Assembly (NCBI RefSeq): GCF_030625865.1
Contig: NZ_DAOUQB010000025.1
Span: forward strand, 1 to 48,062
Direction of reading: 5' to 3'
From: Anaerotignum sp.
GTDB lineage: Bacteria > Bacillota > Clostridia > Lachnospirales > Anaerotignaceae
Length of the DNA: 48,062 nt
Shown here: positions 1 through 48,062 of the stretch, piece after piece
How the letters are laid out: every line of letters starts with the position of its first letter
Numbering within the stretch: position 1 is the first letter of the stretch
Program-made: the position numbers and the translations under genes
Notes under the pieces: generated by a model
The model's database searches: none
What the model was told of the DNA's origin: nothing
The model's input: the letters and a program-made list of their open reading frames with translations, nothing else

Positions 1-182
1 ATGTTTTTGCTGCTGCCAAGTCCGCAAGTGATGTAGTTCCATTTGATTCAAAATATGTTGCCACAACACTACTTGAAATATTTCCATCAACATCATCACT
101 TGCAGATACTGTTTCAGTCCATGCTGATAAATCAGCAACTGCGACTGTTGCATCTGATGCTGTGATTACTGGTGCTGTGGTA
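1..182. repeat. Tandem Ig-like repeat unit, copy cut by window edge
   Basis: Positions 1-182 match 295-476 with about three differences. The period is 294 bp, exactly 98 codons, so the repeat is in frame in the surface-protein gene. Each unit encodes a module starting near TAPVITASD. Confidence 0.85.
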
Positions 183-2806
183 TCTGCTGGTGTTACTGTG
201 ATTGTCACAATTTTTTCTGTTGCTGCGTTGCCAGCTGCATCACTTACATTGTATTTGATTACAAAAGATGTATTAACTGATGCATCGCCAATGTATGTTT
301 TTGCTGCTGCCAAGTCCGCAAGTGATGTAGTTCCATTTGATTCAAAATATGTTGCCACAACACTACTTGAAATATTTCCATCAACATCATCACTTGCAGA
401 TACTGTTTCAGTCCATGCTGATAAATCAGCAACTACTACTGTTACATCTGATGCTGTGATTACTGGTGCTGTGGTATCGGGAGTTTCATAATCATTCACA
501 ACAACTTTCACAGGATTACTTGCTAAAACAGGGTCAGCACCTTCTACTGCTTTTACTCTTACATAATAAGTTCCAGGTACCAAACCAGTAATTTCTGTTC
601 CTGTGATTGCAGAATAGTCCGAATCGGTTGAAAGTTTGTATTCCATGGTATTATCAACACCAGTAATCCTACCATCATTGTTAGCAGAGGTTGTGGGTGC
701 TACGCCTACTAAGCTTGTAGGGGCTGCAGCCTTTGAAGTAGCTGTTGCAGGTTTATGTGTAGATGTACCATCAATTATTATACCTGTAACACCTACGGCA
801 TTAACGTTTGAAACAGTTGCTGTACCATTTACTGTAATTTTAATGCCATTTTCTGTAGCATCAACATTGGCAACAGTTCCGCTACCTGCAATAGCAACGC
901 TTGCAGCTGTCTGAATCTGTGCAACAGTACCCTTTGTTGTAATTGTTGCGCCTGTTGATGTAAATGGTACTGAAATCTGATTAACTGCTGCACCATTGAC
1001 TACTTCAACATTTGCACCTGTTGTATTTACGTTAACAGTTCCTAAAGTACCTGCTAACTGAACATTATCAGCTGTTTCAACAGATACAGGGGGAGGTGTT
1101 GGTAGGCTAGAGATTACTTCCAATCTACCGGGACCTTGCATTTTAATGCCCTGCGCTGCATCTTTTACTTTAAGTGTGCTGCTGGATACTGCTTTGATGA
1201 TAATATCGCCAGTAACCTCTACACTATTTTCAACATGAGCTTTAGGAGCATCAATGGTAAGGTTTGTAATGCTCGCGCCTGCATCTTCCGCACCACTGTC
1301 ATTTAAATAAATTGATGTTACCTCAGGCGCAGTAATAGTTACATTACCCATGGTGTGCTTAGCAAAACTAATGGTTAGGCTTCTGGTTCCGGTACGAGTT
1401 GCATTAATAGCACCGGAGATGTCACCTGTTACATAAATGGTTGAAATACTGTTGCTTGCTACTGCTTCTTCAAATTCGTCAACAGTATCAACGCTTTTGG
1501 TTCTTTTCTTAGAGGAGCTGCTGGAAGAAGAGCTGCTGCCGCTTGAAGATGCTTTGGTAGGCTCATCCACACCTTTTGCTGTTTCTGTTTTAGAGATGGT
1601 AAGACCGGATGTATAGGTAATATCATCTACATTTGCTTCCAATGTGGAGATTTTACCTTTACCACTCAGTGCAACTTCACCATCAGCGGTTACAGTGGAT
1701 ACTTTCGCATCTTCATCGACCTCTAATTTTGTACCAGCTGCATCTTTATCAATGATTACATCATCAATATCTTTTGTAATCAAAAGGTTTGCTTTTTCAT
1801 CAACATACAATTTATCAGCTTCTACACTTACTGTTATTTTATCTGAAATTGCTGTTGTGATGTAGATTTTTCCTACATTACCGGAAAAATTGTTTGAGTT
1901 GAATTTACATGCTTTTTTAATTTCTACAGTAGATAGCTCTGTTTTTCCTGAAACTTGTAGGCGTACGTTTTTCTTTTCCAATACTGTCTTACCATTGACA
2001 ATAGTGTCTTCTACATAAATAGAGTCATCCCCGCCGCCTTGAATAATTAAGTCGCCTTTAATTTCAACATTATCCAAGTAAACTTCACCATCGCCAACTT
2101 TTTCGGAAATGATTAAGTTACCTTCGATGGTTTGATCTTTAAGCTTGGTATCATCCTTATCGATGACAACATCTTTATCTGTTGTTTCTTCCTCTTCGGG
2201 AGTAGTTATTCCCATGATTCTATTTAAAGTTGAAACAGCTTCAGCTCTGGTTAAAACTGCATTAGGCTTAAATGATCCATCTGGATAACCGCTCATGTAA
2301 CCTTTTGCGACGATTGCCCCTACGGAGTCTTTTGCCCAATTGGGAATATCATTGGAATCTGTAAAAGCAGCAACAGAACCCCCTGATGCATCAATTGCCT
2401 TTGCAATAAATACCGCTGCCTGAGCTCTGGTTATGGTCTCGTTTGGTTTAAAAGTGCCGTCGGGATAACCAGCAGTATACTTCTCTCCCAGAGCAACTGC
2501 TACATCATTATAGAACCAGTCACTGGCGGAAACGTCGGAAAAAGAAACGTTCCCTTTATTGCTTAAGCCTAAAGCTTGGTTCATAATACGAGCAAATTCA
2601 GCTCTTGTTGTAGGTTTATTTGGCTTAAAGGTACCATCTTGATAACCACTAATGAGACCTTTATCTTGCCATGCGGTGATTGTTTTTTCTGCCCAATGAC
2701 CATGAATATCACTGGAAGCAGCAAAAGCATTAACCGGCGCAATGGCCATAGCAGCGGCCAAAGCCATAGATAATGCCTTTTTGTTATTTTTTGTTATACG
2801 CTTCAC
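1..2806 (-). CDS. SLH-domain surface protein with Ig-like repeats (C-terminus beyond window)
   Basis: The frame is open from 2806 to the left edge, so about 935 codons are present and the C-terminus is missing. I chose the GTG at 2804-2806 because AGGAGG lies about 10 nt upstream; an in-frame ATG at 2813-2815 sits too close to that site. The N-terminus is a signal peptide (basic MKRITKNNKK, hydrophobic stretch, AFA end). Three S-layer homology domains follow (about residues 28-200, with repeated DGTFKPN and TRAE motifs), which in this family bind pyruvylated cell-wall polysaccharide. Next come an acidic linker (TPEEEETTDK), a long region of short beta-strand-like repeats suggestive of a solenoid, a serine run near 1515-1550, a fibronectin-like segment (GTYYVRVKAVEG), and Ig-like repeats from about residue 775. 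It is an exported wall-attached protein, probably structural or adhesive; no enzymatic motif was seen. Confidence 0.85.
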   Translation of the reverse strand, partial: MKRITKNNKKALSMALAAAMAIAPVNAFAASSDIHGHWAEKTITAWQDKGLISGYQDGTFKPNKPTTRAEFARIMNQALGLSNKGNVSFSDVSASDWFYNDVAVALGEKYTAGYPDGTFKPNETITRAQAAVFIAKAIDASGGSVAAFTDSNDIPNWAKDSVGAIVAKGYMSGYPDGSFKPNAVLTRAEAVSTLNRIMGITTPEEEETTDKDVVIDKDDTKLKDQTIEGNLIISEKVGDGEVYLDNVEIKGDLIIQGGGDDSIYVEDTIVNGKTVLEKKNVRLQVSGKTELSTVEIKKACKFNSNNFSGNVGKIYITTAISDKITVSVEADKLYVDEKANLLITKDIDDVIIDKDAAGTKLEVDEDAKVSTVTADGEVALSGKGKISTLEANVDDITYTSGLTISKTETAKGVDEPTKASSSGSSSSSSSSSKKRTKSVDTVDEFEEAVASNSISTIYVTGDISGAINATRTGTRSLTISFAKHTMGNVTITAPEVTSIYLNDSGAEDAGASITNLTIDAPKAHVENSVEVTGDIIIKAVSSSTLKVKDAAQGIKMQGPGRLEVISSLPTPPPVSVETADNVQLAGTLGTVNVNTTGANVEVVNGAAVNQISVPFTSTGATITTKGTVAQIQTAASVAIAGSGTVANVDATENGIKITVNGTATVSNVNAVGVTGIIIDGTSTHKPATATSKAAAPTSLVGVAPTTSANNDGRITGVDNTMEYKLSTDSDYSAITGTEITGLVPGTYYVRVKAVEGADPVLASNPVKVVVNDYETPDTTAPVITASDVTVVVADLSAWTETVSASDDVDGNISSSVVATYFESNGTTSLADLAAAKTYIGDASVNTSFVIKYNVSDAAGNAATEKIVTITVTPADTTAPVITASDATVAVADLSAWTETVSASDDVDGNISSSVVATYFESNGTTSLADLAAAKT
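295..476. repeat. Tandem Ig-like repeat unit, second copy
   Basis: Near-identical to 1-182 at an offset of 294 bp. Such close nucleotide identity points to recent duplication or gene conversion; more copies may lie outside the window. Confidence 0.85.
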
Positions 2807-3523
2807 GATGTGCATTCCTCCTTTTAACTTCCCTTACCGTAAATCAATTGCTTTATTTGTTTACATAAACTCTCTATAAAACACCCCCACCCCCATACGT
2901 ACTTTTGAAAAAAGGTATAGATTTTTGGAATCTTTACCCATGATAGTATTATAACATTATTAGAATTTATTTACATGGTTTTCCTTGGTAAAAAGTACAT
3001 AAAAGTTATTGGTGGATTTAAGCGAAAAATATTTTATTTTTCTGATTTAAAAAAATAAAATATTGGAAATGTGTAAAAAATACACTAAAATTTAGCATAA
3101 AAAAAGGTTTTTATGTTATAATCATGTAAAAAACATGCGTTTTTACAATAAAATTAATTTTTAGAAAATTTTCCCAAATGATAAAAATCAGTTAGATTGT
3201 TTTTAATAATAAGTAATTTTAAGATTCATGAAATATTGGCTTATTTATTGATTTTATAGTCATATAAAGAAATAAATTTTATTTTTTGTAACTTTGGTGG
3301 AAAATATTATTATTAATTGTATAATCGAGTTTGAAGGTTTTATTGATTTGATTGGGGTAAAAAGAAAGTGGATTTATGCATTTTTTCTATTGATTAAAAC
3401 TGAAAAATTTAAAATAAATAGCAGAAAGGCTTGTTATGGGTATTATACACACAACAAGCCCTTAAGGTTAGAAAAAATATATTTTTTTATTTTGCAGTAT
3501 TTATCCTTGCACTATTATAACTA
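2807..3523. other. AT-rich intergenic region upstream of the SLH gene
   Basis: This 717-bp gap lies between the 5' end of the surface-protein gene and the 3' end of rsgA, both on the minus strand. It is very AT-rich. A TATAAT-like -10 for the minus strand is at 2948-2953 without a clear -35, which would give a leader of about 140 nt. Two C5 runs at 2884-2888 and 2890-2894 read as GGGGGTGGGGG in that leader. A terminator-like hairpin lies at 3425-3463. A 78-codon plus-strand frame at 3294-3530 has no ribosome binding site and low-complexity AT-driven composition, so I do not call it. Confidence 0.5.
3425..3463 (-). terminator. Probable terminator of rsgA (first copy)
   Basis: AAAGGCTTGTT (3425-3435) pairs with AACAAGCCCTT (3453-3463). 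On the minus strand it lies about 60 bases after the rsgA stop and is followed by a T-rich stretch. Confidence 0.55.
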
Positions 3524-4603
3524 TCAATAGCGAGGTTTGCTTTTCTTTAGGTTTTTGATATGATGCTTGGCTTTTTTCATGCCACCAATTTCACGAAACA
3601 TTTCGTTTAGCTTTTCTTCTTCAATTTCTTTTGATGATAGACCATCATATTTCGCTTCTCGTTTCAGTTTATCATAGCTTCGTAACCTTCGTTCATCCAA
3701 TTCGCCGTCTAAAATGGCTTTTTGCACAGCGCACCCTGGTTCGTTGGTATGAGAGCAATTTCTGAATTTGCATTGTTTGGCCAATTTTTCAATATCTGAA
3801 AAGGTTTTTCCCACATCAGCATGGGTAACGCCCAATTCCCTCATTCCTGGGGTATCGATCACGATGGCTCCATTTGGTAAGAGAAGCATTTCGCGTCCCG
3901 TTGTTGTATGGCGTCCCTTGTCATATTGGTCAATTTCGTTTGTTGATAAAAGCTGTTTTTCAGCCAACAAGTTAATTAATGTTGATTTTCCAACACCCGA
4001 GGAGCCAATGAAAGAGGCGGTGATTCCTTTTTTTAGAAAGGAGTACAGATTTTTTACAGTGGATGCATTAGAAGATGATGTTACCATCACATCACAACCA
4101 AGGGCAACTGTTTCAATTTCAGATAAAATTTGGGGGACGTTTTCGCAGAGGTCACTTTTTGTGAGGATAATGACCGGAGTTGCACCACTATCCCATGCAA
4201 TTGACAAATATCGCTCCAAACGGCTTAAATTATAGTTGTGGTTTAGAGACATACAAATAAAAACAATATCAATATTTGCCGCAATTACCTGGGTTTGATT
4301 TGCAGGACCCAAAGCAGTGCGCTGAAAAACACTTTTTCTTGTTAATACAGCATGAATGATAGACGGACTATTGATATTGCCTATGCTTATCATGACAAAG
4401 TCACCTACCGCAGGATAATGGGAAAGTGTTTCGATTTCATAAGAAAGTTTCCCTGAGATTACTGCAAATCGTTCCCCTTCAGCAGTAATAATTCGATACA
4501 TGCCCTTATGTTGCGCGATCACGCGGGCCAAGGAATATTCGGGATAAAGGGTAGCTTCATTCATAAAACGCTGCTGCACGCCATAGTTTTCTAAATAATT
4601 CAA
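3524..4603 (-). CDS. rsgA: Ribosome small-subunit-dependent GTPase A, first paralogue
   Basis: RsgA/YjeQ family GTPases act late in 30S subunit maturation. This 359-residue protein has the family order: an N-terminal OB-like domain, then a circularly permuted GTPase domain in which the TKSD specificity motif precedes the P-loop GSSGVGKS and the DTPG motif, then a C-terminal zinc motif with Cys and His in CKFRNCSHTNEPGC and a basic tail. The start is a TTG at 4601-4603 with GGAGG seven nucleotides upstream; no better in-frame ATG is nearby. A second, shorter RsgA is encoded at 25283-26164 in the conserved prkC-rpe context, so this is probably the accessory copy. It stands alone on the minus strand behind an unusual structured leader (4604-4698). 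Confidence 0.92.
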   Translation of the reverse strand: MNYLENYGVQQRFMNEATLYPEYSLARVIAQHKGMYRIITAEGERFAVISGKLSYEIETLSHYPAVGDFVMISIGNINSPSIIHAVLTRKSVFQRTALGPANQTQVIAANIDIVFICMSLNHNYNLSRLERYLSIAWDSGATPVIILTKSDLCENVPQILSEIETVALGCDVMVTSSSNASTVKNLYSFLKKGITASFIGSSGVGKSTLINLLAEKQLLSTNEIDQYDKGRHTTTGREMLLLPNGAIVIDTPGMRELGVTHADVGKTFSDIEKLAKQCKFRNCSHTNEPGCAVQKAILDGELDERRLRSYDKLKREAKYDGLSSKEIEEEKLNEMFREIGGMKKAKHHIKNLKKSKPRY

Positions 4604-4698
4604 TTTAATTACCTCCGTAAGAATTTGTATACTTTTCGTTTCGCATACGGCAAGGAGGTCTCGAAGATTTATATTCTAAAAACCTCCTTGTTTCTTAC
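4604..4698 (-). promoter_or_regulatory. Structured leader of rsgA with Shine-Dalgarno and anti-Shine-Dalgarno elements
   Basis: Read on the minus strand, GTAAGAA (4698-4692) pairs with TTCTTAC (4623-4617) as an outer stem. Inside it are a 9-bp hairpin, CAAGGAGGT (4690-4682) with ACCTCCTTG (4659-4651), and a 6-bp hairpin, GTATGC (4648-4643) with GTATAC (4632-4627). The latter needs a G-U pair that is possible only in the minus-strand RNA. The outer stem ends directly against the real ribosome binding site GGAGGT (4616-4611). ACCTCC in the middle hairpin is also complementary to that site, so a translational switch is plausible. It matches no riboswitch class I recognise. Confidence 0.5.
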
Positions 4699-4842
4699 AA
4701 TATCCATTCTATTTAAATTGCAATTCATAATTACAATCCCCTTTCGTTTAATATTTTATCTTATAATTTTACCAAACAAAAAAGAAATAAGCAAATAAAG
4801 AACAAGATTTTTAGGGAGTTTTTCTTTGTTTATCATGCTCGT

Positions 4843-4870
4843 TCATATTTCAAAAGTTATGGCATATATT
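4843..4870 (+). promoter_or_regulatory. Sigma-E-like promoter of the spoIVF locus
   Basis: TCATATT (4843-4849) fits the sigma-E -35 consensus KMATATT. CATATATT (4863-4870) resembles its -10 CATACAMT, with a 13-bp spacer. It lies just upstream of AGGAGGG (4878-4884) and the ATG at 4892, giving a very short leader. This suits mother-cell expression of a SpoIVF operon. Confidence 0.5.
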
Positions 4871-4891
4871 TGAAATCAGGAGGGATGCGGT

Positions 4892-5257
4892 ATGACGGAT
4901 AAAGAGCGAAAACGACGCAGAATGGAAATGGAAAAAAGAATGAGAGAAAGGCAGGGCGGACGACATACCACAGAAAGCTCTTCCGGTGGACTTCTAGTTT
5001 TTCGTACATATGTAACCGTTATTTTGGCGGGAGCTTTTATACTTGTTTCCGCATTTCATACAGATACATCAGAGGAAGTATGTCGTCGATTAAAAGAAAC
5101 CATTGCATATCAGATTCCCATGGAAGAGGTTGCAACGGCAAAAGACAAATTAATGGTATTTTGGAAAGACAAAAACATTTCCTTGCCTGCTTTTGAGGAA
5201 GAAGAATCTCAGAAAAAAGAAAAGGTTTATAAGCCCGATTTAGAGGAGTCGCCCTAG
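4892..5257 (+). CDS. SpoIVFA-like N-terminal membrane protein (split gene)
   Basis: This 121-residue protein starts with a strongly basic stretch (about residues 4-24), has one membrane segment near residues 36-55 (FRTYVTVILAGAFILVSAF) and then a charged tail. Together with the peptidase-like ORF that starts two bases after its stop, it has the size and order of SpoIVFA (basic N-terminus, single membrane pass, C-terminal LytM/M23 domain). In Bacillus, SpoIVFA anchors and inhibits SpoIVFB in the outer forespore membrane. Here the two halves are in different frames. AGGAGGG lies upstream of the ATG and the sigma-E-like promoter precedes it. Identification rests mainly on context, because the N-terminal part has no diagnostic motif. 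Confidence 0.6.
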   Translation: MTDKERKRRRMEMEKRMRERQGGRHTTESSSGGLLVFRTYVTVILAGAFILVSAFHTDTSEEVCRRLKETIAYQIPMEEVATAKDKLMVFWKDKNISLPAFEEEESQKKEKVYKPDLEESP

Positions 5258-5258
5258 T

Positions 5259-5735
5259 GTGTTGGCATGGTCTTTTCTCAATTGGGAAAAAAAACAAGAA
5301 GGTTGGATTAATCCTGCTGAAGGAACAATTACCTCTTCCTGTGGCATAAGGGAAAATCCTATTTTAAAAAAAACGGAGTTTCACAATGGCATAGATATTG
5401 GGGTTGTTACGGGTACTGGCGTTGCAGCGGTTCGCAGCGGTGTTGTTACCGAAATCCGCACGTCTCCAACTTTTGGAAAGGTTCTGGAGTTTGAAACGGA
5501 GGATGGGTATAAAATTATGTATGCCCATCTTTCGGAAATTTTAGTGAAAAAAGGCGATAAGATAAAGCAAGGGGATATTGTAGCAAAATCGGGAAACACA
5601 GGGTTATCCACTGGACCTCATTTGCATTACAGCCTTTGGAAGGACGGAAAACTCTTAGATCCAATGGGATATGTGGATCTGAAATATACGCAGGAAGTTG
5701 CTGCTGAATATGCTGCACGGGGGGATTCCATATGA
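5259..5735 (+). CDS. M23/LytM metallopeptidase-domain protein (SpoIVFA C-terminal half)
   Basis: This 158-residue ORF is a nearly pure M23 (LytM) domain. All metal and catalytic positions are visible: H42 and D46 (FHNGID), H90 (YAHL), and H121 and H123 (HLH). M23 enzymes cut peptidoglycan cross-bridges, and in SpoIVFA the domain is regulatory. The start is the GTG at 5259, immediately after the TAG of the preceding ORF, with GAGGAG about 10 bases upstream, so the pair looks translationally coupled. The upstream frame is closed by a stop at 5241-5243, so any fusion would need a frameshift between 5241 and 5257, where no homopolymer run exists. There is no signal peptide; unless frameshifting occurs the product would be a free soluble domain. 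It overlaps the next gene by four bases (ATGA). Confidence 0.75.
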   Translation: MLAWSFLNWEKKQEGWINPAEGTITSSCGIRENPILKKTEFHNGIDIGVVTGTGVAAVRSGVVTEIRTSPTFGKVLEFETEDGYKIMYAHLSEILVKKGDKIKQGDIVAKSGNTGLSTGPHLHYSLWKDGKLLDPMGYVDLKYTQEVAAEYAARGDSI

Positions 5736-6571
5736 TAAAGCAAATTAAAATTCATCCGTTATTTTTATTACTAGGGGTTGCCTTGTTTATTTTTGGGAAG
5801 GCAACTCTATTTTGGGACATGCTGTTTTGCTGGGCAGTTCAAGAAGGGGGATATGCTTTTTTTTGTATGCGCAAGGGATTAAATGTTCGGTGGTGGCTTT
5901 TCACCCCCTTGGGTATTCGGGTAGATTTTATGAACAAAATTCCTTCCTTTGAAGAAAAGATAATGTTGCATTTTATAGGTAGTGGCATTGGCATTTTACT
6001 TAGTATCATTTTGTTTGCATTGGAACAAAGAAGCTTTGCTCTGCTTTCCTTTTTATTGGCAGGCGTTCGTCTTTTTCCTGTTTTGCCTCTGGAGGGTGGA
6101 CGAGTTTGGCTTGAAATTTTGGGTAGATGGAAAGGGACACTGCGGGCGGCGGGGTGGCTCACAAAGGTGGGGAGTGGTGTTGGTTATGGAATATGTACTT
6201 TCGGAGTGATTTTTTCTATATTATTCCCTCATGCCTTTTTGTTTTTACCTATAGGGCTTTATATGATTTATGCCAACAAGCATGAGTTTTTACAGATTGC
6301 CAGAAATTTATATTTTTCTATGCTTGAGCGGGAAGAAAAGCCTTTACGAGAGGTGATTGTATCTGGAAACGAAACACCATTGGAATTGGCTTTATATTTG
6401 AATCCCTACGAAGATACTTTCTTTTTTCAAAAAAATGAAAACGGTGTCTCTCAGGAACGGGTTATGCTGGCTTTGTTTTGGGGGAAAGATAACCGTTGGG
6501 TATGGAAAGTAGCAAACAAAAAAGAATATCGTGCAAAAAACTATTGTTTCGGGTATGATGATATGGAATAG
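5732..6571 (+). CDS. SpoIVFB-like site-2 protease homologue with degenerate active site
   Basis: This 279-residue multi-pass membrane protein has the layout of SpoIVFB, the intramembrane zinc protease that processes pro-sigma-K. It follows the SpoIVFA-like ORFs with an ATGA overlap and GGGGGG as ribosome binding site. The signature positions are altered. Where SpoIVFB has HELGH, this protein has QEGGY (Q37-E38-G39-G40-Y41, within WAVQEGGYAFF). Where the third ligand Asp is expected (PLDGG), it has PLEGG (E121), and the preceding conserved Asn is also missing. Only the general-base Glu of HExxH is kept. Flanking matches (PLG near 59-61, LLAGVRLFPVLPLEGGRV) support the alignment. By family knowledge such a protein should not hold catalytic zinc normally, so it may be a pseudoprotease or use unusual ligands. 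Confidence 0.75.
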   Translation: MIKQIKIHPLFLLLGVALFIFGKATLFWDMLFCWAVQEGGYAFFCMRKGLNVRWWLFTPLGIRVDFMNKIPSFEEKIMLHFIGSGIGILLSIILFALEQRSFALLSFLLAGVRLFPVLPLEGGRVWLEILGRWKGTLRAAGWLTKVGSGVGYGICTFGVIFSILFPHAFLFLPIGLYMIYANKHEFLQIARNLYFSMLEREEKPLREVIVSGNETPLELALYLNPYEDTFFFQKNENGVSQERVMLALFWGKDNRWVWKVANKKEYRAKNYCFGYDDME

Positions 6572-6599
6572 AAAGTTTAACGAAAAAGTAGGTGTTTGC

Positions 6600-8036
6600 A
6601 TGAAACGGGTTTTATTGGATATCGAAGAAGGAATTACTAGGGTTGCCTTGGTTGAAGATGGCAAGCTGGTTGAATTATATTATGAAACAAAGCGTGAGGA
6701 AAGTTTGGTTGGGAACGTCTATATTGGTCGGATTGACAATGTAATACCGAATTTACAGGCTTGCTTTGTAGAAATAGGCAGTGAGAAAAAAGGATACCTT
6801 TATTATGGCAATCGACGGGCTGTTTCTGACAAGGAGAAAAATCCCGCCAGACCAAAATCGGGGGATACTGTGATTGTGCAGGTGGAAAAGGATGCCGTTG
6901 GAACAAAGGGTGCAGTTTTAACCCCAAATATATCTTTTCCCGGTAAATTTCTTGTTTTGATAGAGGAGGATGGTGAAATTGGTATTTCTCGCAAGATAAC
7001 GGATAAGGAGGAGCGAGAACGAATTCGCCGAATGGCAGCGGGATTTTTACCCCAAGGATATGGGGCGGTGATTCGTACAAATGGCGAGGGGAAAACAGAG
7101 GCGGACTTCCAAAAAGAAATCGGTTTATTATTGGAAAAAGCGAAAATTGTAGCAAATGGTCAATTCAGAAAAGCACCCGCTTTGTTGCTTCGACAAAGCA
7201 TACCTGTGGAAAAGGCGGTTCGAGATTTTTATAGTGAGGATATAGATGAATTTGTTGTAAACAGTGAGGAAGCATATGAACATTTGCTGGGAACGGGAGA
7301 TTTTAATCGAGAAAATCAACCTATATTGCAATGGTATCAAGAGAAACTACCCATTTTTGAAGAGTTTTTTGTTGAAAGTCAAAGTCAAAAGGCTTTAGAT
7401 GAGAAGGTTTGGCTTAAAAATGGCGGATTTTTGGTGATACAGGAAACGGAAGCCTGCGTTGTCATTGATGTGAATTCAGGCAAGGCGGCAGGAAGGGGAG
7501 ATTTGGAAAAGGCAGTTTTAAAGACTAACTTGGAGGCGGCACAAGAGGTGGCCAAGCAATTGCGTCTTCGAAATCTTTCTGGAATTATTATTGTGGATTT
7601 TATTGATATGACAAGTGAAGAAAATCGAAATATTGTAACCAAAACGTTGGAAAAAGCTGTGGAAAAAGACCGTATTAAGACGGTTGTCGTTGGTATGACA
7701 GAGTTGGGATTAATGCAATTGACAAGAAAAAAAATACGTCCAAGCTTATCAAAACAAATGACTACGAAATGTCGCCAATGCCAGGGGAGTGGGCGAATGC
7801 CATCCATTGATTGGACGGTAACCCGGATGCGCCGGGAAGTGGAGAGTATTTTGGCAAATACGATTTATAATAAGGTTACAGTGCAGGCAGATGCTAGACT
7901 TTTGTCAGCTTTCCTCGGATATGATAATGTGTATTTAGATAAAATTTCTAGGGAATTTGGAGGAACTGTAATTTGTGAAAATAAGGATGCCATGGGGTTT
8001 TCCCAATTTCAAATCGTAAAAGAAAAATGCAAATAA
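6600..8036 (+). CDS. rng: Ribonuclease G/E family endoribonuclease
   Basis: About 478 residues. The N-terminal S1-like domain (RVLLDIEEGITRVALVEDG, then NVYIGRIDNVIPNLQACFVEIG) is typical of RNase E/G. The catalytic aspartates fit VVIDVNSGKAAG near residue 290 and IIVDFIDM near 333. The zinc-link motif CRQCQGSGR near 390 holds the tetramer interface. The enzyme cuts single-stranded AU-rich RNA in mRNA decay and rRNA or tRNA processing. The frame is open from an ATG at 6531, but the ATG at 6600 is preferred: it follows the spoIVFB stop, matches the family N-terminus (MKRVLLD) and has a weak GTAGGTG site. A strong terminator follows at 8049-8095. Confidence 0.92.
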   Translation: MKRVLLDIEEGITRVALVEDGKLVELYYETKREESLVGNVYIGRIDNVIPNLQACFVEIGSEKKGYLYYGNRRAVSDKEKNPARPKSGDTVIVQVEKDAVGTKGAVLTPNISFPGKFLVLIEEDGEIGISRKITDKEERERIRRMAAGFLPQGYGAVIRTNGEGKTEADFQKEIGLLLEKAKIVANGQFRKAPALLLRQSIPVEKAVRDFYSEDIDEFVVNSEEAYEHLLGTGDFNRENQPILQWYQEKLPIFEEFFVESQSQKALDEKVWLKNGGFLVIQETEACVVIDVNSGKAAGRGDLEKAVLKTNLEAAQEVAKQLRLRNLSGIIIVDFIDMTSEENRNIVTKTLEKAVEKDRIKTVVVGMTELGLMQLTRKKIRPSLSKQMTTKCRQCQGSGRMPSIDWTVTRMRREVESILANTIYNKVTVQADARLLSAFLGYDNVYLDKISREFGGTVICENKDAMGFSQFQIVKEKCK

Positions 8037-8048
8037 TTTGGATAATTT

Positions 8049-8095
8049 GAACTGAAAACACGATAAAAAATCATTTTTTCGGTTCTTTTTTATTA
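8049..8095 (+). terminator. Terminator after rng
   Basis: GAACTGAAAA (8049-8058) pairs with TTTTCGGTTC (8076-8085), with one G-U pair, followed by six T. Confidence 0.8.
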
Positions 8096-8123
8096 TTGTC
8101 GCTTTAACGAGTTGAATTGTTTC

Positions 8124-8152
8124 TTGACACGTCTGGTAAAAAGTAATAAAAT
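8124..8152 (+). promoter_or_regulatory. Sigma-A promoter of rny
   Basis: TTGACA (8124-8129), a 17-bp spacer and TAAAAT (8147-8152). The leader to the coding region is about 70 nt and contains a boxA-like sequence at 8201-8220. Confidence 0.8.
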
Positions 8153-8200
8153 AATAAAGTGTTTATGGCACAGCTTAATGGTATGTGAAAACAAAAAATA

Positions 8201-8220
8201 GAACTTTGAAAACTGAATAA
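8201..8220 (+). promoter_or_regulatory. boxA-like sequence in the rny leader
   Basis: GAACTTTGAAAACTGAATAA resembles the CTTTGAAAACT boxA antitermination element of firmicute rRNA leaders. A related CCTTGAAAACTAAACAG is in the rRNA leader at the right end of the window (47938-47954). Confidence 0.35.
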
Positions 8221-8226
8221 GGGGAG

Positions 8227-9774
8227 GTGTTTTTCATAGAGCCGATAAGTATAATCTGTGCTGTGGTTGGCATTTTGATTGGTGTAGCCTTAGGTGTCTT
8301 TTATCGCAAACGTATCGCAGAAGCAAAGGTTGGAGTGGCGGAAGAAAGAGCCCAAAAGATCGTTGCAGATGCGGCGAAGGAAGCAGAGGCACGTAAGAAG
8401 GAAATCATGTTAGAGGCCAAGGAAGACAGTATCAGAACAAAAAACGAATTGGAAAAGGAAGTTCGTGACAGAAGAAATGAACTTCAAAGAAATGAAAGAA
8501 GATTATTCCAGAAAGAAGAAACACTGGATAGAAAGACAGAAGCTCTGGAAAGAAAAGATGAGCAGATGGCGAAAAAGCTGGAAGATTTGGAAAAGCAGAA
8601 GGAAGAGTCAAAAGCTCTTCATGAGAAACAACTTCAAGAGTTGGAACGTATTTCCGGTTTGACTACTGAGGAAGCAAAGAACTATATTCTTGCTATGGTA
8701 GAAAATGATGTGAAGCACGAGGCAACATTGATGATTAAGGAAATTGAAAGCAAGGCAAAAATGGAGGCGGACAGACGCTCCAGAGAAATTGTTGCCAATG
8801 CAATCCAAAGATGTGCGGTTGATCATGTGGCGGAAACGACAGTTTCTGTTGTTCAACTTCCAAACGATGAAATGAAGGGGCGTATTATCGGTCGTGAAGG
8901 CAGAAATATTCGTGCATTGGAAACTTTGACGGGTATTGACTTGATTATTGACGATACTCCGGAAGCAGTTATTCTTTCCGGTTTTGATCCTATCCGTAGG
9001 GAAATTGCAAGAATTGCTTTGGAAAAGCTCATTGTTGATGGGCGTGTTCATCCATCTCGTATCGAAGAGATGGTAGAAAAGGCTAGAAAAGAAGTAGAGG
9101 TTATCGTAAGAGATGAGGGCGAGACTGCTACTTTTGAAACAGGCGTAAACGGTTTGCATCCTGAACTTGTAAGGCTATTGGGTAAATTGAAGTATAGAAC
9201 CAGCTATGGGCAAAATGTTTTGAAGCATTCCATAGAGGTTGCCCAGTTGGCAGGGCTTATGGCCGCCGAACTTGGGGTAGATGAAACTTTGGCGAAAAGA
9301 GCAGGTTTGCTTCATGATATCGGTAAAAGCGTGGATCATGAAATGGAAGGCTCTCACGTTAGCATCGGTGTAGGGTTATTAAAACGCTACAAAGAAAACC
9401 AGCTGATTATTAATGCTGTTGAGGCGCACCACGGAGATGTGGAACCCCAGAGTATTGTGGCAGTTTTGGTACAGGCGGCAGATGCTATTTCAGCAGCAAG
9501 ACCTGGTGCTAGACGTGAAACTTTAGAGTCTTATATTAAAAGATTACAAAAGTTGGAGGAAATTGCTGACAACTTTAAAGGCGTTGAAAAATCCTTCGCA
9601 ATTCAGGCGGGTCGTGAATTGCGGATTGTAATAATACCGGAAGATGTAAATGACGATGGTATGGCTCTACTTGCGCGAGATATTGCAAAGAGAATAGAAG
9701 AAGAACTTGAATACCCCGGTCAGATTAAAGTAAATCTGATTCGAGAAACAAGAGCGATTGAATACGCAAAATAA
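8227..9774 (+). CDS. rny: Ribonuclease Y
   Basis: RNase Y is the membrane-anchored endoribonuclease that initiates mRNA decay in many firmicutes. The 515-residue product shows an N-terminal membrane segment (about residues 5-25), a long charged coiled coil (about 30-150), a KH domain with [15 protein letters not shown], and an HD domain with [12 protein letters not shown]. The start is uncertain: the only in-frame GTG (8227) overlaps the strong GGGGAGG site (8221-8227), an in-frame stop lies at 8218-8220, and the codon at ideal spacing (8236) is ATA. Expression is from its own promoter, and a 9-bp GC-containing terminator follows the stop. Confidence 0.95.
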
Positions 9775-9781
9775 GAAAACT

Positions 9782-9814
9782 AAGTCCACCTTTTTGGTGG
9801 ACTTTATTTATTTG
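9782..9814 (+). terminator. Terminator after rny
   Basis: AAGTCCACC (9782-9790), a T5 loop, GGTGGACTT (9796-9804), then a T-rich tail. Confidence 0.9.
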
Positions 9815-9887
9815 GATAAAGTACTTTTTTTAAAAAAGAAACAAAGGCGAGGAGAAATTTTGGCTATTTTTAATTGGAGGGATGGAT

Positions 9888-10256
9888 ATGATTCAATCTT
9901 TTTCATTTCGTTATGGAACCCATTCGGGAAAAATGGAATGGTATCGGGTTGAAGAAGAGAAAGGTGCTTTTTTTATGCACATTGATAAGTGGGATGAGAA
10001 AGAGTACGCCTATCATGGTGAAGTGGAGAATGGTTTTTTGAAAGCACTTGAGGAAAAAATAAAAGTATTAGGTATGGCTGAATGGAACGGATTTCGTGAT
10101 ATTGATGCATGTCTTTGCAGCGGAGATTCCTGGGTGCTTCACATATCGTACAGCTATGGACAAGAGGTACATGCAATGGGGCACTCTGCTTATCCAAAAG
10201 GGTTTGAAGCAGGCGTAAAAGGGATCGAAATATTGTTTGATAAGTTTTTGAATTGA
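9888..10256 (+). CDS. Conserved-looking small protein of unknown function
   Basis: I do not recognise this family. The product is about 122 residues, soluble, without signal peptide or membrane segment, rich in aromatic and acidic residues (SFRYGTHSGKMEWYRVEE, HIDKWDEKEY, SYGQEVHAMGHSAYPKGFE). GGAGGG at 9876-9881 favours the ATG at 9888 over the one at 9882, both in frame. It sits alone between the rny terminator and a bidirectional terminator, so it is probably its own transcription unit. Good ribosome binding and non-low-complexity sequence argue that it is real. Confidence 0.65.
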   Translation: MIQSFSFRYGTHSGKMEWYRVEEEKGAFFMHIDKWDEKEYAYHGEVENGFLKALEEKIKVLGMAEWNGFRDIDACLCSGDSWVLHISYSYGQEVHAMGHSAYPKGFEAGVKGIEILFDKFLN

Positions 10257-10300
10257 ATATTTTGGGAAATAATGAGTTTTTTGAATATTAATCTTTCCGG

Positions 10301-10356
10301 AAAAAAAGCCCGTATTGCACTGGCATAAAGATTTGCTTTGCAATAGGGCTTTTTTA
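10301..10356. terminator. Bidirectional terminator between the unknown gene and rqcH
   Basis: AAAAAAGCCC and TATTGC (10301-10318) pair with GCAATA and GGGCTTTTTT (10340-10356), with one bulge. A runs and T runs on both sides let it serve the two convergent genes. Confidence 0.8.
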
Positions 10357-10398
10357 TATTTACGTCATCTTTGTTCTCTGAAAGAGAAAAATAATGCT

Positions 10399-12165
10399 TT
10401 AAACTGATTTCATTGACTGCACCTTATTTTCATTGGGTGTTACATAAAGAGTACGATTGGTAAGATAAATAACCATACCGGGCTTCGCGCCGTTGGGCTT
10501 TTTCACATTTTTGCGAAGTGTGTAGTCCACGGGAACCATACTGCTGTTTTTTGCTTTACTATAGTATGCAGCCAAATTTGCCGCTTCTGCTAGGGCTGTA
10601 TCGCTGGTTGTACCCGTGCCGTTGGTTCTGATAATTACATGAGAACCGGGTATTTCTTTGGTATGCAGCCAGAGGTCGTTACTATCTGCAAAGCGTAATG
10701 TCAGTTCGTCGTTTTGCAAGTTGCTTTTTCCTACGAATATTTCATAACCATCTGAGGATATAAAATGCAAAGGCTTTGCCTTTTTCGGTTTGGATGCACC
10801 TTTTTTTGATGTTTGGCGACGAACAAATCCGCTTTCAGCCAATTCTGTTCTGATTTCAGCCAAATCCCCTTCGTCAGAGGCATTTTCCAAAGCATTCAGC
10901 ACGCTTTCCAAATAAAGAAGTTCTTCATCGTTTTGTTTTTCTTGTACTTCCAATGCGGCAAGGGTTCTTTTTGCCTTGTTGTAGCGAGAAAAGTATTTTT
11001 GTGCATTTTCTGCCGGAGTTTTTGTGGGGTCAAGGGCAATTTCAATTTCGCCCATATTTTCATCATAAAAATCTTGGGTTCGAAAGGTTGTGACACCCTG
11101 CGGAACGGCATAAATATTTGCGGTTAGGAGCTCACCTTTTTTTCTCCAACTTTCCATATCTGCTACATCAATCCGTGTTTTTAATTGAATTTCCTTTTTC
11201 TTGATACAACGTTCAATATTTGAGACTACCAAACGGTGCATATCGTGTGCTTTTTGGCGGATATGATAGGCATTATCCCGTTCTTGATAAAAATTTTCCA
11301 ATAATGAAGAGGTGGTGGGAAACGATTTTTGCTCAAGATTTTGAAATTCCGTCATTTCCACAACAGAAAAATCCAAAACACGATGAGAATTGGGATGATA
11401 GTAGATTTTTGGTGTAAAATCCCCCTTTTTAACTTCTGTCATAACGTTTTGAAAAGCAATAAATAAGGCTTCCCCTCCCTCTGTGCTTATTTGCTGACAA
11501 GTGTCAGAGGGCTCTAAATCAGCACGGAAACAAATTTCTCCCGCCATAATAGGGCTGATGCCTGTGTGATTTTTATATAAAAAATCCTGAAGTTTTTGAC
11601 CAGCCTGCAATTGAAGGGAAAATAAAAAATCTGACTTTTCTGCAAGAAGAGGATTTTTTTTGTTTTGCGAGGGTGGAAAAACATATTCTTTCCCGGGCAA
11701 TACTTCTCTAACTGAGCTTTTTTCGTGGGAAATTCGTTTTATAGAATCTAAAATGCGTCCGTTTTCGTCGGTTAAAATAAGATTACTGTGCTTACCCATG
11801 ATTTCCAAAATCAAATTTTTGACTGTCAAGTCACCCATTTCATTTGCAGACTCTACTTTTATGATGATAATGCGTTCAAAATCGGGCTGACAGATATCTA
11901 TAATTCTACCCCCTGCAAGGTATTTGCGTAAAACCATACAGAACAAAGGGGCAGTCATTGGGTTTTCTTTCGCTGTTTCAGTGATATGGATTCTAGGGGT
12001 GCTTGAATTTGCGGATACCAATATTTTGCGGACAACGCCTATACCTCTTACCGTAAAACGAATTTCATCCGCCATCGGTTGATGGATTTTATCAATTCTG
12101 CCACCAATTAAATTTGTTTTCAGTTCTTGCACGATAGCTGCTGTGGTGATGCCGTCCAAAGCCAT
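10399..12165 (-). CDS. rqcH: Rqc2/RqcH ribosome quality-control factor (NFACT protein)
   Basis: RqcH binds stalled 50S subunits carrying peptidyl-tRNA and adds C-terminal alanine tails that mark the peptide for degradation; older annotations call the family fibronectin-binding protein. The 588-residue product begins MALDGITTAAIVQELK, the family's typical start, with AAGGAGG eight bases upstream. The longer frame up to 12231 lacks a binding site. Visible parts are the NFACT-N domain (LIGGRIDKIHQP), a central coiled-coil region (about residues 270-420) and the NFACT-R domain with NDLWLHTKEIPGSHVIIR near 510. It is monocistronic and shares a bidirectional terminator with the gene at 9888. Confidence 0.93.
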   Translation of the reverse strand: MALDGITTAAIVQELKTNLIGGRIDKIHQPMADEIRFTVRGIGVVRKILVSANSSTPRIHITETAKENPMTAPLFCMVLRKYLAGGRIIDICQPDFERIIIIKVESANEMGDLTVKNLILEIMGKHSNLILTDENGRILDSIKRISHEKSSVREVLPGKEYVFPPSQNKKNPLLAEKSDFLFSLQLQAGQKLQDFLYKNHTGISPIMAGEICFRADLEPSDTCQQISTEGGEALFIAFQNVMTEVKKGDFTPKIYYHPNSHRVLDFSVVEMTEFQNLEQKSFPTTSSLLENFYQERDNAYHIRQKAHDMHRLVVSNIERCIKKKEIQLKTRIDVADMESWRKKGELLTANIYAVPQGVTTFRTQDFYDENMGEIEIALDPTKTPAENAQKYFSRYNKAKRTLAALEVQEKQNDEELLYLESVLNALENASDEGDLAEIRTELAESGFVRRQTSKKGASKPKKAKPLHFISSDGYEIFVGKSNLQNDELTLRFADSNDLWLHTKEIPGSHVIIRTNGTGTTSDTALAEAANLAAYYSKAKNSSMVPVDYTLRKNVKKPNGAKPGMVIYLTNRTLYVTPNENKVQSMKSV

Positions 12166-12522
12166 TAGGCGTTCCTCCTTTTTCATGATTATATGCCGAT
12201 ATAGTATAACATAGTAAGAAAAATAATTCATCTATGACAAAAATTAAAATTCCATTAAAAAAAGTACACTAATTTTTTGTTTTTTCTTGATATTTCTTAG
12301 GCAATAGGCTATAATGGGGTGCAATGTGTACAAAAGTAGTAGTATAGTTATTGTGCACTTAGGGGCTTTATTTTTTAGGGTGCTTTTCGAAGTTCTACTA
12401 AAATGATTCATATTGAAAAACAATAAAAATATTTTTGAGTAAGAAAGCGATGATTTGGAAAAATATGTGATGCGTCGCTTATGCAATGAAAGCACACAGA
12501 GAGTAAGAGAGAGGAAAAAAGT
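12166..12522. other. Divergent intergenic region between rqcH and yicC
   Basis: This 357-bp gap holds a good plus-strand promoter (12287-12315) that leaves a leader of about 200 nt ahead of yicC. The leader contains short possible stems (GTGCA with TGCAC; AAGCGA with TCGCTT near 12446-12480), but I recognise no known RNA element. The minus-strand promoter for rqcH was not clear. Confidence 0.5.
12287..12315 (+). promoter_or_regulatory. Sigma-A promoter of the yicC-remA-gmk-rpoZ operon
   Basis: TTGATA (12287-12292), a 17-bp spacer and a perfect TATAAT (12310-12315). Confidence 0.8.
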
Positions 12523-13410
12523 ATGGAATCAAGCGTAAGAAGTATGACTGGGTATGGTCGAGGTGAGCATATTGCAGCGGATAGAAAGTTTACCATTGAA
12601 CTAAAATCCGTAAATCATAGATATAATGATATTAATATTAAACTGCCTCGGTCCTTGATTAGTTTGGAGGACAAAATTAAAAAACACATTATGCGTCAGG
12701 TTTTTCGGGGAAAAACTGATGTTTACATTGGGTTTGAATCTTTTTCTTTAGATGATGTTGAGGTTAAGCTTAATGATGCGTTGGCACAGGCATATGCCGG
12801 AAAATTGAAAGTCTTGCAGGAAAAGTTAGGTTTAGAGGGTGGAAGCTTTTTGGAGTTAACAGCAAAATTTCCTGATGTAATTACCATAGAAAAGCCCCAA
12901 AAGGATGAACAAGTTATTTGGGAAGCCCTATTGCCTGCTTTAGATGAGGGGGTAGCACGTTTTGTGGCAATGCGCCAAACGGAAGGGGAAGCTTTGAAAA
13001 AAGATATTTTAACAAAGGGAGAACGGATCAAAACTTTGGTTGCAAAAGTTAAGGAGCGTTCACCTTTGGTTGTGGAAGAATATAGAGATAAGCTTAACAA
13101 CCGTTTGAAGGATCTATTGGACGGCGTGGATGTTGATCCCCAGCGTGTTGCAACAGAGGTTGCAATTTTTGCCGACAGGGGCTGTGTGGATGAGGAAATT
13201 ACCCGTTTGGAAAGCCATTTGGTTCAGCTGGCCGATATTTTGGAAAAGGGCGGACAGGTAGGCAGAAAACTAGATTTTCTGGTACAGGAGATGAACAGAG
13301 AGTCCAATACCATTGCCTCAAAAGCAAATGATATAAAGATTGTTCAGGCAACCATTGAATTGAAAAGCGAGATTGAGAAAATTCGTGAACAGGTTCAAAA
13401 CTTAGAGTAA
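12523..13410 (+). CDS. yicC: YicC family endoribonuclease
   Basis: The 295-residue product has the family N-terminus RSMTGYGRG and the C-terminal [18 protein letters not shown] block. YicC proteins are RNA-binding proteins shown in Enterobacteria to promote or carry out RNA cleavage; their role in firmicutes is less clear. The gene heads the conserved yicC-remA-gmk-rpoZ cluster and is 14 bases from remA. GAGAGAGG lies upstream of the ATG with good spacing. Confidence 0.92.
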
Positions 13411-13424
13411 TTGGGAGTGGTGGC

Positions 13425-13682
13425 ATGGAAAAAATACAGTTTTTAAATATCGGGTATGGAAATGTAGTATCCGCAAATCGGGTGATTGCCATTGTAAGCC
13501 CGGATTCTGCCCCCATCAAACGTATTGTGCAAGAGGGAAAGGAAAAAGGAAGTTTAATCGATGCAACCTATGGCAGAAAAACCCGTTGCGTGATTATTAT
13601 GGATAATGGGCATTTGGTTTTATCACCCAATATGCCTGAAACAGTCGGTGGCAGGCTTGCAGCAGAACAGAAGGGGAATTAA
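13425..13682 (+). CDS. remA: Extracellular matrix regulator RemA family DNA-binding protein
   Basis: The 85-residue protein matches the RemA/DUF370 family through [26 protein letters not shown] and DATYGRKTR. In Bacillus subtilis RemA activates biofilm matrix and osmoprotection genes by binding DNA as a ring-shaped oligomer. In clostridia the gene is nearly always between yicC and gmk, as here; it ends two bases before gmk, suggesting coupling. Confidence 0.93.
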
Positions 13683-13684
13683 CA

Positions 13685-14293
13685 ATGAAGAAACAAGGAG
13701 TATTGCTAATTATTTCCGGTCCTTCCGGTTCGGGCAAAGGAACTGTGGTTGAGCAGCTTTGCAAAAAAGATGATTTTTCACTTTCAATTTCCGCAACAAC
13801 AAGGGCACCTAGAGAGTATGAAAAAGATGGGGTTCATTATTTTTTTCATACAAGAGAAGAATTTTTGTATATGCAAGAGCATAAAGAGCTTTTAGAGTGG
13901 GCTGAATTTTGCGGAAATTATTATGGCACACCGCGTAAATATGTTGTGGAACAATTGGCTCAGGGAAAAAACGTAATCCTTGAAATTGAAGTACAAGGTG
14001 CGTTGCAGGTGAAAAAAATTTATCCCGACGGCGTTTTGGTGTTCCTGATGCCTCCCAATTTAGAGGAATTAGGCAGACGATTAACCAATAGAGGGACAGA
14101 AGATAAGGAAACAATTAACCGTAGAATTCATAGAGCTTTGGAAGAAATGGAATTGGTTCAGGAATATGATTATGTAGTGGTAAACGACACAGTTGAACAA
14201 GCTACAGAAGATTTACTGGCCATTGTTCAGGCAGAAAGAATGAAGTGTAGCAGAAATCCCAATATAAAGAAAATATTTAAAGGAGAGATTTAG
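13685..14293 (+). CDS. gmk: Guanylate kinase
   Basis: Phosphorylates GMP to GDP with ATP. The 202-residue product has the P-loop SGPSGSGKGT, the GMP-binding segment (SISATTRAPRE, then GVHYFF) and the lid region (RLTNRGTEDKETINRR). Length is normal for the family. It lies between remA and rpoZ with almost no spacing. Confidence 0.97.
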   Translation: MKKQGVLLIISGPSGSGKGTVVEQLCKKDDFSLSISATTRAPREYEKDGVHYFFHTREEFLYMQEHKELLEWAEFCGNYYGTPRKYVVEQLAQGKNVILEIEVQGALQVKKIYPDGVLVFLMPPNLEELGRRLTNRGTEDKETINRRIHRALEEMELVQEYDYVVVNDTVEQATEDLLAIVQAERMKCSRNPNIKKIFKGEI

Positions 14294-14294
14294 A

Positions 14295-14588
14295 ATGTTA
14301 AGACCTTCTTATACAGATTTGTTGGAAGTAATCAATCAAGAAACCAGTGATATTACCATTGGCAGCAGATATACCATTGTAATTGCCGCAGCAAAAAGGG
14401 CGAGACAACTTGTTGATCATGCAAAACCTTTGATTGATAATATCAAGGTTGATAAGCCTGTTTCAATTGCAGTAAATGAGCTTTATGAAGGTAAAATTAA
14501 GGTTCGTCAAGCTGGAAATATGAATGCTAGTGATGAAATGTTCATGATTGAGGATATAGAAGAAGATTTCGGAGCAAATGAGGAATAA
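14295..14588 (+). CDS. rpoZ: RNA polymerase omega subunit
   Basis: The 97-residue protein starts MLRPSYTDLLE and carries the omega signature YTIVIAAAKRARQL, followed by KPVSIAVNELYEGKI. Omega helps assemble and stabilise RNA polymerase. It begins one base after the gmk stop. In most clostridia coaBC comes next; here a hairpin and then priA follow instead. Confidence 0.95.
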   Translation: MLRPSYTDLLEVINQETSDITIGSRYTIVIAAAKRARQLVDHAKPLIDNIKVDKPVSIAVNELYEGKIKVRQAGNMNASDEMFMIEDIEEDFGANEE

Positions 14589-14609
14589 ACAAGGATATTA
14601 GAGAAGTGA

Positions 14610-14680
14610 GGGCGATAATCAAAATTTATTTTACGCATGGGAAGGGTTTTTGCGTAGAATTTTTGTTTATCGTCCTTTTG
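14610..14680 (+). terminator. Long hairpin between rpoZ and priA, probable terminator
   Basis: GGGCGATAA near 14610 pairs with TTATCGTCC near 14667-14674 (one G-U), with further inner pairing TTACGC/GCGTA, followed by TTTTGTT. It would end or attenuate the yicC-rpoZ transcript before priA. Confidence 0.65.
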
Positions 14681-14721
14681 TTAGTATAAAATATTTTTAA
14701 TAGAGGGAGGGGGAAAGAAAA

Positions 14722-17172
14722 ATGAAGTTTGCCCGGGTGATTATTGGAATGAACAGTCCGGAAACGGATCGGGTTTTTGACTACCTTATTCCTGAAAATT
14801 TTGCACAGAAAGCCGTTCAAGGAGTTCGTGTTATTGTACCTTTCGGAAGGAAAAATACCAAAACAGAAGGATATATTCTTTCATTATCCAATGAAAGTGA
14901 AATACCTAAAGAGAAACTAAAAGCTATCACTGAGTTTTTGGATGATGGTAAACCAACATTCACCCCTCAAATGTTGCACCTTGCAGAATGGATGAAAGAA
15001 AAATATTTTTGCACCCTAAGCCAATGTTTGCAAGCAATTATGCCCAGTGGAATTCGCACGAAAAGCACATGGTATGTTTCGCTGTCTAAGACGAATGAAA
15101 TGCCAGAATATGGCGATGGGGAACGGGCTGTTTTGGAGGCGTTGAAGGAGTCCGGAGGGGTTGCCGAGCTTAAGGATTTGGAAACTCTTTTTGGCAATGG
15201 ACTGAAAAAAGTGATACAACAACTTCAACATAAAAATATGATATTCCTAAAACAGCAGCTTAGTAGAGGAGAATATAAAAATGAAGAGCGTTTTTATTCT
15301 TTAAACTTAAGCTCTCCATTGTTGGAAATGGCTATGCAAAAAGCGGAACAGGATAAGCGGCTTTTGGGGCAGAGGAAGCTCTTTCAATTATTGAGGCAAA
15401 AAGGGGAATGCTCCATTGAGGAAATTCGGAGCAGTGGCATCACAGAGTCCCCTATGAAAACGTTACTGACCAAGGGAATTTTGCTGGAAAAACGAAAAGA
15501 AAAAAAACGGGCAGTTTTTTCTTTGGAGGATTATGAGAAAACCACCCCTTTTCGACCTACTTTAGAACAGGCAAATGCATTGTGTCAAATTGAAGTCCAA
15601 ATGATAAAGACGGAGAAAAAGCCAATTCTTCTTCATGGCATTACGGGAAGCGGGAAAACGGAAATTTATATGCAAAGCATTGCCAAAACACTGGCTATGG
15701 GGAAGCAAGCCGTGGTTTTGGTTCCTGAAATCTCTTTGACCCCTCAAATTATGGAACGATTTATTTCTCGCTTTGGTGCTGCTGTTTCCGTTACCCACAG
15801 TAGGCTTTCTGCGGGAGAAAGGCTGGATCAGTGGAAAAAGGCCAGAGATGGGGAGATTTCCGTCATGATAGGCCCTCGGTCTGCTTTATTTATGCCATTT
15901 TCCAATTTAGGAATGATTATTTTGGATGAGGCACATGAAAACAGCTATATTTCGGATATTACCCCCAAATATGATGCGAGGGAGGCGGCAAAGGAGTTAG
16001 CCAAGGACACAGGTGCTATTTTAATCATGGGAAGTGCCACCCCCGATTTAGTTACCTACCATAAAGCGGTTACGGGAGAATATCTTTTGCTGGAACTAAA
16101 GGAAAGAACAGGAGGCGGTGCTCTCCCTGAAATGAATATTGTGGATATGTGCAGAGAATTGGAGGAGGGTAACCGATCCTCTTTTAGTCGGGTATTACAA
16201 GAGGAAATTGGAAAAAATCTGGATAAAGGCGAGCAAACCATGTTATTTTTAAACAGAAGGGGATTTGCAAGTTTTGTATCTTGCCGTAGCTGTGGTCACG
16301 TGATGCGTTGCCCTGAATGCAACATTTCCTATACCTATCACGCAAAAGAAAATGTTTTGATGTGCCATTATTGTGGTAAAACTGAAGAGAATCCAAGGGT
16401 TTGCCCTGTTTGCGGCTCAAAATATATCCGCTATTTCGGGACAGGCACTCAAAAGATTGAAGAGGAGGCTAGGCGGTTATTTCCTAAGGCAAGAATTCTT
16501 CGTATGGATTTGGACACCACGTTGCGAAAGGATAGTCATAGCCGTATTTTGGAGGCCTTTCGTAATGGAGAAGCGGATATATTGGTGGGCACGCAGATGA
16601 TTGCAAAAGGACATGACTTTCCAAATGTATCCTTAGTTGGCATTATGGCGGCAGATACATCTTTAAATACAGGTGGATTTTATGCCGCGGAAAATACCTT
16701 TCAGCTGATTACTCAAGCAGGCGGAAGGGCGGGACGTGTGAATGATATGGGGCGGGTTTATATCCAAACCTATCAGCCAAAGCATTACTGCGTTACCCAT
16801 GCCGCCAAACAGGATTATAGGGGATTTTACAAAGAGGAAATTTTACTGCGTCAGATGATGGGATACCCTCCTTTTGGTGTTTTTTTCTCCGTGCTGGTTA
16901 GCGGGCAAAGTGAGAATGAAGTGGCTATGGCAGCGGAAGGACTTGTTAAAATGTTACATGAGAACAACCAAGACGAACAATTTTTCATAATGGGACCTGT
17001 GATTGCTGCACTTCCAAAATTCAGGGGAGAGTATCGACAAAGGATATTGATTCAAGGAAAAGAGGAAGAGTTGCTTGTTCAATTTGTGACAGCGGGTGTT
17101 GAAAAAATGAAAAAAATTATAAAAAAGGATATATATTTTAATCTAACCCTAAATCCCTTGAATATTGTGTAA
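14722..17172 (+). CDS. priA: Primosomal replication restart helicase PriA
   Basis: PriA reloads the replicative helicase at stalled forks. The 816-residue protein has the N-terminal 3'-DNA-binding domain (VFDYLIPE, VRVIVPFGRK), Walker A HGITGSGKTEIYM near residue 305, DEAH box ILDEAHENSY near 400, the zinc module with four Cys pairs (CRSCGHVMRCPEC and CHYCGKTEENPRVCPVCG) near 515-560, and helicase motif GTQMIAKGHDFPNV. GGAGGG precedes the ATG. It follows the hairpin after rpoZ and lacks the usual upstream coaBC. Confidence 0.95.
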   Translation: MKFARVIIGMNSPETDRVFDYLIPENFAQKAVQGVRVIVPFGRKNTKTEGYILSLSNESEIPKEKLKAITEFLDDGKPTFTPQMLHLAEWMKEKYFCTLSQCLQAIMPSGIRTKSTWYVSLSKTNEMPEYGDGERAVLEALKESGGVAELKDLETLFGNGLKKVIQQLQHKNMIFLKQQLSRGEYKNEERFYSLNLSSPLLEMAMQKAEQDKRLLGQRKLFQLLRQKGECSIEEIRSSGITESPMKTLLTKGILLEKRKEKKRAVFSLEDYEKTTPFRPTLEQANALCQIEVQMIKTEKKPILLHGITGSGKTEIYMQSIAKTLAMGKQAVVLVPEISLTPQIMERFISRFGAAVSVTHSRLSAGERLDQWKKARDGEISVMIGPRSALFMPFSNLGMIILDEAHENSYISDITPKYDAREAAKELAKDTGAILIMGSATPDLVTYHKAVTGEYLLLELKERTGGGALPEMNIVDMCRELEEGNRSSFSRVLQEEIGKNLDKGEQTMLFLNRRGFASFVSCRSCGHVMRCPECNISYTYHAKENVLMCHYCGKTEENPRVCPVCGSKYIRYFGTGTQKIEEEARRLFPKARILRMDLDTTLRKDSHSRILEAFRNGEADILVGTQMIAKGHDFPNVSLVGIMAADTSLNTGGFYAAENTFQLITQAGGRAGRVNDMGRVYIQTYQPKHYCVTHAAKQDYRGFYKEEILLRQMMGYPPFGVFFSVLVSGQSENEVAMAAEGLVKMLHENNQDEQFFIMGPVIAALPKFRGEYRQRILIQGKEEELLVQFVTAGVEKMKKIIKKDIYFNLTLNPLNIV

Positions 17173-17376
17173 CAGCGGAATTTATGTTAAAATATCTGGT
17201 AAACACCATTAGCGTTCAATAAAATTGTGGGCAGTCAGGTGTTTAAGCCCAAAAAATATTTTGCATAAGATTCTTTTTGTAATAAGTATAGAATTTGGCT
17301 GTAATTAAGGGCGTTCGTGAATTTTTAGAAGCTGGGAATATTTTTGCATGAATTGTACTTTTAGGAGGTAAGATAA

Positions 17377-17838
17377 ATGGCAACAAGGGAGATTCGTTTG
17401 AGTACGGATGAAGTTTTGAGAAAAGTATGTAAGCCTGTAAAGGAAATTAACGAGAAAACATTGATTTTATTAGATGATATGGCTGAAACTATGTATGCTG
17501 CCAATGGGGTTGGTCTTGCAGCGCCTCAGGTAGGTATTTTGAAGAGAGTTGTTACCATAGATGTAGGTGAGGGCTTAGTAGAACTGATTAACCCTGTCGT
17601 TGTGGAAAAAAAAGGTTCACAAATTGATTATGAAGGGTGTTTAAGTGTTCCCGGTAGAAGTGAGTTGGTTGAGCGCCCAGAATATGTAAGGGTTGAAGCT
17701 TTAAATCGTAACGGAGAAAAGATTGTAGTGGAAGGGGAAGAACTCATGGCTGTGGCCCTTTGCCACGAAACTGATCATCTGGATGGGATATTGTATATCG
17801 ACAAAGCCATTCCGGAAGAGGATGTGGAAGAGGTTTAA
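17377..17838 (+). CDS. def: Peptide deformylase
   Basis: Removes the formyl group from nascent N-terminal fMet. The 153-residue protein carries all three motifs: [16 protein letters not shown] and the metal-binding [14 protein letters not shown] precedes the ATG. It is 13 bases from fmt, the enzyme that adds the formyl group. A 204-bp gap upstream holds a 7-bp inverted repeat (AAACACC/GGTGTTT) of unclear role. Confidence 0.97.
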
Positions 17839-17851
17839 GGAGGCGTAGCAC

Positions 17852-18781
17852 ATGAGGGTTATTTTTATGGGTACACCCGATTTTGCGGTGTATTCTTTGA
17901 AGGCTTTGCTGACACAGCATGAAGTGATTGCCGTTGTAAGCCAGCCTGACAAGCCAAAAGGCAGAGGTAAGAAACTAGTACCTACCCCGGTGAAGGAATA
18001 TGCTCTGGAACAGGGTCTTCAGGTTTATCAGCCGGAAAAGGCACGAGATCCGGAGTTTGTTACATTATTAGAAGAACTTGCTCCAGATGTAATTGCCGTG
18101 ACCGCTTTTGGTCAGATTTTACCTGAGAGCATATTAAATATTCCCAAGTATGGCTGTATCAACGTACACGGTTCTTTGTTGCCCCAATACCGTGGAGCAG
18201 CCCCAATGCAATGGTCCATTATAAATGGGGAAAAGGTTACAGGAATTACTACCATGTTTATGGCAAAAGGTATGGATACGGGGGATATGCTTTTAACAAC
18301 GGAAGTTGAAATTACGCCGGAAGACAATTTTTCTTCCGTTCATGATAAAATGGCAGAAGCGGGTGCAAATTTACTTTTGGACACACTGTCTGCTTTGCAG
18401 GCGGGAACGGTGAAAAGGGTTCCTCAAGATCATGAGGCAGCTACCTATGCACCCATGATTACAAAGGAAACCGGTCATATTGATTGGACAAAAAGTGCTC
18501 AGGAAATCATTGATTTGATGCGTGGTCTGGATCCAACGCCCGGGGCATATACAGTTTATGAGGAAGAGCCTTTGAAGATTTTCAAGGGAATGCAAGCAGA
18601 AGGAGACTATCTTCAGGGGAAAACAGGCGAAGTTATTGATATTACCAAGAAGGGGTTCGTCGTAAAATGCGGCGATGGTGCATTGATCATTACGGAGTTG
18701 CAGGTCAGAGGCAAAAAAAGGATGGCGGCAGATGCGTATTTAAGAGGTCATGCAATGAACAAGGGCGTCCTTTTACAGTAA
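17852..18781 (+). CDS. fmt: Methionyl-tRNA formyltransferase
   Basis: Formylates initiator Met-tRNA using 10-formyl-THF. The 309-residue product has MRVIFMGTPDFAV, the Asn/His/Asp catalytic region (CINVHGSLLPQYRGAAP then MDTGDM) and a C-terminal OB-like tRNA-binding domain (LQVRGKKRMAADAYLRG). It is paired with def. Confidence 0.97.
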   Translation: MRVIFMGTPDFAVYSLKALLTQHEVIAVVSQPDKPKGRGKKLVPTPVKEYALEQGLQVYQPEKARDPEFVTLLEELAPDVIAVTAFGQILPESILNIPKYGCINVHGSLLPQYRGAAPMQWSIINGEKVTGITTMFMAKGMDTGDMLLTTEVEITPEDNFSSVHDKMAEAGANLLLDTLSALQAGTVKRVPQDHEAATYAPMITKETGHIDWTKSAQEIIDLMRGLDPTPGAYTVYEEEPLKIFKGMQAEGDYLQGKTGEVIDITKKGFVVKCGDGALIITELQVRGKKRMAADAYLRGHAMNKGVLLQ

Positions 18782-18821
18782 CGGTCTATTTGGACTTTGC
18801 AAAAATAAAGGAGGAACCAAT

Positions 18822-19496
18822 ATGTTTTTTTTATTGATTTTAGCATTTATACTTTCGCTGTATGCACAGTCGAATGTAACAGGAACATATAACAAATACG
18901 CTAAGGTACAAAACAGACGAGGTTATACTGGCTCGCAGGTTGCCACAATGATGCTTCAAAATTCTGGAATCTATGATGTTAGTGTCGAAAGAGTTGCAGG
19001 AAATTTGACCGACCATTATGACCCTCGTACTAAAACCTTACGCCTTTCCCAAGGTGTACATGACAGTACATCTGTGGCGGCATTAGGTATAGCGGCCCAT
19101 GAAACTGGTCATGCCATCCAGCATGACGTAGGCTATGCGCCCCTAGCGTTACGAAGCATTTTTGTTCCGGTTGCAAATTTAGGCTCGAGAATGGCAATGC
19201 CATTAGTTTTCATTGGTATATTGTTTCGTGGAAGTACCGGAAATTTTATGATTGAACTTGGGATTATTTTCTTTGCGGCAGCGGTTGCATTTACCTTGAT
19301 TACCTTGCCTGTTGAATTTAATGCCTCTTCAAGAGCGATTGATCTTTTGGTGGATCAAAGCTTTTTGGATGAAAATGAAATCGGCGGAGCGAAAAAGGTA
19401 TTAAAAGCGGCGGCGTTAACCTATGTTGCAGCAGCAATTGTAGCGGTAATGCAATTATTACGTTTGCTTGCTATTTTTGGAAGAAGAAGCGATTAA
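18822..19496 (+). CDS. Membrane zinc metallopeptidase, YugP family
   Basis: The 224-residue protein has an N-terminal hydrophobic segment, the zinc motif HETGHAIQH near residue 95 and two or three further membrane segments (about 110-170 and 195-215). This matches the YugP/Zn-peptidase_2 family, whose substrates are not known. The conserved position between fmt and rsmB also agrees. GGAGG lies upstream of the ATG. A terminator follows. Confidence 0.88.
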   Translation: MFFLLILAFILSLYAQSNVTGTYNKYAKVQNRRGYTGSQVATMMLQNSGIYDVSVERVAGNLTDHYDPRTKTLRLSQGVHDSTSVAALGIAAHETGHAIQHDVGYAPLALRSIFVPVANLGSRMAMPLVFIGILFRGSTGNFMIELGIIFFAAAVAFTLITLPVEFNASSRAIDLLVDQSFLDENEIGGAKKVLKAAALTYVAAAIVAVMQLLRLLAIFGRRSD

Positions 19497-19506
19497 GTAT
19501 AAAAAG

Positions 19507-19542
19507 AAGGCTGATTTTTAAATTGAAAATCGGCCTTTTGCC
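19507..19542 (+). terminator. Terminator after the YugP-type peptidase gene
   Basis: AAGGCTGATTTT pairs with AAAATCGGCCTT (one G-U), then TTTTG. Confidence 0.8.
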
Positions 19543-19586
19543 ATTTCTTGTGAAAGCATGAAATCATGGGATAATGGCGAAAAATG

Positions 19587-19615
19587 TTGCTCTATGTCAC
19601 AGAATACTTTATAAT
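19587..19615 (+). promoter_or_regulatory. Promoter upstream of rsmB
   Basis: TTGCTC (19587-19592), 17-bp spacer, perfect TATAAT (19610-19615). It probably drives the long rsmB-to-thiN run. Confidence 0.65.
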
Positions 19616-19669
19616 AATAATTTAGTGAATTAGATTTTAAACGAGATTCCTGATAAAGGGGAAAAAAGA

Positions 19670-21016
19670 ATGATACAAATTAACCCGAGAGAAATTGCAG
19701 CCCAGGCTATGGTGGAAATCATGGAGGAAGGCGCATATAACAATATGGCATTACGCAGGCTGTTACGTCAGAACGGTGCAATGCCAACAAAGGACAGGGC
19801 ACTGGTGACGGAAATTGTAAACGGTACTCTCAGAAATTTATATTATATCGACCATGTGATTAATCAATTTTCCAAAACCAAAACGGAAAAAATGAAGCCA
19901 TGGGTTTTGGCGGTTTTACGCACAGCGGTATATCAGATGTACTTTATGAAAATACCAGATTCTGCCGCCTGTAACGAAGGAGTAAAGCTGATTGTGGAAA
20001 GAGGTTTGGCACCATTAAAGGGCTTTGTGAACGGTGTATTACGTACGGTTGCAAGGGAGAAGGGTAATATTGTACTGCCAGAGATGGGTACGCCGGAGTT
20101 TTTGAGCGTTCAGTATTCTCATCCACTTTGGTTAGTAAAGATGTGGATTGCATATTTTGGATACGATGAAACACAAATGCTATGCCAAGCTAATAATTGC
20201 CCGCCGGATGTAACAATACGGGTGAATACTTTAAAAACGGAGAAAGCCTTGCTGAAAAAGAAGTTGGAAAAAAAGGGTGTGGCTATTACCGATGGAGGAC
20301 TTGTTCCGTTTGCCTTGCATCTAAAGAAGACTGCGGATATTGGTGGATTAGACGCCTTTACAGAGGGGTTATTTCATGTTCAGGATGAAAGCTCCCAGCT
20401 TGCCATTGAAGTTTTAGATCCCCAAAAAGGGGAAACAATTCTGGATCTTTGTGCCGCTCCGGGGGGGAAGAGCTTTACCATTGCACAAAAAATGGAGAAC
20501 AATGGAAAGTTAATCAGCGGAGATATTTATGAACACAAAATTGAATTGATTTCCCAAGGAGCACAGCGCCTTGGGATTCGTATAATTGAACCCAGACAGC
20601 AGGATGCTACCCAGTATGATAAGACTTACATCAGGGCTTTTGATCGGGTTTTAGTAGATGCTCCTTGCTCTGGTTTAGGTTTAATGGGAAAAAAGCCCGA
20701 TATTCGTTTGAAAAAGAATGGGGATGAAATCGATCAATTGGTGCCCATTCAGCGTCAAATATTAGAAAATGGGGCAAAATATCTGAAACAGGGAGGAATA
20801 CTGGTGTACAGCACCTGCACTCTTTGTAAGAAAGAAAATGAGAAAAATATTGAATGGTTTCTAAAAAATCATCCTGATTTTATTGGGGAGGATATGACAG
20901 AATTTCTGCCCCATGAAATTTGCCAGGAGACTGCTAAAGAGGGGTATTTTACGTTGTTACCCCATAGAACCAATACAGATGGGTTCTTTATTGCGAAATT
21001 GAAAAGAAAGGGATAG
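19670..21016 (+). CDS. rsmB: 16S rRNA (cytosine(967)-C(5))-methyltransferase
   Basis: The 448-residue protein has an N-terminal NusB-like RNA-binding domain (about 1-140) and a SAM-dependent methyltransferase domain. SAM-binding sequence DLCAAPGGKS, catalytic motif DAPCSGLG and the second Cys in YSTCTL are all present. It modifies C967 of 16S rRNA. It ends two bases before rlmN. Confidence 0.95.
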   Translation: MIQINPREIAAQAMVEIMEEGAYNNMALRRLLRQNGAMPTKDRALVTEIVNGTLRNLYYIDHVINQFSKTKTEKMKPWVLAVLRTAVYQMYFMKIPDSAACNEGVKLIVERGLAPLKGFVNGVLRTVAREKGNIVLPEMGTPEFLSVQYSHPLWLVKMWIAYFGYDETQMLCQANNCPPDVTIRVNTLKTEKALLKKKLEKKGVAITDGGLVPFALHLKKTADIGGLDAFTEGLFHVQDESSQLAIEVLDPQKGETILDLCAAPGGKSFTIAQKMENNGKLISGDIYEHKIELISQGAQRLGIRIIEPRQQDATQYDKTYIRAFDRVLVDAPCSGLGLMGKKPDIRLKKNGDEIDQLVPIQRQILENGAKYLKQGGILVYSTCTLCKKENEKNIEWFLKNHPDFIGEDMTEFLPHEICQETAKEGYFTLLPHRTNTDGFFIAKLKRKG

Positions 21017-21018
21017 CC

Positions 21019-22056
21019 ATGACGAAAATAGATTTAAAATCAATGGATTTCGAGGAGTTGCAGCTTTTTATGGCGGAATTGAATGAACCCGGGTTTCGTG
21101 GGAAACAGGTTTTTGAGTGGATTCATAAAAAACAAGTTACCTCGTTTGATGAGATGACAAATCTTTCTAAAAGTCTAAGGGAAAAGCTTCAGCAAAATGC
21201 GACGCTTGGCGGTGTGGAAATGGTTCGCCGTCTAGTATCTCAAATGGATGGAACAAGAAAATATCTTTTTGCTTTAGAGAATGATTCGGTGATTGAAAGC
21301 GTATTGATGAAATATGAGCATGGAAATACCGTTTGCATTTCAACCCAAGCGGGATGCCGTATGGGGTGCAGATTTTGTGCTTCCACCATAGACGGTGTGG
21401 AGCGAAATTTATCCCCGGGGGAGATGCTTTCCCAGGTATATGAAATACAGAGAGATTGCGGGGCGCATATTCATGGCGTTGTCTTAATGGGTAGTGGTGA
21501 ACCATTAGATAATTATGAAAATGTTGTGAAATTCATTCGCTTGATCAATCATCCTGAAGGTCAAAATATGGGGCAAAGACATATTACCCTTTCTACCTGC
21601 GGTTTGATTGAAAAAATGTATCTTTTGGAGCAAGAACATTTTCAGATTACCCTTGCGGTATCTCTCCACGCACCCAATGATGAAATAAGAAAAAAAATCA
21701 TGCCTGTGGCTAGGGCAAATCCAATGGATCGTTTGCTGGCTGCATGCTTTAATTACACAGAAAAAACAAAGAGGCGTATAACCTTTGAGTATGCAATGAT
21801 GCAAGGTGTTAACGATAGTGATGATTGCGCAAGAGAGTTGGCAGGTAAGCTTCAAAATATGCTTTGCCACGTGAATTTAATTCCCATAAACGATGTAAAA
21901 GAGCGGGATTATACGAAAAGCACTGATGAAAGAGTAAAACGATTTGCAGCTATTTTGCAAAGAAGTGGTGTGGAAACTACCATTCGCAGAAAATTGGGAA
22001 GCGATATTGATGCAGCTTGTGGTCAGTTGAGGCGCAGTCATTTAAAAAGTAAGTAG
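21019..22056 (+). CDS. rlmN: Dual-specificity 23S rRNA/tRNA adenine C2-methyltransferase
   Basis: This radical-SAM enzyme methylates A2503 of 23S rRNA and A37 of some tRNAs. The 345-residue product has the iron-sulfur motif CRMGCRFC near 113-120, MGSGEPLDN, and a C-terminal catalytic Cys in AACGQL near 334. Length and order are normal. Confidence 0.96.
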   Translation: MTKIDLKSMDFEELQLFMAELNEPGFRGKQVFEWIHKKQVTSFDEMTNLSKSLREKLQQNATLGGVEMVRRLVSQMDGTRKYLFALENDSVIESVLMKYEHGNTVCISTQAGCRMGCRFCASTIDGVERNLSPGEMLSQVYEIQRDCGAHIHGVVLMGSGEPLDNYENVVKFIRLINHPEGQNMGQRHITLSTCGLIEKMYLLEQEHFQITLAVSLHAPNDEIRKKIMPVARANPMDRLLAACFNYTEKTKRRITFEYAMMQGVNDSDDCARELAGKLQNMLCHVNLIPINDVKERDYTKSTDERVKRFAAILQRSGVETTIRRKLGSDIDAACGQLRRSHLKSK

Positions 22057-22142
22057 AAACCTCGTTTAAAAAATATGATTACAAAAGAAGGTTAAATTTG
22101 GGGGATTTTTACGAATTTTGCACACCGGAGGAGGTGTATTGT

Positions 22143-22886
22143 TTGAATGCAGTAGGAATCAGTGATATTGGGAAGTGCAGAAAGAATAATGAGGATGCAT
22201 TTTATGTGCCTTCACCTGCGGACGACATTCAAAACCTATATATTATAGCCGATGGTATGGGTGGATGTAATGCAGGAGAGGTGGCGAGTCGATATGCCAT
22301 TGACTCTTTTTTAGACTATATTCGACAGGAACAAATTTCACACGGTGAAGAAGATATTCCCGACTTATTAGCTGAGGCTATGGCAGCATCCAATAAGGCA
22401 GTATATGAAAAATCCAATTCTACCCGAGAATTTGCAGAGATGGGCACAACTTTAGTTGCAGCTGCGGTTCAAGATGGAAAAATATATGTTGCCTATGTTG
22501 GGGATAGCCGTGCATATTTATTTCGGAAAAAGGAGTTAAATCCTTTGACGACAGACCATTCTTATGTGATGGAACTGGTCAGGCTGGGCTCCATTACAAA
22601 AGAGGAAGCGGCGAATCATCCCAAAAGAAATATTATTACCCGAGCTGTGGGAATTAAAGAAGCTGTTGAGACAGATGCCATTGTGGAAAAGGCTATGAGG
22701 GGTGATATATTGCTACTTTGTACAGACGGTTTATCCGGAATGTTATCTGATAAAGAAATGGCGGATATTATAGGGAAGAGAATTGCCCTGGAAAAAAAAG
22801 CACAGAGATTGGTAGAAATGGCCAACGAACGAGGAGGATATGACAATATTTCCTTGATTTTGGTGGATGTAGGAGGTAAGAACTAA
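22143..22886 (+). CDS. prpC: PP2C-type Ser/Thr protein phosphatase, partner of PrkC
   Basis: Dephosphorylates targets of the neighbouring PASTA kinase. Motifs of the PP2C fold are clear: NNEDAF, IADGMGGCNAGEVAS, GTTLVAA, VGDSRAYL, LLCTDGLSGM and GGYDNISLI. The frame is open from a TTG at 22098, but I prefer the TTG at 22143 because GGAGGAGG (22127-22134) is eight bases upstream and the resulting start MNAVGISDIGKCRKNNEDAF matches family N-termini (247 residues). It overlaps prkC by one base (TAATG), implying coupling. Confidence 0.93.
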   Translation: MNAVGISDIGKCRKNNEDAFYVPSPADDIQNLYIIADGMGGCNAGEVASRYAIDSFLDYIRQEQISHGEEDIPDLLAEAMAASNKAVYEKSNSTREFAEMGTTLVAAAVQDGKIYVAYVGDSRAYLFRKKELNPLTTDHSYVMELVRLGSITKEEAANHPKRNIITRAVGIKEAVETDAIVEKAMRGDILLLCTDGLSGMLSDKEMADIIGKRIALEKKAQRLVEMANERGGYDNISLILVDVGGKN

Positions 22887-25270
22887 TGTTGTTGAATCCC
22901 GGAACTGTCCTTGGGGATAGATATGAGATTATAGAAAAAATTGGCTCCGGTGGTATGGCTATGGTTTATCGGGGCAAGGATAAAAAATTAGACAGATATG
23001 TTACGATTAAGGTTTTGCGGGAAGAGTTTATTGGGGACGATGAATTTATTGAACGATTCCGTTCTGAAGCTTGTTCTGCAGCCAGGCTTTCTCATCCGAA
23101 TATTGTTAGGGTTTATGATGTAGGAGAAGATGGGGAAATCAGTTATATTGTTATGGAATATATCCACGGGGATACGTTAAAGCAAGCGATTCGTCAAAAA
23201 GCTCCCTTTGATTCCCGCTCCACATTAAATGTGTCTATTCAAATTGCCTCTGCACTGGCGCAAGCCCACAAGGCACATATTATACATAGAGATATTAAGC
23301 CGCAAAATATTTTAGTTGGTACCGATGGTGTAATTAAGGTTACGGATTTTGGAATTGCCAGAGCGGCAACGGCATCTACCATGACTACAACAGCCAATGC
23401 GGCGGGTTCGGTGCACTATTTTTCCCCCGAGCAGGCCAGAGGCGGTTATGTGGACGAAAAGAGCGATATTTATTCTCTGGGCATTACTATGTATGAGATG
23501 ATTACGGGTGTTTTACCCTTTCAGGGACACAATTCCGTTTCCATTGCGCTTAAGCATATCAGCGAAGAGCTCCCGGATATTAGGCAGTATAATCCTAATT
23601 GTACGCCTGCAATTGAGGGGATTATTAAGAAAGCCACTATGAAAAAAGCGGATGAGCGCTATGCTACGGTTGAGTTGATGCTGGCGGATTTGATTCGGGC
23701 AAGAACGGATACGGCAGGTGGATTTCTACATACGGAGGCACCTGTTAAGAAGGAAGTTGAGGCAGCACTTACTGCTGCAACCCTTGCAGGTACAGCGGTG
23801 AGTACAAATTCCGGCATGCGTCGCTCCAGGAGGGCGGAAGTGGCAGCTGAACTTCGTGAAAAGCAAGAGAAACAGACGAAAACAGATGAAAAAGTTGATG
23901 ATCCTATTTCACCAAATGAGGAAAAAGTGGAGTTGGCGGATACTACAAAGGCAGCGGATCCAAAAGAAATTCAGTTCATCAAACGGAACAAAAATTCCCT
24001 TGCGGAACCTTCTGTTGAAAATGGAAGTGCACCAAAGCCGGTGCAGGAGCCAATGGTAAGTTTTGAAAAATATGGTAAGAAACTACGACTATCTAAAGAA
24101 GATGATTACGAAAAAGAATATATGGAGGCGGAGCCCGTGAAACAAAGTAAAAGGCCCCAGAAAATGCGCAGGAACCCCAGAAAAGAGGGGGATTACGGAA
24201 ACGAACATGATCGTAATTCAGAGAAAAAGGTGATTATTGCAGCGATTGTTACTGCATTAATTATCATTGCGGTTATTACAGTAGCTGGCTTGAAGTTTTT
24301 AGGCGGCGGTTTTGGCGGCATTGTTTCATCGGAAAAAAATATTGAAGTTCCTACTTTTATTGGGGTGCCCCTCACCGATGCCAATTCTGCAGCAGAACAG
24401 TTGGGGATAGAATTGGTTGAAGAAGGACAAGATTATAGCGATTACTATGATGAGGGATATATCATTTATCAGTCTGTTGAGGATGGGACAATGGTTTCCA
24501 GCGGAGCCAAAATTGGCATTAAAACCAGCCTTGGATTGGTTTCCCATGATATGCCTTCTGTAGTAGGAGAAGAAGAAAAGACAGCTACAGCAAAAATTGT
24601 TTCTTTGGTGGGAACGACACCACAAATCGAATACGAATACAATGAAGATAAAGAAGTTGGCGTTGTTTTGGATCAAACCCCTACTGCTGGGCAGAGCATC
24701 AATGCGAAGAGTACAATTGTGTTAAAGGTTAGCAAGGGAGAGGAAAACCAAAACGTAGCTGTACCAAAAGTTACGGGATTGACGGAAGAACAGGCAAGAA
24801 ATGATTTGACTGCAGTTGGTTTGGTGGTTGGAAACGTAGCGCAGGCGGAGAGTTCAACAGTGGAAAAAGGCAAGGTCATGACCCAGACAGTAAGTGCCGG
24901 ACAGGAAGTACCCAGCGGAAGTATTGTAAATTTGGTGATTAGCTTAGGAAAGCCCGAAGCGGATGAGTCTGCTACAAATGAGAATAACAATAATACAAAT
25001 AACGGTACAACAAATAACGGCACTAATAGCAATGAAGCCACAACAGGCTCCAAAACTTTTACAATTAATGCGCCTGCCGGTGCAGACGGTGATCTTTATG
25101 TTCGTGTTGTCAGAAATGATGCAGATGGACTGTTCCCTGCAGTGGATGAGACAAGAAATTCTACCCAATTTCCCTATACTGTAACCATCTCAGGCAGAGG
25201 AAGCGGTACGGTAAGTTGCTATATTGATGATGAGTTACAGTGGACACAAAATGTGAATTTTTCAGAATAA
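22886..25270 (+). CDS. prkC: Ser/Thr protein kinase with three PASTA repeats
   Basis: Membrane eukaryotic-like kinase that senses muropeptides or lipid II and phosphorylates growth and germination targets. The 794-residue protein has a kinase domain (glycine loop GSGGMAMVYRG, VTIKVLR, HRDIKPQN, DFGIARA, SDIYSLG), a charged juxtamembrane region (about 280-440), a membrane helix near 448-470, PASTA repeats at about 485-550, 555-620 and 625-688, an Asn/Thr-rich linker (about 692-722) and an extra C-terminal beta-rich domain (about 724-794). The linker plus final domain follow the PASTA array much as in PrkC proteins with a terminal Ig-like fold. Confidence 0.95.
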   Translation: MLLNPGTVLGDRYEIIEKIGSGGMAMVYRGKDKKLDRYVTIKVLREEFIGDDEFIERFRSEACSAARLSHPNIVRVYDVGEDGEISYIVMEYIHGDTLKQAIRQKAPFDSRSTLNVSIQIASALAQAHKAHIIHRDIKPQNILVGTDGVIKVTDFGIARAATASTMTTTANAAGSVHYFSPEQARGGYVDEKSDIYSLGITMYEMITGVLPFQGHNSVSIALKHISEELPDIRQYNPNCTPAIEGIIKKATMKKADERYATVELMLADLIRARTDTAGGFLHTEAPVKKEVEAALTAATLAGTAVSTNSGMRRSRRAEVAAELREKQEKQTKTDEKVDDPISPNEEKVELADTTKAADPKEIQFIKRNKNSLAEPSVENGSAPKPVQEPMVSFEKYGKKLRLSKEDDYEKEYMEAEPVKQSKRPQKMRRNPRKEGDYGNEHDRNSEKKVIIAAIVTALIIIAVITVAGLKFLGGGFGGIVSSEKNIEVPTFIGVPLTDANSAAEQLGIELVEEGQDYSDYYDEGYIIYQSVEDGTMVSSGAKIGIKTSLGLVSHDMPSVVGEEEKTATAKIVSLVGTTPQIEYEYNEDKEVGVVLDQTPTAGQSINAKSTIVLKVSKGEENQNVAVPKVTGLTEEQARNDLTAVGLVVGNVAQAESSTVEKGKVMTQTVSAGQEVPSGSIVNLVISLGKPEADESATNENNNNTNNGTTNNGTNSNEATTGSKTFTINAPAGADGDLYVRVVRNDADGLFPAVDETRNSTQFPYTVTISGRGSGTVSCYIDDELQWTQNVNFSE

Positions 25271-25282
25271 GGTGGCGGATAT

Positions 25283-26164
25283 ATGCTGGAAGGCGTAATA
25301 GTGAAGGGAATCGGTGGGTTCTATTATATAGACACGGAAAGAGGCATTTTTGAAACCCGTGCAAGAGGAATTTTTAGGAAAGAAGGCATCCGTCCAACGG
25401 TGGGGGATCATGTTAAAATTTCTATTTTGGACGAAAAAAATAAAAAAGGTAGTTTGGATGAGATACTGCCAAGAAGAAACGAATTGATTCGTCCTAGAGT
25501 GAGTAATGTGGATCAAGCCATTATTGTTTTTGCGGCAAAAAGTCCCAATATCAATTTAGATTTATTGGATCGATTTTTGCTTCTTGCTGAGGAACAAGAG
25601 CTGGAAATTGTCATTGTGATCAATAAAATTGATAAGGACAAGAAAAAACAGTATGAAGAGATTACTGCCATGTACCAGCAGGCGGGGTATCCTGTGTTCT
25701 GTACCTGTGCAGAATCGGGTACTGGGGTGGAAAATTTGAAAAAGGCTTTAGAAAATAAAATCTCTGTTTTTGCAGGGCCCTCCGGTGTAGGAAAAAGCAG
25801 CTTAATTAATGCAGCTTTTCCGGGTTTAGAATTAAATACGGGAGAAATTAGTGAGAAAATACAGCGAGGACGGCACACAACCAGGCACGCTGAGTTGATT
25901 TGCATTTCTGAAAATAGTTATATTGTTGATTCCCCTGGTTTTACTTCACTGTTTTTAAACCATATTCCATCGGAGAAACTGCAATACTATTTTAAAGAAT
26001 TCGAGCCGTTTGTACACAAATGCTATTATAATGGATGTATGCATGTGAATGAACCGGATTGCGCAATTAAGGAAGAAATTGGAAAGGCGATTCATCCTTT
26101 GCGTTATGAACGGTATGTAACAATATTTCAAGATCTAAAGAATGAAGAAGAAAGGAAAAAATAA
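25283..26164 (+). CDS. rsgA: Ribosome small-subunit-dependent GTPase A, second paralogue in the canonical locus
   Basis: The 293-residue product has permuted GTPase motifs (NKID, then P-loop GPSGVGKSS, RGRHTTRH, DSPGF) and the zinc motif with CYYNGCMHVNEPDC. The position between prkC and rpe is that of the canonical yloQ/rsgA gene in firmicutes, so this is presumably the housekeeping copy. A GGTGG site lies upstream of the ATG. Confidence 0.95.
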   Translation: MLEGVIVKGIGGFYYIDTERGIFETRARGIFRKEGIRPTVGDHVKISILDEKNKKGSLDEILPRRNELIRPRVSNVDQAIIVFAAKSPNINLDLLDRFLLLAEEQELEIVIVINKIDKDKKKQYEEITAMYQQAGYPVFCTCAESGTGVENLKKALENKISVFAGPSGVGKSSLINAAFPGLELNTGEISEKIQRGRHTTRHAELICISENSYIVDSPGFTSLFLNHIPSEKLQYYFKEFEPFVHKCYYNGCMHVNEPDCAIKEEIGKAIHPLRYERYVTIFQDLKNEEERKK

Positions 26165-26165
26165 A

Positions 26166-26831
26166 ATGGCTATTTATCTTTCCCCATCCATGCTTTCCAT
26201 TGATTTTACAAAAATCGGAGAGCAGTTGGCAATCATTGAAAAGGCAGGTACCCCTTATATCCATCTGGATGTGATGGATGGACTTTTTGTACCCAATATT
26301 TCCTTTGGAATACCTGTAATTAAAGGAATTCGTAAGGCGAGTAACATGGTTTTTGATGCCCACCTTATGATTGTGGAGCCTGAAAAATATGTTGAAGAGT
26401 TTCGTAAGGCCGGTGCAGATATTATCAATTTTCACTTGGAAGCAACGGAAGATCCTAAAAAGGTAATTGATTTGATTCGTGGTACAGGGGCGAAGGTGGG
26501 CATTACCATTAAGCCCAAAACCCCAGTAGAGGCTTTAAAACCCTATCTGGCTGAGGTGGATATGGTTTTGGTTATGACGGTGGAACCGGGCTTTGGTGGA
26601 CAAAAATTTATGGAGGATCAAGTGCTCAAAATTCGTCAACTGGCTTCATGGAAAAAAGAATTGAATTTGGGATATGATATTCAAGTTGATGGCGGAATTA
26701 CTCAGGATAATGTTAGAATTGTTTTAGATGCAGGGGCAAATGTGATTGTTGCAGGCTCTGCTGTCTTCGGAAAAGAAGACATTGGGCAGGCAGCAAAGGG
26801 ATTTATGGAAATTTTTAAGGAGTATGAGTAA
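26166..26831 (+). CDS. rpe: Ribulose-phosphate 3-epimerase
   Basis: Interconverts ribulose-5-phosphate and xylulose-5-phosphate. The 221-residue TIM barrel shows SPSMLSIDF, HLDVMDGLFVPN, DAHLMI, MTVEPGFGGQKF, VDGGI and the phosphate-binding GANVIVAGSAVFG. I chose the ATG at 26166, one base after the rsgA stop, which gives the usual N-terminus (MAIYLSPSML). Confidence 0.96.
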   Translation: MAIYLSPSMLSIDFTKIGEQLAIIEKAGTPYIHLDVMDGLFVPNISFGIPVIKGIRKASNMVFDAHLMIVEPEKYVEEFRKAGADIINFHLEATEDPKKVIDLIRGTGAKVGITIKPKTPVEALKPYLAEVDMVLVMTVEPGFGGQKFMEDQVLKIRQLASWKKELNLGYDIQVDGGITQDNVRIVLDAGANVIVAGSAVFGKEDIGQAAKGFMEIFKEYE

Positions 26832-26832
26832 T

Positions 26833-27471
26833 ATGAAGGCTGTTATTTTTGCAGGGGCAAAAATTACGGATTACGGATTTTGTAAAGAATATTTGGAAGA
26901 TACCGATATTCTTATTTGCTGTGACGGAGGGTTACATCATACAAAAACATTGGGGTTGACACCTGATTACATTGTGGGTGATTTTGATTCTGTAAGCCGA
27001 GAGGTTTTGGAGTTTTATAAAGAAAAAAAAGTCCCTATTTACCAATTTCCTACCCGAAAAGATGAAACAGATATGCAGCTGGGGATTCGTTTGGCCTTGG
27101 AAAAAGGCGCTACGGATTTGATTCTTTTTGGTGGAATTGGTTCTCGTTTTGATCATAGCCTTGCCAATGCCCATTTACTTTTGTGGCTATTGAAAAAAGG
27201 GATTCGGGCTAGATTGGTGGATCAGAATAACTGTGTAGAGTTGGTGGATAAACCCATCACGATACATGGAAAAGTAGGGGATTTTGTTTCCACTATCCCT
27301 TTGTCTATGATGGTTAAGGGGATTACCCTTACGGGCTTTGAATACCCTTTAACAAACAGGGATCTTGCTTTAGATGATGAATTGATTGCAGTTAGTAATG
27401 TTTTGGCAAAGGAAGAAGCAACCATATATTTTACAGAAGGATATCTTTTTGTGATTCGTTCTAAAGATTAA
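26833..27471 (+). CDS. thiN: Thiamine pyrophosphokinase
   Basis: Transfers pyrophosphate from ATP to thiamine. The 212-residue protein has CDGG, DYIVGDFDS, the catalytic KDETDMQL and GGIGSRFDHSLAN. AAGGAG at 26817-26822 favours the ATG at 26833 over the one at 26824, which overlaps rpe. It is the last gene of the prpC-prkC-rsgA-rpe-thiN run. No SpoVM-like microprotein was found after it, unlike in Bacillus. Confidence 0.93.
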   Translation: MKAVIFAGAKITDYGFCKEYLEDTDILICCDGGLHHTKTLGLTPDYIVGDFDSVSREVLEFYKEKKVPIYQFPTRKDETDMQLGIRLALEKGATDLILFGGIGSRFDHSLANAHLLLWLLKKGIRARLVDQNNCVELVDKPITIHGKVGDFVSTIPLSMMVKGITLTGFEYPLTNRDLALDDELIAVSNVLAKEEATIYFTEGYLFVIRSKD

Positions 27472-27515
27472 ATTAGGGAAATAGAAAAAAATCTTAATTT
27501 ATCCATCGTTTCTTC

Positions 27516-27544
27516 TTGCAAAACTTTGACTTTTCTGCTAGAAT
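27516..27544 (+). promoter_or_regulatory. Promoter of rpmB
   Basis: TTGCAA (27516-27521), 17-bp spacer, TAGAAT (27539-27544), about 45 bases before rpmB. Confidence 0.7.
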
Positions 27545-27588
27545 ATTTTTGTTATGTCACATAAAGCAGTAATAGAGGAGGTGCAGAC

Positions 27589-27792
27589 ATGGCTAAATGT
27601 GAAATTTGCGAAAAGGGCCAGATTAAAGGTCATAGAATCAGCATTAACCGTAGTCAGGTTAGTAGACGTGCGAATAGAAAATGGAAACCCAACGTAAAGA
27701 AAGTTAAAATCGTTGAAGATAATGGCAATGTGAAATCTATTTACGTTTGCACAAGATGTATGCGTGCAAATAAAATTACACGTGCAATCTAA
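27589..27792 (+). CDS. rpmB: 50S ribosomal protein L28, zinc-binding form
   Basis: The 67-residue protein begins MAKCEICEKG and ends with CTRCMRA. The two CxxC pairs mark the zinc-containing version, while the central RRANRKWKPNV is typical of L28. GGAGGTG lies upstream of the ATG. It has its own promoter and terminator. Confidence 0.96.
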   Translation: MAKCEICEKGQIKGHRISINRSQVSRRANRKWKPNVKKVKIVEDNGNVKSIYVCTRCMRANKITRAI

Positions 27793-27806
27793 TTGACCGA
27801 AAGTAT

Positions 27807-27846
27807 AAAAGCCTTTTTCCATAACTGGGAGAAAGGCTTTTTTTCG
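27807..27846. terminator. Terminator after rpmB
   Basis: AAAGCCTTT pairs with AAAGGCTTT, followed by T7. The opposite strand also shows a T-rich tail, so it may serve the convergent small gene at 27861. Confidence 0.85.
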
Positions 27847-27860
27847 TATTGATCTTGTTT

Positions 27861-28031
27861 TTAGCAATGCCAAAAGTTGAAGATGAGCCATATCCCTGCG
27901 CCGATAAATAGAATGGCTAGTAAAGGTATACAATAGGGAAGGAAGACGGCCAGAAGCATACCTATGCCTAAAGAAATTAAAACAATGCCACAGAGCCATT
28001 TTATTTGTAAATATTGATTTCTTCTGCGCAT
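27861..28031 (-). CDS. Small hydrophobic membrane protein
   Basis: A 56-residue protein with a basic start (MRRRNQY) and two membrane helices (about 12-32 and 34-52: GIVLISLGIGMLLAVF and IPLLAILFIGAGIWLIF). The frame extends to 28154, but the ATG at 28031 is preferred because AGGGGGG lies seven bases upstream. The positive-inside start and the binding site suggest a real gene. Function unknown. Confidence 0.6.
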   Translation of the reverse strand: MRRRNQYLQIKWLCGIVLISLGIGMLLAVFLPYCIPLLAILFIGAGIWLIFNFWHC

Positions 28032-28242
28032 ATGCACACCCCCCTGTAGTATCTTTATTCGGAAGAAAGGTTTTATGTACCTAGGAAAACCAAATTTATT
28101 GATTTTTTCAAAAAAGAACAAGAAAATTAAGTCAGGTTGTAAGGAAATTAGCATCCATTATGCGAGGAAGGCTAGAAATGAACTATAGTGAATTAGTTTA
28201 AGAAAAGAAAGAGAGTATATTGCTTCTTTTCTTCGGCAAAAC

Positions 28243-28271
28243 TTGTATTTTAACAGGGAATACGCTATGAT
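28243..28271 (+). promoter_or_regulatory. Promoter of rnz-tsaD
   Basis: TTGTAT (28243-28248), 17-bp spacer, TATGAT (28266-28271), about 40 bases before the ATG of rnz. Confidence 0.65.
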
Positions 28272-28311
28272 TAAAAATATTGGTTATTTATTGAAATAAA
28301 AGGAGAAAGTT

Positions 28312-29229
28312 ATGCTTGATATTTGTTTGCTGGGAACAGGCGGAATGATGCCTATGCCAGGACGGTTTTTAACGGCAATGCTGGCCAGAATGAATGGGCG
28401 GCTTTTGCTGATAGACTGCGGCGAAGGTACGCAGGTGACGATGAAAAAGCAGGGATGGGGCTTTAAATCTATGGATGTAATTTGTATCACCCATTTTCAT
28501 GCGGATCATATTTCAGGACTTCCAGGTCTCCTGCTAACCATTGGAAATGCGGGAAGAGAAGATCCCCTTACAATTGTGGGGCCTCAAGGGCTTGAATACA
28601 TTGTAGAGGGATTATGCAGGATTTGCCCTGAATTGCCCTTTCCAATTAGATTTATTGAAATAGGCAAAGATACGCCCAACCCCATTCAAGTAGGTGATTT
28701 TTCTATATCCTACTGTTTGGCGGAACATATGGTGAGATGTTATGCGTATCGTATTGACATACATCGAAAAGGAAAGTTTGATATAAAAAAAGCAGAAAGA
28801 TTAGGACTTCCCAAACCTTTGTGGGGGATGATCCAAAAAGAAGGTTCTGTAGAATTTCATGGAGAGACCTATACTTCAGACATGGTAATGGGCGATGCCA
28901 GAGCAGGCATCGCGGTGGCTTATTGTACGGATTCCAGACCTGTGGACAGAGTGAACAACTTGATTCAAGGTGTGCAGCTTTTCATTTGTGAAGGCATGTA
29001 CGGTGAGGAAGAGAAGAAACAAAAGGCAAGAGAAAATAAGCATATGCTGTTTTCAGAAGCAGCGCAGCTTGCCAAGAACGGAAATGCGGAGGAACTTTGG
29101 TTGACGCACTTCAGTCCATCCTTAAACGAACCGGAATTATTCTTGGGAATTGCACAGGAGATTTTTCCGAATACTGCATTAGGAGAAGAAAGAAAAAGCA
29201 CGACCATCCTTTTCCCAAAGGAAGGATGA
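28312..29229 (+). CDS. rnz: Ribonuclease Z
   Basis: A metallo-beta-lactamase-fold endonuclease that trims tRNA 3' ends. The 305-residue product carries the zinc motif [13 protein letters not shown] near 62-74, CGEGTQ, and the downstream His and Asp positions (AEHMV, YCTDSRP, LTHFSP). AGGAG precedes the ATG. It is followed 14 bases later by tsaD. Confidence 0.95.
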
Positions 29230-29243
29230 ATTGGAGGAAAAAA

Positions 29244-30275
29244 ATGATGGAAGATAAAAAAGATATTTATATATTGGCAATTGAAAGCTCCTGTGACGAA
29301 ACGGCAGCGGCTGTGGTGAAAAATGGACGCGAGGTACTTTCTAATATTATTTCGTCTCAGATTGATTTGCATACTCTATATGGTGGTGTTGTGCCGGAAA
29401 TTGCATCAAGAAAGCATATTGAGGCAATAGATGGTGTAATTACCCGGGCATTGCAGGAAGCAGGACTTACCTTAGATGAAGTAGATGCCATTGGTGTCAC
29501 CTACGGTCCCGGTTTGGTAGGTGCTTTATTGGTTGGCTTGGCGGAAGCGAAGGCCCTTGCTTTTGCGGCAAATAAGCCTCTCATTGGTGTGCATCATATA
29601 GAGGGACATATTTGCGCCAATTATATTGAGAACAAAGATTTTGAACCCCCATATATGGCTTTGGTTGTTTCCGGAGGACACTCTCATTTGGTTTTCGTTT
29701 CTGATTATGGAAAATATGAAATTTTAGGTAGAACAAGAGACGATGCCGCAGGAGAGGCTTACGACAAAGTTGCAAGGGCTATTGGAATGGGCTATCCCGG
29801 AGGACCGAAAATTGATGCAGCGGCGAAAAAGGGAAATCCTGAGGCAGTGAAATTCCCCCGGGTATTTTTAGAAGAGGACAGCTATGATTTCAGCTTTAGT
29901 GGTTTAAAATCAGCAGTTTTAAACTATGTAAATAAACAGAAGATGATGGAGGCGGAAATCAACCCTGAGGATATTGCCGCAAGCTTTCAACAATCTGTTG
30001 TAGAGGTCTTAGTGAGCAAGACCATAAAAGCCGCTAAGGATAGGCATGTTAGCAAGATTGCTTTGGCGGGAGGTGTAGCATCAAATAGTGCCCTTCGAGA
30101 TCAAATGAGACTTGCTTGTGAAAAGGAAGGGTTTCAGCTAAGCATACCGTCTCCCATTCTTTGCACTGATAATGCGGCGATGATTGGATGTGCGGCGTAT
30201 TACGAATATCTAGCCGGTGTACGGGATGGTTTGGATTTAAATGCAAATCCTAGTTTGAAATTAGGGGAAAGATAA
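29244..30275 (+). CDS. tsaD: tRNA N6-adenosine threonylcarbamoyltransferase
   Basis: Catalytic subunit for t6A formation at A37 of ANN-decoding tRNAs. The 343-residue protein has [12 protein letters not shown], the metal-binding HHIEGH, SGGHSHL and GYPGGPKID. The open frame reaches back to 29097 inside rnz, but the ATG at 29244 has GGAGG and gives the family N-terminus. Confidence 0.96.
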
Positions 30276-30289
30276 ATGGGGGTGATGCT

Positions 30290-30817
30290 TTGATTCGTAA
30301 GGCGTTGGGGCGTGATTTAAATGAAGTTGCAGCAATATATGATGAAGTTTTGGACTATGAAGCGGCATCTGTTAGCTATACCAACTGGCAAAAGGGGCTT
30401 TATCCCACCAGAGCAGACGGAGAAAAGGCATTGGCAGAGGATACGCTTTTTGTTGGAGAAGATAAAGATGGGCGGCTTTTCGGATGCGTAATCTTAAACC
30501 ATATTCAGCCAAAGGAATACGAAAATATTTCTTGGGAAATTCCAGGAGAAGTGCATGAAGTTTTGGTGATACATACCCTTTGCATCAGACCTGATTGTTA
30601 TGGAAAAGGATTTGGGAGAGAATTTGTTGCATTTACAGAAAAATATGCCCAGCATTTAAAATGTAAAACCATCAGACTTGATACATATGAAGGCAATTCC
30701 CCTGCTATTGGCTTATATTCAAAACTGGGGTTTCGATTATCAGGGAAATGTCTTTTCCATTTTCAAAATGTTATATGGGAAAACTTAGTGTGTATGGAAA
30801 AAAGGGTAATTGACTAA
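30290..30817 (+). CDS. GNAT family N-acetyltransferase
   Basis: The 175-residue protein has the acetyl-CoA-binding signature RPDCYGKGFGREFV (Q/RxxGxG/A type), followed by RLDTYEGNSPAIGLYSKLGFR, typical of GNAT enzymes. The start is TTG at 30290 with GGGGGTG upstream. The gene lies directly behind tsaD, where rimI often sits, but the sequence has features of a broader GNAT group and the substrate cannot be assigned. Confidence 0.85.
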   Translation: MIRKALGRDLNEVAAIYDEVLDYEAASVSYTNWQKGLYPTRADGEKALAEDTLFVGEDKDGRLFGCVILNHIQPKEYENISWEIPGEVHEVLVIHTLCIRPDCYGKGFGREFVAFTEKYAQHLKCKTIRLDTYEGNSPAIGLYSKLGFRLSGKCLFHFQNVIWENLVCMEKRVID

Positions 30818-30914
30818 CGGAGCGCTCATGTAATTTAGAAATCAGTATTGGGAAGAGATAAGATATGAATTTTATGGGAGTTAGGTTCCTCTTTTTGTAA
30901 TTTTTTATATGTTA

Positions 30915-30950
30915 AGAACGGTAGCTGAGAATTTTCGGCTACCGTTTTCA
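30915..30950. terminator. Bidirectional terminator between the GNAT gene and the YjjG-like gene
   Basis: AACGGTAGC (30917-30925) pairs with GCTACCGTT (30938-30946), followed by a moderate T run. The two flanking genes converge here. Confidence 0.7.
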
Positions 30951-30971
30951 TATACGTTATGTACTTCTATT

Positions 30972-31661
30972 TTAATTAATTTCAAGAAGGGGCAATAGCT
31001 CCAGCAGATTATGAATTTCATAGGTGGGCTGAAATGGGGTTTCATTGGAAAGATGGGCTGGATTAAACCAGCAGGTATCAATGCCCGCTGTAATGCCGCC
31101 TTGAATATCTGAGGAGAGGGAATCGCCAATGATGATAGCCTCACTTTTCTGAAAGTTTGGAATATGTTCAAAACAATAGTCAAAATACTCAAGCATTGGT
31201 TTCTGAAATCCCATGATTTCCGATACAAAAGAGCCTTGAAAGAAAGGTGCAAGACCAGAGCCGATTAAGCGTTTTTCTTGAGTAGAAGCAAGGCCGTTGG
31301 TTACGATGTAGAGAATGTGGGTTTTGGACAGTCTTGTAATGACATCCAGAGCATTTTCAACTAAATCAATCCCTTCGGATAAAGCCTGGCGGTATGTCTT
31401 TTCCATCAAGTGGCCATCTGCATCGATGGAAAATTGAGAAAAAGTTTCGGTAAAACGATTTTGAAAAATCACATCACGAGGCATCAGACCATTTTCATAG
31501 CTAGTCCAAAGCATATGGTTATGCACAAGATACCAGTCAAGAATTTCTTGGGTAAAAGGAATTCCCAAAGCGTCAAAGCTTTTTTTCAGAGCCTTTTGTT
31601 CGGATGTTGAAAAGTCTAAGAGGGTACGGTCAATATCGAACAGCAAAAACTTCTTTTTCAT
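30972..31661 (-). CDS. HAD-superfamily nucleotidase, YjjG type
   Basis: The 229-residue product has HAD motif I DIDRTLLDF, motif II VTNG, motif III Lys in GFQKPM and motif IV IIGDSLSSDIQGG. The YjjG group removes phosphate from (often non-canonical) pyrimidine nucleotides. Its start overlaps the stop of the upstream reductase gene (TAATG), so the two are coupled. Confidence 0.85.
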   Translation of the reverse strand: MKKKFLLFDIDRTLLDFSTSEQKALKKSFDALGIPFTQEILDWYLVHNHMLWTSYENGLMPRDVIFQNRFTETFSQFSIDADGHLMEKTYRQALSEGIDLVENALDVITRLSKTHILYIVTNGLASTQEKRLIGSGLAPFFQGSFVSEIMGFQKPMLEYFDYCFEHIPNFQKSEAIIIGDSLSSDIQGGITAGIDTCWFNPAHLSNETPFQPTYEIHNLLELLPLLEIN

Positions 31662-32401
31662 TAGTGCATACCTCCGTCTAAAGTGATAACTTGCCCCGTT
31701 AGATAAGAGGCGTCTTCATCAGCCAAAAAGATTGCCGTTTTTGCTACTTCTTCCGTGGTTCCAAAGCGCATTAAAGGGATTTCATCGGTTAAGGCTGTAC
31801 GTTCCTCTTCATCAAAGCAAGCGTTCATTTGTGTCTCTATAACACCACAGGCTAGGGCATTTACCCGAATTCCTGATGGCCCGAGCTCTTTTGCCATTGC
31901 CTTGGTGAAGCTATTGATTCCACCCTTTGTGGCAGAGTAGACGGCTTCGCAGGAGGCACCCATTTCTCCCCACATGGATGAAATATTGATAATAGTACCG
32001 GTTTTTTTTCGTACCATGGATGGTACGGCAAGATGGGTACAATTAAATACGGAATACAGGTTAACTGCGGTAAGCCTTTGCCATTCTTGGGGTGTCATAT
32101 CAGTAAAAAGCCCTATGTGGGAGATGCCCGCATTGTTAATTAATATATCCACACTGCCAAAAGTGCTTTCTATTTTATGAAACATTTTTTCGCAAGTTTC
32201 GTACTCAGAAATGTCACCAAGAAGAGGGAGAACGGGAACATTAGCTTGTTTTAGTTTTTGTTCTGTGGCAAAAAGAGCCTCTTTGCTTTGAGACGCATTT
32301 AGGACGATATTACAGCCTTTTTCGGCAAAAGCAAAAGCAATTGCCTGTCCAATGCCACGGGAAGATCCGGTTATAAAAACGGTTTTACCCATTAAACTCA
32401 T
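31661..32401 (-). CDS. Short-chain dehydrogenase/reductase, FabG-like
   Basis: The product of about 246 residues shows the NADP-binding TGSSRGIGQA, the NNAGI motif, catalytic Ser in NISSMWGEMG and the YSATKGG active site, with C-terminal GQVITLDGGMH. This is the classical SDR layout of 3-oxoacyl-ACP reductases. The gene is not next to other fatty-acid genes, so the substrate is uncertain. The frame reaches 32458, but the start MSLMGKTVFITG at 32401 is the family-like one; its binding site is weak. Confidence 0.85.
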   Translation of the reverse strand: MSLMGKTVFITGSSRGIGQAIAFAFAEKGCNIVLNASQSKEALFATEQKLKQANVPVLPLLGDISEYETCEKMFHKIESTFGSVDILINNAGISHIGLFTDMTPQEWQRLTAVNLYSVFNCTHLAVPSMVRKKTGTIINISSMWGEMGASCEAVYSATKGGINSFTKAMAKELGPSGIRVNALACGVIETQMNACFDEEERTALTDEIPLMRFGTTEEVAKTAIFLADEDASYLTGQVITLDGGMH

Positions 32402-32534
32402 ATTATCACTGCTTTCTAATGTTTTTAATATTGTAGCGGAAATTCTTAAGAAATACAAGGCGCAAAGCAGTTGGAATTTTTATAAGAATGAGGTATACTT
32501 AATCTATTGACTTTTTGTCAGAAAGGGTGGAAGT

Positions 32535-33365
32535 ATGTTAGAAGCGATAAAGAACAGAGAATTGGGGATTATGGAAATTTTATCCATATCCATAAACTTA
32601 TTGATTAAAAATTTTAGACCTATTATGGTTGTAGTAATTATGCTTTTTTTCCCCATTAGTATTTTGAATGCAATGATTTTGGATAAACTAAGCACCAGCA
32701 CAGCGATTGTTATGAATCTTATTGAATCAGGTGAGGCTTTTGAAAATTTTTCTGCGCATTCTTCTGTGTTTCTGGATTTTTTTGAAAATCATGCGTTGCA
32801 GATGGCAGTGCTGTTGTTTTTGGAGCCAATTGGGGTTATTTCAGTTGCGAAAATTACAAAAAACTATATAAACAATGAGCCCATTCATGTGAAAGATGCC
32901 ATTGGAGAAGCGCTGAACTGTCTTTGGAAAGTAATTATAACTGGCATTCCTTGTTGTTTATTGATTTTTGCTGCAACTTTATTTTTTATTATTCCAGGTA
33001 TATATCTTGGTGTAATTTGGACGTTTTACATATATGCCATTGGTTTAAAAGAAATAAAGGGCTGGAAGGCCCTGGAATACAGCAGAAAATTGACCCAAGG
33101 TAAATTTTGGAAAACCTTGCTTTTTCTTATTGTAATTTCCTTTGTTACAGCCGGATGGGACTGGATTATTAGCAATGTATGTCTGCTTTTGCCGGAGCAT
33201 ATCGGAACTGATATTTTATATTTTACTTTGACATACATATCAGGAAGTTTTGCTTTTATTGCAATGACGGTTTTATTTATGAACAGAGAAGTGGTTTTGT
33301 TGGGAAATAGATATATGCCAACGGAATATGCAACGGAAGATGCATCTAACGAGGACAAAAACTAG
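32535..33365 (+). CDS. Multi-pass membrane protein of unknown function
   Basis: The 276-residue protein has about six hydrophobic segments (near 32-50, 88-105, 132-155, 160-175, 200-220, 235-255) and an acidic C-terminal tail. The sequence FFIIPGIYLGVIWTFY and the following KGWKALEYSRKLTQGKFWKTL resemble the DUF975/YciC-type integral membrane proteins, but assignment is tentative. AAAGGGTGG lies upstream of the ATG. It diverges from the FabG-like gene. Confidence 0.75.
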   Translation: MLEAIKNRELGIMEILSISINLLIKNFRPIMVVVIMLFFPISILNAMILDKLSTSTAIVMNLIESGEAFENFSAHSSVFLDFFENHALQMAVLLFLEPIGVISVAKITKNYINNEPIHVKDAIGEALNCLWKVIITGIPCCLLIFAATLFFIIPGIYLGVIWTFYIYAIGLKEIKGWKALEYSRKLTQGKFWKTLLFLIVISFVTAGWDWIISNVCLLLPEHIGTDILYFTLTYISGSFAFIAMTVLFMNREVVLLGNRYMPTEYATEDASNEDKN

Positions 33366-33712
33366 TTAAATTTGAGGCTTTTTTCTTAAGTATATGAGAA
33401 AAAGCCTTTTATTTTTGCAGTTTTTAGGAAGGTAGCCATTATCTCAGATGTCAAATAAAAAATACCATGGGCGATTTATGGTGATTTGTTGTTATTCTGG
33501 CACAAGAACAAAAAGGGATTTTGAAACCGCCTGATAAGAGTAAAAAAGCATTTTTACCGTAAATATATAACGAAAATCGAAGAATCAGAATTGCGTGGGA
33601 TGAAAAATGTCCCGATTTGGAAAAATATTTTTAAAAAAGTCTAGGAAAAGAAAAAACCCTCTGCTATAATAAATTAGATAATCTTTATATTTGAAAGAAT
33701 GGTGGGCAAAAG
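33366..33712 (+). other. Intergenic region before fbp
   Basis: A 347-bp gap. It holds the terminator at 33374-33416 and a perfect TATAAT at 33665-33670 just ahead of fbp, without a convincing -35. I saw no RNA gene or ORF with a binding site in the rest. Confidence 0.5.
33374..33416 (+). terminator. Terminator after the membrane-protein gene
   Basis: AGGCTTTTTTCT pairs with AGAAAAAGCCT, followed by TTTATTTTT. Confidence 0.8.
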
Positions 33713-35686
33713 ATGTATTCGATAGAGCAATCCTTTTCACAGGAAGAAATGAAGTATATAAAATTACTTTCAAATCAGTATAAAAATATTAATAGCGCGG
33801 CAACAGAGGTAATGAACCTTAAAGCCATATTAAATTTGCCAAAGGGCACAGAACATTTTGTTTCTGATATTCATGGAGAAGCGGAATCCTTTAGTCATGT
33901 TTTACGAAATGCATCCGGGGTTATTAAAAACCATATCAGTGCAATTTTCGGTGCAAGTTTGCTGGAAAGTGAGAAGAAAGCTTTGGCAACTTTGATTTAT
34001 TATCCGGAAAAAAAGCTGGAAATGATGATGGAACAGGAAGAAGATTTGAATGACTGGTATAAAATTACGTTACATAGACTGGTTCGTATTTGTAAAGTCG
34101 TTTCTTCTAAATACACACGTTCCAAAGTTAGAAAGGCACTTCCCAAAGAGTTTTCTTATATTATTGAAGAGTTGCTTCACGAAGACAGCGTAAGCCGGGA
34201 CAAGGAAATGTACTATAACGAAATTATTCGCACCATTATTGATCTGGATCAGGCGGATCGTTTTATTATTGCATTGGCGAACCTGATTCAAAGACTGGCC
34301 ATTGATCAGCTTCACGTAATCGGAGATATTTATGACAGAGGACCTAATGCTGCGACGATTATGGATATCTTGGCTCAATATCATTCTGTTGATATTCAGT
34401 GGGGCAACCACGATATTGCTTGGATGGGAGCGGCGGCAGGCTGTCAGTCGTTAATCTGTAACGTCTTACGTATTCAAACCAGATATGCAAATTTGGATAC
34501 CATTGAAGAGGATTACGGGATTAACTTGATCCCATTGGCAACTTTTGCTATGGAGAACTATGCAAACGATCCTTGCACGCAGTTTGCGCCAAAAGGCACG
34601 GAAGAACTGAACGACAAGGATTTCAATATGATTGCCAAAATGCATAAAGCAATTTCTGTATTGCAATGGAAAATGGAAGCACAAATCATTAAGCGTCACC
34701 CTGAATTTAAGATGGACAATCGTTTGTTATTGGATAAAATTAATTTTGAAAAGGGAACGATCAAAATTGAGGGAAAAGAATATCAGATGAATGATACGAA
34801 CTTTCCAACCATTGATCCAAAGGATCCCTATAAGTTGACACCGGAAGAACAATTTGTAATGGATAAAGTAAAATCCTCTTTTGTAAACAGCCAAAAATTG
34901 CAGGAGCATATTCGTGTTCTTTACAGTAAAGGAAGTATGTATACTATTTTTAATTCCAACCTTTTGTTCCATGGGGGGATTCCTATGAATGAAGATGGAA
35001 CCATAAAAACTGTGACTTTCCGTGGTAAGAAGTATTTCGGAAAAGAATACTTGGATGAAGTAGAAAGATCTGTTAGAGAAGGGTACTTCAGCAAGCCCCA
35101 TAGTGCAAACAAACGGGAGTGCATGGATATTATTTGGTATTTATGGTGTGGGGAGGATTCTCCGTTATTTGGAAAGAAAAAAATGACAACCTTTGAGCGG
35201 TATTTTATTGATGATAAAACAACCCATAAAGAGGTTAGTAATCCATATTATTCTTTGCGAAACGAAGAGAGTGTCTGCAAAATGGTACTATCGGCTTTTG
35301 GTCTTGATCCCGATACTTCCCATATTATCAATGGTCATGTGCCCGTGAAGGTATCAAAAGGAGAGAGCCCCATTAAAGCAAACGGAAGACTTTTTGTGAT
35401 TGATGGTGGATTTGCCAAGGCATATCAGAAAGTAACAGGCATTGCCGGTTATACTTTGATTTATAACTCCCATGGTCTGGTATTGGTTTCTCACGAACCT
35501 TTTGTTTCCACGGAAGTGGCTATTGCAGAGGAAAAAGATATTCTTTCCTCTACGGTTGCATTGCAGTATACCCAAGATCGTATTCGAGTAAGAGATACAG
35601 ATATTGGTAAAAAATTATTAGAAAGTATTGAAGAATTAGAAAAACTGCTTTATGCATACAAGAACGGCTTAATCAAAGAACAATAA
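33713..35686 (+). CDS. fbp: Fructose-1,6-bisphosphatase class III
   Basis: Gluconeogenic phosphatase of the firmicute-specific class III (metallophosphoesterase fold). The 657-residue product has metal-binding motifs [19 protein letters not shown] and NGHVPVK. Length matches the class (about 650). It has its own upstream -10 element and a strong terminator. Confidence 0.95.
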
Positions 35687-35690
35687 GAAT

Positions 35691-35745
35691 CACAAGACCG
35701 CCAATCCTTAGAAAACTGGGAAAGGCGGTCTTGTGGATTTCTTTA
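35691..35745 (+). terminator. Terminator after fbp
   Basis: CACAAGACCGCC (35691-35702) pairs perfectly with GGCGGTCTTGTG (35724-35735), a 12-bp stem, followed by a T-containing tail. Confidence 0.8.
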
Positions 35746-35818
35746 AAGTGTTATCCTGTCTCACGAAAAAGAGCTATTTAAGAAAAAGCATAAGGTTTTA
35801 TAAATAGGGGCGAAAAAA

Positions 35819-35848
35819 TTGTTTTTGCCCTTTTTTCTATGATATAAT
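35819..35848 (+). promoter_or_regulatory. Possible promoter upstream of mutS2
   Basis: TTGTTT (35819-35824), 18-bp spacer, TATAAT (35843-35848). A second -10-like TATACT is at 35935-35940 without a good -35. Confidence 0.45.
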
Positions 35849-35995
35849 ATATAATTAAAAATGATTTTAAAAGATTCTTAGGGTTTGGCATAGAAGAAAG
35901 TTTGAAATTTTTCATTCCTTTTTTCTATTTATGGTATACTAAAGGATAAAGGATATAATAAACAATAGTATTCTTAACGAAACGAACGAGGTATT

Positions 35996-38368
35996 ATGAT
36001 GAACAAAAAAGTATTACGTACACTGGAGTATGACAAAATAATTGAAAAATTAGCGGGACTTGCCGTTTCCCCTATGGCCAAGGAACGTTCCAGGGAATTG
36101 CACCCGGCAACAACAATGAGCGACATAGCCCTTTGGCAGCAGGAAACCTCGGAAGCCACAGGCATGATTTTGCGGAAAGGGACCCCTTCTTTTGGTGGCT
36201 TTCGTGAAATCAGACCCCAGTTAAAGCGAGCAAGTATGGCAGGGGTTCTCTCTATTTCAGAATTGATGGGCATTGGGGAGTTTTTGTATGTATGCCGTAA
36301 GATCAAGAATTACGGAAAGCATGAAAATAAAACGGAATCCTATGAGCGAATGGATGAATATTTTGAATTATTGGCACCATTGCCGTCTTTGGAAAATGAA
36401 ATCAGCCGTTGTATTCTTTCGGAGACAGAAATTTCTGATGATGCAAGCAGTGAACTTCGAAATATTCGTAAGGAAATTAAAGCTTCCAATGAAAAGGTAA
36501 GGGATCATCTGAATGGGGTAATTTCTTCCTCGGCATACAGAAATATGTTGCAGGATTTTGTAATAACCATTCGAAATGACCGTTACTGCGTTCCTGTAAA
36601 AAGTGAATATAGAAACAGCTTTCCGGGTATGATTCATGATCAATCTAATACAGGGGCAACCCTATTTATGGAGCCTTTAAGTGTCATCCAATTAAATAAT
36701 AAGATTAAAGAGTTGCAAGCAAAGGAAAAGGACGAAATTCGTAAAATTCTAGTTGAGTTATCAAGTTTGGTTACGGAAAACACACTGATTTTGGAAGCGG
36801 ATTTGGAACTTTTGACACAAATGGATTTTATTTTTGCAAAAGGGGCTTTATCTATTTCCATGGGGGGCACACAACCTTTATTTAACACAAGGGGATATAT
36901 TAATATTCAAAAAGCAAGACATCCTTTATTAGATGAAAAAGCAGTTGTCCCCATTAATATTTATTTGGGAAAAGATTTTACAACGTTATTAATTACTGGG
37001 CCCAATACAGGTGGTAAGACAGTTGCCATAAAAACTCTTGGTTTATTTACACTGATGGGTCAGGCGGGGTTGCATATTCCTGCCTTTGACCATTCCCAAT
37101 TGGCAATTTTTGATAATGTTTTTGCCGATATTGGAGATGAGCAAAGTATTGAGCAAAGCTTGAGTACCTTTTCAGCGCATATGACGAATATTGTGAGGAT
37201 TATGGAAGAAGTAACGGATGATTCCTTGGTTCTTTTTGATGAATTGGGTGCGGGTACGGATCCTACGGAAGGGGCTGCCCTTGCAATTGCCATTATTCAA
37301 GCTTTAAAAGAAAGAAAAATACGAACAGCAGTGACCACGCATTACAGTGAACTCAAGGTTTATGCTCTCTCTACGGAGGGGGTTGAGAATGCCTGTTGCG
37401 AGTTTGATGTGGAAACATTACGTCCAACCTATCGTTTACTCATTGGGATTCCCGGAAAAAGCAATGCCTTTGCAATTTCCAAGCGATTGGGTTTACAGGA
37501 ATATGTTTTAGAAAGTGCAAGGGAATTTATTAGCCAAGATGAAGCACGGTTTGAAGACGTGATTACAGATTTGGAAATTAGCAAGAAATCTGTGGTATTT
37601 GAACAAGAACGAGCAGAGCAGTACCGCAAAGAGGCAGAAAGTCTTAAGCTTGAAGTAGAACGGCAAAAAGAAAAAACCAGAGAACAGAAAGAAAAAATAT
37701 TACAAAAAGCACGAGAAGAAGCAAAGCTAATTTATGCACAAGCAAAGGAAGAAGCGGACAGTATCATTAAAGAAATGAACAGACAGGCAAAAGAAAAAGG
37801 AAATCAACAAAAACTGAATGAAAATAGAGCAAAGCTAAAGGAAAAGCTATCTTCTGTGCAAGAAGATTTTTTAAAGTCCAAGAAGGTAAAACCCAACCAC
37901 AAAGTGCCTGAAAAATTACAGGCGGGGGACCGGGTTTATGTAATTTCCTTTGACCAAAACGGAGAAGTAATTTCACCTCCGGATAAGAACAAGGAAGTTA
38001 TGGTACAAATGGGGATCATGAAAGCAAAAATTCCTTTGGCAGAGCTGATGATGGATGACACGCCCAGACCTATGGAAAAAAAGCAAAGACAAGCACCCAA
38101 GGCTAAAGTTGCAAAGAGTCAATTTATTTCAGCGGAAATTGATTGCAGGGGGCAACTTGTGGACGAGGCATTGGCCAACATAGACAAGTATATTGATGAT
38201 GCCTATTTATCAGGACTGAAGCAGATTGTGATTATTCACGGAAAGGGAACAGGAGCATTACGGGCCGGAGTGCAAAGCTATCTTAGAACAAATTCTCATG
38301 TGAAAAGCCAAAGGCCTGGGGTGTACGGCGAGGGCGAAGCGGGTGTTACCGTGGTAGAATTGAAGTAG
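35996..38368 (+). CDS. mutS2: MutS2 family endonuclease/ATPase
   Basis: MutS2 proteins suppress recombination or rescue collided ribosomes (as RqcU in Bacillus). The 790-residue protein lacks the mismatch-recognition domain of MutS. It has Walker A TGPNTGGKT near 335, Walker B FDELGAGTDPTEG near 415, a long charged coiled coil (about 520-640) and a C-terminal Smr nuclease domain with DCRG near 718 and HGKGTGALR. CGAGG lies close to the double ATG start. The Smr domain and the presence of RqcH in the same window fit a ribosome-rescue role. Confidence 0.94.
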   Translation: MMNKKVLRTLEYDKIIEKLAGLAVSPMAKERSRELHPATTMSDIALWQQETSEATGMILRKGTPSFGGFREIRPQLKRASMAGVLSISELMGIGEFLYVCRKIKNYGKHENKTESYERMDEYFELLAPLPSLENEISRCILSETEISDDASSELRNIRKEIKASNEKVRDHLNGVISSSAYRNMLQDFVITIRNDRYCVPVKSEYRNSFPGMIHDQSNTGATLFMEPLSVIQLNNKIKELQAKEKDEIRKILVELSSLVTENTLILEADLELLTQMDFIFAKGALSISMGGTQPLFNTRGYINIQKARHPLLDEKAVVPINIYLGKDFTTLLITGPNTGGKTVAIKTLGLFTLMGQAGLHIPAFDHSQLAIFDNVFADIGDEQSIEQSLSTFSAHMTNIVRIMEEVTDDSLVLFDELGAGTDPTEGAALAIAIIQALKERKIRTAVTTHYSELKVYALSTEGVENACCEFDVETLRPTYRLLIGIPGKSNAFAISKRLGLQEYVLESAREFISQDEARFEDVITDLEISKKSVVFEQERAEQYRKEAESLKLEVERQKEKTREQKEKILQKAREEAKLIYAQAKEEADSIIKEMNRQAKEKGNQQKLNENRAKLKEKLSSVQEDFLKSKKVKPNHKVPEKLQAGDRVYVISFDQNGEVISPPDKNKEVMVQMGIMKAKIPLAELMMDDTPRPMEKKQRQAPKAKVAKSQFISAEIDCRGQLVDEALANIDKYIDDAYLSGLKQIVIIHGKGTGALRAGVQSYLRTNSHVKSQRPGVYGEGEAGVTVVELK

Positions 38369-38390
38369 ACAAGTGTCAGGGGGGATTTTC

Positions 38391-39077
38391 ATGAGTGGGA
38401 AACAAAAGATATTGATTGTGGATGATGATAAGCATATTGCAGAACTGATTTCTCTTTATTTAGAGAAGGAGGGGTATGATACCAAGGAGGCTTATGACGG
38501 CAAAGAAGCACTGAAAGAAGCGGCAGAAATTAAGCCTGATTTAGTCATTTTAGATTTGATGCTGCCCGGCTTGGATGGGTATCAAGTATGCACTGAAATT
38601 CGGAAATCAAGCAATGTGCCTATCATTATGCTGACCGCAAAAGGAGAAACATTTGATAAAGTGCTTGGGCTTGAACTTGGAGCAGATGATTACATGGTTA
38701 AGCCTTTTGAGTCCAAAGAGTTGGTAGCCAGAGTAAAGGCTGTTTTACGACGGTATGAGCCAAAGCAACCTGGGGATGCCAATATTTTGAGGTATCCTAA
38801 TTTGGAGATTAATATTTCGAATTATTCCGTTTCTTATCATGGGAAAAGCTTAGAATTTCCGCCAAAAGAATTTGAACTTTTATATTATTTGGCAGAGCAC
38901 CCAAACCGTGTATTTACCAGAGAACAGCTTTTGGATCAAATTTGGGGCTATGAATATGTTGGAGACACAAGAACGGTTGATGTGCATGTAAAGCGAATCC
39001 GAGAGAAGCTTCATCAGGATGATGAGTGGGGAATATTAACCGTTTGGAGTGTAGGATATAAATTTGGCAAGAAGTGA
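38391..39077 (+). CDS. OmpR/PhoB-family response regulator
   Basis: The 228-residue product has a receiver domain (acidic pair DDD, phospho-acceptor in VILDLMLPG, Lys in VKPFE) and a winged-helix output domain (PPKEFELLYYLAEH, RVFTREQLLDQIWGYEY, DVHVKRIREKL). The ATG at 38391 is preferred because GGGGGG lies six to seven bases upstream; the frame opens at a GTG at 38373. The likely cognate kinase is at 39700-41115, but a minus-strand gene lies between them. Confidence 0.93.
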   Translation: MSGKQKILIVDDDKHIAELISLYLEKEGYDTKEAYDGKEALKEAAEIKPDLVILDLMLPGLDGYQVCTEIRKSSNVPIIMLTAKGETFDKVLGLELGADDYMVKPFESKELVARVKAVLRRYEPKQPGDANILRYPNLEINISNYSVSYHGKSLEFPPKEFELLYYLAEHPNRVFTREQLLDQIWGYEYVGDTRTVDVHVKRIREKLHQDDEWGILTVWSVGYKFGKK

Positions 39078-39164
39078 TTTGAAAAATTTTATACACTTCA
39101 CAAAAGAACCATAGAAATAACAAAAAATGGTAAGTGCTAATGCTACGGGGTTATGGGAACCAAA

Positions 39165-39191
39165 AAGGCGGCTAATGTCAATAGCCGCCTT
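39165..39191. terminator. Hairpin between the response regulator and the convergent small membrane-protein gene
   Basis: AAGGCGGCTA (39165-39174) and TAGCCGCCTT (39182-39191) form a perfect 10-bp stem. The T tract is weak, but the position between convergent genes suggests a terminator. Confidence 0.6.
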
Positions 39192-39228
39192 ACATAAATG
39201 AATCTTTTGTAATGCAAGAATGATAATT

Positions 39229-39579
39229 TTAGGGTTGTAAATCTTTTGGGGAGTCAGTATTTTCTTGTGGCGTTACGGATGGATCCCCTTTAACATCTTC
39301 TTTATTAGAGGATGGAGCATCATCGGTTTTTTCTTCCAGAGCTTTGATTTCTGCTTCAGCTTTTTTTTGCTCCATTTCTATTTTTTTAGCGTGTTGCTTT
39401 CTAATGTTTGTAAGGCGCATCATAATACAGAAAATGTAGAGGAAAAAAAGAAGATAATAAAAGCTATTCATATTTGACCAAGGTGTTCGAATTAAAATGA
39501 AAAGACCAAGACACATTAAAATAATATCAGTAACAGCGTGCTTTTTTTTGTTTGGTTTTTGATTTGAGTTTTTATTCAT
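39229..39579 (-). CDS. Small two-helix membrane protein with charged C-terminal tail
   Basis: About 116 residues: a basic start (MNKNSNQKPNKKK), two membrane helices (about 17-35 and 40-58), then a Lys/Glu-rich probable coiled coil and an acidic, proline-containing tail. The frame opens at 39633, but the minus-strand -10 at 39640-39645 would start the mRNA close to that codon, leaving no binding site. GGAG near 39612-39616 can serve the ATG at 39579 if an intervening palindrome folds. Function unknown. It separates a response regulator from its likely kinase. Confidence 0.6.
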   Translation of the reverse strand: MNKNSNQKPNKKKHAVTDIILMCLGLFILIRTPWSNMNSFYYLLFFLYIFCIMMRLTNIRKQHAKKIEMEQKKAEAEIKALEEKTDDAPSSNKEDVKGDPSVTPQENTDSPKDLQP

Positions 39580-39588
39580 GGGGTTGTA

Positions 39589-39605
39589 AAACGGTAGTAC
39601 CGTTT
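39589..39605 (-). repeat. 17-bp perfect palindrome in the 5' region of the small membrane-protein gene
   Basis: AAACGGTA, one central base, TACCGTTT. It lies between the Shine-Dalgarno-like GGAG and the ATG at 39579. As DNA it could be an operator; as RNA it could fold a 6-bp hairpin (AAACGG/CCGTTT). Confidence 0.55.
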
Positions 39606-39639
39606 CTCTCCTTTCTTCATTGGATACATACATTCATTC

Positions 39640-39645
39640 ATTATA
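39640..39645 (-). promoter_or_regulatory. -10 element of the minus-strand small membrane-protein gene
   Basis: Minus-strand TATAAT at 39645-39640 with a weak TTCCAA 16 bp upstream. Confidence 0.45.
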
Positions 39646-39699
39646 ACATTTTTTCAGAATTTTGGAAGTATTTTTGATGTATTATTTGGAGGTAAAATA

Positions 39700-41115
39700 A
39701 TGCGGAAAGAGTCAATTGTAAAAAAACAAATGTTGCAGTACATAGGTACAATTGTGATTTGTGTACTGATATTAGGAGGAATACTTTCTGTTGTCTATAC
39801 GCAGCATTATATGAAGGAAAAACGGAATGAACTTATCCAACAAGGGCGAAAGGTTTCCGCTGCTTTTTCCAATGCTTACAGAACGGGAAACTTAAGCAAT
39901 TTAAGCTATGAACTTCAAGTATTAGAGGAGTATATGGGAGCAGGAATTTTAATGGTCAATTCTAATGGAGTTGTTGTTTTGGCATCCCCGGGACTTGATG
40001 AAATGATGATTGGGCAGTCCTTTGCCTATGATGAATTGGTGGCAGGTGTAAAAGATGGCAACATTGTTTCCATGGAAACCAAGGCCGCTGGATTGTTTGA
40101 TGTTCCCATGCTGGTAGTGGGGTATCCCCTTTCTGTAGGAGAAATGGCCGGAATTTTTATGTGTCGCTCTATGCCAGAAATGGAACAATCCCTATATCAA
40201 ATGTATCAGGTGGGGGTTGTCAGTATTTTTGTTGTATTTCTTTTTGCCATTGTTGTTAGTTATGCTACCTCAAAAAAAATGACTCGACCCATTAAAGAGA
40301 TGAACGAAGCAGCTAAGGTTATTGCCAGTGGGAATTTTGATCACAGGGTGGATATTATAAGCAAAGACGAGTTGGGGGAACTGGCGAAAAGTTTTAACGA
40401 TATGGCAGAAAGTCTGCAAAACAACGATAAGACAAGACGAGATTTTATTGCTAATGTATCCCACGATTTGCGTTCACCTCTAACTTCTATGCAGGGATTT
40501 TTAACAGCAATGCTGGATGGTACCGTACCTATAGAAAAACAGGAAAGGTATTTGCAAATTGTTTTGGAGGAAACCATGCGTCTTTCCCGGTTAACAGAGG
40601 GAATTGTTGATTTAAGCCGTGCGGAAAGCAGTAAAATTATTTTAGATGAATCGGACTTTGACCTGAATGGGCTAATTCGAGATAATATTAATTTATTGGA
40701 GCCGCAGTTAAATGAGAAAAATGCTGTAATAAAAGCAATTTTTGCTGACCAAGTGACTATTATTCACGGTGATGTCGATAAGATTTCCCGTGTGATACAA
40801 AATCTCCTCAGCAATGCGGTGAAATTCTCACCTGTGGGGGGGCTGATAGAGGTGGAAACTACAAAAACTGAGCGGAAAAAGGTATTGGTTTCTATAAAAG
40901 ATCATGGCATTGGTATTAGACAAGAGGATCAGAAATATATTTTTGATCGCTTTTATAAAGCGGACAGAACCAGAAATCAAGATATGCATGGAAGTGGGAT
41001 TGGGCTAGCTATTGTAAGAGAATTTTTGCAAGCTCATGACGAGGGAATCACGGTGAAAAGTGTGGAAGGGGAAGGTAGTACCTTTATATTTTCACTAAAG
41101 TTGGCAGAGGAATAA
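39700..41115 (+). CDS. Membrane sensor histidine kinase with HAMP domain
   Basis: The 471-residue protein has a membrane helix near 12-34, an extracytoplasmic sensor region (about 35-165), a second helix near 168-188, HAMP (SKKMTRPIKEMNEAAKVIASG), the HisKA H-box FIANVSHDLRSPLTS (His near 254), N-box NLLSNAVKFSP, G1 DHGIGI, F-box FDRFYKAD and G2 GSGIGLAI. GGAGG lies upstream of the ATG. It is the likely partner of the response regulator at 38391, 620 bases upstream on the same strand. Confidence 0.93.
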   Translation: MRKESIVKKQMLQYIGTIVICVLILGGILSVVYTQHYMKEKRNELIQQGRKVSAAFSNAYRTGNLSNLSYELQVLEEYMGAGILMVNSNGVVVLASPGLDEMMIGQSFAYDELVAGVKDGNIVSMETKAAGLFDVPMLVVGYPLSVGEMAGIFMCRSMPEMEQSLYQMYQVGVVSIFVVFLFAIVVSYATSKKMTRPIKEMNEAAKVIASGNFDHRVDIISKDELGELAKSFNDMAESLQNNDKTRRDFIANVSHDLRSPLTSMQGFLTAMLDGTVPIEKQERYLQIVLEETMRLSRLTEGIVDLSRAESSKIILDESDFDLNGLIRDNINLLEPQLNEKNAVIKAIFADQVTIIHGDVDKISRVIQNLLSNAVKFSPVGGLIEVETTKTERKKVLVSIKDHGIGIRQEDQKYIFDRFYKADRTRNQDMHGSGIGLAIVREFLQAHDEGITVKSVEGEGSTFIFSLKLAEE

Positions 41116-41161
41116 AAAACAGTGTCTATTGTAAGTTCTACAGTAGACACTGTTTTTTTTA
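41114..41161. terminator. Bidirectional terminator between the histidine kinase gene and nadE
   Basis: AAAACAGTGTCTA pairs with TAGACACTGTTTT, with T8 on the plus strand and a T run on the minus strand. The two genes converge here. Confidence 0.88.
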
Positions 41162-41185
41162 TAGTAAAAATCCAAGAAAATCTGT

Positions 41186-43126
41186 TTATAGTTTTTCTAC
41201 TTCATCCATCCACACACGGTTAGAAGCATCAGTTGGCATACGCCAATCACTTCTGGGAGACAGACACAAGGCACCAACTTTTGGTCCATCGGGCAGGCAG
41301 GAACGTTTGAATTGCTGCATGAAGAAACGACGGTAGAAGTTTTTCAGCCATTTCAAAAGGGTTTCTCTGGGGTAGCTATTACCAAAGGCCTGCTCTGCCA
41401 AGAATAGAACCTTTGCAGGTGAAAAACCAAATCGGATAATCTGGTACAGGAAAAAGTCATGTAGTTCATAGGGACCTACCAAATCCTCCGTTTTTTGGTT
41501 GATATTTCCGTTTTCATCAGGAGGAAGCAATTCTGGGCTTACAGGGGTGTCTAAAACGTCCAAAAGAATTTCCGAAGCTGCTTTATCCAGTTCCCCTGTG
41601 CTGGCAACCCAATGAACTAAAACACGAACCAGTGTTTTGGGAATGCCGGCATTAATACCATACATTGACATATGGTCGCCATTATAGGTTGCCCAGCCAA
41701 GGGCTAATTCTGACAAGTCACCCGTTCCAACAACGATGCCTCCCGTTTGATTTGAAATATCCATGAGGATTTGTGTTCGTTCTCTCGCTTGGGTATTTTC
41801 GTAAGTAATGTCGTGGACATCTGGATTGTGACCAATATCTTTAAAATGTTGAAGGGAAGCATCACGAATAGAAATTTCTCGAATGCTGACACCCAGTGAC
41901 TTCATCAAATTTAGGGCATTTTGATAGGTGCGATCAGTTGTGCCAAAGCCCGGCATGGTGACACCTAAAACATGGTCTCTAGGGACACCTAAAAAATCAC
42001 AAGCTTTTACGCAAACCAAAAGAGCCAAAGTAGAATCTAAGCCACCGGAAATTCCAATTACAAGAGTTTTGGCATGTACATGTTCCATACGACGAGCCAA
42101 GCCTGTTGTTTGGATCATAAAAATATCATGGCAACGCTTGCTTAAAGTAGCATCGTCTTTGGGAGTAAAGGGTTTTGCAGTAATGGGACGTGAAAATACA
42201 CCCATTTCGCCTTCTGCCATGTCAAATTTAATTTCACGATAGAATCTTTGGGCATCAGATTTTGCGAGCTGAGTCATAAAAGTTGTATGCTTACGTCGTT
42301 CACTTGCCAACAGTTCTAAATCCACATCGGCACAAATGAGCTGATTATCACGGGCAAATGGTTTTGATTGACCTAGAAAAACGCCATTTTCGTAAATCAA
42401 ACTATGGCCGCTAAAAACCGTATCTTGTGTGGACTCCCCAATGCCGGCAGAGGCATATGCATAGGCAGCTATGCAACGGGAAGACTGTTGTGCCACAAGC
42501 TGATGGCGATAACCCGGTTTTGCCGCAAGCTCGTTGCTGGCAGAAGGGTTTAATAAAACGGTAGCGCCATACAGGCTTAAATAGGAACTTGGAGGCACGG
42601 GTCCCCACAAGTCTTCGCATATTTCTACACCCACTTTAAGATATGGTATATTTTCAGCTGTAAACATAAGATCTGAGCCAATTGGAACAACTTGTCCTGC
42701 ATAAGATATTTCTTCATGAATCAAATCGTCAGCAGATGCAAACCATCTTTCTTCATAAAATTCACTATAGTTGGGAAGCAGTGTTTTCGGAACCAAACCT
42801 AAAATTTTTCCCTTGTGTAAAAGAGCAGCACAGTTGAAGGTTTGATTATCAGTTAAAACAGGTACGCCAATTAAAATTAGCATATCGAGTTCCTTTGTTT
42901 CTTCTGCAATTTCTCTTACTGTTTTTTCTGCGGCTACCAACAAAGGGTTTTGAAAAAAGAGATCGGCACAGGTATATGCAGTGATGCAAAGTTCGGGAAA
43001 AGTAAGAATTTTTACTTTTTTCTCCACGGCTTTGTCAATTATTGCCATAATTTCGGTTTTATTAAAAACGCAGTCGGCAACTTTTAGCTTTGGAACAGCA
43101 ACTGCGACCTTTACATAGTTGAACAT
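41186..43126 (-). CDS. nadE: Glutamine-dependent NAD(+) synthetase
   Basis: The 646-residue two-domain enzyme has an N-terminal nitrilase-type glutaminase (FPELCITAYTC with catalytic Glu, a Lys in LVPKTLLPNYSEFYE, catalytic Cys in EICEDLW) and a C-terminal NAD synthase domain with the PP-loop ISGGLDSTLALLV and GTGDLSELALGW. It amidates deamido-NAD using glutamine. The ATG at 43126 is chosen because AAGGAG is eight bases upstream. It begins 12 bases after the lexA stop on the same strand with no terminator between, so it is probably co-transcribed with lexA. Confidence 0.95.
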   Translation of the reverse strand: MFNYVKVAVAVPKLKVADCVFNKTEIMAIIDKAVEKKVKILTFPELCITAYTCADLFFQNPLLVAAEKTVREIAEETKELDMLILIGVPVLTDNQTFNCAALLHKGKILGLVPKTLLPNYSEFYEERWFASADDLIHEEISYAGQVVPIGSDLMFTAENIPYLKVGVEICEDLWGPVPPSSYLSLYGATVLLNPSASNELAAKPGYRHQLVAQQSSRCIAAYAYASAGIGESTQDTVFSGHSLIYENGVFLGQSKPFARDNQLICADVDLELLASERRKHTTFMTQLAKSDAQRFYREIKFDMAEGEMGVFSRPITAKPFTPKDDATLSKRCHDIFMIQTTGLARRMEHVHAKTLVIGISGGLDSTLALLVCVKACDFLGVPRDHVLGVTMPGFGTTDRTYQNALNLMKSLGVSIREISIRDASLQHFKDIGHNPDVHDITYENTQARERTQILMDISNQTGGIVVGTGDLSELALGWATYNGDHMSMYGINAGIPKTLVRVLVHWVASTGELDKAASEILLDVLDTPVSPELLPPDENGNINQKTEDLVGPYELHDFFLYQIIRFGFSPAKVLFLAEQAFGNSYPRETLLKWLKNFYRRFFMQQFKRSCLPDGPKVGALCLSPRSDWRMPTDASNRVWMDEVEKL

Positions 43127-43138
43127 GATTCTCACTCC

Positions 43139-43750
43139 TTAGAATTTTCTGAACAAACCGATTACTTTACCCAAAATAGTTACATCCCGAACGATAATGG
43201 GGGACATGGAAGCATTTTCCGGCTGAAGACGGATAAAATCTTTTTCCTTATAAAAGGTTTTTACAGTGGCGAAATCTTCAATAAGTGCAACAACGATATC
43301 CCCATTGTTTGCGGTATTCTGCTGGCGGACAAGAATTAAGTCTTTATCAAATATACCGGCTTCTATCATGCTTTCTCCTCTTACGCGAAGCATGAAAACA
43401 GTATCATTATGAATATACTCTACTGGAATGGGAAAGGTATCTTCAATATTTTCCGTAGCCAAAATAGGTGTACCAGCTGTAATCGTTCCGATGATAGGTA
43501 CTTGCACCAATTCTTTTTGAGGGGAGTCACAAAAGTCCGGAGCTAAAATTTCAATTGCACGGGGCTTGGTGGGATCACGGCGTATTAACCCTTTTTTCTC
43601 CAGTCTGGCAAGATGACCATGAACGGTTGATGTAGACTTAAGACCAACAGCCTCGCAAATTTCTCTAACTGAGGGTGGATAACCTTTTTTTCTAACTTCA
43701 GATTTCATATATTCCAAAATTTGTCTTTGTTTTGATGACAAATCGGCCAT
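43139..43750 (-). CDS. lexA: SOS transcriptional repressor LexA
   Basis: The 203-residue repressor has an N-terminal winged-helix domain (about 1-65), the self-cleavage bond A92-G93 (TITAGTP) and the catalytic pair S127 (RGESMIEAG) and K164 (ATVKTFY). These numbers fall at the positions known for Bacillus LexA. AGGAG is eight bases before the ATG at 43750. Its promoter overlaps a LexA box (43864-43877), implying autoregulation. Confidence 0.96.
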
Positions 43751-43837
43751 GAATAACACTCCTTTTTATAGATTTTGTAGAAAAACAATTATTTATTCAA
43801 AACAATTACGATACAAGAAAATTCTTACATTTTTTAT

Positions 43838-43866
43838 AGTATATCATAAAGCACATACAAAATCAA
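43838..43866 (-). promoter_or_regulatory. Promoter of lexA-nadE
   Basis: On the minus strand, TTGATT (43866-43861), 17-bp spacer, TATACT (43843-43838). The -35 overlaps the LexA-box-like site at 43864-43877. Confidence 0.75.
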
Positions 43867-43877
43867 ACCTACGTTCG
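43864..43877. promoter_or_regulatory. LexA box-like operator 1
   Basis: CAAACCTACGTTCG differs at one consensus position from the firmicute SOS box CGAAC-N4-GTTCG. It overlaps the lexA -35. Confidence 0.75.
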
Positions 43878-43895
43878 GAAAAATTAAGAATAATA

Positions 43896-43924
43896 TTGAC
43901 AAGGAATGTAAGTTCGGTTATTAT
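43896..43924 (+). promoter_or_regulatory. Promoter of the yneA-like gene
   Basis: TTGACA (43896-43901), 17-bp spacer, TATTAT (43919-43924). A LexA-box-like site fills the spacer. Confidence 0.75.
43903..43916. promoter_or_regulatory. LexA box-like operator 2 inside the yneA-like promoter
   Basis: GGAATGTAAGTTCG keeps the GTTCG half and GAA of the other half of CGAAC-N4-GTTCG. It lies exactly between -35 and -10. Confidence 0.55.
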
Positions 43925-43937
43925 TAAGACAAAGAAA

Positions 43938-43951
43938 AGAAAGTTTGTTCG
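43938..43951. promoter_or_regulatory. LexA box-like half-site 3
   Basis: AGAAAGTTTGTTCG has one intact half (GTTCG) and a partial second half. It is just downstream of the yneA-like promoter. Confidence 0.4.
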
Positions 43952-43968
43952 GTATGGAGGTGCTTTGT

Positions 43969-44292
43969 GTGGGCAAATATATAGAAAAAGAATTGGTTAA
44001 AATGTCACAGGCAATTCGTGAAAAAGTTTTTTTGCTTTTGGTACTAGGATTCATAATAGGCGTGGGAACCTTTGCAATGGGGGCGCAGTCCATGAGAGAG
44101 ATGGAAGTGTATTATGAGTGTGTTTTGATTCATTCCGGTGATACACTTTGGGGGATTGCCCAAGAATATAAAGGGGAGAGTCAGGATATAGAACATATGG
44201 TTTACGATATTATGAAGGTGAATGGAATGTGTTCTGAGAACATAAAGGCTGGTGAAAGTTTGATCGTTCCTGTCAAAAAAGGAAAAATATAA
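43969..44292 (+). CDS. YneA-like LysM protein, probable SOS-induced cell-division suppressor
   Basis: A 107-residue protein with a short cytoplasmic start, one membrane helix (about 19-37, KVFLLLVLGFIIGVGTFAM) and a LysM domain (about 55-102, HSGDTLWGIAQEYK). Size, layout and divergent position next to lexA match YneA of Bacillus, which halts division during DNA damage. The GTG at 43969 is chosen because GGAGG is eight bases upstream; the frame itself opens at 43945. LexA-box-like sites cover the promoter. Confidence 0.82.
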   Translation: MGKYIEKELVKMSQAIREKVFLLLVLGFIIGVGTFAMGAQSMREMEVYYECVLIHSGDTLWGIAQEYKGESQDIEHMVYDIMKVNGMCSENIKAGESLIVPVKKGKI

Positions 44293-44773
44293 TTTAACAA
44301 GAGTAACCAATTTGAAAAAGATGAAAATATTTTTGATGGGAGAATTATAAAGCCTCATGGAAAAAAATAAAAATAAATAGAGAGACTGAAGCGTGAGAAT
44401 GCAAAGATTTTAATTAAATTGGTCATAATAAAACAGTAGGTATTAAAGGTCATATAAATGTTAGAAAAAGGTGGTTTATGTGTCTATAAAATCATTATTG
44501 CGTTTGTGTGTTTGAATTAAAGCACGATTGCTCGATAAGTAGATATATTAACCTTATGATAACGTAAAATGTAATTTGGATTAAGTTTAAAGTGCAGTGT
44601 GCTATTATATTTTAATGGTATGAGCAGTCAATTTCTTAAGCATTTTTTACTTTTATTTAAAGTTATTGTTATATGGTATTGAATATGGTAAAATTAAAAA
44701 AATTTAAAAAAGTATTTTGGCTCCGCCTGATTCTGTTGTTTGGAACAAAAGAGCTATAAGAAAGGGGAAGAAT
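44293..44773 (+). other. AT-rich intergenic region between the yneA-like gene and the nfeD gene
   Basis: This 480-bp stretch carries a promoter near its end (44666-44694). No terminator, tRNA or known riboswitch was recognised. A possible 20-codon frame near 44458 with AAAGG upstream is too weak to call. Confidence 0.5.
44666..44694 (+). promoter_or_regulatory. Promoter of nfeD-floA
   Basis: TTGTTA (44666-44671), 17-bp spacer, TAAAAT (44689-44694). Confidence 0.6.
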
Positions 44774-45241
44774 ATGTTACCTTGGATCGGAGTATTGGCA
44801 ATATTAGGTTTGGTGCTTGTTTTTGCAGAGATGCTAATACCCGGTTTTGGCGTTTTTGGTGTTTTTGGCATAATCTCTTTATTATGCTCAACAATTCTAG
44901 CAGCCAAAATGTATGGTGTATTTGTATTTCTAATCATGCTTGTGTCGCTGATTGCTTTGTTTTTTGTCATGCTTTTAATTGCTAAAAAAAGCGGATTGTA
45001 TAATAAGGTGGTACTGCACGATCGGCAGGAGATGCAAGATTTTGACGAAACTAAACTTGCAGGTCTAATTGGTAAAATTGGAATAACACAAACAACGTTA
45101 AGACCTTTTGGTATTGCGGAAATCGAAGGGGTAAACTTTGATGTTCGTTCTTTGGGAGATTTTATTGAGAAAAATCAAAAAGTCAAGGTGATTCAAATTT
45201 CGGGAAAAATTGTTACAGTTAAGGAGTGGAATGAGGAGTAA
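44774..45241 (+). CDS. NfeD-family membrane protein
   Basis: The 155-residue product has an N-terminal pair or triple of membrane helices (about 1-75; MLPWIGVLAILGLVLVF, GFGVFGVFGIISLL) and a C-terminal OB-fold domain (GLIGKIGITQTTLRPFG, AEIEGVNFDVRS, VKVIQISGKIVTV). NfeD proteins accompany flotillin-like proteins in bacteria. I chose the ATG at 44774, preceded by AAAGGGG; the frame opens at 44717. It is 33 bases from floA. Confidence 0.9.
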   Translation: MLPWIGVLAILGLVLVFAEMLIPGFGVFGVFGIISLLCSTILAAKMYGVFVFLIMLVSLIALFFVMLLIAKKSGLYNKVVLHDRQEMQDFDETKLAGLIGKIGITQTTLRPFGIAEIEGVNFDVRSLGDFIEKNQKVKVIQISGKIVTVKEWNEE

Positions 45242-45274
45242 TACTATCATAAGGAAATAAGGAGGCATTTATTT

Positions 45275-46282
45275 ATGTTTGATTTAATACCGGTGGTGCT
45301 GCCACTCATTGTTATTATTGTTGTTGTGATGATATTCTTAAGCTTTGTACCATTGGGCTTATGGATTTCGGCTATATCATCTGGGGTAAGAGTTAGCATT
45401 TTCTCATTAATCGGTATGCGTTTGCGTCGTGTTCGTGCGGATAAGATTATTCGTCCCCTTATCAAAGCGCAAAAAGCGGGGATGGATGTAAATGCAAATC
45501 AGCTGGAGTCTCATTTATTATCAGGTGGGCGTGTGGACAATGTAGTAGATGCACTTATTGCTGCCCACAGAGCGAATTTGGACCTTTCCTTTGAGAGAGC
45601 GGCAGCAATTGATTTGGCAGGACGTAATGTGTTTGAAGCCGTTCGGATGAGTGTAACCCCAAAAATCATCGAAACCCCTTGGATTTCTGCAGTTGCTATA
45701 GATGGGATTGAGGTAAAAGTTGTTGCAAAAGTAACTGTTCGTGCAAATCTTGCCAGATTGGTCGGTGGTGCTGGTGAAGAAACAATTATTGCCAGAGTAG
45801 GCGAGGGTATTGTTACTACAGTTGGTTCATCACAAAGCCATAAGAGCGTTTTGGAAAATCCGGATTTAATTTCTAGAACTGTTTTATCAAAAGGTCTTGA
45901 TAATGGAACAGCGTTTGAGATTTTATCTATTGACATTGCCGATGTAGATATCGGCAGAAATATTGGTGCGCACCTTCAAATTCAGCAGGCAGAGGCTGAC
46001 AAACAAATTGCGCAAGCGAAGGCCGAAGAACGCCGTGCAACAGCAATTGCAAAAGAGCAGGAAATGAAAGCTGAAGTTGAACATATGAAAGCAAAGGTTG
46101 TGGAAGCAGAGGCAGAAGTACCTATGGCTCTTTCAGAAGCATTACGCAGCGGTAATTTAGGAGTAATGGATTACTATCGTATTCAAAATGTTCAGTCTGA
46201 TACCAGCATGAGAAATAATATAGGAAAAGCAGATTTGACAAATATAATTAAACCTAAAATTGAACCCACAGATAAAGCATAA
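45275..46282 (+). CDS. floA: Flotillin-like protein FloA
   Basis: The 335-residue protein has an N-terminal membrane segment (about 8-28), the conserved block [15 protein letters not shown], the PHB/SPFH region ([14 protein letters not shown]), and the C-terminal EA-rich coiled coil ([21 protein letters not shown] written in part). FloA organises membrane microdomains and tunes fluidity. GGAGG precedes the ATG. It forms an operon with the NfeD gene. Confidence 0.96.
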
Positions 46283-46308
46283 TTAAAGTCCGTGGAAATA
46301 TGAGAATG

Positions 46309-46340
46309 AAGACCGTCCCAATTGGCGGTCTTTATTTTTA
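46309..46340 (+). terminator. Terminator after floA
   Basis: AAGACCGTC pairs with GGCGGTCTT (one U-G), followed by TATTTTTA. Confidence 0.8.
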
Positions 46341-46504
46341 AATGTAGGAGTTGATTTTCCATAGCTTTTAGAATCGATCAGCACGAGTATAACAAGCAAT
46401 TTGGAAAATTATTTAAAAATTAATAAAAGAAAAACATATAGAAAATATAATCGGAAAGGTATGATTTTTGATAAAAGATTATTTTCCTAAAAAGGGGGAT
46501 TTTT

Positions 46505-47332
46505 ATGTCAAGAAGTCTTGAAAAAGAATGGGAAAGGATTTTAAGGAAAGAAGAGAAAAATCTGGACAAAATAAAAAGAAAAACGGCAGAAGAAAATTTA
46601 TCAAAATTCACTGAATTAAAACAGGGGATTTCTGAAAAAATTCCGGATAAACTTATTATTACAATAAATGAAGGCTTCCAAAAAGCGTTTCGATTGATTT
46701 TTTCAAAAGGCACAAATGCAATAGAGAGAACATTTAAGAAAGAAGAAATAATTCTTGACTTTGCAGTTAATGATTTCCGAGTAAACCAAAGACCAAACAG
46801 TAAATCGCTGAAACTATTGGATAAGAAAGTTAAAAAGGGGAATAGATTCAATACTTTGGCAACTATGGCTGAAGGAGTCGGTCTTGGTGCTATGGGGATT
46901 GGTTTGCCCGATATTCCTCTGTTTCTTGCAATTCTATTAAAAGGTATCTATGAAACGGCAATAGGATATGGATATAACTATAAAAAGGAGAAGGAACAAG
47001 TTTTGATTTTGAAAATGATTACAGCTTCTTTAAGCGAACCCGATAAAAGGCTCGTAGCAGATGCCGAAGTAGAAAATTGGATAAACCTGATAGAAGATGA
47101 GGATATTACTATCAATATAGATGAAGAGATTAAAAAAGCTTCAAATTCTCTTTCTCAGGCATTATTGCTCTCTAAGTTTATTCAAGGAATATTTGTTGTG
47201 GGTATGGCTGGTGGTATTGCAAATCCCATTATATATCAGAAGGTTATGCGGTATGTAACAAGGATGTATAAAAAAAGATATTTAATTCAAAAAAGATTAA
47301 GTATAAAAAACGAAAGAAAAACCATACTATGA
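46505..47332 (+). CDS. EcsC family protein
   Basis: The 275-residue protein fits the EcsC family: a charged N-terminal half, the glycine-rich amphipathic block AEGVGLGAMGIGLPDIPLF near 122-140, the GIYETAIGYGYNY motif and a hydrophobic C-terminal segment near 225-245. EcsC proteins associate with membranes; their biochemical role is not settled. GGGGG lies upstream of the ATG. Its 3' end overlaps a sigma-G-like promoter for the next gene. Confidence 0.85.
   Translation: MSRSLEKEWERILRKEEKNLDKIKRKTAEENLSKFTELKQGISEKIPDKLIITINEGFQKAFRLIFSKGTNAIERTFKKEEIILDFAVNDFRVNQRPNSKSLKLLDKKVKKGNRFNTLATMAEGVGLGAMGIGLPDIPLFLAILLKGIYETAIGYGYNYKKEKEQVLILKMITASLSEPDKRLVADAEVENWINLIEDEDITINIDEEIKKASNSLSQALLLSKFIQGIFVVGMAGGIANPIIYQKVMRYVTRMYKKRYLIQKRLSIKNERKTIL
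47301..47329 (+). promoter_or_regulatory. Sigma-G-like promoter of the small spore-protein-like gene
   Basis: GTATA (47301-47305) fits GHATR, and CATACTA (47323-47329) fits CATNHTA, with a 17-bp spacer. It lies inside the last codons of the EcsC gene. Confidence 0.5.
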
Positions 47333-47335
47333 CTG

Positions 47336-47350
47336 CGAGGAAATTCCTCG
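47336..47350. repeat. 15-bp perfect palindrome at the predicted transcript start
   Basis: CGAGGAA, A, TTCCTCG. It starts about where the sigma-G-like promoter would initiate, so it could stabilise the 5' end of the mRNA. Confidence 0.45.
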
Positions 47351-47389
47351 AACAATTTAAGCTATAAGAAACCAGGGAGGGCATTGAGT

Positions 47390-47569
47390 ATGGATAAGAA
47401 GACAAACAAAACCACAGAAAGAACACAAAAGAACGTAAACAGAACTGAATTTGCTCAGGAATATAGCATTGATACAGGTTCTCAGTCCAACAACAAATGT
47501 GACAAGACAAATAAAGTAAATAAAACAAATAAGATGAATAAAACAAACAATACAAATAATACAAAGTAA
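47390..47569 (+). CDS. Small Asn/Thr/Lys-rich protein, possible gamma-type small acid-soluble spore protein
   Basis: The 59-residue protein has no hydrophobic segment, a basic and polar composition, and the motif NRTEFAQEYSIDTGSQ, which resembles the GTEFASET motif of gamma-type SASPs. It ends in an imperfect repeat of TNK and NNT units. GGGAGGG is eight bases before the ATG. A forespore-type promoter lies upstream and a terminator downstream, so it is its own unit. In gamma-SASPs such a protein is an amino-acid store cut by Gpr during germination; this assignment is tentative. Confidence 0.55.
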   Translation: MDKKTNKTTERTQKNVNRTEFAQEYSIDTGSQSNNKCDKTNKVNKTNKMNKTNNTNNTK

Positions 47570-47597
47570 AGCGTTTTAAGTGTTAGGTAATTTGATG

Positions 47598-47629
47598 GAA
47601 AATCCCTTCAATTTTGAAGGGATTTTCTT
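47598..47629 (+). terminator. Terminator after the small spore-protein-like gene
   Basis: GAAAATCCCTTCAA pairs with TTGAAGGGATTTTC, followed by TTG and T-rich sequence. Confidence 0.88.
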
Positions 47630-47730
47630 GTAAAGACCGAGTATTGAGTTGAAATTTTAAGGATAAACCCTTGTTTTTAAAAGGTTTGTCGATATTTCAA
47701 AAAATAATTCGAAAAAAGGAGAAAAAAGCA

Positions 47731-47758
47731 TTGACAAGTTTTGAAAAACGTGTATAAT
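47731..47758 (+). promoter_or_regulatory. rRNA operon promoter P1
   Basis: TTGACA (47731-47736), 16-bp spacer, TATAAT (47753-47758), both perfect consensus. Confidence 0.85.
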
Positions 47759-47860
47759 GAATAACTGTCACTGCCAATTGGCAAGGACGAAGTAAGAAAA
47801 AAAGTTGTGTTTTTGAAAAAGAATAATTGAAGTAGAAATTAAAAATTTTGAAAAAAGTTC

Positions 47861-47889
47861 TTGACAAACAAAAACAAACCTGATAGAAT
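47861..47889 (+). promoter_or_regulatory. rRNA operon promoter P2
   Basis: TTGACA (47861-47866), 17-bp spacer, TAGAAT (47884-47889). It lies in tandem 130 bases after P1. Confidence 0.85.
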
Positions 47890-48062
47890 AATCTTCGCTG
47901 ACAACGCAAGACGACAGCGACAAAGTATCAACTTGATCCTTGAAAACTAAACAGTAGAGATACAAACACACAACCCATAGTCAATTCAGCTAGTGAGCTT
48001 TGAACCGATTATGAAGCGACCGACCAACGCCGTAAGGCGAAAGAGGGAGCGGCATGGTGAGA
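47890..48062 (+). other. rRNA operon leader (16S gene begins beyond the window)
   Basis: The region has the typical leader sequence CCTTGAAAACTAAACAG (47938-47954), which resembles boxA, a TCGCTG/CAGCGA stem near 47895-47920, and a CGCC-GTAA-GGCG hairpin with a GNRA-type loop (48028-48039). No ORF was seen. The usual 16S start sequence is not yet reached. Confidence 0.75.

Follow-up and report, generated by a model that had tools for sequence, protein, structure and literature searches.

SpoIVFB is a model site-2 protease, and its known job is to cut pro-σK. In the window (the whole stretch of DNA that was analyzed, 48,062 nucleotides of Anaerotignum sp.), the gene at the place of spoIVFB encodes a protein in which the ligand residues of the catalytic zinc are replaced, raising the question of whether such a protein is maintained, and as what. 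The original prediction was a pseudoprotease kept for another function, or a form of σK control that works differently here. The features concerned are the following.

4842–4870, + strand: σE-like promoter, TTCATATTT at 4842–4850 and CATATATT at 4863–4870, upstream of 4892
4892–5257, + strand: first ORF (ORF1) of the LytM gene that occupies the spoIVFA position; by eye, its N-terminus is basic and it has a single hydrophobic stretch; it ends in Pro-stop
5243–5257, + strand: proposed +1 frameshift site, with GAGGAG at 5243–5248, three nucleotides, CCC at 5252–5254, and TAG at 5255–5257
5259–5735, + strand: ORF2, M23/LytM domain (Peptidase_M23, 7.1e-30), in the +1 frame relative to ORF1
5732–6571, + strand: pseudo-SpoIVFB gene, an intact ORF with an ATG start, 279 amino acids
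5840–5854, + strand: QEGGY (residues 37–41) where HExxH is expected (letters checked, alignment)
6065–6079, + strand: VRLFP (residues 112–116) where FNxxP is expected, the Asn being lost (letters checked, alignment)
6086–6100, + strand: PLEGG (residues 119–123) where PLDGG is expected (letters checked, alignment)
6332–6481, + strand: C-terminal region (residues 201–250) corresponding in position to the CBS domain of SpoIVFB, still conserved
6600–8036, + strand: RNase G/E gene 3′ of spoIVFB (Pfam RNase_E_G, 6.2e-91)

A check of the letters confirmed QEGGY at residues 37–41 and PLEGG at 119–123, both of which had been pointed out beforehand, and the reading frame is unbroken, as had also been claimed. 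Alignment with 12 relatives revealed that the Asn of the NxxP motif is missing as well, V112-R113 occupying its position. The whole 279-residue protein was scanned for HExxH and none was present, ruling out a true HExxH elsewhere in the sequence. The Pfam Peptidase_M50 model matched only residues 102–137, at 19.4 bits and below its 27.2 cut-off, and Pfam detected no CBS domain in residues 201–250. Homology spans the whole protein, with 31–33% identity in alignments to SpoIVFB from one neighboring genus (g12 below). A profile of dead and intact SpoIVFB together scored the proteins of the window's genus at 339–356 bits, these proteins being themselves rows of the profile. An AlphaFold2 model built from two sequences only reached a mean pLDDT of 52.4. 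With its ligand residues replaced, the predicted protein cannot be expected to perform a SpoIVFB-type cleavage of pro-σK.

The window's genus, represented by eight genomes, is called g1; other genera are labeled g2–g16, and single genomes G000 and so on. A search of 60 relatives with the pseudo-SpoIVFB gave matches in 20, including seven of the eight g1 genomes, and the six other g1 copies are 63–78% identical to that of the window. Both His residues, the Asp, and the NxxP Asn of the M50 signature are missing in all seven, and QE[GV]GY with P[LM]EGG is the form common to the lineage (7/7 g1 genomes with the gene). The 12 aligned SpoIVFB proteins of other genera all retain HExxH and (P/T)(L/M)DG(G/S). 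The survey was extended by family and order searches (58 genomes and, from a larger group, 295 genomes, 84 of the latter matching at 1e-20), and the motifs were read at 87 loci of 86 genomes. Outside g1 but within the same order, both motifs are intact in 78 of the 79 genomes read; the sole exception, G300, is a fragment that has HExxH. A partial second locus in G294 (L249) has an intact second motif. Since the order search scored at most eight candidates per genome with a profile holding both forms, a distant dead SpoIVFB could have escaped it. Within g1, the copy in G007 (L007) has a stop 14 codons early, behind which the remaining tail is still readable, and G006 has no SpoIVFB. No second spoIVFB was found in the genome, in which the other M50 matches are of the RseP type, with motifs intact, or YwhC-like. 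The weak family matches were read as well: G019 and the first match of G077 represent different M50 types, each with HExxH, and the match of G006 and the second matches of G005 and G077 are the YwhC-like gene.

The family search found no true SpoIVFB match in g7 (7 genomes), g8 (2), g11 (9), or G006. A SigK tree, which took in 38 of 40 rows, unites g1, g7, g8, and g11 in one clade (support 100/97), adjoined (86/80) by g2 and g12, which carry intact SpoIVFB. At 14 of 17 loci without spoIVFB, the RNase G gene lies directly 3′ of the LytM gene (the remaining three being two from g11 and one from g6), and no SpoIVFB remnant was found (best E 0.047). On sequence evidence, the gene of the window is a true spoIVFB, the active site of which is inferred to have been lost before the seven carrier species split. 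The tree placement and the absences, taken together, suggest that the protease became dispensable in the clade of g1, g7, g8, and g11, most lines having lost the gene and core g1 having kept a dead one; this is the reading of one gene tree, and loss followed by regain of spoIVFB by transfer is not excluded.

The dead protein is under purifying selection. Its dN/dS ratios are 0.08–0.19 (Nei-Gojobori, 21 pairs), and it is therefore maintained without its catalytic residues. Synonymous sites are near saturation; the least saturated pair has a dN of 0.10 and a dS of 0.69 (ratio 0.14), and a pair of intact g12 genes gave 0.21. Mean identities in g1 resemble those among intact g12 SpoIVFB over residues 1–200 (0.71 vs. 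0.70), residues 201–279 (0.73 in both), and residues 201–250 (0.77 in 21 g1 pairs vs. 0.74 in 10 g12 pairs). Residues 51–72 are less conserved in g1 (0.62) than in g12 (0.80), whereas residues 73–115 are more conserved (0.68 vs. 0.47). The two genera are possibly of unequal age, and this limits the comparison.

The substrate of the lost activity retains a pro-like leader. All seven genomes with a dead SpoIVFB encode a SigK with 19 uncharged, hydrophobic residues before FPKPL, the best 10-residue hydrophobicity means being 2.50–2.87 (leaders could be scored in 32 of the 40 SigK rows; the pattern failed in 8). Loss of the SigK pro-sequence, the solution of Clostridioides difficile, is thereby ruled out as an explanation. 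Leaders of the same hydrophobic kind occur in g7, g8, and g11, which have no SpoIVFB. Leader type and SpoIVFB presence do not match strictly, because g5 and g13 also combine hydrophobic leaders with the absence of SpoIVFB and because G029, with an intact SpoIVFB, has a leader of only 1.36; leaders at or below 1.13 were found in g3, g4, g10, and g16, all without SpoIVFB. The hydrophobic leaders of g5, g7, g8, and g13 suggest that another protease may handle pro-σK in these genera.

The sigK gene itself is broken near its 3′ end in six of the eight g1 genomes, after GISRSY (GISRSY|VSRIEK). The missing 3′ part lies on the same strand at a distance of about 22 kb in G003, 36 kb in G005, 21 kb in G007, and 34 kb in G001; in G000 and G004 it is found on a different contig. 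Beside the 5′ part are six ORFs for large serine recombinases (three in G000 and one each in G003, G005, and G007), and all six were above the cut-offs for Pfam Recombinase and Resolvase. The ends of the element carry short matching inverted motifs (by eye). From this arrangement, sigK is judged to be interrupted by a skin-like element in these six genomes, and its excision in the mother cell is inferred. The element and the dead protease are not strictly linked, since sigK is split in its middle in G015, where SpoIVFB is intact, and unsplit in G002, which has the pseudoprotease; it is also unsplit in G006. Apart from an RseP-type protein, present with HExxH in 8/8 g1 genomes, no canonical site-2 protease was found in the genus. 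The proposal that σK is controlled differently here is supported by the split sigK (6/8) and by this restriction to RseP, and the accompanying question of whether SigK carries a pro-sequence is answered by the leader.

A SpoIVB-type protease (Peptidase_S55) is encoded in all eight g1 genomes, and BofA in 56 of 57 family genomes, a distribution too general for the presence of BofA to serve as a marker of SpoIVFB. One BofA position is more telling. To place it, we relied on what we take to be the Bacillus subtilis BofA sequence, and the alignment behind this column contains a gap, B. subtilis having four extra residues between N48 and N61. Among 23 BofA proteins, the Asn aligned with N48 is present in 7/7 from genomes with a dead SpoIVFB, 3/5 from genomes with an intact one, and 2/11 from genomes with none; for SpoIVFB-bearing versus SpoIVFB-lacking genomes (10/12 vs. 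2/11), Fisher's exact test gave p = 0.003, uncorrected for descent. The intact g12 genomes are split (2/4). BofA residues N48, N61, and T64 are described as important for SpoIVFB inhibition in the portion of PMC9042235 available. The pattern fits a BofA that in g1 may still meet a SpoIVFB-shaped partner, for which there are no interaction data.

Upstream of the dead gene, the σE-like promoter had been proposed before. It is assigned by what we assume to be the σE consensus, and it is kept in 7/7 genomes with the pseudo-SpoIVFB and not in G006, which lacks the gene. The claim that the gene sits in the right operon is true as gene order, the neighbor being the M23/LytM gene part at 5259–5735. 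Because PMC3533761 describes the LytM proteins that clostridia encode in place of SpoIVFA as no orthologues of the Bacillus protein, the claim goes no further than gene order; SpoIVFA has been called absent in clostridia (PMC3416734).

No Pfam family exceeded its cut-off in ORF1 of this LytM gene (4892–5257), and its M23 domain lies in another frame. Thirty LytM loci were read; one (L119, g6) is different, and 29 (L091–L118 and L120) are of the +1 type. The 31 genomes of the six genera g1, g2, g7, g8, g11, and g12 include two, G014 and G064, which gave only weak M23 matches and were left out of the count. At all 29 loci from these genera, ORF1 ends in CCC followed by a stop (TAG in 28, TGA in 1), with the LytM domain lying in the +1 frame beyond it. 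Elsewhere in the same genes, each of 27 invariant columns of residues with four- or six-fold degenerate codons uses at least three codons, and three invariant Pro columns have CCC in only 10, 4, and 4 of the 29. GAGGA[AG] stands six bases before the ORF1 stop in seven of eight g1 genomes; among the 21 loci from the other genera, many have only a weaker form of this Shine-Dalgarno (SD)-like part or none. Translation of the gene appears to involve a programmed +1 frameshift at CCC-TAG, and a fused product is inferred. Such a product makes sense, since without the hydrophobic segment of ORF1 the M23 hydrolase encoded by ORF2 would be left in the cytoplasm. Re-initiation at the GTG at 5259 is an alternative route to ORF2, but would leave the fixed CCC codon unexplained. 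The arrangement resembles the +1 frameshift of prfB, as far as the accessible part of PMC12421855 describes it, in its slippery pyrimidine codon ahead of a stop, its inferred +1-frame product, and, in 7/8 g1 genomes, the SD-like purines six bases ahead of the stop. It differs in having CCC-TAG instead of CTT-TGA, in occurring in a sporulation gene, and in an SD-like part that is clear in 7/8 g1 genomes and weaker elsewhere.

Ten further loci from other genera comprised three with a single fused frame, six with the upstream ORF in the −1 frame, and one without LytM. A LytM part in the −1 frame was seen at L082, L083, L085, L164–L166, L168–L170, L191, and L197, for which either −1 frameshifting or re-initiation could be considered.

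Several explanations of the dead SpoIVFB have to be weighed. The draft assembly that contains the window has 84 contigs, and the lost motifs could in theory be a sequencing or assembly error; seven different genomes, of which two are single-contig assemblies, show the same residues, and an error is for practical purposes ruled out, as is chance. It is very improbable that the protein retains protease activity through altered metal ligands such as Glu38, Glu121, and others. Glu38 is invariant across all 19 aligned rows (7 from g1 and 12 others) and Glu121 could in principle bind metal, but Gln37, Tyr41, and Arg113 stand for His, His, and Asn in 7/7 g1 proteins, Glu having likewise replaced Asp in 7/7, and we know of no M50 enzyme that works with such replaced ligands. 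A decaying relic, headed for loss as in the sister genera, would agree with the absence of the gene from g7, g8, g11, and G006 of the same genus and with the early stop in G007. The low dN/dS ratios at near-saturated synonymous sites, the replaced motif common to 7/7 copies, the promoter kept in 7/7, and overall identities similar to those among the intact g12 proteins all make decay improbable. What had been suspected, a pseudoprotease kept for another function, is supported by the dead motif in 7/7 g1 copies and purifying selection, against intact motifs in 78 of 79 genomes elsewhere. Loss of the zinc-binding residues combined with preservation of the rest therefore makes the protein probably a binding partner instead of an enzyme; no interaction, location, or phenotype data bear on this.

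As to what is bound, the explanation we lean towards on balance, without regarding it as secured, is that the pseudoprotease acts without catalysis as a partner of BofA and the LytM protein and that σK timing depends mainly on DNA rearrangement; the function of the protein is inferred throughout. The dead SpoIVFB, BofA, and the LytM protein would still occur together in the outer forespore membrane, where the first would stabilize or place the other two and perhaps also dock the SigK leader. Release of σK would have moved, in most species, to excision of the sigK element, and the leader, if cut at all, would be cut by another protease such as RseP. Against a partner of this kind, BofA (56/57) and the LytM gene persist without spoIVFB, and therefore neither needs SpoIVFB as such. 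The main rival, which we regard as a possible but doubtful reading, makes the dead protein a receptor or decoy for pro-σK that keeps the hydrophobic leader membrane-bound until SigK is released by another protease. The strongly hydrophobic, uncharged 19-residue leader in 7/7 genomes speaks for it, as do the region where a CBS domain would be expected, one of the better conserved parts of the protein, and the inactive B. subtilis SpoIVFB E44Q, which still complexes pro-σK (PMC9042235, available part). However, leaders of this kind persist in g7, g8, and g11 in the absence of any SpoIVFB, and no other cutter of the leader is known. A broader version, which remains speculative, is that of a rebuilt σK checkpoint in which excision replaces intramembrane proteolysis and the dead protease serves as a receptor or assembly factor for BofA, SigK, and the frameshift-made LytM protein; the SigK leader would then be uncut or otherwise cut, and the LytM hydrolase would be made only by the +1 frameshift. 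If true, this would illustrate in detail how an enzyme can turn into a structural regulator within the sporulation pathway.

Returning to the BofA/LytM partner that we favor, its setting is like that of B. subtilis SpoIVFB in that an M50 homologue adjoins a LytM gene behind a σE-like promoter and in that the g1 genome also encodes BofA, a SpoIVB-type protease, and a SigK with a hydrophobic leader; the difference lies in the replaced ligand residues of HELGH, NxxP, and LDGG. C. difficile, in the parts of PMC5025042 and PMC3533761 that were accessible, likewise has sigK split by skin with a large serine recombinase and has no working SpoIVFB. There, according to the same partial sources, SigK lacks a pro-sequence and spoIVFB and bofA are missing, whereas g1 keeps the leader, bofA, and a dead spoIVFB, and its split lies near the sigK 3′ end with several recombinase genes. 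The published precedent for a dead site-2 protease is Arabidopsis EGY3, which the available text of PMC10978774 presents as a retained homologue without HExxH that stabilizes other proteins. EGY3 is a plant chloroplast protein, whereas the g1 protein belongs to a sporulation pathway and stands at the place of that pathway's enzyme. Neither a dead SpoIVFB nor a CCC frameshift in a LytM gene was found among the literature matches listed, which covered open-access papers only and are weak evidence of absence. A naturally selected dead SpoIVFB points to a further role that needs no catalysis; knocking out the active enzyme cannot distinguish such a role from cleavage. The family shows intact, dead, and deleted spoIVFB side by side, with sigK split or whole, and a shift of σK timing from proteolysis to DNA rearrangement is therefore testable by comparison.

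Other observations concern the sigK element and the remaining M50 proteins. The element (L151–L158; G000, G003, G005, G007) carries apparent metabolic cargo, including acyl-CoA dehydrogenase-like and dihydropyrimidinase-like genes, and in G005 apparent pilus-like genes as well (all by eye). The YwhC-like M50 protein of g1 (L002, G000:C81:30940-31209; L269–L275; L090) has HE[FY]TR in 8/8 genomes; its second motif is PMDC in six of the seven picked up and PMDG in G006. The YwhC-like protein of G077, from another genus, has HEFVR and PMDC, and the non-canonical form therefore extends beyond g1.
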